Below, piece by piece: positions 1-64,000 of a stretch of 64,000 nt of DNA. Source of the DNA: Adineta ricciae (Eukaryota > Rotifera > Eurotatoria > Adinetida > Adinetidae). Position numbers and translations under genes: made by a program. The stretch is taken from positions 1,178,001 to 1,242,000 of the forward strand of contig CAJNOJ010000004.1 of assembly GCA_905250025.1 (NCBI GenBank), read 5' to 3'. The notes under the pieces were generated by a model. The model made no database searches. It was not told where the DNA came from and was given only the letters and a program-made list of their open reading frames with translations. The first letter of the stretch is position 1. The number at the start of each line of letters is the position of its first letter.

Positions 1-488
1 AATGAAATGAAACGAAGACTATCGTTGCATCGCCATTTGTATATTGTCTACACCTCGGTTGGTTGTAAATCAATGAAGAAAACAAAATTTGGATTGTTTC
101 TTTCGAATTCAACATTTTATCTTGACTGGAGAAAAAATGTTTTCTCGAAAACATTTCTTCGTAATAACAAAGACAGAATAGAGGGCGCTGGATGTTGTGT
201 CAAGATGGATTGGAAGTTTATCAAGTGTAAAACAACGATAGAAGACTGAACTGAACACAATCAAACTGTTCGACATTTTGAAAACACACCTGCATCGATC
301 CACTTTTTCATTGTTATCGCGTCTAAGAAACACCCAGTTTTCATAAACCACATCTGTTGTAAGATATAATTGGATAAGAAAAAGTGCACTTAAATGTCGT
401 TTTTTCTGTTGTGTTGATTGATAAGTAGATCAGACAATAGTTAGTGATCTTACTATTTATATTCTACACCGTCCGATTGAATTTTTAG
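1..488. other. Upstream region without a recognised gene
   Basis: AT-rich sequence in front of the NHLRC2-like gene. Two overlapping open frames of about 80 codons occur on opposite strands, but neither has recognisable domains or coding character. It probably holds the 5' untranslated region and promoter of the downstream gene; no specific element could be identified. Confidence 0.5.
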
Positions 489-3050
489 ATGGACACGACA
501 AATTTCAATACAGATTCATTTCGCGATATAACCTTTGATCTTCTGTCTGGCATTGCGAATGATCCATCGAAATTAGATGAGTTCGCGCGCGCTTATTTGA
601 CTAAACTTCACGAACGTACGGATGGAGATAATCTCCGTAAATATACACGTGATATCTATGAGAAAATTCTTGGTAAAACTTCGAATGAGTTTCTTCCTTC
701 AAAGACAATTTTCTTTTCGATATAGCTTTACAAATGATACACGTTAATCCAGGATTTCAATTGAAGGATACATTCCACGAGAAAATCGTTATTGCTTATT
801 TTTGGACATTTTCTAATATTCATTCATCGCATATGATGCCAAAACTCATCGGAATCGATAAACGTTACTCTACTGCTGGTGTAAGTATACGCGAAAATAA
901 GTCATATTTGGACTGAATTGATTTTTCAAGGTTACTATCATTGGTATTCACTCTCCTAAATATGAACATGAGAAAAACAAAGCAAATGTTCGACACGCCA
1001 TGGAGGAACAATCGCTTCCATTCAACGTCGTCAACGATAGTTCATTAAGTGTATGGAAACATGTTGGTTGTCAGATTTGGCCAACTGTTCTGGTGTTCGG
1101 ACCTGATGCGATACCAATATTTATATTTGAAGGTGAAAATCATGTTCAACATACCGAAACGTTTCTTGCGTTTGCTCTTGCCTATTATAAATCGAGTGTA
1201 CGAGCATCACCAAATATTTCAGCAGCGATAAAAATGTCACCGGACGACCCAGCGGCAAGTGGTGCAACTTCGAAACCAGCGAAATTTACATATCCAAGTC
1301 ATTTATGTATCACTTCAAGTGGACAAATGTGTATTTCGTATGCGGGCTCGAATCAATTGATTCTTTGTGAAATTGATGGAAAAGTTCTTGTATGTGATAG
1401 ATTTTCGATTTCAATGCAATGAAAATCATCTTTTCTATCGAACAGGAAGTGGTTGGAAATGGTCATCCAGGTATGGCAGATGGAGATATTAGCCAAGTTG
1501 AATTTGATTCGCCACGTGGGATGGCCGAATACAATAGTTGTATCTATATAGCGGATACAAACAATCATGCGATTCGTGTGGTAAAACATTACAAGAGAAC
1601 GTATTCATCTTTTCATAATTCACTTCTAGTTTGATCCTAACTCTCGACGCGTTTTGACATTGATTGGCACAGGTCGTCTAGGTACTGACAAAGTCGGTGG
1701 ATTGAAACGATCTCAACAACCCATTGCTTCGCCATGGGATTTATGTATAACAGAATCACCATGTAAGATTCAGTTTATAGATGAAATACGATCAGCCATA
1801 TCGACATGTTTATTTTAGTTGATCATAAGACAGTCTTACTTATATCCATGGCTGGTCAACATCAAATTTGGGCTTACGCGTTCGAAGAAACACAATGGTG
1901 GAATAATTTGTATGTAATTATTTCAATTCGTTTCGTTAGGAAGGAAAAATTTGCTTTTGTTTACAGAACTTTACAAAAAAATGCTTGTTTAGCAATTATT
2001 GGTAGTGGCGAAGAAGGAAATAGAAATGATCCTGAGCCTATGTCTGCTACTCTGGCAGCACCTCGCGGCATTTGTAATGGTATCATGAATGGACAACCAG
2101 TTCTGTTCATTGCTGATAGTAATAGTTCAAGCATTCGTGTTGTTACACTTCAAAATGGAAATGTTTCGAATTTAATCGGCGGTGATGCTGATCCAACAGT
2201 ATGTCTTATATCATTGCGTCTCATTGAAATGACTTATTTTGAATGAATAGAATCTTTCAGCTTTCGGTGATCTAGACGGCAGTGGTTTCAATGCGAAATT
2301 TCAATATCCACTCGGTGTTGCTTTCCATTACCCATCGTCTCAATTGTATATTACGGATACCTATAATAACAAACTCAAACGTGTAGATATGACGACATTA
2401 ACATGTTCAAGTTATTTTGTAACAGACATTGATACGAAAAAACAACGTGGAGAATCAAATTCTGCCAAATTTAATGAACCACAAGGCATAACGATCTTTG
2501 ATCATTTCATGTTCATTGCAGATAAGAACAATTCTCATGTGAAACGAATCGATCTCGACAAAGGAACGATCGTTCGAGTAAGATCTGACTGACAGAAAGA
2601 AGCGAATTGATTTCATATCGGCAAATTTCTTCTAGTGTCGATTCAATTTAAGTGAAACTTTGAATGAAGAACGTACATTTGGTTCGAAACAAGCCTATTT
2701 GACCATTACCTTGCCTGATACACTACAATTACGTGAGACTAACACAGGAACATGGTCCATCGAAGATGAAGGTAAAAGAATTCCAAAGGAGTAGATAAAA
2801 CCTATAGAAACTTGATTTTGTAGATGGATTCAAAATATGTGACGGTGAATTAGCAAGTAGCATGTCGGACCAAATGTTATTGGATTATATTCCACGTGAG
2901 AAACAAGCTGCTCGATTGAAATATGAAGTAGTCGTGTGCGAAGGTGAGAAGTGTACGATGATGAGCGGTGAAGTTCAACCGGTTAATCAAACTGACTCAA
3001 TAATTGAGTTCAACATAAAAATCGAGCAAGAAGAAGCTAATACAAGTTAA
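489..3050 (+). CDS. NHLRC2: NHL repeat-containing protein 2 homologue (thioredoxin-like fold + NHL beta-propeller)
   Basis: Multi-exon gene. Exons I could place are 489-672, 726-880, 931-1389 and one from 1446, with further short GT-AG introns downstream. The first part has a thioredoxin-like fold (VTIIGIHSPKYEHEK, IWPTVLVFGP), followed by repeated NHL blades such as FDSPRGMAEYNSCIYIADTN, MAGQHQIWA, GSGEEGNRND, FIADSNSSSIRVV, FQYPLGVAF and MYITDTYNNKLKRV, and a C-terminal beta-rich segment. Order and content match vertebrate NHLRC2 throughout. NHLRC2 is a cytosolic protein essential in vertebrates and linked to FINCA disease; its biochemical role is unsettled. The segment aligning with the vertebrate CCINC motif reads SNIHS here, so both CxxC cysteines are missing. 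Start: the first ATG, preceded by an AT-rich leader and opening the conserved frame. Single-copy in the window. Confidence 0.9.
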
Positions 3051-3415
3051 TTAACTAGTTCATTATTTTCCTTTCCTTTCTAATCTCGCTATTTGAACAC
3101 TTCAAGTGTACGAAATATCACGAAAACGTATGTGCATGTGCGTGTGTCTATTTATACACCTATTCTGGTATTATTAGTTTGAAATTTTTGTTTTTCAATT
3201 ACTACAAATACATTTCTGGAAGCAGACTGTTTTTTTTTATAAATAAATACTTATGTAGAGAAAAAAAATAGTATAAACGATTCTTCATCTCCATCGGTCT
3301 TCTAATTTTCCGCTCTAGAGAATAAGAAGACGATCGCACTTTTATTTCTATTTGTTTATCTATATGCTCAGAAAGCCACACCGGGAAGTTCATGATTGAT
3401 TTTTCTGAAGTTCTG

Positions 3416-5287
3416 TCACACTGTTGTGTCATTATCTGGTTCTAAAAAGCGCAGAGTTTGAAATTGAAGATCGATTTCCAAAAACATACTTGATAATAAG
3501 TTGTCCGGCAAAATACTATTATCACGATTTCTCACTGCCCATGTTTGCAATTCACTTGAGCCAAACCATAAAAATATGCTCACGCCAATGGTATAAATAC
3601 CAGCACATATGAAAAACACAATTTGCCAATTGTTTGGATCCTTTTTTAATCAAATGAACTTTATTGACTGGTCAAAAAACGAAACTTACTTTCTCTGTTA
3701 GAGTACCGACAATGTACGGACTAATAATACCTGGAATCGTTGCGAACGTATTTGAAATACCGAAAACAATGCCTGCATATGCAGGAGCAATATCATTAGC
3801 AACAAGAATATACCCTCCACCAAAACAACACCCACTGTATTTGCTCATAAGTATTTTCTGGAGATGAAAACTCAAAATAAATTTACCTGAGTGCCACACC
3901 GATAGTAAGTAGGAGAACTGCAACATACTTCAATCGGCACGTCATGAATGCTAAACTGAGAACTAGGAGTGCAGGTATAAAATTTCCTAGAACAGTAAAT
4001 AATTTTCTTGTCTGAGTCACCGTTAATATTTTTCGGCGAATAATCAAGTCAGCCAATACACCGGATAGATTAATCACCAGCCATTGACTCCCGTAAGGTA
4101 GGGCGGAAAGTATGCCATTCTAGATGCGATTATTTCATTTAAATTAATTTACAGCAGAGATGATCTTACCGATTTTATATCGAATCCGAGAACTTCATCC
4201 ATATATTTAGGAATCGATGTCAGAAATGTATATGTTCCCCAATTGTTACATGTGTGAATAATAAATAGTGCCCAACATGCTGATGAAGTTAAAAGTGCAT
4301 GCCAAGGCGTATGAAATTTATCATCTTTTGAACTGATATTCTTTCGAGTGTGTTCTAGAATGAAATTCTTCTCTATTTCATTGATATAGCGATGTTCGTG
4401 AGGCGAATCTTGATAAACTATCAACCAAAGGATAGCCCATAGAAAACCGGCTGTGCCTGTTCAAGATTAATTCATTCGAAATATACCTTTTTGCGCAAAG
4501 AATATAATTCTCAAACTAACCAACAGAATAGAAAATCAGCGGCCAACCCCCAGCCAAGTCCCACGAACACATCAAGCCACCGGTTGATAAAACTAAAAAA
4601 TTTCCTATTTGTGCACCTACAATTTCCAAATGAAACTGCAAATCGACTTCTCATACCCATCAATCAAGTCATACCTGCATTCATGAAACCCATTAATTTT
4701 CCCCGTTCATTAGCCGGCGCCCAATGAGACATAGTGACAACCATACACGGCCATATCGTTCCGTGTGCAAGTCCAACAAAGATCTGAAAAACACTAAATA
4801 GAAACCAATGTGTCCCAGCAGCTGCCGGCATGAACACGGTGATTAAACTCGAAGTAAATATTGCACCACTGAACAAAATCCTGGCGCCGTATCGACCAGC
4901 GATGTACCCAGCCGGAATTTGAGTTAAAATATAACCGCCAAAATAAGCGCCCAACAGAATACCTTGTGTATTTTTACTCCAATTATAGGAACCATGCTAG
5001 AAAAAAAAGATTTGAGAAAGAAAAATGTTTCTAAGTTTTCAATTTACAACAGATATTGTTTTGTTGCTTGTCAGACACTGTTGATTTAGTTTTGTCGACG
5101 ATGTCTTCGTTCCATGTTGCTCTATTGCCGAATGGTTAACCATACAAACTAGCGCAATACTAATGTTGGTTTTCTGTGAAAAATGCACCATCATGCCTAG
5201 GAATCCAACGAATGTAATAATCACACGTACAGAACACCAAAACGGCACTGAAACAACAAGCACACCATTCGTTTTCATCGAATTCAT
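3416..5287 (-). CDS. SLC17-family anion/sialin-type MFS transporter
   Basis: Major facilitator of the SLC17 type (sialin, vesicular glutamate and phosphate transporters), which moves organic anions coupled to H+ or Na+ across lysosomal, synaptic or plasma membranes. Seen in order: a first membrane segment with the family pattern [13 protein letters not shown] and a loop after it, [19 protein letters not shown] with GAR, a segment reading [20 protein letters not shown] plus PANERGK, a cytosolic loop with [50 protein letters not shown], an [18 protein letters not shown] segment, and the last helix [20 protein letters not shown] with a short tail. This covers the full 12-helix layout over about eight exons. 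The substrate cannot be told from sequence; the sialin/VGLUT-like branch is the nearest. The start is the first ATG of the exon holding the first helix. Confidence 0.85.
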
Positions 5288-6620
5288 TCAATTATTTACC
5301 AGACAATTTCAATTTTTCTTCAGCTTGTGTATTCATTTCTTACTGACAAGAAGATGCTTGTTTTGCCATCAAATATCCATGATCTACTTTGATTACTTTT
5401 GTATGTACAAAGATCTTAATGAATCCATTAATCAAGCATTGATTGTCATAAATAGAATCAAAACGAACTTTCTTTTATTGTTTTAGCATTGTTTGTGTTG
5501 CGATAGTTTTAGAGAGAGAAGGTAATGCACTTTTTCTTACCAACAACTCATACTATATTAACCTAGACTTCTTTTCTCTTTTTTCCCCGTACTTATTTTT
5601 TTCTCTCGCTTCTTCTTCTTCTTTTAATGATAACATATGCAAGCAATGCAGGATAGAATATCAAAATATAGACACGAGATTTCTCAGGAACATTCTAATT
5701 GCTTCAAGATCATCAGATAATGAAAAATGGCATAAGGTTAGCTATATGTTCTCTTCGAAATGAAAAGAGCCTCTGTCAATATTGGCGTTCTATTCGTTCA
5801 TTCGTGACATTTCGCTGGAAACTAGCTTGTGGCGATTCCGCGTCCTGTCAGCTGGAAAAAATTTAATTAAATTCGTCTGAAGAGACATGCTGGAAAGAGT
5901 TTGCTCTGGATTTAATGTTCAATTGAATTTCTTACGGTTCGTCATCTTACTTCACAATAATACGCACAAAAACATTTTTTTCAACAGCTAACATCCGTTA
6001 GGAACCTTTTCAATGAGACAGAAAATGCTTTTCTTTGCACTAGAATAGACATTCATTGTTCTACTCATTATTTTTGCTCAGTTTACACTCAGTAACAGGT
6101 TTTACACATCGCTCGAAGCAATCTTCAGTTTCAAGTGTTCACCTCTCTTTTTCCTTTTTTTTTCATCAGAAAAACACCAGGTTCTCGTTGTCATAACTGA
6201 GAATAATCATATTATTTCGAAAGATTTTCTTTACACAATCATGTATCACACTAAATCAAAAGAACTGAGTGCCAAAAACATCATTTGGTTCGAATCATGC
6301 GCATTTGTATATTATCTTCTCAGAACAGAAATACGTATCCTGTCGATGAATATTGTTTTCTCTTTCTGAAAAATGACGGTAATATGCTGTTTGATCCACA
6401 TGCTGTATCTTTGATTGATTCTGTTATTCATCCGTTCCCGAAGTAAACATGACGTACGTCTACCGACATAACTTATCACATAGCCACGAAGGATATTATA
6501 CCTACTGTAAAGTAATAAAACATCATATTCTTGAAAAGGTTAACAATCCAAGTGAACTTGTATAAATGAAATAGTTCCTATAAGAAACAAATACAGTTGC
6601 TTGAAAGATTTGTTTGCGTG
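5288..6620. other. Intergenic region between divergent genes
   Basis: About 1.3 kb between the 5' end of the SLC17-type gene (minus) and the 5' end of the DEG/ENaC gene (plus), so it should contain both promoters. It has pyrimidine-rich tracts (for example CTTCTTCTTCTTCTT near 5609-5623) and no frame with coding features. Nothing resembling a mobile element or RNA gene was seen. Confidence 0.5.
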
Positions 6621-8256
6621 ATGCCACTTGGGCAAATTTTTATGATCAATCCGAGAATAATACATATTCAGCGAACAACTGAACATCGTCGTCGCTCGAT
6701 TATTCGAGCATTTGCTTTGAATACTTCTGCACATGGTATTCCGGGTATTGCTCGTAGTCAGAGTAAACATAATACCATCTTTTGGTCAATATGTTTCACA
6801 GCATTCGCTATCACTACGCTTTACTTTGTCGTTGAAGAAATTCGTCACTATTTTGATTATTCCACTCAAACTACAGTCACAATGATGAGCGAATGGCCAC
6901 AGTATTTTCCCGCGTTTACTATTTGCAATCTTGTTCCTGTTCGTTATGATCGGTTTATTCAACCGTACATTGCTTTCCTTACTGCATTGAACAAAACTAA
7001 TGTGAGTGAGTCAACGACAATTTCGTCGACTGAAGCAAGATATATAGCTGACTTTTTCCAAACGAAAATTAATCGAAATGAATCGCTCGATGAATTCTTC
7101 TTTCCGCTCGAGACAATGCTGATGAAATGTGTTTTCAACGGACGAGTTTGTTCAGCTGTAAATTTCACTTCGTTTTCTTCGTCGACCTATGGTCAATGTT
7201 ATACATTCAATGCCAAATTAAAAAATCAGACAAATATCCGATTCAGTGATGAGAATGGTGGACCAGGCAATCTATATTTACGTTTTTACGTTCACAGTCA
7301 CCAGTATGTTCCATACATTCGCGAAGGTAAACCGAATGATTCACGAGTGACGTTCGAAATCTTCGACTATTTCATGAGTAGGTATCGGCCTGATCGGTGT
7401 GGTGCACGATAATGTCCAATTGCCTATGATCGACTATTCCGGTATGGCATTGTCTGCTGGCTATAAGCATCGAATGACGTATTCGAAAAAGACTATCTCA
7501 TATTTGCGATCTCCGTATACAACATGTAATGATAAAATACCATTAATGATGCAAGCCATGTTTGACAATTATGAAGGTGTCGAATATGAATATTCAGAAG
7601 ATGTTTGCTATGATTTATGTACAGAAGTCTATATGTAAGTATTGTGCTTAAAATAGTTTGAATTCGAGACAAAAGCTTTTTATAGTTATCAGAAATGCGG
7701 ATGTATTCATCCGAAACAATGGAATGCGCGATCAGTATTAATACCTGGAACGAATAAATTAATCATCGCTCCTCTATGTAATATATCAAATAAGTGTTAC
7801 TCAGAAGCTGCTCATGTTTTTTTAACATCTTCGTCGTCATATGACAAATACTGTTCGTACTGTTCACAACAATGCTCAGCAACGAATTTTATTGTCAAAC
7901 AATCGATGTGGAAAGCTCCGCCAGTATGGTTAATGAATGATATAAAAGAATTTGTTGAAAAATCAGATATACCATTGCCGAAGGATTGGACAACACAATG
8001 GCAATCGCATATTGAAAATAGTTATCTATCGATTGAGTTAATTCATGAATCAAGTGTCGTAGAAAACTATACACAGGCAGCAACGGTGACTGCTGTGGAT
8101 GTATTATCAAATGTCGGAGGGCAAACAGGTCTTTGGATTGGTGTTAGTTTTCTGTCTTTGATGGAAGTGGCAGAAATGGTATATCGATTGATTCGATATC
8201 AATGTCGTGTGGGATTAAGAACTCGAAATAAAGTGATTGATGATTGTAAATTTTAG
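6621..8256 (+). CDS. DEG/ENaC (amiloride-sensitive) sodium channel subunit
   Basis: Trimeric cation channel subunit with two membrane helices and a large cysteine-rich extracellular domain. The N-terminal His-Gly gating motif is present (TSAHGIPGIARS), followed by the first helix (FWSICFTAFAITTLYFVVEE) and the post-TM1 segment FPAFTICN. The ectodomain carries the usual cysteines (YDLCTEVYIYQKCGCIHP, CSYCSQQC), and a second helix follows with GGQTGLWIGVSFLSLMEVAE, which contains the G-x-S selectivity filter as GVS. Introns at about 7327-7381 (55 bp) and 7637-7685 link three exons; without the first one the frame appears broken. The start is ATG 6621, with ATG 6642 as an alternative; an earlier in-frame TTG was not used. 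The gating stimulus (peptide, proton, mechanical) cannot be inferred. ZC4H2 follows 219 bp downstream on the same strand. Confidence 0.88.
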
Positions 8257-8474
8257 CTAAAGTTTTGTTTTTTTCAAAAAAAGAGACTGGAATAAAACTC
8301 TGGTGAATAGATTGTTGATAGTACCCTCTATAGGTAATGGTTTGCTTGTAGCGCCCTCTTTTTCTATTGGTCAACTTAATAGGATTGACCTTTGTTGTTA
8401 TTTCGTTCGTTCATTCAGCAGTCGTGCTTATTTGTCAGCTCAGCTGTATTGAAATTGAATTAAGATAATTTGAG

Positions 8475-9533
8475 ATGGAAAATACAAGTGCAACTGGCGA
8501 AAGAGCTTCATCATCAATATCCGCGATCGATGAAAAAGATCTAGTTACATCAATGCGCAAGCTTGAATTAATCAAAGAATTAGGGTTTGTATGCTACCAA
8601 TCATCGTTACACGTACCCAACTTTTTCTGTCCGAACTTTCTTAGAGAAAAACAAAATCAATTTCAACGTCTTCAAACAAATCTGCAACAAATAACCGAAT
8701 TGGCTACACGTGAGAATCAAGCTTTACGTGAATTTCGTAAAGAATTGGATATGCTTGTACAAGAACGTTTATCTCACATTGAAGAATTGCGATTAATCCA
8801 TGCTGATATCAATATCGTGCGTTCAGTTTTTCTTCGATAAAACGAAGTTTTTTTTCCGTTTACCTGTAGATGGAAACAACGATTAAGCAAGCTGAAGAAG
8901 AACGAAGTAAAGCAATACAAGATAGCAAACGTTTGCTGAAAGATTATCAACCGATCAAAGAACAAGTGAACAAATTACGTGACATGCTCAATGTTGAGAG
9001 ACTTTCTATCGATGATGATGAGGCAGTAGCGGTGACAATGCAGTAAGTTTCGTTCGATTCTCTGGACAAAGAAGAAGTGTGTTTCTACAGATTGATTTCT
9101 CAACAATCATCTGATCACGATCTCCCATCGACTCGAAATGATCCTTCGTTATCTACAAGTTTGGATAATCTCCATGAACGATTCTCATTCAACACGCCAT
9201 TACATTCTCAACCAATGGCGAATTCAGCAGGTCCAAATCTTCCAGCACCGACTAATAATCAGCCACAAACACCAACGTTGACTATTCCAAAAGTGATTGG
9301 ATCGAATCTTGATCGTACCACTTTTCGACAACAACCGCCACCGATGAAGGTCTGTAATCAAATAAATACACTCAATGTTTATCGTACTATGTTTTCATTG
9401 AACTTTTCAGACTTGTCAATCATGTCAACAGCAAATCCACCGTAATGCTCCGATCTGTCCCATTTGTAAAGCAAAAAGTCGTTCACGCAATCCTAAAAAA
9501 CCTAAACGTCGTCAAGCCGACATTCATTCATAA
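8475..9533 (+). CDS. ZC4H2: Zinc finger C4H2 domain-containing protein
   Basis: Five exons: 8475-8584, 8645-8816, 8870-9042, 9091-9349 and 9411-9533. The N-terminal half is a coiled coil with the family signature [12 protein letters not shown] low-complexity linker rich in Ser/Pro/Gln follows, then [10 protein letters not shown] leads into the C-terminal C4H2 zinc finger, [20 protein letters not shown], and the basic tail [11 protein letters not shown]. This C-terminal block is almost identical to vertebrate ZC4H2. The protein acts with RNF220 in neural development and BMP/Smad control in vertebrates; its rotifer role is unknown. It is about the size of the human protein with a longer linker. 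PSMA4 starts 157 bp downstream on the same strand. Confidence 0.95.
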
Positions 9534-9690
9534 AGATCTCTCATTCTTGTACAGATCTGTTTGTTTTTGTAAACTATTCATTTGTTTTTCGCCGAACAAA
9601 ATGCAATAAAAAAATAATTGGTAGTTTTTTCGTTGTTTTGTCTGTAAATTCAATTGTAGATTTGAATTTAAAAGAAAATCAAACAGAAAT

Positions 9691-10541
9691 ATGGCTCGTC
9701 GATATGATACGCGCGCAACGATCTTTTCACCTGAAGGTCGATTATATCAAGTGGAATATGCTTTAGAAGCTATCTCACATGCCGGTGCATCATTGGGTAT
9801 TCTTGCTGAAAACGGTGTCGTTTTAGCCGGTGAAAAGCGCAACGTTAGCCCATTGCTTGACGACGTGAAATATTCCGAAAAAATCTATAAAATCCATGAT
9901 GATCTTTGCTGTTCAGTTTCTGGTATAACCAGCGATGCAAATGTCTTAATCAATGAACTACGTATGATTGGTCAACGGTAAGTTTTCTCTTTGCAAAAGA
10001 AAAATTTTAGTTGATTTTCACATTCAGATATCTATTGACATACCAAGAACCCGCTCCGATCGAATACATTGTCTCACATTTATGTAACATTAAACAAGCA
10101 TATACACAATTTGGCGGCAAACGTCCATTCGGTGTCTCATTTCTTTACATGGGCTGGGATAAACATTATGGTTATCAATTATATCAATCGGATCCAAGTG
10201 GAAACTATGGCGGATGGAAAGCGACCTGCGTTGGTCATAACTCGCAAACGGCGATATCGATTCTCAAACAAGAGTATAAGATAGGTGAAACGCAACTGAA
10301 CGATGCTTTACGATTGGCGATCAGAGTGTTTAGTAAAACGTTGGATACAACAAAGTTAACACCTGAGAAGATTGAAATAGCTGTTTTACAACATGATGAT
10401 AAGACCAATGAAACAACGATTCGTCTACTCAAAGATGACGAACTCACAACATTAATTAAGCAATATGAAGATGAACAAAGTAAATTGGAAGCCGATAGAC
10501 AAAAACAACAGCAATCAACAACGGAGAAAGAGAAAAAATAA
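9691..10541 (+). CDS. PSMA4: 20S proteasome subunit alpha type-4 (alpha3)
   Basis: Two exons (9691-9977 and 10028-10541) give a protein of about 266 residues, the normal size. The N-terminal alpha-subunit signature is present ([20 protein letters not shown]), as are [30 protein letters not shown] and [19 protein letters not shown]. The Lys/Glu-rich tail ([12 protein letters not shown]) is typical of this subunit. Alpha subunits form the outer heptameric ring of the 20S core and gate substrate entry; they have no protease active site. A pyrimidine-poor acceptor-like site (CAATTGTAG, ending about 9660) lies just before the start codon and could be a cis or trans splice acceptor in the leader. 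Confidence 0.97.
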
Positions 10542-10950
10542 GAGATTTGCAAAAGTGATATGGGAATCAAGGACAAAAGTATTTTTCAATTTTAGCCGTG
10601 ATTTAGTTCGATTTTTTCTTGTTGTGTTGTATTCGGTTTCTTTTATCTCAAATAAAAAAAAACTTTCGAAGTTAGATGCACCGCTGATTTCTGATTGATA
10701 TCAAGAACCAATGGCAAAACAATGTTTATTTTGTAGGAGACGGCCATCTTTCCAACTTTACTATTTAAAAAGTAAACAGAACAGAATTGGACAATATTGA
10801 TTACTTGATTGATAGAAAAAGCAAATAGTATAAAAAGAATTCTGAAAGTTAGTGATAAGCTTACACATTGTTGAAGTATTTATAACGAAAGGTAAGTACA
10901 TGTAGTTTGTTCTCTATTGTGTGCAGGATGATCATTTTAATCGAATAGAT
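10542..10950 (+). other. Intergenic region with probable leader intron of the ART-TPR gene
   Basis: The 3' flank of PSMA4 contains an AAATAAAAA-type polyadenylation signal near 10651. Towards the next gene, GGTAAGTACATG at about 10890 and a TGTGCAG ending about 10926 would define a 37-bp leader intron, short for this genome. The open frame continues upstream of the first in-frame ATG (10951) to a GTG, which I did not use as start. Confidence 0.4.
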
Positions 10951-13900
10951 ATGCTGAGTAAAAGTCGCTCGAAGTTTAGTATTATATCATTACCTCCAAA
11001 CGATGATGATGATGATCTAACGTCACAACAGGCAAGCATTATTAACAAACAAAATAACTTTACACATGGTGATACTAATGATATTTTCACTAAGTTGCAA
11101 GCCGAACATAGTTTACATTGGAAAATCGATAGTTTTATTGCACAAAACATTAGCGTTATTTGGTTGAATTCAAATGCCGAGTATTCACATTCAGGATTAG
11201 AAATCAATGATACAGTCGAAAGGCTTCGTGATATTGCCGACTCATTCCATATATTTACAGATATTGACGAATGCGTTGATTTTATGACTGATATTATCGA
11301 TGAGGAAATATTTCTAATCATGTCCAATCATCAGGTACAGCAATTGCTTTCCCTGGTAGAAAACGTTCCTCAACTTGTAGCAATTTATATTTTCAATCAT
11401 CATCAAACACAGAACGATCAACAAATAAACAACCATAGCAAAGTGCACGGAGCATACACTGATTTCTTTGCCATGATCGATACATTGAAGCAAGATGCAT
11501 GTCGTCGACAAGTTGATTCAACACCCTTTAGTATTGTACCGACCACATCCACTCCTAATCTCGACCAATTAGATCAAACATTCATGTACACCCAGTTACT
11601 TAAAGAAACCATTCTCGAACTCGAACATGATCACAATGCTCGACAAGCCTTTACAGACTTCTGTCTTCAACATCTCCAAGAGTACAACCTACGAAAACAG
11701 CCACTTGTTCAGTTTCAAAAGTTCTATGATCGACATTCACCCATCTGGTGGTACACAAAAGAGACATTTGTTTATATTACACTAAACAACGCTTTGCGTA
11801 CCCAGGATACCGAAATGTTAATTAAGATGGGCTTCTTTCTTCGCGATTTGCATGAAGAAATCAAACAAAATTACCAAGAAACATCACATTTGACGAAGAT
11901 GATTGTTTATCGGGGACAAGGAATGAAAAGTGCTGATATCGATCAAATACGACATGGTAAGGGTGGTCTGCTTGCATTCAATTGCTTCTTATCCACAAGC
12001 AAGGACCGAGAAGTTTCATATACATATGCGGATAGTGCTCGTCAAAATATTGAGCAACATGGAATTTTATTTCGAATGCAAATTGATCCATCCGTGTCGT
12101 CTACACCGTATGTCTCTATAAATGGGGTAAGCCAATTTGGACTTGAAGACGAAATCTTGTTCTCGATGCACACTGTCTTTCGCATAAATGAAATAACTGA
12201 AATCGATGATCGTCTTTGGGAAGTAAATTTGATTTTGACGAATGACGATGATCCAGAGTTGAAACGCTTGACCGATTATTTGCGAAATGAAATAGGAGTG
12301 GTGGGTGGATGGAATCAGATGGGTATGTTGATGTGCAGAATGGGTAAATTTGACAAAGCAATCGAAATATTTACGATGTCATTAGATAAAAAGCTGAATG
12401 ATGACATGGACATAAATAGAATTCTTCAGACTTGTGTAAATTTGCAAATTAGCGAAGCGCATCAATCAGTGGGGAATTATTCGAAATCGCTCTCATATCT
12501 TGAAGAAGAATTAGAAAATTACCGTAATCTGCTTCCACCTGATCATTTATTAGTTGCTATGATTAATTACTTTATTGGTAGGATCTATTGCTTTATGAAT
12601 AAGCTCAGAGAAGCGTTGCTGTATTTTGAGAAAGCACTTCCGGCGTTTCAAAAGCATCTACCACTTATACATCAACCGCTGGCTACCACCTACATCTATA
12701 TTGGCGCCGTTCATCATAGTACAGGTGACATTGAAATGGCATTATCATACTATAAGAAAGCACTTGATCTACAAACAACATACTTGCCACTTAATCATCC
12801 AGATTTGGCTACGGTCTACATCAGTATTAGTATGCCATATAGCTCTATAGGTAATCATAACGTGGCATTATCTTACGCCACGAAGGGAACTGAAATGCTG
12901 GAGAAGTCACTTCCATCAGATCATCCACATCTGGCCATGGGTTACTTCTGTCTAGGATCTATTTATCAATCATCAGGTGATTATTCAACAAGTCTCTTAC
13001 ACTTCGAAAAAGCTCTTGAAATTCAAAATAAATCTCAGCCCCAAACTCACCCAGATATATGTAGGACTCATATATGTATTTCTATGACGAAGCAGTTGAC
13101 TGGCAATATACCACTTTCGTTTTCACATCTCGAAAAAGCGCTCGAAATGCGGTCACAGTTCATGTCGAATGAGCAACCAGTATTACAGGCTACTTCCCAT
13201 GATACTGCTAAACTCAAAGAAAATAACGAATGTTTTAAGAGTGCCGTCGGTCGTCTGAAGAATATTTTCGAAAATCCTCGGGAGCCGTTGCCACCTGACC
13301 AGGTAACATCAACTGAATACGATCAACTAAATACTGATCCAAAAAAGACGATCGACAACTGGTTGGCAGCATTCTCCGATATGGAACGCGGATTGCAGCT
13401 TGGGAAAGAGTTACCATTACCAAGCTTTTCGCCGCTTCTCAATTCAAATGTAGATCAAAATAGTCGTTATAAAATGATTGACTGTTTACAAAGTTACTGC
13501 CTCAATATGAAAAATACATTTAAAAGCTATCAACGTTCGTCTACAACAAACGAGTCAGTATTATCATGCGACAATGAGAACGACAGTGAAACAGAATCGT
13601 CTCGCGACAGTCTTCTTATTTCTATGTCGTATCTTGCTGAAACTCTAGAACTTCTTCTAAAATGTGGCCCGTCTAACGGTTCGTTGGTCGCCACTGATTA
13701 CATTCATCTCGGAGTAATGTTTGTTGACATGGAAGAATATGAAACGGCATTGATGTACCTGGACAGAGCACTAGAAGTTATACGCAATTCATTTACCAAT
13801 AGTCATCTACTATTAGCAAAAGCTCATGCTTGGAAAGCTAAAGCACTATTTGGTCTCGAACAATTTAAAGAAGCGTGTGAACACGCACAGCGTTTCATTA

Positions 13901-13992
13901 GTATTACACACTCTTTATCAGATAAAGAGCAAAAAGAATTAATGGAACTGAAAAATGAACTTGACCCATGGCAACAAATGTTATCACAGTGA
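10951..13992 (+). CDS. ADP-ribosyltransferase (ART) fused to tetratricopeptide repeats
   Basis: Single uninterrupted coding exon of 1013 codons. Residues about 45-170 form an unassigned alpha/beta-looking region (ISVIWLNSNAEY, FTDIDECVDFMTDI, EEIFLIMSN, QLVAIYIF), followed by a helical linker ending in SPIWWYTKETFVYITLNNAL. Residues about 315-430 are an arginine-type ADP-ribosyltransferase fold with the R-S-E triad: Arg321 in VYRGQG, Ser348 in FLSTS and the ExE pair Glu399/Glu401 in FGLEDEILFS. Residues about 440-780 hold kinesin-light-chain-like TPRs (for example ALSYYKKALDLQTTYLPLNHPDLATVY), and another TPR pair sits at the C-terminus. Such enzymes transfer ADP-ribose from NAD+ to protein arginines; the target is unknown. 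No signal peptide or membrane helix, so it is probably cytosolic. The architecture is familiar from bdelloid genomes, where it is strongly expanded. Lack of introns sets it apart from its neighbours and fits a transferred or retrocopied origin. Confidence 0.88.
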   Translation: MLSKSRSKFSIISLPPNDDDDDLTSQQASIINKQNNFTHGDTNDIFTKLQAEHSLHWKIDSFIAQNISVIWLNSNAEYSHSGLEINDTVERLRDIADSFHIFTDIDECVDFMTDIIDEEIFLIMSNHQVQQLLSLVENVPQLVAIYIFNHHQTQNDQQINNHSKVHGAYTDFFAMIDTLKQDACRRQVDSTPFSIVPTTSTPNLDQLDQTFMYTQLLKETILELEHDHNARQAFTDFCLQHLQEYNLRKQPLVQFQKFYDRHSPIWWYTKETFVYITLNNALRTQDTEMLIKMGFFLRDLHEEIKQNYQETSHLTKMIVYRGQGMKSADIDQIRHGKGGLLAFNCFLSTSKDREVSYTYADSARQNIEQHGILFRMQIDPSVSSTPYVSINGVSQFGLEDEILFSMHTVFRINEITEIDDRLWEVNLILTNDDDPELKRLTDYLRNEIGVVGGWNQMGMLMCRMGKFDKAIEIFTMSLDKKLNDDMDINRILQTCVNLQISEAHQSVGNYSKSLSYLEEELENYRNLLPPDHLLVAMINYFIGRIYCFMNKLREALLYFEKALPAFQKHLPLIHQPLATTYIYIGAVHHSTGDIEMALSYYKKALDLQTTYLPLNHPDLATVYISISMPYSSIGNHNVALSYATKGTEMLEKSLPSDHPHLAMGYFCLGSIYQSSGDYSTSLLHFEKALEIQNKSQPQTHPDICRTHICISMTKQLTGNIPLSFSHLEKALEMRSQFMSNEQPVLQATSHDTAKLKENNECFKSAVGRLKNIFENPREPLPPDQVTSTEYDQLNTDPKKTIDNWLAAFSDMERGLQLGKELPLPSFSPLLNSNVDQNSRYKMIDCLQSYCLNMKNTFKSYQRSSTTNESVLSCDNENDSETESSRDSLLISMSYLAETLELLLKCGPSNGSLVATDYIHLGVMFVDMEEYETALMYLDRALEVIRNSFTNSHLLLAKAHAWKAKALFGLEQFKEACEHAQRFISITHSLSDKEQKELMELKNELDPWQQMLSQ

Positions 13993-14322
13993 TGACAACA
14001 GATTTCTTCTACAACATAAGATATCTATTTCCAATTTATTTCTTCGCCATCAACACCCCGTTCTGATTAACAGTTTCGCTGTTTGTACTGTTTTCTTAAC
14101 TAATTATTTCAACTAGCTTTCCTGATAATTGATATATTTAGAATCGAGAAATACTATACACGACCATTGTTAAATTACTATCTGTTAAAACTTGATTAAA
14201 CCACTTTTCATATGAATGAGACGAGGAGAGTATTTCAAAAGTTCTAGTTTTGTTTTCTTAATAAATATCATTTATCCGAAAACAATCGATTTATCTAACA
14301 AACGAAAGGCTATAAAGTTCAT
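13993..14322. other. Convergent intergenic region
   Basis: About 330 bp between the stop codons of the ART-TPR gene (plus) and GFM2 (minus). It is AT-rich with AATAAA-like sequences (for example TTAATAAATAT near 14260), consistent with two abutting 3' ends. No other feature was seen. Confidence 0.5.
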
Positions 14323-16831
14323 TTAATGATTTGACACAGGCTCATAACCATCAATAGCTAGCGTAAAATCCGCTTGTCCACTAGTTAATGTTCGTAATGT
14401 CGAACTATAACCGATTAATTCTGCTAGCGGTGTTCGGCTTATTATTGTACTCATCGATTCTTGTAATCCGTTGCCAGTTCCTTGTTGTACATCAATGATC
14501 TGACTATGTCGTCTGGCTAGATCTTCTAGAACAGGTTGTGTACGATCAGCTGCACAGACCAGCTAGAATTGGTAAATACTAAAGCATGAAAATATAGCAG
14601 AGAAATGGTTACATACCTCAACGCGCATCATCGGTTGAAGAAGAATGCACTCGGCGTGACGAAGACATGCACGAATACAATCAGATGCAGCTGCCGAATA
14701 TAATGCTGGTGATATCGATCCAGTTAACTGAATGTCATGTAGTTTAACTTGAACATTGATAACTTCAGCACCTTTGACACATCCTATACAAAAACTTGAT
14801 CTATGGTACGACGTTTCGAAGGTAATGCTACCTGATGATAATGCAAGACGAACTCCGTGATTGATTGCGTCTAAAACAAATGAAAGCTGTTGATATACAG
14901 ACATCAATGGAGAAAATATGCTATCTACCGAGATGATCTTTTCTTAAATGTTCAAAAATTTGTTCTTCCGTCCGAACAAGTTTCACTTCTGAAAACGATA
15001 CGATCGTCTTATCTTCTACAACAATAGGATCTATCGACATCGTAATCGAAATAGTTGCATGTCGTTCGTTGATTGTTGAATTCCAAACAATCGTCTGTTG
15101 ATTGGATTTTCGCGGTGTTTCACGATAATTCACATTCAATGGGCCAAGATATGTTTCCAAACCGTATTCACGTTTTAATCGATCACGAATGATATCGATA
15201 TGTAATTCACCCATACCTAGGAGTATCGTCTGACCTGTTTGCTCATCAACACGAACACGCAATGATGGATCTTCACGTTTAATATTTTTCAAAGCAATAT
15301 CGAGCTGTTTTTGACCACTTTCAGAATAAGTTTCAATGGTACAGAAGAAAACTGGCGTAGGTGCTTCTAAACCAGGATCAGGTAGAAAAGTATATTGTTG
15401 TTTTAGATCGTGTAAATGACTAGTAAGATTTGGTTTCTTGTTGGCAACAAGTATGTCACCGCTTGACGCCTATATATGAACAGATAATGAAATAAGGAAT
15501 TAATTGTAGATCGACATACTTCTTTAAATCCGCTGAGAACAGCAATTGATCCTGCTCGAATCTCGTCGACATCTTCCATATTGTCAGCAAACGGTAGAAA
15601 CACTTTATTGACCTGCTCTTTGTCATTCGTTCGTGCATTCGTCAATCCCATCCGTCGTTTTACCGAGCCAGCATAGATGCGCGCGAATGATAACGGTTGC
15701 TTTTGTCGATCATGAATGGTTTTGAATATGTACATTAACGTACCTACATTTGTTGCTGATGTTCCTGGAATGACTCTCGCAGTTGGAAGATAGTTCACAA
15801 TAGCGTCGAGTAAAGTTTGGACACCGAGATTTTTCAAAGAACTGCCGACGAGAACAGGTACATAACGTTGATCGTTTACCATCAGACGACATATTGCTTC
15901 TGTTAATTGGTTGGATGAAATTGGTTTATCATTAAATAGTAAAAGTTCAGCTATTTTATCATCAATATCAGCGAGTTTTTCGATTAATTTTGCTCGATCC
16001 TTCGTAAGAAGGTCAGATAAAGCGGAGTTCGATCTTTTATCCGAAGAGATGATTGTTTCATTCAATAGATCAAGAAAACCAGTGAATTGTTTGCCATATC
16101 CAAGAGGTGTATGAAGAAGTAACGGTTCTATAGCAAATTTTTGTCTAATCGATTCCAGACACATCGATAGATTTGCGGTTGGTTTGTCCATTTTATTGAT
16201 GTAGATTATCCGTGGAATGTGATAGCGATTAGCTTGTCTCCAGACTGTCAATGACTGAGTTTCAACACCAGCAGATGCATCGAGGATGGTTACTGCTCCA
16301 TCGAGAACTCGTAATGATCGTTCAACTTCAATGGTGAAGTCCACATGTCCTGTTTGGAAAGAAAACACATCATGTCTTTCCTTCTGTTTTCTTTCTATAA
16401 CTTACCTTTACAGACAAAACATACCGGGTGTATCAATCAGATTGAGACGATGTTTATTCCATGGAATTGTAATCGCTGCAGACGTTATTGTGATACCGCG
16501 TTCACGTTCTTGTTCCATGTAGTCCATAGTTGTATTTCCATCGTCAACGTTACCCATCGATCGAATGAATCCAGCATAATATAACATTCGCTCTACTGTT
16601 GTTGTCTTCCCTTTGGTGAAAGAAGAGAAACACAGAGATTGTTTCGTCTTGGAATCGAAATAGACGATTCTTAGATTTACCTGCATCGATATGTGCAATG
16701 ATTCCCACATTACGAATTCGTTGTGGATCAGTGATTTGCACGGCATTTTGAAATACTTGTAAACGAGTTGTACTCGCATACCGACAAATGAAGCGTAATG
16801 GGAATATTGTTCGATATTGAAATAAGCCCAT
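14323..16831 (-). CDS. GFM2: Mitochondrial ribosome-releasing factor 2 / elongation factor G2
   Basis: EF-G-type translational GTPase that, with mitochondrial RRF, splits the mitoribosome after termination. The N-terminus ([20 protein letters not shown]) is basic and hydroxylated, a plausible mitochondrial presequence. GTPase motifs are all present: [12 protein letters not shown] (P-loop, interrupted by an intron), the switch region [29 protein letters not shown] and GSSLKN. Downstream are domain II, then [39 protein letters not shown] and [14 protein letters not shown], characteristic of GFM2 rather than GFM1, and the domain IV/V end [18 protein letters not shown]. About six exons. The HP1-like gene ends 113 bp upstream on the same strand. 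Confidence 0.93.
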
Positions 16832-16944
16832 CGAAAAGAGAGAAAAGAGCGGTTAAAATCTACAAGGCAGATAGTCGATTATTTCTAAGTTTAATATACA
16901 AAATGAACTGTAGTGGTACACAATACGAAAAGAGTGAAATCTAT

Positions 16945-17851
16945 TCAAAATTTTTGTTTTTGCAATTTCTGTCTCGAAGATGGCCGATCGATAAACCAGT
17001 TGATGTGTCTTTCGTAGAAATCAATTAATAAGTCTGGTATGAGTTCTTTCGCTTTGTCATTGGGTATAAAGTACAATTTGGATGGGCAACGTGTGCATTT
17101 TAATAAAAATTCCAGCTCATGTGCAGCAGTTCGCGATCGAGTTATCGAAATAATACGTTCAGGTCCAAGAGAAAGATAGTCGATTGGTTCGATGTCCATA
17201 TTGGTCGATTGTGATGGAATTTCATCGGTAGTATTTTCAACAGACGCTGGTCGAAGCTTTTTCTTTCGAGTTAATGGAGTAGTGTTTGGTCGCTTCGAAC
17301 ATTCATGATTGGAATGAACCCCGGGAAGACCATTTTCTTGTTCGTCTATGAAATAAAAATGATGGTACATTCTACTAAAGTCGTTTTCAGTCCTACTCTG
17401 GAGATTATGATCTGATAAGAGATCGGTAATGAGATTTCGATCAAATGTTTTCAAGTTATCATTAATCTCTTGCTCCTCACTGTTTCCATTCACCGTTAGA
17501 GACGCAGGTGTTCCTGAAACAAAATATCTATCACGATGAGCGACCCTATTATCTAAATTACCTATTTCCAATGAACTGTGAACTTCATCACACATGCACT
17601 CGAGTATTTGTTTACATTCGTCATTCTAAACAGAACTCCTTCAATTGAAATCATCTTTTTATGAAATCTCGTACAATTTTTCTTCGGTATTCATATTGTT
17701 CAATTAAATCTTTACAGAACACATTCTCTTCTGGCTCCCATGTTGCATCATCTTCGTCAAAGCCAAACCATTTTAAAAAATATTCCACTTGTCCACTTTC
17801 TGTCACTCTTCGACTAACGATCTTTTCAACAACATAAATATCATCTGCCAT
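16945..17851 (-). CDS. HP1/CBX-like protein (chromodomain + chromoshadow domain)
   Basis: Heterochromatin-protein-1 architecture. The chromodomain begins at [16 protein letters not shown] and continues [20 protein letters not shown] and [11 protein letters not shown]. The methyl-lysine aromatic cage is conserved as Tyr, Trp and Phe (Phe in place of the usual Tyr). A hinge with a basic cluster (LTRKKKLRP) leads to a C-terminal chromoshadow domain ([11 protein letters not shown] through [11 protein letters not shown]), which normally dimerises and binds PxVxL partners. Two introns are inferred: about 49 bp after RRKI, and 48 bp at 17514-17561, which is a multiple of three and stop-free, so a naive translation adds 16 residues. 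I chose ATG 17851 over the upstream ATG at 17905 because the latter adds a hydrophobic stretch unlike HP1. Chromatin binding to H3K9me is inferred from the family. Confidence 0.85.
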
Positions 17852-18005
17852 CGGGTAAGAAACACATATACATACACAAAACAATCTAAAAGACAACATT
17901 GCCATAATTAAACTTTACCTTTCAATAGGATTCAAAGAATATCTTCTAATAGATATGTATATATATGAAACATTGTTACGACGACAAACAAAAAACGAAA
18001 ATAAA

Positions 18006-19356
18006 TCAATGTTTATGTCCCATGGAAAGAACAATAGGAAAACAACAACCAAGAATAAGAATAAGAAGTTCAACTGCGCGAAACTGACGATCGTCAAAAT
18101 GCGATTGAACTTCAGGTAAGATATGTACTGTCGCAACGAAGAGAAATGTACCCGCACTAAATAACATTGCAATACCAGTTGAGTCAACCGAATAGCTATC
18201 GCGAAGTCCCTTGAAAAGGAAACATTCAACCATTTCGTTTCGTTCGAAATCATAACAATTAACTTACACTCTTTAGCAGAACAAACGTGAAGATAGCCAT
18301 TACTGGAGCGGCTAGAGAAAATATTAACAGATGGCGTCGAATACGTTTTCGATCAACACCATCAGATAATAGAAATGAGACAAGACCAAAAGCAGCTGGT
18401 GCCTGAAGACCATGTATGAGAACTCCAGTTTTTAGAAAAAATACAGCAAATCCTACTTTGTGAAGTATGATGGCCATAAAAACGATCAATTCCACATTGA
18501 AACGGCTTGTTGCTGATGCTGCGCCTTAAAAAAAATACAGTTTTCGTCGTCTAATCGTCACGTTGATTCTTACCTAAAGCGATTCCATCGGCTGCCGCAT
18601 GAACAATCAGACCTAATGTTGCTGTCCATGTTGACTTTGGCTTTGTTATAATCACCGAGCCAGAGGAATCAATCACTAAATACAGTAATAGATCACTTTT
18701 TATTCATCACATGAAAACACTTCTTTTTCAAATCAAACCTTGGCTTCCATGTCGGTGAATAATTCTCGAACTACAATTATCGATGATTAACATGAATACG
18801 AAACCCAGAACTAAGGTTATACCTAAAACAAAGTCATTATCGTTTTAACGAATTAGCTTGATATACTTTCATACCAATAGTCGAATGAATACTATCTGTA
18901 TGTTTGTGTTCACTTTCTGAATGTAGATGTTTAGGTTGATCGTCTGGATGTTGATGAGCCGATTGAATCTTGTCATCTTTGTCAGGTTTCACTTCATTTA
19001 GATGTCGACGTACGATTTTATGATCGGAATGAGTTTCTTGATGGCCTCCTGAGCAATCAAAATCGATTAAATGTAAATACTATTCGCTATGTCATTCACA
19101 TACCCATTTCAGCTGTATATAAAGCATTAACACCTTCGGGAATAATAACCGCAAGTGCTGTACCGACTAGAAGACCTGCACCGAGAACAGTAACATAACG
19201 CATTTTAGTCTTAAAAGTTCAGTTGATTTTGTTTGATAATAAGAAGTTCGAATGGCTTACTTCAGACAGATTGAACCCAAGTGGGAACAGACCGGAAAGA
19301 TAAGAACCAAGAAACATAGCCAGACTGAACATACTCAACATAAACGAATCCGACAT
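18006..19356 (-). CDS. SLC39A9: Zinc transporter ZIP9
   Basis: ZIP-family zinc importer of the Golgi and plasma membrane; vertebrate ZIP9 also acts as an androgen-binding receptor. The first exon begins [20 protein letters not shown] and is followed by a His-rich loop ([15 protein letters not shown] region, read in reverse from about 18900-18960). Later come the metal-site helix with [64 protein letters not shown] and the C-terminus ending SMGHKH, like human ZIP9 (SVGHQH). About eight exons. The intron at 18403-18456 is 54 bp with no stop, so an unspliced reading inserts 18 residues between LHK and APAAFG. The gene is head-to-head with CCDC178, 353 bp between starts. Confidence 0.93.
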
Positions 19357-19709
19357 GTTCTTGTTTGTTGAAACAATAGAATAAAAACTAGACTATTGAA
19401 AATCGTATGATTAGTGTGAATGTTAATGTAAAGTAAGTAGGACGTTGATGATGATGATGAGCCTATCGACTTGGTGGATGGTCTTTGAGAAGCAAATCAG
19501 AATAGATAAGATGAAATTATTTCAAAATTCAAATTTTTATTTTTTCACAACGATTTCGTTGAATATCTTATCATTCAGTTGATAAAATAAATGAATTATA
19601 ACTAAATTCTTAATAGCGACATCTATAACCAGAATAACTAAGCAACTGTAAGCGTAGTTGAACGTAAATGGAATTAACTTTTGATTTGATTGATTTGTAA
19701 TTATCGATC
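19357..19709. promoter_or_regulatory. Shared head-to-head promoter region of ZIP9 and CCDC178
   Basis: 353 bp between two divergent start codons; both promoters must lie here or in leader introns. The sequence is AT-rich with a GATGATGATGAT tract at about 19447-19459. No defined transcription factor site could be assigned. Confidence 0.4.
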
Positions 19710-22700
19710 ATGGTTGATACAGGTGCGTTAATTAGCTATATTACAAAAATATATAAACAATGTTGTGTTTAGAAACAATAGTATTCTCATCCGCTTCGTC
19801 GGATTCGGGTTTGGGCGGTGTTGAAAATATCAGACAGCATCATCAGGAACAGAATCGTACGTTAAACTTGTGCGCAATTGACGATGAATTTTATTATGCA
19901 CCCTATTTTCAGGAAGTGCTCGTAGTTTTGATGCCGACGACATTGAATTACCAGCCAATTGGCCTGATTATGATTTTCAACGAAAAAAGAGCTGTTTGTT
20001 TAGTCGAGTCTTTTGCACATGTGTAACAAAAGCGATCAATCATCTTGAATTAGTGCAGAATGCGATTGAACAAAAGTAATAGATACATTTCTCTAGTTGA
20101 AAAAAAAACAAGCACTTATTTTTCTTGTATTTGTAGAGACGTATCTGCTAGTATGTCTACGAAATAGATGACTTTAATCTATATTTAACTTATTCTGTGT
20201 TTAGAACGAGGTACCACATCGAAACGGGAAGTTCGTTTCAGTCAGGTGCAGCTTTCTATAAATGCACTTGAAATCGTCGGCCAAGGTGGTCATGTTGCAC
20301 ATGAACATCCACATCATGAGATTCTCGAAGATGAAGTTATTGACGAAGTCTTATTACTCCTAGCACGACTAGATCGTGAACGCTTACGCCTAATTCATTT
20401 GTGTGAACACGAACAATTCGTCAGAGAGAAATTAAAAGAAAGCATCGATAGTTGGCGATTGAAACGATTACGAGATTTACCTTTAGCTGTGCAAAGAGGT
20501 TGGCATCTGTTTTATTCTTGTACTTCATATCTTTCGTTTTCTTAGAGCATGATGCATGTATCACTGATATTAGTGAACTACAATGGCATATCACTTACAA
20601 TGCTCGGTTGGCTGAAAAGATGTTTGCAAAGGTTGATCTATCTCGCATATGGCATCAACAACTTGACATTGAAGTCAGCAACATTCGTCAAACCACGGAC
20701 TTGATTGTTGAAAAAGTTCGAACTGAATCCATTGAAATAAAGAGAATCAGTGATGTTTTGAGAGAAACTGAACATGAATTGATGCTAAGCCGTGCAAAAA
20801 ATGCCGATGTACAAGAAAAAGCTGCTCGTGCTAATCAACGTGCTTCACTCGAACGTGGTGAAATGCGAAACGAATTAGAGAAAACGCAGAAAGTTCTACA
20901 AACCATGACGTTCGTTTCATTTCGTCCTTTTTTCTTTTTTCAAATACTTTCGTATTGTTTAGAAACAAATTACATGCCGCGCAAGATTTACACAAAAATT
21001 ATTTGAAAACTATAGCTGATTCGAAGCAAACAGTAAAAAAGAACGAACGTACTTACAAAGAAGAAGTGGCCAAACGTGATGCTGCGCGAGCAGAAATCGC
21101 TAATTGTAAACTCAAAGTACTGATTTTGTCTTTATTATGCAGTTTCATGCACAAAATTTCTCCTCCGTAGTTATCACTACTTGCTACCAATCGTGAAAAT
21201 ATCCAATTTGAAATTCAACGTTTGACTGCTAATTCTGAACGAGCTCGATCGGAAGAACAAGCCCGTGAGGATGAGCGCAAAAAAGAATTGGCTATTCTAG
21301 AGGAGAATGCACTGAAACGTGAGAGCAAATTGGAGAAAATTTTGAAGAAGTCAAAAGAAAAGATAGTCTTGATCGATGAATACGAACGACAATTGGCTAA
21401 AATTAATGAGTAAGTAAATACTTGCCATTCTTATATAAAGCTAATCGTCACATTCGTTTAGACAAATTGATCGTCATCAGAAAACTTTGGAACGTCATGA
21501 AAAACAACGTACTCGTGACGCCGAAATGTTGCGAACGGTCACGGAAAATTTACATCGAGCTTTGTACACCAACGAATCAATAACATCAGATATGCGACGT
21601 GAAACTGAAGCACTTCAAAAGGAAGAAGATGGACTTCGAGTTAGTCTATGGAATTTTCTTTCTATCTTACAAATCTTACTGTCCTTGTAATAGGCACTGA
21701 TGGAATCTTTACGACGTCAGATCGATGATGAAGGAACAATGATTGGAATGATTGATGAGCATTTAGCGACAGATCAACGTGAACTCGATAGCATTAATGA
21801 TGCCGAAGCTATCCGTGCAGAACATGTTTGTTTTCACTTGCAAATCCGAGATTTGATTTTCAATGGGGGCTTCTTTTCAGGCCGGACGTATAGAAACAGA
21901 TTTACAAGGCAAATACGATGTTTTATCTGCATGTGTGGCAAACTTAGAAGCAGAAGATGTAAAAATGAAGGAAAATTTACAATCATTGAAAGAAATCTTC
22001 GACGAAATCAACGAGAAATATCTGAAAGAAAAGAGTCAATTGGAACAATCACGAGCTGTTATCAACGAAAAACACGAGTCAACTTCGGTAAGAAAGTCAT
22101 CATCAATCTTTTCCCTTATCTCAAATTCAACTTCTAGACAACAGCAAATGATCTTGGTAGCAAACTCGAGCATATTCTCACACGATCCGCTTATATGAAG
22201 AAACATATTCAAGAGATGTCGGAATCTCGTGGTGCTATGGAAGTTTTAACGGCGAAGATTCGCGTTGAAATTCAAGCAGCTGAGTACGAAAAAAAAAGTC
22301 ATTGTTTCGAATTATTTCACAAAATCTATTTCGTTTAGATCAGAATTAGTCGATGTGAAGTATAATCTTAGTCTGGCCGAAGCCGGTGAACGAGAAGTCG
22401 TACGTGTCCTTCAACAATGTGTACAACGGCAAACAAGCATGAATACATTGAATAAACATTTATTCCAAGAACGTTCGAATTACCAATCGGAGAAACAGGT
22501 ACACTCATTGAAATGTTTTGCTCATCATAAAAATCGAGTTTTGATTATTAGACAGCTATTGAGAATGCACTGGCACTCAATACTGAACTAGCTGGTTCTT
22601 ATCGAGATGTTTTGTATACATACTATGAAATCAAAAGTCTTTTGATGGGAAAATTAGAACAACGTCTCGATGCAGTCGCTCGAGTGAAAGATCGGCGACA

Positions 22701-23024
22701 GTTGATTGAACTACAAACACGACTTCACGATGCATTAAATCTCTATCTGGGAATCAAAAGTAAATAGTGTTATTTTTATGCATTGAATTATGATGAATTT
22801 GTATAGATGAATTCGTGGGACAACATCTCGGTCAGTTAAATCATGACAGTCATCACAATGGTTTGAAATTGTTACAAATTCAAGAAACAGTTCAATCAGC
22901 TATAGAAGAAATAACCCAGTTTCTTTCTGATCAAGTCGATTTCGATACGATACATCAAGAAGCTATGCTTAAAGTACACAGGGATGAATTGAAAGAAAAA
23001 CAAAATGAACAAGTGCCTGCATAA
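19710..23024 (+). CDS. CCDC178: Coiled-coil domain-containing protein 178
   Basis: About 15 small exons encode a protein of some 870 residues that is almost entirely coiled coil. Start: ATG 19710 in a 13-bp first exon spliced at 19723-19772, which brings exon 2 (ETIVFSSASSDSGLGG) into frame. Key matches to vertebrate CCDC178 are the CTCVTKAINHLELVQNAIEQ segment near the N-terminus, SIDSWRLKRLRDLPLAVQRE followed by ELQWHI, and the C-terminal block with RRQLIELQTRLHDALNLYLG and QETVQSAIEEITQFL. The human protein has the same LPLAVQKEH...ELQWHL block. Function is poorly known; the family is conserved in ciliated animals, so a ciliary or axonemal role is an inference. It is convergent with the SLC46-like gene, 202 bp apart. 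Confidence 0.85.
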
Positions 23025-23226
23025 GATTTATTTTCTCTTTTAATCCTATTTTGAATAAAGATATACTTTTCATAATTTAATCTCAATATGAAGAATGGAT
23101 GAATGCAATATTTTAGAAGACTTTTGTTCGATTCTATCTTTTTATTTTTCGTTTAGTGAGAAACAAATTCATACATATAAACAAAAATATCTGATACAAA
23201 TAGAAAGCTTATATAAAAGAATAAGA

Positions 23227-24990
23227 TCAAAGAATAACCAGATCATCTGTTATCAAACTTCGTACTTCCTCGCTTTCATCATCATGTACGGAGTTATTTC
23301 GAGATCTCTCAAGAACTGGTGTACGTAACGATGAGGTTAATGATCGAGACGGAATTACAATACAAGTAGCGTCACCTGCATGTGGTGGTCCATTGTTTGG
23401 TAAACGTAAGGGCGCTGGTTCTATCTCGGTTTCAGATAGAGGTGGCGGTGGAATATCCTCATCGGACATTTTCCGTGTAACGAGAAAAAGACAACTAAAC
23501 AGAGAAGATGAATTCATGTCGTTTCTACCTATGTAAAACACTTACAAATTCAATATACATGGAATAAGACATAGTCCAGCACCGATAAAGAAAGTAAAAC
23601 TTCGAAAATTAACGACTGTTCGTGCATAAACCCAATTGAACAACGCTGTACCAAATGTAGTCATAATCGTATTCATTTCTGTTACAAATGTCAGAGCATT
23701 TGAGCGCTCATGTGGTTGTAACCATTTCGACATCATCGATGTTGACAACGAACCTTGATAACCGGAGAAAGCACTGAGTAGCAATCCAGCGTATAATTCC
23801 CAGTCATGACGAGCAAAAGCTAGCCATAAAGTTGAAGCACAAAAGAATAGATTACTAATAAAACAGATCATTGCATCACTACCACCAGCATTTGTCAATG
23901 CTTGCATACCAAGAACACTTAGTATGGCGTATGAAATAGAAGCAAGAGCAGAGTAATTTCCGATGTTTTTCGCTGTCCAACAGAAGGGTTCATTGAGTAG
24001 AAACCACAGAAATGGCGCGAATGCCGCCGACGCTAATGTGTAGAATATGTAGGAGAATAACGTTAGAAGTAGACTAGTGGATTTCTTCTGAGTCCGTCGG
24101 TTTAGTCGAAAGACTGTGCAAACTTGAAAAAAATTACTACAGGTTGTCGTTGAAAGCTCTTTGAATTCTTCTCCATTAGCAGATGAATTTAACAATGGTG
24201 TTCGTTCAGAAACACTTGAAGAACTGGAAGATTTAAATAGAAAGATAACGATTAGAATTGCCAAGAATTCTATCCCGAGACCCATCCAATACAGATCAGT
24301 GTAACCACGCCATTCGATATAATACCCAATACCAAATGTTCCACACGCTGCTAATGCTGTTTGCATCGCACCGATACGCACAAAACGTGAAGATAAATTA
24401 CTTTCAGGGGTATTATCAGTTACAATTAATGTTAATATAAAACCTGACCAAAGAAAGTTAATAGATTTCTTACCGAAAGTCCTTTCCTTTTACTTACTTA
24501 GTACACTACTGGAACCAGAAAATCCATTAATAAATGCGGCGATATACCACCAGTAATCTGCTAGATTAAAATAAATAATAGCTAACCAAATAGCAAATTG
24601 AATCAGTGCACCGAGCATGGGTAAAACCAAAACGAATCGTTTGCCCAATTGAGGCGTATACAAACCAAGAAGATAAGTCATAATAATAATCGGACAGCTA
24701 CTAATCAAAGTTGCCCAGAAGAAAAGATCAGCAGACTTTTCCTGTGCCCACGCTTGAGCATCATATTCTGGAGTAACATCACCTTCGACGCATTTAGCAT
24801 GTTGTTCATTATACCTCGACAACGAAAACGGACGAATCGTCGTAAAATTCACCGTACTATTCGGCGGAATGGGATATGTTTGAAGATAATAACTATAGAC
24901 ATATTGACCAATCGTTGTTGATAAACAAGTACATAAAGTTTGAAGACAAAACGTTGCTTCGATCGTATATGTACTCGCGTCTCCCGACAT
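23227..24990 (-). CDS. MFS transporter, SLC46-like (folate/heme-carrier type)
   Basis: Polytopic membrane protein with about 11-12 helices in three or four exons. Seen: a first helix with EATFCLQTLCTCLSTTIGQY, an extracellular loop with N-glycosylation sequons (NST, NFT) and a long loop to AQEKSADLFFWATLISSCP, then the helix 2-3 motif GLYTPQLGKRFVLVLPMLGA, YYIAAFINGFSGSSSVL-like helices 4-5, a central cytosolic loop (SERTPLLNSS, a possible dileucine sorting signal), and helices 7-12 ending in a Pro/Ser-rich acidic tail (DDEDIPPPPLSETEIEPAP-like). The GFSGSSS helix and the LGKR loop resemble SLC46 (PCFT, SLC46A3), proton-coupled carriers of folates or lysosomal metabolites. Substrate unknown. 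The start could be ATG 24990 (MSGDAS) or ATG 25011; I chose 24990 as the shorter cytosolic tail. Confidence 0.72.
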
Positions 24991-25058
24991 GGTAACTATA
25001 TGGATTTTCAACTACATAATTCGATTTTCCTACTATTGAAAAAAATATCACGTGTCAA

Positions 25059-25076
25059 GAGAGAGAGAGAGAGAGA
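25059..25076. repeat. (GA)9 microsatellite
   Basis: Uninterrupted GA dinucleotide tract in the short gap between the SLC46-like gene and the four-TM protein gene. Similar GA tracts are seen near 61710-61728. Confidence 0.8.
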
Positions 25077-25199
25077 ATAGTTGACACATGCTTATTACAC
25101 GGATAGACAAAAAGAAAGAAAAGAAATAGGTTGTTCTTTAACCAATCGGTTTTATTCAGTGAACTGTCACTACTAGACGAGGTTGATACTGTTTTGATT

Positions 25200-25781
25200 T
25201 CATCTTATATGAATAAATGTCAAAATTGAAGTAAAACAAATCTGTGCAAATGTTACAGCATAAAAAGTAATTAGAACAATTTTTAATTTTTTCGCAGTCG
25301 GTTGGCATTGATCGAATTGAAAGTAATTTTCGTAGCAAGCATTCGCTCCTAGATTGATTGACGACAGAATCAATGCAATGATGACCAGCAAACATATGAT
25401 GATATGAAATAATTTAAATCGTTGTAAAGACCATTTGGATTTCTTTGTATGACTCATGAATATGATTAAATAAATTCCAAAAATAATACATATGGAACCT
25501 GTACATATACCCACAAATGGAAGAGATTCGTTCATACTTATCAACTGAATATCACAAATGATAATTGCCAGACCAAGAAGAAAATGTAGTAAAGCAGTTG
25601 CTAATAAATAACGAGTGAAATTTAGAGTGAGAACTATCGGAGGCGAAGAGGAGAACGATGGACGTTCTTGATGTTCAATTTGAGTTTCAGGAATAGTGTA
25701 GATTGACGATGGCGGATATAATGAGTAGGCCGGTGGTGGCCCATAGATTTCGTCTTTTGACATAGGCCAGTCGATAGTCAT
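25200..25781 (-). CDS. Four-transmembrane protein with N-terminal PPxY motif, family unknown
   Basis: Single-exon protein of about 194 residues. The cytosolic N-terminus carries DEIYGPPPAYSLYPPSS, with a PPxY motif of the kind bound by WW domains of NEDD4-type ubiquitin ligases. Four hydrophobic segments follow: YLLATALLHFLLGLAIIICD, PFVGICTGSICIIFGIYLII, LFHIIICLLVIIALILSSIN and IVLITFYAVTFAQICFTSIL. The loop between the last two has two cysteines (NACYENYFQFDQC). Topology recalls MARVEL, MS4A or TMEM-type tetraspans but no diagnostic motif places it. In-frame ATGs at 25811, 25781 and 25763 are all possible starts; I chose the middle one. Confidence 0.68.
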   Translation of the reverse strand: MTIDWPMSKDEIYGPPPAYSLYPPSSIYTIPETQIEHQERPSFSSSPPIVLTLNFTRYLLATALLHFLLGLAIIICDIQLISMNESLPFVGICTGSICIIFGIYLIIFMSHTKKSKWSLQRFKLFHIIICLLVIIALILSSINLGANACYENYFQFDQCQPTAKKLKIVLITFYAVTFAQICFTSILTFIHIR

Positions 25782-26160
25782 TTGACTTTTTATTATATAT
25801 TTGACGAGCAACTACATTCAGTGATGCAATAAAGCTAAAAAAAAAGAGGAAATTATATCAAGATCAGAAGGAGAGTAAGCGAGAGAAAGTAGGTATATAA
25901 AGTAATGAAGTGTGAGACAGAGAGAGAAGGACGAATAATTGAAGGTCATTATGCAATATACATGAATCGACCGGAGTGAAAGGATCATAATGATGAAAAA
26001 AAATATACACATAGTCTAAGGACAAGAGTTCATTAATCAATTATATACTTTTAGTATCAAATGGAATTTAGTGGCACAAGGACATTTTGATTCCGTTCTA
26101 TACCGTATTGAATGTCTATCTATTGAGATTAAAGATTGTCAATGTCATTTCAAACATCTT
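25782..26160. other. Intergenic region
   Basis: AT-rich spacer between two minus-strand genes with a purine-rich GAGAGAAAG-type stretch around 25870-25930. A 64-codon minus-strand frame here is low complexity and hydrophobic; I see no reason to call it a gene. Confidence 0.45.
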
Positions 26161-27660
26161 TCAATTGCGATCATTTCTTAAGCTTTGAATGGTTGACAGA
26201 TCTAAATTTCGAGTATAAACGCGAACATCGTCCATAAAACCTTCATAACTACTACGATTACATGTTCCAAGCCTTTGTACGCAGTCGCCAAGTATCATTG
26301 TATACACTTGACAACTAGCTGGGTAATATGAAGATTCTGTTTGATTATATAATGTTCCATTGATATAAAGTACAACACTTCCATTGGCAAAGTATGTTTG
26401 AACAATGTGTGTCCATACATGCAGAACCAGTTTGGGACCTATTAACATTGTTTGATTGTATTCAGTTTGCAGAGTAAGCTGATTTTGATCATCAAATGCA
26501 ATCATATCCCAGGAAGTGAAGTTGTCCGAAGTGTGAACAATTGTTCTATTGTTTGTAGAAAATGGGTTGATCCATAATGAAACCGAAAGAGATTTATTCA
26601 CGAGCATGAATGTTTCAATCTCGAATGATGATGAAGTTTGATTGAATAGAAGAGTGTCATTGATGACAATCATGTTTGCGGGTGTGCCGAGCATTCCGTT
26701 TGAACCGGAATCGAGAAACGAACCGTTTTTGAAGGCGAAATAGAAAACAAGCGTAGCATCATTAAGTATTTCACTCGAAAATTTCGGTCGATTCACAAAG
26801 GATAGTTGATCCAAGTATCCAGAATACGATCTAGCTGGAGTGCGTTCAATCACGGTACCGATAGTTAATGGTGTAGAGCCCTGTGGGTTTAAGGCAGATG
26901 CACTGCCATTGCAACTAACTTTGCCATCAACAAAAACAGTTTGTCGTAGGCTCGTTGCGTTGTATACAAAAGCGACATGATACCAAGTGTGAATGTATAT
27001 AGTCGTGATTCCAGCACAGTCATTGTTATAAAAGCCGAGATAAGTATAGTTACTTTTAATACTTATATGCAAACAACTACTAGCGTTTTGGTATATACAC
27101 TGGCCAACAAGACCTTGGTGCACTGAAATATTAGTGATTCGATTAGCGTAAATCCACATTTCAAAAGTGAAACCAATTGATGTCACATCAAAATAAGACA
27201 TTGATGTTATCAAATACTGTGAGCCATTTAACGCTAGTGCTGAACCACGTCCGTATATACCAGGTGAAGCAAAAGATACATTTTTAACCTGTACAGTATC
27301 TACTTGATGTAAGTTTTCCTGGAAAGTGCCGTCAAATGACCAGGAGAGACTGACAAAATCTTGTGGTGGTAATTGCAGGAAATAGAAAGTAGTATTCGAT
27401 GTTGTGTTTAAATAGCTGCGACTTGTTTGTAAGGCTTTTCCAAAAAGATGACATGTACTATTTGTTCGGTAGCAGTTTAAAGAAACGATTGTCTTGTTTG
27501 AATTGATCATTGCACATACACACTGCTCGCATGAACCATTATATAGCTTGGGATACGCACTTTCAGGAGTCAAAGAAACATTTTGTATAAACCCGATCTG
27601 AATACTTTTAGTACAAAGAAAGATTATCATCGAAATAAATGCGATCGTCAGTCCAATCAT
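26161..27660 (-). CDS. Membrane-anchored protein with two LamG/concanavalin A-like domains
   Basis: One uninterrupted frame of 499 codons. Residues about 1-20 (IGLTIAFISMIIFLCTKS) are an uncleaved-looking signal anchor, followed by a cysteine-containing segment (CEQCVCAMINSN to CHLFG) resembling a small PAN/apple-like module. Two jelly-roll domains of the Laminin_G_3/LamGL kind follow: the first with FTFEMWIYANR, HTWYHVAFVYNATSLRQTVF and SYSGYLDQLSFVNRP, the second with LSVSLWINPFS, HVWTHIVQTYFANGSVVLYI and EGFMDDVRVYTRNLDLSTIQ. Many N-x-S/T sequons imply a glycosylated extracellular protein. LamG-like folds bind glycans or proteins; the ligand is unknown. Bdelloids carry many such lectin-like proteins. 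The missing introns may mean a recent retro- or transferred copy, or an intron-poor family. Confidence 0.85.
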   Translation of the reverse strand: MIGLTIAFISMIIFLCTKSIQIGFIQNVSLTPESAYPKLYNGSCEQCVCAMINSNKTIVSLNCYRTNSTCHLFGKALQTSRSYLNTTSNTTFYFLQLPPQDFVSLSWSFDGTFQENLHQVDTVQVKNVSFASPGIYGRGSALALNGSQYLITSMSYFDVTSIGFTFEMWIYANRITNISVHQGLVGQCIYQNASSCLHISIKSNYTYLGFYNNDCAGITTIYIHTWYHVAFVYNATSLRQTVFVDGKVSCNGSASALNPQGSTPLTIGTVIERTPARSYSGYLDQLSFVNRPKFSSEILNDATLVFYFAFKNGSFLDSGSNGMLGTPANMIVINDTLLFNQTSSSFEIETFMLVNKSLSVSLWINPFSTNNRTIVHTSDNFTSWDMIAFDDQNQLTLQTEYNQTMLIGPKLVLHVWTHIVQTYFANGSVVLYINGTLYNQTESSYYPASCQVYTMILGDCVQRLGTCNRSSYEGFMDDVRVYTRNLDLSTIQSLRNDRN

Positions 27661-28069
27661 TATTACTAGAAGTACAATAAATTGAGAGCGATGAGTTTCA
27701 TAGTTTTTTCAAATTTGAAAAGCTATGTTGTTTTAGAACGTCGTGTAAAAGACACAACAATATCGGGAATGGTTTATCAATGCACGTTGCATTAAAATTA
27801 CCTATCGACCAGAAATGCATTTTTAATGAACGAAAGAAGAATATATTTGTTAAAAAAAAAGAATCGACAAAGCAAAAAAGTCAGCCGAAAGTAAAAAATG
27901 TTTACATAGAATTGTCCCACATATTTTTCAGTGAGGTCAACGAATCGCAAGTAATATTCGATGGATTTTTACTGAATTTTTCGTCAAGGATTAATGTCGA
28001 GAGGATACTTTCGTGGAAAGTTCTAGACAATACAGCGTAACGAAACTCTTGAAGAGATGAACTCTCATC
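27661..28069. other. Intergenic region
   Basis: About 410 bp between two minus-strand genes. A plus-strand frame of 86 codons (27780-28040) is lysine-rich with no recognisable domain and lies where the F-box gene's 3' end and the LamG gene's promoter should be. I do not call it a gene. Confidence 0.45.
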
Positions 28070-29791
28070 TCAGAGCCAAAAATGAACTGCTGTACTAGTG
28101 ACTCGATAAGTGTATGAATAATTTGATGAATATTGTTCCAAATCTTGCATGAGCTGCATTTTGCTCAGAGCAGTTGCTGATACCTCACTAAAGTTAAACA
28201 AAAAATCTGTATATTGGAATGATGCTGTTAGTAGATGTTCGAATCGATCCAGAAACATAAGCATCATTTCTATTGAACATACACATCGGATATGTAAACG
28301 TTCAGTATTAGGGAATATCGCGGATAGTTCTGCAATTGTATCATTAGTTAGTACTATAGAAGAGCAGCTGATTTCCAGTATTCGTATATTTTCCATGATC
28401 TGCCAATCGAAGCGTTTTGGCAAGTATTTAGGGTCGATCGAAATGCATAGGTGATGCACGCTTGGCGTCTTACTTATCAATTGTGCTAACGAAAAATGTT
28501 CATCAAGTATCTCTATAAAGAGTATTTGAACGGTATTCAAATCTATATTGTTTTCAACAGTAGATAATTTGAAAGTGGCAAAAAGAGTTAATTTCTTTAT
28601 ATTGTGTAAACGATGTTCTAAGAGTTCATTATTGAAGTAAGAATTATATTCTACAGCGCGGATATAGAAGTATGTATCATCTAAAATGGTTGAATATTTA
28701 GGCAGAGTAAAATGCCCGTTAGGTATTTTGAATAAATAAGACATAGTAAAGAAACATCTCCAGTGGTAACAGACAAACCATTGTTTTTCTTGTAACCAAA
28801 ATGATGTCCGGAATGAATCGAGATCAGATGATACTAATATGTCATAGATAGTAAAATTGAACTCGAAACTCACGAGATGTTTTGCTATTAATTCTAAACG
28901 ATAGCCATCAACAACGTTTTTTTCACAGTTACCAGTGAGTTTCATATGTTCCAATCGAGGAAGATTAGTCATCATTCGTTCAATGTCATTGATTGATAGA
29001 ACATTACCTACAATTTAAATCACACATACCGTCTATATCTCAAAGAAATGAAGTGTCCTACCTTGGACATCCAAAACGATTCGTTTGAGGTGTGGTAGAG
29101 GATAGATTATTTCTGGATAGGACTTTTCATAGAAAACTGACAAATCTAAAGATTGTAGCTGCGGTGCTGCGCAAGAGATATGCTTGAGTAAAGCGCCGTC
29201 TGATCGATTGAGTACAAGATGACGAAGATTCGAAAATTGAACCGATTTCAGATAGCTTCCATGGCTTAATCTCAATCGGATCAGTTGGGGTATTATCGGT
29301 GCATAGATTTCAGCTAAACTTTCATCAAGTTTCGTGACTGTTTTAGAACATATTTCCGAGATCCATTCATCGAACCGATTTGGATCGATGTATAAAAGCG
29401 TACGTAAATCTTTAAGTTCGACTAACTTTGTCATGATACATTCCCAAAATTCGGCTCCAATTTCAATCAATTTCAATGACTTTAAACGTGTAAACTGACT
29501 CAATTGAAAACGAGATACGAAAATTTTCATTAAACCAGGAGTGTGCTCATCATTAGACAATGTCATACTAACAACTTGACTTGGAACGATGTGTTGACAA
29601 ACAAGATCAAAATCTGTCCGGCTAATCGATTGAAAGTTGACGTGATAAGACGTATAACCATTGATAATACCATTCAAATACAAACTCACATTTGAAAAGA
29701 TGGAATAGATCTCATGAGCAGCAAAATAGCCGAATAAATTATGTATAAGTTCCACCGGCAATCCGTCCAGTCGACATGCAGTCATTTTCAT
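28070..29791 (-). CDS. F-box protein with leucine-rich-repeat-like C-terminal region
   Basis: Two exons joined by a short intron of about 53 bp near 29000-29053 (donor after DVQ, acceptor TTGTAG before NVLSIND). The N-terminus CRLDGLPVELIHNLFGYFAA with HEIYSIFSNVSLYLN matches the F-box, which binds Skp1 in SCF ubiquitin ligases. The rest is a series of irregular leucine-rich units (LRHLVLNRSDG, LQSLDLSVFYE, LPRLEHMKLTGN, IRILEISCSS, ERLHIRC) that would form the substrate-recognition part. This F-box/LRR layout is very common in bdelloid gene sets. ATG 29791 (MKMTACRLDG) was chosen because the frame upstream to 29911 is basic and low complexity. The substrate is unknown. Confidence 0.8.
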
Positions 29792-30090
29792 GTATGTATG
29801 ACAGAACAAATTGCTCTGCACAGCAATTTTTCGCTGTTTTTTCTTCTTCCTCGGCAGAAGGAATGTCAGCATGTGTAATGCATAAAATGGAAAAAACCGA
29901 CTAGAAGTCATTCAATTCAAATAAAACAAAACAAAACATAACCATTTTTACATCACTAATGATCGTGGCGATATTCTCTTGAGTATCAACGATTATCTAC
30001 CGTTAAAAACAACGAAAAAAGATGAGAATTTATTATTATTCCTTTTAATAAATAAACATTTTATATACAAAGCACGATGAGATCATATGA
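29792..30090. other. Intergenic region
   Basis: About 300 bp between the F-box gene promoter side and the 3' end of the SH2 gene. AATAAATAAACA-like sequence near 30045-30058 may be the polyadenylation signal of the SH2 gene's opposite neighbour or chance. Nothing else seen. Confidence 0.4.
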
Positions 30091-30918
30091 CTAGAATCGC
30101 ACAGAACGAATAACGTTTGATGAACGCTGTTGATTGATATGATGAAGAGGTGTCAATGATGAATGTATAAGTGGTAATACGAGTGTAACAGGAAGGATAT
30201 CCGGCACGATTGTATGATGAAGAACAAGCGTACTTAAATTAGGAAATGTTTTTAATGACCCCTAAAACAGACACAAAACAATATCAAAGAAACGAATATT
30301 TATTGTTACCAAACATACTTGTAAGCGATAGCCATCATGATTAATTGTTCGTTCAATAAGAAAATGTTCAACAGATGACGACGTTGTTTTCAAAGATAAA
30401 ACAAATGGATGTTGTCGATAAGTGTAACTGTGGCGAATCAGAAATGATCCGATTGGTTTGTGATCATTGTTTAAATGTTCTTCGCAGATATTGCGCGGTA
30501 GACCTTCTTGATACCAAGCGGCAAGCGACAATAATTCCTCATCGTTTGTCATTGATTCTTGTTCGTATTCATCCACTGACATTGATATAATCGACTGAGT
30601 ATCGAAACTGGTTTGATGATCAAGTTGTGAACGTAATTTATCGATTTGTTCGTCTAAATTCCATACACTTTCGTAGATTTCTGTTTGATTATCCGTGTTA
30701 ACATTAATTTTTGATGAGAAGATAAGTGAAGCGAGACTTTTATGTTGAGCTATTTTCTCCTTGAAATATTTCGTCAAACCATTTCGTCGATTGGACGAGG
30801 AGAATAAGCTTGAACGTGATCCATAGCCTGAAGACGATGATAGAGAGATGGACGATGTCGAAATATCTCGATCAAATCGGAATGAATCCGTGGTTTGAAA
30901 TCCGTCAATACGCTGCAT
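30091..30918 (-). CDS. Small adaptor-like protein with C-terminal tensin-type SH2 domain
   Basis: Two exons, the second beginning at GSLKTF after an intron of about 57 bp that starts directly after YRLQ. The N-terminal half is Ser-rich and disordered (STSSISLSSSSGYGSRSSLF), then basic (LTKYFKEKIAQHKS) and acidic. The SH2 domain begins AAWYQEGLPRNICEEHL and contains GSFLIRHSYTYRQHPFVLSL with the phosphotyrosine-binding Arg in FLIRHS. The second half, EHFLIERTINHDGYRLQGSL to FPNLSTLVLHHTIVPDILP, matches the tensin SH2 pattern (RHFLIE, F..L..LV..H, ..LP..L.LP). Tensins link integrin tails to actin, but no PTP, C2 or PTB domain is visible here, and only a short tail follows the SH2. Binding partners are unknown. 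Confidence 0.78.
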
Positions 30919-32275
30919 TGAAATCTAGAATGAATGAATCAAGCTGTTCACATTTGATGACAAAAGAGAATAAGTGTGAAAATGATCACGCAATAAAGTG
31001 CGAGAGTTTTCAAACATTGAGCGAAAAAGAGATGTTTGAAATGTGTTTGTTCAAATAATCAATACATGAAAGTTGATTAGGATGCTTTTATATGTATGAA
31101 AGCATCTGTCTGATCAAACTCGTTTGTCACCAATGTATGAACCGCAAGAGAGAAGAAGAATGATAATTCAATTGAACTCCAACTGTTTCCGAACAGAAGA
31201 GAATCGCTTCCATTTCTCTCTTTCCCTCTCTCGTTTTTTCTTATCATCACGAAAGGAAAAAAAAACATCGTCAAAAGGCTCATCAAACAGTTCAATAGTG
31301 TCTCTCTTTGTTCATCCACACGCGCATGGATGATTGATCGATCGATCGATCGTGTTCTGCTCGAGAAAATATCTTTCATTTAAAAAGCCCTTGATTTTTT
31401 TTTTCTTTTTCAGTAATGCTCGATTGATATGTGATAAGCATAGCCACAGCCTTGCATGTACACGAATAGAAAAGAAAAAGAAGAGAGATAGATAGATAAA
31501 CATCTGTTCATCTTTCGACAATACTTGACTGACAAAGAATAGAAAGAAGAAGACGACGATGAAGTCTCTTTGTACAATTGTTTTTATTTCAGAACTTAAA
31601 ATAATACAGGAAATATGTAGACAGACGTGCCCAGAGCAATCATCGATGTATTCCTTCCACTTGTCGCGTCCGATCTCATTTTCTTCTAATGAGTTCGGTA
31701 TCACTATTGACCGATATTGAAATAGAACAAGAGAATAAGAAATGAACAGAACGACGGAACTGGGTGGACAGATTGTTATTTCGAGAATGAAAATAATGAT
31801 GATTTGCGTGTGTCGATTAAATCGATTTAAAGATGAATAGCGGAAGCGACATGACACATGCACAACATTATATGAATCAATCGATAGCTATTGTACATCC
31901 GGTTATTTCTGATTTTCTTTTGCTTGATCAATAGACTTGATTCGAAGTCACTTTTCAAATGTGCTCTACGAGAACTCGAGTTCTTTAACTACTATTAAAT
32001 GAAACTATTCATAAGTTTCTTTTTTTAGACGTGCCAATCATATATTTACCGAAGAAAGTAGAAGTTCTTCTTTTTTCTTGTGCTTCTACCCAGAGAAATA
32101 TTTCTGTTGTCAATGGTATCAATGAATTTTTACGACGGAAAATAGATGAGAGTTTTTTTTTCTTCTTTTCTTTTGAAATAGTAACTAAGTATATATAATG
32201 TCAATTTCACCGTCAGTTTTTTGTTTGTGAAAGACATTCAAACGTTCTATTACTCACGAGAATATTCAAGGTAAA
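30919..32275. other. Intergenic region between divergent genes
   Basis: About 1.35 kb separating the SH2 gene (minus) from the EF-hand gene (plus). It contains a GATCGATCGATCGATCG tract near 31337-31351, pyrimidine tracts (CTCTTTCCCTCTCTC), and a 183-codon minus-strand open frame (31312-31863) of low-complexity Phe/Lys-rich sequence that I regard as chance. No repeats or RNA genes were recognised. Confidence 0.45.
32190..32200 (+). promoter_or_regulatory. Possible TATA box of the EF-hand gene
   Basis: TATATATAATG lies about 80 bp before the start codon of the EF-hand gene, a reasonable distance for a TATA box with a 40-60 bp leader. AT-rich sequence makes chance matches likely. Confidence 0.3.
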
Positions 32276-32823
32276 ATGGCGAACAAGTTAACCCAAGCTC
32301 AACGTCAAGAATTGAAAGAAGCATTTGACGTTTTCGATACAGGTAGATGAGTTACTCGATGAAGCTCATGTTTTTCATAGTTTTCATTACTCAGACGGAT
32401 CTGGAATGATATCTGCGTCGGAATTAAGCAATATATTTCGCGCATTGAATATCAATGTTAATAACAGCCAGTTGAATCAATTAGTTAAACAAATGGATGA
32501 GAATGGAAGCGGTACGTTCGTGAAAATGATTGTACATTTGTTCGTGAACGATGTTTTGTCTAGGACAAGTTGAATTCGACGAATTTGCACGTGTCATGGG
32601 TGAAACATTCTTTAAACAATATACCCAAGAGGAATTACGTATCGCATTTAATCAATTCGATCGAGATGGCTCAGGTTATATTCAAGCAGCAGAATTAGAA
32701 AGTATCATGAGCAGAATGGGACGACGTTATAATAAAGCTGAAGTCGAGGCAATGGTATCTTCCTTGGATCTATCAGGTGATGGCAAAATCGGTTTCGATG
32801 AATTTGTTCAATTATTTCAATAG
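32276..32823 (+). CDS. Calmodulin/troponin C-like EF-hand protein
   Basis: Three exons (32276-32342, 32395-32511, 32564-32823) encode about 147 residues, the calmodulin length. The N-terminus MANKLTQAQRQELKEAFDVF is typical. Four EF-hands can be read: DTDGSGMISASE, DENGSGQVEFDE, DRDGSGYIQAAE and DLSGDGKIGFDE. All loops keep an acidic residue at position 1 and Glu at position 12, so all four could bind Ca2+. Sequence between the hands (IFRALNINVNNSQLNQLVKQ, MGRRYNKAEVEAMVSSL) is divergent from calmodulin, so it is a calmodulin-like or troponin C-like protein, not calmodulin itself. Target unknown. Confidence 0.9.
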
Positions 32824-32956
32824 AATTTCGTTTATTCGTATTTGTCAATAAGTCATCCTGAACGAACATTCCATCGTGTAGGAAGAGTAAACTGAATTAA
32901 TGAATACGGATATATAGAAAATTTAATTTTATTGGAGTTTTTATCTGTAATGAAAA

Positions 32957-34277
32957 TCAAATAAACATACCGAAAGGACAACACACTGACTCACCAGACT
33001 GGGCAGGATGTTGTCGTGGGAAAAAGATTGGCTTGTGCGTACGAAAGTTTCCATTGCGGACTATATATATAAATGGATTCCAGCTAGAGAACGGCAAACG
33101 ATGATGATGATAAATCTTTTTGCAAAATAAACCTACACTAAACTCGATTTGGCAAATAATGCTGGAAGTGTATCAATGATGGGAGGAATACGATCTGTGT
33201 CGATAAATATGCGAATGAAAACAATGATCGCATAAGGAGTCCAAGCAATGAGATATCCACCTGAAGAATATGACAGATGAGAATATGAAAAGCAAGTCTA
33301 TTTGTATTCACCAATGATCAGTATGATTGTATTGAGTATATGACGTTCGATTTTCTGTTGATACTTCATGCGATTGCGATTAAAATTTAATGTTGAGTGA
33401 TGCCATCGATTGTGAATCTTCACAACAAACTCAAAATTTCCAGTTTTCTCAAATGCCAATCAAAAACTTACGGACAGATAGATTTTGATATTCGTCACTA
33501 TGATAATTGTAATTGGCACAAGGTAAACAAAAATAAATATCGTTATATTGTAACTAATTATATTGAATGATCTCCCAGTCCAATTTATACTACACGATAT
33601 TCCAATACCCTAAAGTTTGCACAACATATCTAATAGAAATCTGAATCAATATGTCGATCAAGGCGAACCTCGTAATCATAATTTGACCATCCAAGTAAGG
33701 GCATAACAGTCCAAAATAGTGATAGAAGATAAGCAACAACAATTGCTAAGTAGGTTTGTTTGATATTCACTTTTTGTGGTGAAAATGGCTGAGTGATTTT
33801 TCTGTATCTGATCAATAGAAAGTATTTTGATGAACCTGTTTTGAAATGATTCTTCTTACCGATCAATGGAAATCAAACACAGCATATATATATTTGAACA
33901 ACCAGCGAAATAAACGATCATCGCTTCAAAAATACAACCCGTATAGGTAAAAATCCATCTAATAATCTAACGATGAAATGATCTCTTTGTCTTGAAGTGT
34001 AGTCTTACCTGCAAGAGAGAAGTGAAAAAGTGGGTAATGGTATTTCAAAACATATTCCAATAAAATCCGCTAATAATAAGCCGCCAATGAATACATTAGT
34101 TGATGATTGACGTAATTTCTTGTTTCGAACCAATATATAAAGTACCGAACCATTGAGAATTGTTCCAATTATCCACAGAACAATGAAGTAATAACCGATT
34201 ATTCGCAATATGGAGCATAATGGAAAGTTTTTCATTGAAATAAATAATGTATTATTTAACATCTTGTCTGATGACAT
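32957..34277 (-). CDS. Opsin (rhodopsin-family GPCR with retinal-binding lysine)
   Basis: About six exons with introns of 45-60 bp. Seven helices are traceable from IIGYYFIVLWIIGTILNGSV. Helix 3 reads TGCIFEAMIVYFAGCSNIYM and ends in IDRY, so the E/DRY motif is present after splicing. The second extracellular loop, NYDYEGIGISCSINW, has the opsin Glu181 and Cys187 equivalents. Helix 6-7 reads GYLIAWTPYAIIV and then TLPALFAKSSLV, with the Schiff-base lysine (Lys296 equivalent). A 53-bp intron then leads to WNPFIYIVRNGNFRTH, the NPxIY motif, and a short tail ending CCPFGMFI. A Glu also sits at the 113 position. The spectral and G-protein class is not decidable by eye. The 5' end is ATG 34277. 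Confidence 0.88.
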
Positions 34278-36028
34278 TTTCTAACAATCAGACAGACCAA
34301 TCAGATATCTGAAACATTTTTACTCGATCAATGCGACAACCTGAATACATTCATATACACTATGAATCTCTTAATAACTATCATTTCTTCTAAGAAAAAT
34401 TTCAAACTAAGTCATTTAGATTTATAACAAATTGTGTTACTGTCGGTTAATGTCGTATTAGACATGTGCCTTTAAAAGAATATAATGAAATACATTGGCA
34501 TCGGTAATTCACTATGTAATGGTATTCAAGTGTACTTCCCGTATATCCTCAAGAAATTGTGCATATGGCGCTTTTCTTCTGAAAATTTTACTTAACTCTA
34601 ATAGATCAGCTGTTGAAAAGAACAATCTAGAAAGGAAACTTTAGATAAAGTAAATAATAATGCTAATCTGTGATGTGTCTACGGAAATAGAAACAATTAA
34701 TTGTATAGTCTTTTGCAATCCGAAAAAGAATATATCGTGCCGAAGAGCGTCTACCTCTATATCGTATAGATACTCTTTAGAGCGAACAAGTTCTGTGCCC
34801 ATAGAAGAAACTTCGCTTAGTAATCAATGAAATTATCCTACTTCAATAAATGAACACTTTCTAAAGAAAGTACATGTGGGCACGATGTGTCTTCGAGTAA
34901 ATCGCTTGTATACATGGACATTATGTAAGTAGAATATGTCACGAATTTCATCTTATATGACTAGGATTGACATTAATCGGTATGTTTTGAAGATTTTCCC
35001 TACAATCAGTGTCGATAATTTTTGTATGGTGAGCGTTCTAATGATAAACGCACAATTACGGCGTTAGTCAAACAAAAGATGGTATAATATCTTCTATGTC
35101 AGATCACATCTGTTACCTCGGAAGGATAAACCTGTACCTGCCATGTCTGAAATAAAAAAAAGATACTTTTTGACATAGGAATAATTAATTATCATATCGT
35201 GGCATCCAGACGAATGAGTTCTTCCCTCGATTCATATATCATGATCTACTTTGCAGTGTGTATAGGAACAGCAAACATAGTTTTCACCTGTAATTATCGA
35301 TGTACCATAGTTGTTCGGTGGTTTCACAGCATCTTAAATAGAATGAATTGTTTCGTCGCTTTTCCTTCATTGTTATGAATCAGCTTTATAATAACGTCAC
35401 CTGTATTTTTATTCGAGTGATATCAAGACCACAATAACGTATCTCAAAGGTTAGTTTTGATGAAAAAGATTCGAGAATTATAGATTTGTAAAAGAACAAA
35501 ATTTTCATTATGAGATTTTACATAATTAAGTTCAATTAAAAAAACCTCGAGAACGCAAGAGCTTACATTTAAACTAGCGATTCCACATAATTAATACAGT
35601 TTTGAACAGTTTATGTTTGTATTATCGAACATGCATCGCTCTACCCTCGCAGAGCAGCTTAAACTTTTTTTCGATGCCTCCAATCATGAAATTATTTTCT
35701 TGTTCCGATAAATATGTGAAATTTATTTTAAATAAATTTGTTTGACAAATTCATATAATAAAAACGAGGTAAAAATGGACACATTATAAAAGATCATTAT
35801 TTAACGTACAAGATTGTACAATACGTATAAAAGCACACATCCACACACTGTTGAACAGGCATTAAAAAGTAATAAAACTACGAACTTATAAAGAAAGAAA
35901 AAAGTTGCATTATTTATGATCAGTACAATCCTGAGCTTATTGAAAAAAAACAAAGGAAAAACGTGCGTTTATCTGAACGAGGGATAAAACGTAGTGTAGA
36001 TAAAGCAGCTAGATGTATCTGACCACAT
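34278..36028. other. Gene-poor intergenic region (1.75 kb)
   Basis: The longest stretch without a recognisable gene. AT-rich, stop-dense in all frames, with no open frame longer than about 65 codons. No terminal repeats, tandem repeats, reverse-transcriptase or transposase motifs, tRNA or rRNA were seen. It presumably holds the opsin promoter and the tetraspanin 3' region. Confidence 0.5.
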
Positions 36029-37388
36029 TTATATGTAACGGTCACGTTGTCGAAGATAGCAAAGTAGACCAAGAGCAGCGACGATACAAAAACCCTAAGA
36101 TATCGAAAAAAAAACATCTGAATGATTGTCCTATGTATTTCTATTCGTAGAAAGATCTTCTATCAAACAAATGACATATCTATTCCTTCGAGAATCGTTC
36201 CCTTCTCATGATGTAATTGATATCTGCTTTTTCACTTAGAAACTAATCAATCTCTGGAGGCGCACTGGCCGTTTCTTTTCTGTTGGCAAAATATTACAGC
36301 CATCGCTCGATTGCTTTCCCGTTTCCTAATTCACAAGTGACCTTTCCAACTCACACGTAGTCAAATGGTGATGCTACGAATGGATCATAACTTACTTCAA
36401 CGAAAACGAGAATAAACGCTAAAATTCCCACGATCATCAAATTCCGATTGATCTCCATTTGAATCATATTGAAACACCCCTGAAATGAGAACACAATTGA
36501 AATGATTTAACGTTACAACTTGTAAACATACATCGAGATAAATTAAACCATAGGTTTCATTGGCAGCTATCTGCTTTCCACAACCATTTGTTTCTTCAAT
36601 ACAACATGAATCTGGCACATAAGGCTGACCAGTCCAAACTTTGGCATTGAACCAATCTTGATATTGATCAACACCACAACAACGAAGCTAGATACAAAAT
36701 GCTTTTATCGAGCCAAAGTGATCTTTTTTTCTTCGAACTTACTCGTTTCTGAATTGAATTCATTGTTTTACGAGCGTTATTCTCATCGGCACCTTCATCT
36801 CCCGGGTAGTGGCGAATATTTTCGAGTAATTCTTTTCTTGCAGACATTGCAACCTAAACATACGCAAAATGTCGGACGTCGGGAAACATTGCCGATTAAA
36901 AATACGTACGTGTTCGTTGAATGCAATGACGAACACAACTCCGAATAGTAATGCCACGAAGATAACAATCATCGTGATAATATACTGTGAAAGAAAAAAC
37001 CGGATCATCAACGAATCAAATCGATTATATTTACCATGAACAGTAAGACTTTCTTTTCAAACCAAGCACCAGCACAGCCGACAGCACCAAGTAGCATCGA
37101 AAGTTTCGCTATAGCAAAAAGAAACTAGAGATAAAGCATCTCATCGATATGCATACCTGAGAAAATTAATACAACAGGTGCAGTAAACCATGGACTTCCC
37201 ATTAACGGTCGATAGTCTGCCGATTTTATATGTAACCACCAACTGCAAACAACAACCGCAAAGCCTAATGCCTAAAACGTTCTCTCTTGTCAAGGTTCAT
37301 TCATAGACAGAAATTAAACCAAACTCACGAAAAAGCACATGTTAATAATTGTAAAAACACAACGAAATACCATATAAGTCGACGACAT
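36029..37388 (-). CDS. Tetraspanin
   Basis: Seven or so exons with short introns. Read in order: MSSTYMVFRCVFTIINMCFF (TM1 start), ALGFAVVVCSWWLHI, a small loop, a second helix reading WFTAPVVLIFS, AKLSMLLGAVGCAGAWFEKK, and YIITMIVIFVALLFGVVFVI. The large extracellular loop carries the tetraspanin signature LRCCGVDQYQDWF and PDSCC, with GCGKQ. The last helix is MIVGILAFILVFVE/GFCIVAALGLLC, and the tail is YLRQRDRYI. Four cysteines of the EC2 loop form the usual disulphides. Tetraspanins organise membrane microdomains; the partner is unknown. The stop at 36029 was found by joining a final exon starting after TCTTAG. Confidence 0.85.
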
Positions 37389-37639
37389 TCTTATTCTACC
37401 GCACCTAATTAACAAGTGTTCAATATGAATGAACGCGAATGATCGATTGATCGATCAATAATCAAAAAATACCTGACGAATCAACACAATATAAGCAGAA
37501 GATGATAGATGGCAGTGTTTATTTCATAGGTGGAAATCTTTTGTTCCGATTGGTTTATTATTTTCGACTAACATCAACAGATACAAACTGAGTGGAGAAA
37601 AAGGAATTATTGAAAAATAAATTTTTTTTTGGTCTAATC

Positions 37640-40468
37640 ATGTCTGAAGCAGTCATGGATGAGGTTCCATCTTCAAATGGTTTAATAACAGCAGATACGA
37701 ATGCGTTAGTCGACGAATCCGGTGTTAAAAATGAAGATGAAGAATCGTGGCTGTATGGAAAATCGAAACTTGATGAAAATACGTAAGTTGAAAGAAAGTT
37801 TTGCAATATTTAACTGATTTTCTTTCTTTTCAATGTTTAGTGAATTAGCAGCAGTAGCGTCATCGATGGATGAAGGTACAGCACAAGATATGGATAAAGT
37901 ACGTGATAATTTCGTTCGGCGTCATTCGGTGTAAAAACTTTCAAATTAAAAGAATAGTATTGATGTAGACAAAATCATTGATTAGTGTATGCACTCTGTT
38001 CGACTAATCTTGTACTACGAACTATTCGAAACGTTTGAGTAGATATACAAAGGAAACTTTGACTGAATAACTGTAATCATAAGATAAACTAGTTATGAAA
38101 TAGCTATGATTTAGAATAAATAATGGGAGTTGTATAAAACTTTCTCTCTAGGACAAAGCAACGATACCGTTAGTGACAAATGCACCAACTTCATTGCTGG
38201 TCGGTAGTCAAATCGAAGATGATTCGGATGATGATGACGATGATGGAATTCAAGTGACAATTGGAAATATCAAATCTGGTGCGGCTATTTTCTCGACAAA
38301 TCGACAAAACAGTCGAACAGCAATACCACGTATATAGACAATAGCGTTTTTTGTTCGATGGATTCTATTTGGCTGTTCATTCTAGAGGGTTCAGTCATTC
38401 CAACAAAACCACAAGCAACACGTGGCGTCGATTTAGATGCTCAAGGTGTTATTAACGGACAGCCAATCTTTGAACATGATTTAATGAATGCCTATAAGGA
38501 CGATGAAAAACCCTGGAAAAAGCCAGGTTTGAAAACGATGACAACTTTGATATTTTTAATCGAACTATTTTGCACAGGTGCGGATATAACTGATTATTTT
38601 AACTATGGTTTCACTGAAGAAACATGGGCACAGTACTGCGATCGTCAACGACGTCTACGAGCAGACAACAATCTAGCTCGTCTCAATGCTGCACATGTAT
38701 GGAAAAGAGAAATGTCGATTTGTTTGTACATCAACTTTTTGTTTAGATGCCACAGATGCCACCAATGATTCCAGGGCATCCACCGATGATGCATCCGATG
38801 AATCCTCACTCAGCAATGATGATGAACAAACCACCAATGAACATGCCAATTATGCCAAGACCATTTATGAATGTTCGAAAACAAGATGGAAAGATTGATG
38901 TAATTGGTATGTGAAACATTCTATTGGAAGTTCTAACGATTATCCTAATGTTTCACTTTAAGGAGCTACGGATCTAACATCTCGTCGACCAATGTTTGAA
39001 CCAGGCCACTCTTTTGATCATATGACATACATCAACGGACCTCCATTGTATGTTTATCTGTGCCCTAAATAAACATCTTTTTGTGTTCAATTATCTAAAT
39101 TTGCGTTTTAGTTCTGGTGGTCAACCACCGCCTAATGGTCAGACAGTGGGCGATCTTGCAACTCCACCACCAACATCCAATGGTCCATCACAACCGCAAC
39201 ACGGAACACCACCCGGCGGCAACCATCCCATTCCAACACTTGGCGTGCCTCGAATGTCAATGATACCACCGCCGAATATGCCATTTCGACCGCAATTCGG
39301 ACATCCACATGCTCCTGGCGCACCACAATTCTTTCCTCATGGACCTGCGGGAGGCATGCATGGTGAAAGGTAAACATTTCTTTCCTAATTTATTCAATAC
39401 ACCATAGAAATTTCGATTTAGACCACCTCAATCTTACTTTATACCTCATCCACAACAACAACAATGGGAGAAGTAAGTTGATAAAATGTCATATAATGCA
39501 TTTATTCATTCTAACATCTGACGTAGACCCGGCGGACCGCCGATGCATGGCTTTCCACCTGGACACTTTCCTCCCCAACCACCCGCACTAGGCAATGCTG
39601 GCAATGGCAGACCAACTTCTAGTCGAAGTTCGACACCTGAAGATCATTCATCACGAAGTTCCACACCAGAAGAAAACCGTCCTAGTGGCAATGGCGGTGG
39701 TGCTGACGGTGATAAGGCGTCGAAAGACGAACGATACAAAGAACGATATAGGTAAAAAAGATTTGGTCCTGAAAAATATGACATGTCCTCATCTTTCAGA
39801 GATGAACGTGAACACTATCCATCCTCCCGCCGACGTTCATCACCGAAAGATCGTACATCATCATCCTATCGTTCTCGTCATCGAAGTGGTGACCATGAAT
39901 ATGAACGACCAAGAGGTGATCAGAAATCATCACGCGATCGAGATGATAAATATGAGCGTTACTCACGCAAGTAAGTATGTCTAGATTTCTATACTCGATC
40001 TACATATACTTAAGTGATTCTAGACGACATCATCGGGAAGACAGTGGTCGTCACCATCGCGGTGACGAAGATTCATCTCGTGGTCACCGTTCATCTCACC
40101 GTACCCCAACAAAAAATTTTTCATCACCACCCAAAACAATCCTTCCTAATACAACACTAGATCCTTCACAACCATCATCAGAAAATCCTGAATCGACCGA
40201 CAATGATCAATCGTCAAGCGCAATTACATCAACAACTAACCCAATAGGTTCAACATCATCATCGCCAAATAGTCGATCTCGTCGTGACGATTCCGAACGT
40301 TCATCTTCGCGTCATGGTCATCACAAAAAATCTTCAAAACGCTCAAGACGCGACAGTGGCGATGAACGAAGTCATCACCGACGCTCGAAAGACAAATCGA
40401 GTAGCAGTAAAAAGTCAGCAAGTCTAACAGAACCAGCATCTGATGTAAAAGAACAATTAAATGAATAA
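37640..40468 (+). CDS. FIP1L1: Pre-mRNA 3'-end-processing factor FIP1
   Basis: Subunit of the cleavage and polyadenylation specificity factor; it contacts poly(A) polymerase and U-rich RNA. The FIP1 core is clear: [48 protein letters not shown] and [11 protein letters not shown]. The acidic N-terminus ([18 protein letters not shown]) binds poly(A) polymerase in the family. Downstream are Pro/Gly/Met-rich segments, then RS/RD/RE-like tracts ([26 protein letters not shown]) ending [14 protein letters not shown]. About nine exons with short introns. Length is near that of vertebrate FIP1L1. ARFGAP1 begins 147 bp after the stop on the same strand. Confidence 0.92.
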
Positions 40469-40615
40469 AAGAAATCTATATGTATTAATGTTTTCTTTCT
40501 CTCTGTTTTTCTTTTGTCATGTAAATTTCTTTTTCGTTCACTCGTGATCGTTCGATTCTCTGAAAATCTTGGAGAAGAAAGGATTAAATAGATTTAATCG
40601 TTCTAGATATATCAT

Positions 40616-42008
40616 ATGGCCAGTCCGCGTACTCGGTCGGTTTTGAAAGATCTGAAGCTGAAAGATGATAATAATGTTTGTTTCGAATGTGGAGCATTAA
40701 ACCCTCAATGGGTCTCGGTTTCATATGGTAAGATTCTACCGGCTAATGTATCTCGACTACATCGAAATAATTCTTTTTTTTGTCAGGAATTTTCATTTGT
40801 CTGGAATGTTCTGGTAAGCATCGTGGCTTGGGCGTTCATCTATCATTTGTTCGATCGATTACAATGGATAAATGGAAGGATATTGAGCTAGAAAAGATGA
40901 AAGCTGGTGGAAATCGCCAAGCAAAATCGTTTTTTGCCACACAATCTGATTATGATCCCAATACGATGAGTTTACAACAGCGATACAATACACGTGCTGC
41001 GGCACTCTATCGTGATAAAATAAGTACTGAAGCACGAGGACAACCGTGGTCGATCAGCACATCTTCGGCACAAACCTACACATCTTCTTCTTTACCATCA
41101 ACAACTGAAAAATCTGCACAAGTAAGCGAACATCAACAACACTGTTCTACAATCATGACAATTTCATCTAGCAAATCTCATCCGAATGGTCAGACTTCAA
41201 ATCATCTGATAGTCAAAACGATGATTACGGCGGTTATCAAAATAATAATTCAAATGAACAGCAACCACAACGATCTGGTTTGGGTAGTGGAAATCCAAAA
41301 TATTGGGGTTTTGGAAATACAAATAATGAATCAGCATCCGGATCTTCTCAACCAACTAGTCAAGAATTACTTGCGTCATCTATATCAAATCTCAGTACGA
41401 ATGCAGCGAAGTGGGCTGGCGTAGCAAAAAGTTCGGTTTTTAAGTTTTCGAAAACTGCCGCCGATAAAGCATCGGAACTAACATCTAAAGTAAGCGAACA
41501 GGCTAAAGATGGTACATTAATGAACAATGTACAGTCTGGTGTGACCAATGTCGCATCATCGGTGGGGAAATTCGGTACGAAAACATGGTCGGATATGCAA
41601 TCATTATGGTCTGGGAAAGATTATCATTCTTCTAAACAATCTGATTCAAATCATGTACGTTTATTTTTTGATCTGTTCAATTGGAGAATGACTTCGACTT
41701 TTTAGGATGAGTGGTCTTCATATCAGCAGGCGTCTCCGCCATTAACATTAGATTCACATCATTCTGGTCATCAGAATACTTCAAAGTCGAATACAAATCT
41801 GTCCAGTCACGAATTCGAATCAGGTTTCGATTCGTGGGTCAATCATGAACCGAACATTTCGACGAAAAAGCCGGATTCGAAGTCAAAATCAACTACACAC
41901 AATAAACCGAAACAAGAGGAACAACCAGCATCGAATCTCATTAATTTCGAAGATGATAAATGGGCCGACGATGACGATGCTGGATGGGAATCTATCGACA
42001 CTAAATAA
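40616..42008 (+). CDS. ARFGAP1: ADP-ribosylation factor GTPase-activating protein 1
   Basis: Four exons. The ArfGAP zinc finger reads NNVCFECGALNPQWVSVSYG followed by IFICLECSGKHRGLGVHLSF, with the CX2CX16CX2C cysteines and the catalytic Arg in HRGLGVHLSFVRS. ITMDKWKDIELEKMKAGGN is near-identical to human ArfGAP1. C-terminal to it lie amphipathic segments such as ELLASSISNLSTNAAKWAG, candidates for the curvature-sensing ALPS motifs, and the tail DDKWADDDDAGWESIDTK, with W-rich motifs that bind coat adaptors. It stimulates GTP hydrolysis by Arf1 in COPI coat dynamics at the Golgi. The start matches the family MASPRTR. Confidence 0.93.
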
Positions 42009-42558
42009 TGCGCAAAACCAAATGGACACGTATCTAATCTTTAATCTCTTCTCTTTTCTCTCTTGTGATCAAACTTATTTTTTACATTTGTAACAAGTCG
42101 ATCCATTTTCGTTATGATTTTATCATCTATAAATACACGTTTTCAGAAGGCCATAATGACGTCATGGTAACATAACTGTATTTGTTATCATGTTCCACAC
42201 TGTTATCTGCACCTGTGCTAGTTTCTGAGCGATAATAAAAGGAGAACAAAAGCACGAAGGTTTAAAAGTTAGTACTGACATTATCAAGGTTATACACATA
42301 TACATTGGATTTGAAATTGGTATCATATAAGAGAAAAAAAACGAAGTAGATTCTCGAAGGGTGTGGCATATTAGATAAAAAGAAAGCCAGAATAAATATG
42401 TTAGATAGTTACATTTCAGCATAGTATCACGTCAATACTCATTTCGATCGAATCGTAAAGATATTTGCTCTTAGAAGTCGAAGAAAAAAACACAGCCAGC
42501 GACACATAGAGTGGGAGAATATTATACATACTATCCAGTGATATATAAACGAAGTCAA

Positions 42559-42693
42559 TATTTGTAGATGTGATACTAGTCGAAGTGGACTAGAACGAAG
42601 AAAAATAACGTATGTACAGGTGGACGATAGCTTTTTTCTCACAACGTCCTTTCGTTTGTGTATATATAGAATAAGAGAAACATGCGTGTATTA
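42559..42693 (+). repeat. 135-bp direct repeat, copy 1
   Basis: Runs from TATTTGTAGATG to GCGTGTATTA and ends directly at the N. It is followed by 17 further bases and then copy 2. The two copies differ at one visible position (GTTTGTGTATATA versus GTTTGTATATATA). Confidence 0.9.
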
Positions 42694-42710
42694 NCCGGAT
42701 GCTGATTCAT

Positions 42711-42845
42711 TATTTGTAGATGTGATACTAGTCGAAGTGGACTAGAACGAAGAAAAATAACGTATGTACAGGTGGACGATAGCTTTTTTCTCACAACGTC
42801 CTTTCGTTTGTATATATATAGAATAAGAGAAACATGCGTGTATTA
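42711..42845 (+). repeat. 135-bp direct repeat, copy 2
   Basis: Same sequence as 42559-42693 with one substitution seen, offset by 152 bp. Only this copy is followed by the sequence that continues into the downstream gene, which suggests an assembly join. Confidence 0.9.
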
Positions 42846-42899
42846 CTATACCATTCTTTGTCTATTCTAAGTCATACATACTTCTTTCTGTAGTTGTAA

Positions 42900-44598
<1,699 letters not shown>

Positions 44599-45041
44599 TT
44601 AACATTTGAGAAAAACATAAACTTTCCTATTTGTCCTTTACGAGATGCAAGAATTGTCTTAATTTGCTTTGTTTGCTATTTATCAAGCATCTCTAGTTTT
44701 TCGTTTGTATAATGTTTAGCTCTTTCTGAATAAAAAAAACATTTGCAGTACATTATGTTTTATTTTATAGTCCGTGCTGTTTTATGTAATGAACATTTTT
44801 CATGACCATAAAATAAACTGTATTCAGAATGATGTAAGTGTTGACATATCTCGAAATTGGATCTCCCCAATTGTATATGTACGCAGAACAAAACTTGTGA
44901 ATGTTTCTTGAATCTGTTTATAAATGACTGTCATGCTTCAACATCACACAAAGTGCTCTACACACGTCGTCTTGATTCTCAACAGAAATTTATTCGAATA
45001 TTACCACGAAAAAACGACTCATATACAAAATAAAGGCAAGA
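44599..45041. other. Convergent intergenic region
   Basis: About 440 bp between the 3' ends of TDO (plus) and BBOF1 (minus). AATAAAAAAAAC near 44730 and a second AATAAACTG near 44812 are candidate polyadenylation signals. Nothing else seen. Confidence 0.5.
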
Positions 45042-47128
45042 TTAAGTCGATGGCGTTGAAGTAATTTGTGGCAATTTCGGAGCTCTCGTTGTATTTGTAC
45101 TGTTTCGAGATTCTGATAATGCTTTATTCGGTGTCGAACGCGCAGTCTGAGTGACGAAAACATCATTTGCATAATCACGATCAGAGTTCATCGGATGTTC
45201 ACCAATATCCACTTGAGTGCTATAGTAAACAAACGACTATGATCTAGTTTGAGATATACATTAATGTGACTTACTTCTGCATTGATAGACTCGGTGGATT
45301 TGATTTGCGCGTATTCATTCGTAAGAATAATGTTCGCAAGACTTGTTCTTTTTGTTCCCAGGTTAAATCACCAAAATCCACCTCCGGACTAAGATTTGTC
45401 CTGAGAAAAACGAATAGTGTAACTAATCAAATCAATATATCGTAGATATTTACCATTTCGTCGCTTCCTCTAGATCATGATATACACTGTTTGTGCTGCA
45501 ACCTGGGAATGTTTCATTGAACGTTCGAATCTTTGGATAATCTCCTTGTCCATGATGAGCGTTCAACATTCGGTTTTGATACGCATTAAATGCATCTTTT
45601 TTGTATTGTGTTCGATTAAATGCAATCTGCTTTTTCACATGTTGTAAAGCATCCAGAAAGAACGTTTCTAACTCAGAACGTTGGTCGATGATGATCTTCG
45701 CTAATTTTTTCACTTTGACCATCTCCTTAGTTTTGGTTTCTAAATTTCGTTGCAATTTGACAATTTCATTTCGTGAAGATTCATGGAGGATATGGGACTT
45801 TTCAACTATCTGCTTTCGTTCGACACCGAATTCATCGATAAACTGGGTTAAGGAGGCTTCCAACAGATGAATTTTTTCTTTTAACTAAGGAAGAAAAGAG
45901 AGGAAAGTTCTATTGATTTGGATCAAACAACTTACTTCTTTAATTGTTTGATTTTGCTTTTGAATCTGTTCGACCTTTTCTTGAATTAAAATCTCATTCA
46001 ATTCTTTATCACCGGTTGCACGAGAGATTAAACGTGTCAGCTGATCTTTCGTCTTTTGTACTTGAATAAATTCTTGTTGATATACTCGAATAGTTTCAAT
46101 TAACTCTCCGTTTTCTCGATAAACATTGCGGCTGGTCTCAGCTAAACTTCTACAAAACATCAAACCAGTGCGCTGAAGATGAATATCAGTTGCAGAACAC
46201 TTACTTCAAAGCTTCGTCTTGTGCCCGTGCAGCGATTTCTTCGATTTTCTCGTTCGATTCTTGTTGCAGTCGTATTCTTTCTTCAAAATATTTCTGTTCT
46301 AATCTTTGTAACGCTTCATTATGTTCTCTTTCGTCGATGAATGTGGCATCTTTGATCTGAAATCATCACACCAAGAAGACATTTCAGAAAATGAAGAAAA
46401 AGTGAACGAACATCTTCAAGTTCTTTTTGCATTTGTGCTTTTCGTTTGCGAAGATCTTGAACACTATTCAATTCGTGCCGAGCTGCTTCAAGTTCGCCTT
46501 CTTTTCGAGAAATTTTTTCATCTAATTTACGTTTCTGGCGTGTGAAATGAGCGACCTGAACGAAAGCAACTTTAAAACATCGTTCTCTATGAAGAAGTCA
46601 TATACTAATTCATCTTTATTCTTTCGATGTTCCATTTTGATAAATTGAACTTCTTGTTGTAGACGATCGATCTGTAATTGATAAAAACGAAGTGAGAATG
46701 GTCTTTTGCGCAAATGAGTGTTTATTACTTCAGCATCTTTTTCCGCATCTTGCTTCTTCAGATGCGTCACAACTTCAATTGTCTCTTTTTCAGTTTCACG
46801 CATATCATCACGTAGGGCTTCATTTTCATACGCTATGTTATTGGCAATATCACTATTAGGTAAACAACCGATGTTAGAACAGACGAAGAAATTTGTGATA
46901 TGGCCTACCGATAGTGTTTTTTCGATAGTTCGGTGAGATGAAGTTGAGCTTCCCATAGATTGGAATTGTGAATACCATCTTTAATGGCAGCTTCTTCTTT
47001 GATAGCTTTCTTACTACAACAAGCAAATTGTATAAAGCATTCATTATGTTGTGAGGATTCAATTACCTTTTCTTTCCTTTTTTGCCTTTGCTTTTCCCTT
47101 TACCTTTGCCTTTGCCTTTTTTCGGCAT
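45042..47128 (-). CDS. BBOF1: Basal body-orientation factor 1 (CCDC176)
   Basis: Long coiled-coil protein of motile cilia; in vertebrates it keeps basal bodies aligned in multiciliated cells and is also found in sperm axonemes. The N-terminus is an extreme Lys/Gly tract (KKGKGKGKGKGKGKKGKK). Then LWEAQLHLTELSKKHY, VVTHLKKQDAEKDAEV and a coiled coil with EREHNEALQRLEQKYFEERI and SLAETSRNVYRENGELIET follow. The most diagnostic block is VKKLAKIIIDQRSELETFFL with DALQHVKKQI and DYPKIRTFNETFPGCSTNSV, matching human BBOF1 (EYPKIRTF, STNSV). The C-terminus LTWEQKEQVLRTLFLRMN also matches. About seven or eight exons with short introns. ATG 47128 opens the MPKKGKGK frame and is the family start. Confidence 0.92.
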
Positions 47129-47712
47129 AATTTACTCCAAAGATAGATCGAAAACAAAAAAAGTTTAATTTTGAATAATTCCATTGCCATTTCCACTCGA
47201 TTTCATCCTTGTCGAACCAGCAACAACCTCTGTTCTGCGGCTTCACTTCCATCTACTCGCAGATGTCAGTCGATGTAGATGGAATCATTGTAAAAACAGT
47301 AATTACTTCAAACACTTCATTTTACTTTCTCTTTCTTGTCGATAAATTTAAATATTAACCAAGCAAACACAAACAAGTTTAAATCAAACAGGAAAAACAA
47401 GTCTTTTTTGTTGAGATTATTATCGAATATATAGTCGTCGAGACAACTTGTTACGTTTGCATGTTTAACATAATCGGCTTTTACTCCACTTTATTGTTTT
47501 ACTACAATGGTGACTCAGTAGAATAACAACACCAGCCAACGCTTAGTAGTGCGGCAAGCACAAACAACAACAACAACAGTAGCAGCAGCAACCTATTTCG
47601 TTTCACTCGTTTCTCGCCTTTTCTTCTGACAGGATAGTCATCCGACAGCCAATTCGCATGATCGTTTTATTTTTTTGCCAAGTGTTTGTTTTTTTACGTA
47701 TGTGTACATCGA
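47129..47712. other. Intergenic region with CAA/CAG-type microsatellite
   Basis: About 580 bp between two divergent genes (BBOF1 minus, unrecognised protein plus). A trinucleotide tract ACAACAACAACAACAGTAGC with further CAG units lies at about 47562-47592. The plus-strand gene's frame is open upstream to a TTG at 47686, not used as start. Confidence 0.5.
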
Positions 47713-49217
47713 ATGAAGCATAAAACATCCAAACGATCCAGTTCCAATAAACAACAACAAAACAACACCTCCCCACAAAATCGACCGAGACGTTTGTCCA
47801 ATTCATCAACAGGAGTACTCGAGACCCAAAGAAAATCATCATCAAAGGCAAGTTTATGCACAGAAAACAATTGTTTGGACGCGAATACATCAGCGTGTAA
47901 AGCAAACTTGCTATTAAAAAGTCAAAAACTGTTCAAACGAGATCTACTACGCTGTAGTGATCAACGACCATCAGTACTCGGTTCGCATATTCTCCAGACC
48001 TCACGTATTCGTCATGAATCTCAACAAGCACAGCCAACTCTGAATCATGGGCAATCGCACCGTCGTCGTTCTTTATCAGCAGATCCTTATCGACGTCATA
48101 CGACAAGCGAACGAATAGGACCGTGGCCAGATCTACCAGCGGTTCGTATGACTTCAGCAGGAAATGATTTGTCGAATCCAATGAAAGCTTCTCGTAATAT
48201 AAAAAACCCGCGTGTTTTTTCACCCAAATACTACGCGGCATTGACGGAGAATACCGTTAAATTTACGTACCATACATCATCAGAAATGTATATTAACGAG
48301 TATCGGAAGCAAAAAGGTTACTTACTTAGTGCACATGCAGCTGCGAAAGTTCTTCCGCGAGTTTTGCCCATACAGTCCTCTGACGATGATCAACTTTCTG
48401 TGACAGACATACTCGTAGATAAAGCTTGCCGTGGTGATTGTGATGCACTTGAGGATGATACGACGACAACAACAGAACGAACGATGGCTTCGACGAATGA
48501 TCGACTGACAGAATCAACGATTGATCTCTCGTCAAGACAGAATGTATTAATAAAATCAACGAATAGTCTCGCTGATCATCCAAATATACCACCATCCATT
48601 CCAAGTCTTACAAAAAGTATTAACGAAACACATTATATGAGTAATTTTTCCACAGTTGCTTTTCGTAACGGGCATCTTCGAGCAATTCGTCATCCAAATC
48701 AGCATCGACATCAGCAGCAGCAAACGGTCGTCTTACCACCGTTGAACTCGTCGTCACTACAATATCTTAACAGTATGAATTCAATTGACAGATACTATTC
48801 GACCACCACGAGAAAGCCAACAGTACAAAACCATCAAAAATTCTTTCTTCTCGAAGGAAGAAGCAAGAAGAGGTATGAACAAATCCTATCCGCATACTAA
48901 CATTTCCTCTCGACATGTATATTTTCAGTTATGTAAATAAGAATAGGAATCCACCTCGAATAAGTAGCGATAGCGAAGTATGCTAGTGTGAATGAGTTAC
49001 AATTAATTACTAACAAGATTTAACTATTAAAACATATGAGAATAAACTTTGACGAGTTTTCTTTTTTCAGATTGCGTCTCGTTCCCAAGATTATTCTGAC
49101 TTACAAGCAACCGGTGGTCCAGTACTGAGAACAACTCAACGCACGCAAGCTTTAGCTGTCTACCAACTTCCTCGGCAAGCTGCAACCATAGTCACTAGTC
49201 AAAACGATCTTAGATAA
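47713..49217 (+). CDS. Unrecognised Ser/Thr/Gln-rich, probably disordered protein
   Basis: I do not recognise this protein. A long first exon (to about 48873) is followed by a short one (Y-V-N-K-N-R-N-P-P-R-I-S-S-D-S-E) and a third from about 49071 ending QNDLR, joined by short GT-AG introns; the frames match at both junctions. The first exon is basic and rich in Ser, Thr, Gln, Asn and Arg, with few hydrophobic blocks. The most ordered-looking part is SPKYYAALTENTVKFTYHTS and EMYINEYRKQKGYLLSAHAA. No signal peptide or membrane helix. Three-exon consistency supports a real gene. Its neighbours are BBOF1 (divergent) and NIPBL; this gives no functional hint. Confidence 0.65.
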
Positions 49218-49634
49218 TCTCGTGAATACTGTTTTGAATGAGACCCGCAAAATACAGACTTTTATTTTGTAATATGAATGTTGTTACTCAGATGAAATAA
49301 ACCGATAAAACAGATTAGAAACAAATGCGTATGCATCTTAATCATTCGATATGTACGATGATGTCGCAAGTTGTCAGTTCCGAACACATTTCTTTTCGTT
49401 CTTCTGTCTTCAGTGTTTTCTATTGGTCGATAATTTTGACGTGAAGACGAAGGAAAAGGGTAAAGAAAGAACAATAACAACAAATAACAAATAACATTTC
49501 CTCGTTCCTTCTTGTTCGTCTTGTAAATTTCTGTGCATTCAATCATCTGTCATCGTTTGATATTTACTACACTTTTTTAGTCGAATTAAACCAACGAAAA
49601 ATATCTATCCCTGAAACAGACTTTTTTTCGTGTC
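49218..49634. other. Intergenic region
   Basis: About 420 bp between two plus-strand genes. AATAAACC at about 49297 is a plausible polyadenylation signal for the upstream gene. The 94-codon minus-strand frame here is in the promoter of NIPBL and looks like chance. Confidence 0.45.
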
Positions 49635-52600
49635 ATGGATTTACCATCCATCAATCTAATCACAGCAGCACCACTCAATGATGGTTTGTATCGATTGAAA
49701 ATCATTTATTCGCTTATAGTACAATATTTGAATTTAGTGGTACGTGAATTACCTGTATTGTCTTTGGCTAATCATGGAATGGAACGCATTGTTGATAGTA
49801 GCACAGCTGAATACACATCCATGTTACTTAACTGCCGTGACGGTGCATTAGCACAACAACTTGCGCATAAACTTTCGATTGTTGCCAATACGACTACATC
49901 GATGTAAATGAATAAATCCGTAATTGATCGAAAACGAAATCTTTCGTTCGTTTTTTAGCACACTTCGTCAACCGCCAGATCCCGCAGCAACACCTCTGCA
50001 TGGATTACCTCCACTGTTGCAAACCACTGCACAATACAATCCAAATATTTTCAGTGGTATGCTGCACTTTTGATTACTCATCGGTGTTCATTTTTTTCTT
50101 TTCATTAACAGCTTGTCTTCAGCCACCAGCAGCATTTGCACGTTCTTTCCAGTAAGTAATATTTGATCTAATTTCATTTGTATAGAAAACATTTTGATTT
50201 AGATCACCAACAAATTCCTATTCCCACTATCCCAATGCACATTATCCGCCACAAATCAGTCCAAACAATAATAATTACAATCAACCAACAACAGCGTCAG
50301 CATCGCGTAAGTATTTCCTAGAGAAAAAAGAGCAATTAAGCAGGCATTGGTAATCTATAGCTTATTCTTCACGCGGTTTCATGTCGACCACAACATCTAT
50401 GCCAATTCAATCACCTGATCCTCAATCAATGCTTTATCCTCAGAATCCATCCATCGCGCCACACCGTCCAACTCGACCGACTGCTGTAGTACCGCCTTTG
50501 CCAAAAGATCCTGTTATATCCTCACCCATGGGTTCGATCCCGAGCACGTCAGCTCCGATGACACCATCCCCATCGTTATTGAACTATCAACAAGTTTCGC
50601 CGCAAAAACCACCAAACTATCAAAAACATGTAAGTTTCGTTGTCTCGAAGAGGTTTGAAATAATTAGACTGTTCAGCGAATAAACCGTTGAATGACATGC
50701 AGACATTTGAACCGTTAGAACTTTCATCGACATGTGCTTTCCTCTTCTTGTTTTTGAATCTCTTCCATAGTATACAGACCGTTAAGAAAGGAAAAAAAAT
50801 GTTTCTTTTGAATAGTCTGATACATCACAATCACATGAAATCACGAACAAAAGTTTACAACCAGTAACGAATATCAATGACGCGATGACTAAGAAATCAA
50901 GTATGAAGACGTCTAAATTATGAAAATCATTAATGATGAAATTGTCTGTTTTAATTTAGCTCCAGTTCTACAACCAGCTCCATCACATCAGCAAGTGGAA
51001 AAGATACGAATCAATCTTCAAAAATTGCAACCAGATGAACTGGGTAAATACCTAATTTCAATCGAAAGCAGAAGTATCATCTCAGCGCTTTCATTCTAGC
51101 TTCCATTCGAAACTCTTCACCTTCGAAACAACGTTCTATGAAACCAAATATCTCGCAACAGTTAGATCATTTACCATCAGACTTTACTCCCGATCTAATC
51201 AAAGAACTACTTCAAGATGGTTATTCTCTTGATAGCAATGCAGGTGAACGTTTACTACGTCAACGTCGTGCAGCCATCAGCAATGCAGCGTCCCTGAACA
51301 ATTCGCCGAAGAAAAAACGGATTCGGAGTTTATCAACTGAAGACAATGAAGACGATAATGATAACAATGACGATGAGGACGCCAACGATCTCGATAACGA
51401 TGAAGAACAACAACCATTGAAAAAACGTATCCGTCGAGCCAACGATAATCCACTTGCTAATAATTCCACGATCGATGTTATGAGTGCATTGAATAAGAAA
51501 ACTCGAGATCGTTTAGCACGCAAAGCTTTAGACATCGATGCTGATCCGCAAGAAAATACCTCCTATCAGCGTTTCATTCAATTGTTAGACATATTCAATG
51601 ATGATTATGATCGTCATCACGAACAATTAGAACAAACACCTGATGATCACTATCTAGATTTATTATTGTCCGATCATACATTGGATGAAATGGCTATTCT
51701 ATCGGAAAAATTGAAATTATCAACGTATATGTCGCGTATAGATCGTATGAAATTAAAGCGTCTGTTGGAAATTTTATCTTTACGAATTAAACAAGGCGTT
51801 GAAATGAGTCCGAATCTTAAGCATGATATTAATGATGAACAAACGGACGAAGAAGAAGAACGAATGTGGAGAGATCTAGTATTCGAACGGTTAACCATGT
51901 GTGCCAACGCTTGTGAAATCAGTTTAAATATAATGACAACAGATAATATGCCAAAAGAAATTCTCATTGAACATGTCATTGAACACACATCTTTATTTAT
52001 CAAAGCGCAATTGGCTAAGACAATTTTTCCTGAATATGATCCATTGTATCGCAATGATAATCATTCGAAAGGTATGAAGAAATCATCTGAATGAAGAGAA
52101 AAGAAATCATTTGTTATATTATTGCTTCTAGATCCATCATTGACGAAACAAAAACGTTCGAAAGTAACCGGAACGAAATGCAAACAAGTGCAAATCCTTT
52201 ATAATAAGATAGTATCGCTCTTCCAGGGAATTACAGATTTAATGCCACTAGGCAAATATCCAGATACGATTATTCTCGCTGTAAGTTCGTTCCTCTTTCC
52301 TTTCAATGCGTGAAACTTTTTTTTTATATAGATTTCCTCATTTACTGTCAGTTGTATTTATGTTGAAAATATCGTCGATCTTCAAGCACATTCATTACGC
52401 ATTCTCACTGAATTGTTTTCTCGTTATGAACATCATCGCGATTCTATACTTGAAGATCTTCTACTCTCAGTTGCTCGTTTGCCCACAAGTAAAAAGAGTC
52501 TTCGTTGTTATCGTTTACCGTCCGGTGAATCAATCCAAATGTTCACCGCATTAATCATGCATTTAGTTCATGCACCTGTTACATTAGCATCCACGATGAA

Positions 52601-55600
52601 TGTTAGCATAACAGATTCCACGAATGAAATTCATCTGTTGAACACTTACTCAACCGCACAGAATTTAGCATTTAAATTTTTAACTTTATTTTTCCGATCA
52701 TGTGGAACGAAACAAGGCGAAGATGATTACCGAATTGTATTTGAAAATTTCCTAGCTGATTTACTTGTCACTGCTAATCGACCTGAATGGCCTGCATCGG
52801 AAATTCTTCTAACGTTATTATCTCGAATCTTAATGACGAACTTTTCCAACCATTCGCTGCCAATTAACACACGCTTGCAATCATTAGATTATCTAGGTTC
52901 AGTGGCCGCACAATTGCGCAAAGACACAATCGATAACGACGTGTTGAACTCGAAAGAAAACCAAGAAAAACTCGATGCTATTGTTTATAAAACTTTAACA
53001 AGCATTGAGTTAGACGAAGATATGATGGAAGTTTATAAAACGGATCCATTACGTTATCATCGCAGTTTAGTTATTTATCTCAATGAACTGAGTTTAAGTG
53101 ATCAAACGAGTCATTATGCGAAAATGTTTCATGTTGGTCAATGGTTACGCGATTTGAATCTAACAGTAGAACGATTAACTCAAACATTAACACGACGAAT
53201 GAAGCCTGGACAAGCTGAATTAGTCAATGAAGATGATGTTGATGAATCAATGAATACAAATTCGAAAGCTTCGATTTCAGTCGAAGATGAAATTGATTTG
53301 AAAAAGAACGAGAAAGTGACCATTTTAAAAATGTTAGCATTACCGGAAACAGCTCGAAAGCAACAACGATATTCACTCGACATTGAATACGATGATATTT
53401 GTCTACTAATGCGTTATTTAACATCCAATCGACCATTTTTGAAAACCTTCGATGTCTATTTGAAACAATTAGCTGCCATATTTCAATCTGAAGCTGGTAC
53501 AAACATACGCAGCAAAGCAATGAAATGTCTATGTACAGTGGTCGAAGCTGATCCATCTGTTCTTTCACGCAACGATATCAAATCATGTGTGAAAGTTGGT
53601 CTAACAGATAAAAGCATTAGTGTACGTGAAGCAGCCATTGATCTTATTGGACGATATATTGTACAAAAACAAGAATTAATTCTGCAATATTATGATGTTC
53701 TCTGTGAACGAAGTATCGATACGGGTGTCAGTGTGCGAAAGCGTGTCGTGAAAATCTTTCGCGATGTTTGTTTGACTCAACCGAATTTCATTCGAATACC
53801 GGATATATGTTCGCGTTTGTTACGACGTATTCATGACGAAGAATCCATACGTAAATTGGTTCTTGAAACTTTTCAACAATTATGGTTTTCTCCCACACGC
53901 ACTCAACTGGATGTTAAACAACGTGTTCAAACGATCATTGATGTATTAGTTGATGCACAGAAGCAGAATTATACCTGGTTGGAAAATTTAGTGAAAGAAT
54001 TTCTTCAAACAAATGATAAACAATCAAGTGACGATAAGAAGAAAGTGCGAGAACAACGCAAAGATGTCCTAAAAGCTATTCAAGATATTATCAATGAATT
54101 AGTTGAATCGATTTTGAAAGTCGAATCAGCCAATGATCAAGTTCGTGATTATGATTTTCTATACCTTTGCAAATATTTTCCATTTCTCTAGAACTCATCG
54201 AATAAAATGGTTGCCATATTCATCGCTTTGTATGCCCTAGGCAAAGCTAAACCCGATCATGTTCTTCCACATGTTTCAACTATCGTTGAATATTTGAATA
54301 TCAAATGTACATCATATAATGATAATATTATTGTACAATATGTTGCAAAAATTCTTGAATTTACCGTTCCGTTGATGAAATCGGCGTCATCAAGTATTAT
54401 TTATTCGTTGGAAGGTAGTTTAACCAAACTCCTTCTAGTTAGTGGTCAATTAGTTATTCATTCAAGCATTGCTTGTCTCTCCGCAGTTATACGCTTGTCA
54501 AAAAATACTCAACTTGTCAGAGATGTTTTCGTTCGATATCATTGTAAGTTGCCATTCAGCAAATGAACAGAAATGAACCTTTGAATATGTTCGTTTAGCT
54601 ATTGTTATCCAATGTCAGCAAAAGATTCTGGAAAAACCTGATGAAGAATTCAAGGGAAGTGCACAACTGGCTCGATCAATTTACATCCTAGGTGTTCTAT
54701 GTAAATATTTCGATGTAGAAAAAAGCGAATTTGATGATCTCGAGGTACTTCGAACACATCGATCAATCTTTTGTCACACTACTCCCTATTTTCGTTTTAG
54801 TTTTCTGTTGACGACCTTTTTCAGTTATTTATATTTTTTATTCAACGACGTGAGTCTGTAGTCAAACTGAAATCTCTCGTCGGTCTTGGATTCTTTTTGC
54901 AACGTTATGGACAATACCTCGTGCGCGACACAGTTCGTCAACTATACCACAATTATCTGTTAGATCGTCGACCTACAGCTGCTCAGTTACGTTGTCAAGT
55001 ACTCATCAATCTCGAAGAATATTTCCGCGATTGTATACGTCGTATGGCTGAACAAGACATTGACTATCTCCATTTGACACAGACAGCAAATCCAACACCA
55101 AATGAAGATGAAAATAGCAATGATGGTACTGGTCCAACAGGTGTCAATCTCAAAGATACAACGGATGTTCATTCGGAGATGGCTAGTTCAATTGCTCAAT
55201 GTTACTTACGTGTTGTCTTAGATACTTATTTAAGTGAAGATGAAACAATTCGTCAATGTGTTCGAAAGGTCGTGACATGCATATTGGAACAAGGCCTCGT
55301 ACATCCTGTTCAGTTTATTCCATATCTCATCGCCATGACTACGGACCGCGATACAAACATTCAACAGAGCGCTGAACAAAATCTACAAGATTTGGATAAG
55401 ACAAATCCAGGCATCATCCAAACAAAAGTCATGCATGGATTGAAAATGAGTTACCAGTTACAAAAATTACTGGCTGTGACTAGTCAAAATAAGACCAATA
55501 CTCAACAAACTCATGTGCCAAATGAGATTATTAGAGGTAAGAAGAGAAAAATCTCTACAATTGATACTCATCAGCTGTTTTTAGGCATGACCAAAGTAGC

Positions 55601-56203
55601 AGTAACTCCATCGAATAGTCAACAATCACCTTATTGTTCAGTCAATCATTTTCTTTATTCACTAATTCGTTCTTCACGAGTTTATCGTCGCGCTTTGATA
55701 TCTCAATTGCTGAAAATGTTCGATAACGATACAACGACGACAACATCGACGACGCTCGGAGAACAACTATTTGTTGCTGATAATCTAGCTTACTTTCCCT
55801 ATCAAGTTCAAGATGAACCATTGTATCTGATCGAACAGATTGATCTTACTGTCAGCGTTAGTGGCTCGACACAATTACAACAATTTCGTGATTTACTGAA
55901 GCAATACTTAGATTACACGGATGACGATGAAGGCATTGATCTAAGTCGATTAGAAGAAAAATTTCTTCAGTTATCCGATGCCGTCGTCGACGAACTAAAT
56001 CAATGTTTACGTACATCAAAATCAACAATGTTACTATTGATATTAAAATCTTATCTCAAAGATGTTTATGGTTTGAATGACACAAAAATCACTGAGTATG
56101 ATCACACCGAATCGAGTAAAATAACCGATCGGCCAATAATGTCGAGAAAGATGAATGTTAAATTCGAACCGAAGCTCATACTTGATACAATAAAACCGTC
56201 AGC
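49635..56203 (+). CDS. NIPBL: Nipped-B-like cohesin loader (NIPBL/SCC2), 5' part up to an assembly gap
   Basis: Subunit that loads cohesin on chromatin and drives loop extrusion. The N-terminus MDLPSINLITAAPL with LLNCRDGALAQQLAHKLS matches the NIPBL start, which binds MAU2. A disordered Pro/Ser/Gln region follows, with short exons to about 51100. An acidic and basic stretch (DDNDNNDDEDANDLDN, KKRIRRAN) precedes the HEAT-repeat solenoid: LTDKSISVREAAIDLIGRYI, LCERSIDTGVSVRKRVVKIF and RLLRRIHDEESIRKLVLETF are near-diagnostic. The last exon before the gap, with HEAT repeats to KLILDTIKPSA, stops at 29 Ns. The introns at about 54142-54191 and 55537-55584 (48 bp, stop-free in this copy) interrupt the frame. 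The 3' 2501 bp (53703-56203) recur after the gap. Confidence 0.9.
53703..56203 (+). repeat. 2501-bp near-identical duplicate, copy 1 (inside NIPBL)
   Basis: Begins TGTGAACGAAGTATCGATAC and ends ACCGTCAGC directly at the N run. Copy 2 (56233-58733) starts directly after the Ns with the same words. The offset is 2530 bp at both ends, so the copies have equal length (no net indel) and differ by scattered, mostly synonymous or intronic substitutions. Confidence 0.95.
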
Positions 56204-56232
56204 NNNNNNNNNNNNNNNNNNNNNNNNNNNNN
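56204..56232. other. Assembly gap (29 Ns)
   Basis: A run of 29 ambiguous bases inside NIPBL. It is flanked on both sides by the 2501-bp duplicated segment, so it marks a contig join rather than unread unique sequence. Confidence 0.97.
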
Positions 56233-58733
56233 TGTGAACGAAGTATCGATACGGGTGTCAGTGTGCGAAAGCGTGTCGTGAAAATCTTTCGCGATGTTTG
56301 TTTGACTCAACCGAATTTCATTCGAATACCGGATATATGTTCGCGTTTGTTACGACGTATTCATGACGAAGAATCCATACGTAAATTGGTTCTTGAGACC
56401 TTTCAACAGTTATGGTTTTCTCCCACACGCACGCAACTGGATGTTAAACACCGTGTTCAAACGATCATTGATGTGCTAGTTGATGCACAGAAGCAGAATT
56501 ATACTTGGTTGGAAAATTTAGTGAAAGAATTTCTTCAAACAAATGATAAACAATCCAGTGACGATAAGAAGAAAGTTCGTGAACAGCGCAAAGATGTCCT
56601 AAAAGCTATTCAAGATATTATCAATGAATTAGTTGAATCGATTCTGAAAGTCGAATCAGCCAATGATCAAGTTCGTGACTTTAATTTTCTATTGCATCGC
56701 AAATATTTTCTATTTCTCTAGAACTCATCGAATAAAATGGTTGCCATATTCATCGCTTTGTATGCCCTAGGCAAAGCTAAACCCGATCATGTTCTTCCAC
56801 ATGTTTCAACTATCGTTGAATATTTAAATATCAAATGTACATCATATAATGATAATATTATTGTACAATATGTTGCAAAAATTCTTGAATTTACCGTTCC
56901 GTTGATGAAATCGGCGTCATCAAGTATTATTTATTCGTTGGAAGGTAGTTTAACCAAACTCCTTCTAGTTAGTGGTCAATTAGTTATTCATTCAAGCATT
57001 GCTTGTCTCTCGGCGGTTATACGCTTGTCAAAAAATACTCAACTTGTCAGAGATGTTTTCGTTCGATATCATTGTAAGTTGCCATTCAGCAAATGTACAG
57101 AAATGAATTTTTGAATATCTTCGTTTAGCTATTGTTATTCAATGTCAGCAAAAGATCCTGGAAAAACCTGATGAAGAATTCAAGGGAAGTGCACAGCTGG
57201 CTCGATCAATTTACATCCTAGGTGTTCTATGTAAATATTTCGATGTAGAAAAAAGTGAATTTGATGATCTCGAGGTAATTCGAACACATCAATCAATCTT
57301 TTGTCACACTGATCCCTGTTTTCGTTTTAGTTTTCTGTCGACGATCTTTTTCAGTTATTTATATTTTTTATTCAACGACGTGAGTCCGTAGTCAAACTGA
57401 AATCTCTCGTCGGTCTTGGATTCTTTTTGCAACGTTATGGACAATACCTCGTGCGCGACACAGTTCGTCAACTATATCACAATTATCTGTTAGATCGTCG
57501 ACCTACTGCTGCTCAGTTACGCTGTCAAGTGCTCATCAATCTCGAAGAATATTTCCGCGATTGTATACGTCGTATGGCTGAACAAGATATCGACTATCTC
57601 CATTTGACACAGACAGCAAATCCAACAACAAATGAAGATGAAAATAGCAATGATGGCACTGGTCCAACAGGTGTCAATCTCAAAGATACAACGGATGTTC
57701 ATTCAGAGATGGCTAGTTCAATTGCTCAATGTTACTTACGCGTTGTGTTAGATACTTATTTAAGTGAAGATGAAACGATTCGTCAATGTGTTCGAAAGGT
57801 CGTGACGTGCATATTGGAACAAGGCCTCGTACATCCTGTTCAGTTTATTCCATATCTGATCGCCATGACCACGGACCGCGATATAAACATTCAACAGAGC
57901 GCCGAACAAAATCTACAAGATTTGGATAAGACAAATCCAGGCATCATCCAAACAAAAGTCATGCATGGATTGAAAATGAGTTACCAGTTACAAAAATTAC
58001 TGGCTGTGACTAGTCAAAACAAGACCAATACTCAACAAACTCATGTGCCAAATGAAATTATTAGAGGTAGGAAGAGGAAAATCTCTACAATTGATACTCA
58101 TTAGCTGTTTTTAGGCATGACCAAAGTAGCAGTAACCCCAACGAATAGTCAACAATCACCTTATTGTTCAGTCAATCATTTTCTTTATTCGCTTATTCGC
58201 TCTTCGCGTGTTTATCGTCGCGCTTTGATATCTCAATTGCTGAAAATGTTCGATAACGATACAACGACGACGACATCGACGACGCTTGGAGAACAACTAT
58301 TTGTTGCTGATAACCTAGCTTACTTTCCCTATCAAGTTCAAGATGAACCATTGTATCTGATCGAACAGATTGATCTTACCGTCAGCGTTAGTGGCTCGAC
58401 ACAATTACAACAATTTCGTGATTTACTGAAACAATATTTAGATTACACGGATGACGATGAAGGCATTGATCTGAGTCGATTAGAAGAAAAATTTCTTCAG
58501 TTATCCGATGCCGTCGTCGACGAGCTAAATCAATGTTTACGTACATCAAAATCAACAATGTTACTATTGATATTAAAATCTTACCTCAAAGATGTTTATG
58601 GTTTGAATGACACAAAAATCACTGAGTATGATCACACCGAATCGAGTAAAATAACCGATCGGCCAATAATGTCGAGAAAGATGAATGTTAAATTCGAACC
58701 GAAGCTCATACTTGATACAATAAAACCGTCAGC
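56233..58733 (+). repeat. 2501-bp near-identical duplicate, copy 2 (inside NIPBL)
   Basis: Second copy of 53703-56203. Coding changes seen are few (for example VKQRVQ to VKHRVQ, ANPTPNED to ANPTTNED, TDRDTNIQ to TDRDINIQ), while the intron corresponding to about 54142-54191 is clearly more diverged. A CAG-to-TAG change at 58102-58104 falls inside the predicted 48-bp intron. Confidence 0.95.
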
Positions 58734-58995
58734 ACACATGGATGGTCATCAAAGACGAAAACAAATTCTAAGAGATTTTCAAGATTTTAAACGTTATCTT
58801 CTTGCATTTGACAACGATGCCGAGGAGAATGTTAAATCTATATCCGAGTTGTTACCTTCTGCAAGCATGTCAACAACAGGAGGAACACCAAGTTTAACTG
58901 GAAAAAGCAAGAAAAAATCAGGAGGAACAACAAAACGACGGAAAGTTCTGATCGAATCAGACGATGACAGTGCCGATGGCGATTTTCAGCCATAA
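56233..58995 (+). CDS. NIPBL: Nipped-B-like cohesin loader, 3' part after the gap
   Basis: Continuation of the NIPBL gene on the other side of the gap. It restarts at CERSIDTGVSVRKRV, which is already present in the 5' part, and runs through the HEAT-repeat C-terminal half. Exon joins recoverable by eye include Q/NSSNKMVAIFIALYALGKAK and IIRG/MTKVAVTPTNS. Unlike copy 1 it carries the real 3' end: HMDGHQRRKQILRDFQDFKR, LLPSASMSTTGGTP and the basic/acidic tail KKSGGTTKRRKVLIESDDDS ending GDFQP. The most economical reading is a single gene spanning 49635-58995 with one haplotype represented twice between 53703 and 58733. Confidence 0.88.
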
Positions 58996-59324
58996 ATCTC
59001 TCTTTTCTCTTTTGTTTTATATAATATATATTATGTATGTTTTTTTATATGAGGACCTTTCTCTCGTGTTCATGTCTACTACAATGTACAAAATAACCTG
59101 TGTGTGTTCTTGAAAAATTTTCTTTCTTGTTTTCATTTCCTATCTAACTAATTCTGTACAGCGAAGCAGAACAACATTTTTTTAAAAACTTCAATGTATA
59201 ACGTTGTTATTCTAAGAATAGTGATGTTCATACAGATTTTTTTCACTAGTACGATCTCAGTTGGTTTTGCTATAAAAAAAAGGTAAATAAAATAAAAGTC
59301 AAGTGTTGTCTTAGGAAAAATAAA
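58996..59324. other. Convergent intergenic region
   Basis: About 330 bp between NIPBL (plus) and a minus-strand gene. A/T-rich, with a TATATAATATATATTATG segment near 59019-59036 and AATAAAATAAAAG near 59287, likely polyadenylation signal for NIPBL. Nothing else seen. Confidence 0.5.
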
Positions 59325-60563
59325 TCATTCATTATCTATCGAAGAGTTCAGCTGATCGTCTGTCGAATCGATGATGTCCATGAGATCGATGAATGCGGAT
59401 GGCGTATCACCACTTCCGTTATTTATGTTTACATAGTGTTCGACAATATTTAGCGTTGTTTGAGTGATCTGATCCGTACTAGTTTGTTGAACTGATTGAT
59501 CGAGAATGTTTACATCTTGGTCAGATGAATTTGATGAGAAGATCATTGAATAATTTTCATTGTACGTCGATCTTTGGGATAAGGAATTCGTTTGTACTTC
59601 GATTTTGTCGAGAACTGAATCGATATTATCGAGAATCGAATGAATTTGCGTCACCATCATGGATTGAATCGGCAATGACGATTCATCGATACGAAATGTC
59701 ATAGACGATTGACGAGTAATTGGCTGGTCAATTGGTGAAGGTGGCGGGGACTTGATTTGAAGTGACGTATAGCTTTGTGAAGTGAACGCTGATATTCTTG
59801 TCGGATGAAAATGTAAATTGGTACTGATAGAATGAAATTTCTTCCGTTCGTTCATATCTTCATCAATCAGCCGTTTGTTTGATTGATGTTCATTCAAAGA
59901 TGGCGATGAATTACCACTACCGAAGACACGATAGACGAATTTTTTGGCTTTTTCAAAGACACCCGAAGTACTTGATTCAGCCTTATTTGACATCGGTAGA
60001 GAGTTTGAAGGATAGTAATGGAGAAAGCAAACTTTTGATATAGTTGCGCAAGAGGTTATGTCAATATGATCAACCAGTGGAGTGGATTTCTTTCCATGAA
60101 AATGTTCTCGAAATTTATTATCCAAGATATTGAGCAGATCTTTGTTTGTTTTCAATGAACTACATGGACAAATATGAGTTTCGATAATCAGAAGGTGATT
60201 TACTCATGAGTTATCAATGTTTCAATCAAATGTAAGCGATATTGATCGGTAGGAAATAGTTCAAGAAGTATTGGAAAACTTTCCGTAGTAATGAATGGGT
60301 GAATCTAATAGAAAAATCAGTTGCAATTTTTCGGATAGAACGCAAAACTCTTATACGAATGGAATCAATTGATATAATGCTTGTAGACGATAATTTTCGC
60401 TATTAAAAATCGAAAAAAAGAATTGTAAAGTGTATGGTGTTAACTGCAAGAGATGAAGATGTGATTTTAAGGTATTCAGCATTTGTAATCGATCGATGTC
60501 GTTATCGAGTCGATGCAGTTCTCGACATAGAATATCAATTGGTGAATGAATCTTGTTTGACAT
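59325..60563 (-). CDS. DUF4476-like domain protein with disordered C-terminal half
   Basis: Three exons, joined at LIPF/IHPFITTES and ITHD/SLKTNKDLL. The N-terminal ~130 residues are helical with repeating units (DIDRLQMLNTLKSHLHLLQL, TPYTLQFFFSIFNSENYRLQ, ALYQLIPFV, SFPILLELFPTDQYRLHLIE). This pattern of short helix pairs with an F-x-x-x-x-Y-R-L core resembles the DUF4476 domain of PROSER1-type proteins. The rest is Ser-rich and low complexity, with KKFVYRVFGSGNSSP, a proline cluster (IKSPPPSPIDQP) and a helical stretch (MVTQIHSILDNIDSVLDKIE). No catalytic residues or membrane segments. Function unknown; the family link is tentative. Confidence 0.65.
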
Positions 60564-60850
60564 TTTGGAAATTCTTAAGTCAAATAAAAAGAAACATGAA
60601 AAACTGACTTTGATAAACGTTTTAACAACGAATTGAGTACAAAAAATGCGCGTGAAAGAAAACTAGTTCGTGATCTTGCTAGAAGGCAGATTGTTAAACG
60701 ACGGAAAAAATTCTTTTTTTCTCAGAGATTACATCACTGAATATTTCTTTATTAAGGAAAATATTCATGTTGGGAATTGTCGCTTCATTATCAACAAACA
60801 TGTTCAGCATCAATTCGTATAAAAACACGCAATAAACAACTTGTATGTGC
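60564..60850. other. Intergenic region
   Basis: About 290 bp between two minus-strand genes; it holds the 3' region of the EGF/transmembrane gene and the promoter of the DUF4476-like gene. A minus-strand frame at 60694-60936 is an out-of-frame shadow of the neighbouring exon. Confidence 0.45.
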
Positions 60851-61345
60851 TTAAGATGGTTCTTCGTATGTATGATAACTAATGGTTGAAACTGAGGCCC
60901 GCCTAGATAGCGCAATATCATACAGAGGAGATACAATGATGGGAGAAGGTACTTGAGATAAAGGCGGTAACCGAGACGGCAACGGAGGTGGTGGCACTGT
61001 TACTGTTGAAGTGGCGGATGAGAGTGATGCTGAATAGGCTAATAGTTTCTTTTTCACACGCTTTTTCCAAATAAAGAATATGACCAAGCCAACAACTAGA
61101 GTTAATAGAGCTCCACCAAGTCCACTAGCAACCACAATACCAATGTTGATTTGACTCGACGACGTTGTATCCGTGATTGATGTGGCTATCAAATGCAAGG
61201 CAGAAGAAAGAACTATTTCCTACTTGAATATCCTTTACATACTAGAACAGGTTGGTCCACTATAACCAGAAAAACACGCACAGGTCTGATTAACTGTACA
61301 TGTGCCTGTGTGCTTTGCTACGCAGACGTCACATGCAAGTTGATC
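60851..61345 (-). CDS. Type I membrane protein with EGF-like domain (3' exons; 5' end unresolved)
   Basis: Two exons are clear. The first ends in an EGF-like module, LACDVCVAKHTGTCTVNQTC with ACFSGYSGPTCS; the second, after an intron of about 57 bp, gives a Ser/Thr-rich stalk, a membrane helix (IGIVVASGLGGALLTLVVGL, VIFFIW), a basic stop-transfer (KKRVKKK), and a cytosolic tail with polyproline (TVPPPPLPSRLPPL) and a C-terminal YHTYEEPS. The polyproline may bind SH3/EVH1 domains. An exon reading LVSLKFTSDE may precede the EGF exon via an intron of about 85 bp. No start codon or signal peptide was found, so the gene is listed as partial. Adhesion or receptor role inferred only from architecture. 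Confidence 0.65.
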
Positions 61346-62205
61346 TACATCGAAAGATAAACATAACACTTAAAATCTAAACGAATCGTTAAAAAAATCC
61401 GGCGCAAAGCATGTTTATCTCGATACACACTCGTCACTGGTGAACTTTAGTGAGACTAGTTGCGTGGAAATCGTTGCCTATCAGATGATAAAAACTTCGA
61501 TGTTCTTAGATTTTTTACATACCTGTCATGTGAAGTTCGTCGATGTTAATCGAAAAATAAGATCCTTTTTCTTTTACAAAAATCAATACGCTCTTCGCTT
61601 CGCGACAAGAATTCTTTTTGAAATGTTTTTAATAAGCAAAGTGCAACAAAAGCATTTAAGATTTCAGAACGAACACAGAATAACATTACGATCTGCACAA
61701 AAACAATTGACGAGAGAGAGAGAGAGTCAGAAGAAGAAAGAGAAAGAAATCACTGGATAATCGCGATGCTCACGTAAATCAATCTCGCCATTCAAATGAT
61801 GTATAGAAATTTTCTTTTTTTTCTTTGTTACAAAAGCTTCACCTCAGTCATCGAATGATTGAATGTTAGAAATATTTGTTTACATTTAATAGATTCATTC
61901 CCACTCTGTCTTGGCGGCAACATGAGTTATGATTTTTCGGTTAGGCAAATAGGCGTTACATTTTCCACTGGAATATCTATTTATTTTGCTATTAAACAAT
62001 CGAATATAAGTACCTCAACGTCAAAAATTCATTTCAAGTTTGTTCCTTTGTGAACAATGTCACGAGAAGAAAGCACCATGGCCTTGTTTTTGCCTGTCGA
62101 AAGTAGAATTCTAGATATACATGGATTTCGTTGTGTCGACATGGACAGGAGAGAACAAAATATGTACGATAAATTCTAACGAGATATAAATTTAAAAAAG
62201 AATGG
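61346..62205. other. Region without a confirmed gene
   Basis: About 860 bp upstream of the EGF/TM exons. It may contain further 5' exons of that gene (a candidate lies near 61428-61474), but I could not join them with confidence. A GA dinucleotide tract lies at about 61713-61728. The plus-strand open frames here (61440-61760, 61859-62053) show no coding character. Confidence 0.4.
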
Positions 62206-62216
62206 TGCCGTGACCC

Positions 62217-62273
<57 letters not shown>

Positions 62274-62278
62274 CCGGC
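62206..62278 (-). tRNA. tRNA-Phe (anticodon GAA)
   Basis: 73-nt cloverleaf read on the minus strand: acceptor GCCGGGA, D-arm AGCTCAGTTGGGAGAGC, anticodon stem-loop CAGACTGAAGATCTG with GAA, variable loop AGGTC, T-arm CCTGGTTCGATCCCGGG-like, and discriminator A. The D-, anticodon- and T-arms are normal and match metazoan tRNA-Phe. The acceptor stem has one mismatch, G5 opposite A68 (GCCGGGA against TCACGGC). No intron is visible. No CCA is encoded. Confidence 0.93.
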
Positions 62279-62346
62279 GATATACAGGTGAGCTTTAACA
62301 GGATTTTATATTTTATTTCTTTTTTACAAATACAAATTTAAACCAT

Positions 62347-63682
62347 TTATGCTTCTGCTCTTTCGATATAGTCCTTATATAGATCACGTTTTTGTTGTCG
62401 TTCGTAGTAGGCTTGCTTCGCCTTTTCCAACACGTCATCCACCGTTCGTTTTTCGCACAACCGCCGTATTCTTTCAATTCTTGTTTCTTGCGCCAGTCGC
62501 TTCTTTTCAGTTGCGATTGGCATACTGACCATTGCTTCGTCGTCATCTTTGGTATTAACTTTTACCTCCTTGGCCTTTTCCGGTTTCTTCTCCTTCGTTG
62601 TCGTACTAACATCCATCTCGAATTCTTCATCGTCGTATACCTGAGTGCTTGGGTCATTGATTCGTCGGACTTTAACTGGTTGTTTGACTGACTTTTCGAC
62701 AACAACTGGTGCTTCATCGTCATCTTGCCGCTGTTCCTGTTTCACTTCTCGAGCATGTTTTTCACGAGCGCGTGTGTACATATTATCATTTTCGCTGTCA
62801 ACAGGACCACCGTCCATGGCTTCATCGTCATCTTCATCAGCTGTGCGAGTTCGTAGTTGTCGAGCACTTCGAGATGTAGCAGAAGGTTCTAAACAAAGAA
62901 GAGTTGTCGTTCACTCTGATTCACTTGTGATCTTTTACTTTCGAATTTTGGTTCAGTTTTAGTCTTTTCACTCTCTTCAAGAATGGTTTCCTCGCCTAAA
63001 ATCAATGAACTATGAAATGGGGTATTAAATTAGAAAAAGATAAACCTGTTCGAAGCTTGAATTGAAATCGATAGAACGCATCCATATTATCTTGTTGAAA
63101 AGAATTCAATAGAGCTTCTCGTTTTTCTTCCAGTTTTTCACGTTCTATATCAGCTTGTCTTTCTGCCAATTTAGCTTTGTACGCTGAGGTCACAAAGACT
63201 TCCTTATCCTTATAAAGATCACCTTCTGCTTCACGTTCAAGCTGAATACGACGTTCTTCTCTTCGTTCGTGTTCTTTTTCACGCAGTACCTTCTTTTCTA
63301 AAAGACCGGCGATATATTTCGGTGCTCGAACTGTATTTGATTCCCGTTCTAGACGTTTCTTTTCTTCGCGTCGTTGCTCTTGCTGCACAGTAGAGCTGAC
63401 TTGTTCATAAACTTCATCGTATTCGTAAATATTTGGATCTTGTTCAAGAGCTTGTTCGATATCACGTTGAGCTTTAGGATTCAGTGCAAGACGAGATGAC
63501 GTTGGAGGTTTTGACATTGTCTTCTTTGTGTCTGCATCATCGTCGTCATCGAGTGAGAAAGCTGAGGCTGCGAAACAATTTTTGTTGATTGGAGCTATCG
63601 TAGTTGATTTCGTTTTTGGTTTGCTGGGAAAAGATAAACCAAATGGTCGTTTGGAAGTCGAAGAATTATCTTCAGTAGCCAT
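62347..63682 (-). CDS. NSRP1: Nuclear speckle splicing regulatory protein 1
   Basis: RNA-binding coiled-coil protein that modulates alternative splicing from nuclear speckles. N-terminus: MATEDNSSTSKRPFGLSFPS with GLSFPSKPK, an acidic patch (DDDDDADTKK), then the conserved DUF2040 core: ALEQDPNIYEYDEVYEQVSS, RAPKYIAGLLEKKVLREKEH and YKDKEVFVTSAYKAKLAERQ, followed by NMDAFYRFQFKLRTG. The C-terminus is charged and low complexity (EKKPEKAKEVKVNTK) and ends KRDLYKDYIERAEA. Three or four exons. Human NSRP1 has a longer RS-like C-terminus, so this is a compact version. The tRNA-Phe gene lies 68 bp beyond its stop codon. Confidence 0.9.
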
Positions 63683-64000
63683 AATCTAAAAAGAAGATTT
63701 TCTTATGATTCTTAGTCCTATGAAGCTAAATCAACAAAGAAACAAGGAAGTTTAGTCTCAATTACGAAATACCATCAGTTTGACATATTCCCTTTCTTCT
63801 TTCTATGTGTTATTTAAAAAGCTTTACATTTGTCACTCGACCGGTCCAATTAAAAATAATTTCACTGGCGCCATCTTGTTCAACGTTACGTCTTTTATCT
63901 CAAATCTGGAAATACTATCTTTGAACATTGGTTAGTACAACTATTTGATCAGACGGAACATAGCCTAGCTGAATACGAATACTCAAATGAGCGGAGTTTA
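63683..64000. other. Upstream region of NSRP1 at the window edge
   Basis: About 320 bp, AT-rich, presumably the NSRP1 promoter and possibly the start of another gene beyond the window. No open frame or RNA gene was recognised. Confidence 0.4.

Follow-up and report, generated by a model that had tools for sequence, protein, structure and literature searches.

The 2501-bp repeat in a NIPBL/Scc2-like cohesin-loader gene of Adineta ricciae was almost certainly produced during assembly, and a false haplotypic (heterotype) duplication, rather than a real biological feature, best explains the sequence patterns described below. The window, i.e., the whole stretch of 64,000 nucleotides analysed (GC content 36.4%), corresponds to positions 1178001–1242000 of contig C4 in an assembly of 130.46 Mb and 1033 contigs. 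Self-BLAST of window positions 50001–62000 yielded a single repeated pair on the plus strand, 53703–56203 (copy 1; C4:1231703–1234203) and 56233–58733 (copy 2; C4:1234233–1236733). The copies are direct, 2501 bp each and 96.88% identical, with 78 mismatches (57 transitions and 21 transversions) and no gaps. Positions 1–164 and the last 149 positions are identical, and differences are spaced by approximately 32 bp on average. Between the copies lies a run of 29 Ns (56204–56232), flanked on both sides without a single leftover base; the only other N in the window is at position 42694. The initial annotation had described an exact duplication at this gap with identical boundaries, and the self-BLAST confirmed it, with an offset of 2530 at both ends. 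Its reading as a false haplotype duplication was likewise supported, as the repeat stops at the last base before the gap and begins again at the first base after it. Copy 2 is read here as allelic to copy 1.

Self-comparison of 244 kb of C4 showed that the pair in the window is the smaller of two linked repeats. A direct repeat of approximately 72 kb (1086986–1159206 and 1159208–1231524) was recovered in three collinear pieces with 94.0–94.8% identity, the largest gap within them being 14 bp, and substitutions amounted to 4.9% of the ungapped columns. Both copies adjoin a single N at 1159207, one from each side. The second copy occupies window positions 1–53524 (+), its partner lying outside the window within C4:1086986–1159206, and it stops 178 bp short of the start of the 2.5-kb repeat. 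When window positions 51100–53702 were used as a query, the first 2425 bases recurred at C4:1156786–1159206 with 96% identity, ending at the single N. Within the window, copy 1 alone is joined to the 5′ half of the gene, as had been claimed, but this does not hold outside it, where C4:1156786–1159206 supplies a second 5′ part. A piece of an elongation-factor-G-like GTPase gene (15406–16401, minus strand), with GTP_EFTU and EF-G domain 2, was also observed within the 72-kb repeat.

We infer that C4 was assembled here from three formerly separate contigs, A (to 1159206), B (1159208–1234203; 75 kb) and C (from 1234233), and that B is an allele rather than a paralogue of its neighbours. Copy 1 would then be the 3′ end of B, copy 2 the 5′ end of C, and the 29 Ns the scaffold gap between them. 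B overlaps A from 1086986 onwards and C as far as 1236733, and the distance from the end of A to the start of C, projected on B, is 178 bp. On this geometry, A and C resemble adjacent segments of a single haplotype, with B as the other haplotype inserted whole between them. The animal would carry two divergent haplotypes in this region, approximately 3–6% apart, with B representing one of them and A plus C the other, or a collapsed path, separated by about 178 bp. Contig breaks would have fallen in tracts identical between the haplotypes, and scaffolding would have put the redundant haplotig B, left unremoved, between its two neighbours, with 1 N towards A and 29 Ns towards C as nominal gaps. 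As a result, B would repeat the last 72 kb of A, and C the last 2.5 kb of B. The exact gap boundaries are predicted by such haplotype overlap without free parameters, and the spacing of 178 bp between the two repeats in B is what a single haplotig spanning two adjacent contigs should give. The 178-bp stretch itself (53525–53702, +), which would represent the real distance from the end of A to the start of C, was found only in B and, in diverged form, on contig C156. Only the 2.5-kb repeat is visible within the window because the window takes in the bulk of B and the beginning of C. The initial annotation had proposed two overlapping contigs placed end to end; a haplotypic origin is supported, but with an event some 30 times the size of the one that the annotation could show, and the fuller picture is that of a whole 75-kb haplotig lodged between two pieces of the other haplotype. 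In SSPACE output, a negative gap appears as a single n. In the available methods text of PMC7943196, no scaffolder is named for A. ricciae.

All three N runs found in a scan of 264 kb (C4, 244 kb; C156, 20 kb) had duplicated flanks, namely those at C4 1159207, 1220694 (window 42694) and 1234204–1234232, although they lie within one 75-kb neighbourhood and are not independent samples of the assembly. Around the N at 42694, a direct repeat of 139 bp with 98.6% identity (42555–42693 and 42707–42845, +; together 42555–42845) abuts the N on one side only, with 12 unrepeated bases following the N on the other. This repeat is probably also a false overlap, because a single stretch of contig A (1148313–1148455) matches both sides of the N. 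Window positions 42555–42846 can also be described as 1.9 copies of a 152-bp unit straddling it. Given this further N run inside B, B itself may be two joined contigs.

Runs identical between the copies were found at four contig ends: 149 bp at the start of B, 121 bp at the end of A, 164 bp at the start of C and 149 bp at the end of B. In the 72-kb alignment, an identical run of 121, 149 or 164 bases or more on a given side occurs at only 1.5, 0.9 and 0.7% of positions, respectively. The chance of finding four of four ends in such runs is about 1e-8 as a simple product, a value that treats the ends as independent and takes the alignment of A and B as background for the pair of B and C too. This is the pattern that short-read contigs stopping in haplotype-identical tracts would give. 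If the 178 bp were also identical between haplotypes, the tract would measure at least 463 bp, compared with a longest run of 421 bp in the 72-kb alignment.

Copy numbers were determined at seven places by searching the assembly. Each of the three queries inside the overlap gave two near-identical full matches, both on C4, and each of the four queries outside it gave one high-identity place (C4 1078001–1080500, 1084000–1086985 and 1252001–1254500, and window 58734–60200), a pattern of two inside and one outside that by design cannot separate a false from a real duplication. One 2500-bp query inside the overlap matched C4 at 100% and 93%, with short matches of 39–229 bp at 66–88% on other contigs. 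Window positions 58734–60200 had no other match at all in the assembly, and the other matches of 1252001–1254500 were on contig C7, at 70–73%. The remaining matches, from the inside and left-flank queries, were on C156 at 71–82%. In the 20 kb of C156 that was read, the gene region occurs once, with its main pieces at 75–78% and one 82-bp piece at 84%. C156 also matches the left flank, 97–107 kb away and in inverted order, and no match on C156 was found for the right flank (window 58734–60200 and C4 1252001–1254500). Bdelloid rotifers are described as degenerate tetraploids (PMC5916493; PMC7943196), and the relation between C4 and C156, judged by these matches, fits that of homoeologues in such a genome. 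The C156 homoeologue additionally carries a GT...AG intron of approximately 50 bp (about 108120–108172) after the codons for CERSIDT, which is absent from the C4 gene (window 53703–53750). The site is located some 22 bp from where copy 2 begins and marks an intron gain or loss between the homoeologues.

The affected gene extends, as scaffolded, from 51048 to 58995 (+), including what is most probably a false internal repeat; its real 5′ end may differ, and its 3′ end (58734–58995, +) is present on contig C only. Its identity as NIPBL/Scc2/Nipped-B is based on two Pfam domains above their cut-offs and on a collinear match to solved NIPBL chains. Cohesin_HEAT (PF12765) scored 38.1 bits (cut-off 21) just upstream of the repeat unit, and Nipped-B_C (PF12830) scored 158.8 bits in copy 1 (cut-off 26.4) and 66.6 bits in the searched part of copy 2. 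Against chain 6wge_E, the open frame 52332–54188 aligned with residues 252–825, copy 1 (54801–56201) with residues 1009–1209, the matching part of copy 2 (57331–58101) with the same residues 1009–1209, and the frame 58105–58992 with residues 1229–1310. Copy 1 had two further matching stretches in 7w1m_E, up to residue 1435. The repeated C-terminal part is presumably built of HEAT repeats. The internal repeat of HEAT units described in the initial annotation is loosely correct, the repeated part lying C-terminal-ward and holding the Nipped-B_C domain.

A gene model of the repeat unit, guided by the C156 homoeologue, placed four introns of 48–56 bp in copy 1 (54141–54191, 54544–54598, 54745–54800 and 55537–55584, +; the first donor is uncertain by a few bases). 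The introns hold 20 of the 78 differences, and the exonic ones comprise 54 synonymous and four amino-acid-changing differences, bearing out the claim that the differences are mostly synonymous or intronic. Values of dS and dN were 0.116 and 0.0022 (dN/dS approximately 0.02), and the exons of both copies are free of stops. An apparent stop in copy 2 (58102–58104), where copy 1 reads through, had been considered as a nonsense change and was rejected: it falls inside a 48-bp GT...AG intron that is present in both copies, and the frame of the C156 homoeologue is interrupted there too. In the gene parts 51156–52091 and 52404–53524, the 72-kb copies gave dS and dN of the same order (0.164 and 0.0043), again without stops. 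Because copy 1 ends two bases into a codon and the first base of copy 2 opens a new one, a direct or a 29-base join shifts the frame. With the 29-N gap as written, the reading frame of copy 1 is thus not continued in copy 2.

These observations bear on the ways in which the scaffold could be correct. A real 72-kb tandem copy at allele-level divergence would then be followed by a second tandem copy in the cohesin-loader gene, which we consider very improbable; it would imply linkage of homologous alleles on a single chromosome in a bdelloid-like animal. Two genuine, adjacent tandem duplications of 72 kb and 2.5 kb would account for the direct orientation, for 2.5-kb copies free of stops and indels and for the failure of the three inside queries to find another long high-identity copy on other contigs, and a real duplication in a collapsed assembly would also give two copies inside and one outside. 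Such events would, however, require every junction to coincide exactly with an assembly gap and the two duplications to end within 178 bp of each other. Both copies of the 2.5-kb repeat are strongly constrained even though their junction, as written, is out of frame, and the homoeologous region that was read has one copy. Moreover, the copies differ by close to the divergence published for A. ricciae homologues (median 4.55%, mode 3.75%; PMC5916493). On this balance, two genuine duplications have only a very slight probability. A real tandem repeat as such had been tried as an explanation and was rejected in view of the boundaries, the frame and the second repeat.

Homologous alleles might instead be truly linked head to tail on one chromosome, as proposed for the 2013 Adineta vaga assembly. 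Homologous blocks on the same scaffold are on record: A. ricciae has two, each of them tandem, and the 2013 A. vaga assembly has 25, of which two are tandem and 23 palindromic (PMC5916493). The same source cautions that scaffold gaps lie within many of the breaks in collinearity, which may be errors of scaffolding. In the present scaffold, the copies of each repeat meet exactly at a gap, and all of B but 178 bp is represented in A and C, leaving true linkage barely credible. Equally far-fetched, in our estimate, is a real duplication specific to one haplotype, with the 2.5-kb repeat present on that haplotype only. An allele-specific tandem duplication is mentioned in PMC9516828, but it would leave unexplained both the 72-kb repeat with the same geometry and the exact abutment on Ns.

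Other features of the window were noted in passing. An open frame of 1028 codons (10906–13992) has matches to ART (34.3 bits) and ADPrib_exo_Tox (28.0 bits), followed by TPR repeats. Proteins combining TPR and ADP-ribosyltransferase domains are common in bdelloids, and this frame fits a bdelloid genome. The only tRNA gene found in the window was a tRNA-Phe (GAA) at 62203–62278 (−). Telomere repeat matches numbered 12 forward and 26 reverse, with 14 and 30 for the control, which, being made by reversal, amounts to the repeat unit itself in rotated form.

If the artefact were kept, the cohesin-loader gene model would contain a false internal repeat and approximately 72 kb of genes would be shown twice. 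Were the genome bdelloid-like, the artefact would also be tallied as one more case of linked homologous blocks, a pattern once taken as evidence of long-term asexuality (PMC5916493). A simple screen is suggested, in which each N run is tested for overlap between its flanks and for a whole contig contained in its two neighbours.

False haplotypic duplication is a known class of error, and the present case seems to be a routine instance of it, an ordinary assembly artefact. According to ‘Widespread false gene gains caused by duplication errors in genome assemblies’ (Genome Biol 2022; PMC9516828), the marks of a false duplication are half read depth, a gap separating the two copies, discordant linked reads and one-copy k-mers. 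In the heterotype duplications and false exon gains described there, as in A. ricciae, allelic copies lie side by side on one scaffold with an assembly gap between them, here of 29 Ns for the 2.5-kb pair and one N for the 72-kb pair, and the difference between copies is at allele level, here 3.1% in the 2.5-kb pair and about 4.9% substitutions in the 72-kb pair. Exons were likewise added to one gene, which in that study was linked to boundaries between homozygous and heterozygous sites. Calls in that study also use half read depth, discordant linked reads and k-mers, whereas ours draws on sequence comparison; in our case, an entire haplotig of 75 kb would be flanked by both of its counterparts, which produces a pair of linked repeats. 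Haplotypic duplications described in other assemblies, including that of Adineta vaga (PMC10548655; PMC8178825), are similar by description in that uncollapsed alleles were taken for paralogues. The linked bdelloid blocks of PMC5916493 share with the present case homologous copies on one scaffold, direct order and a similar divergence, but they were tallied as gene blocks and as a possible architecture, whereas the boundaries found here coincide with scaffold gaps at the level of single bases.
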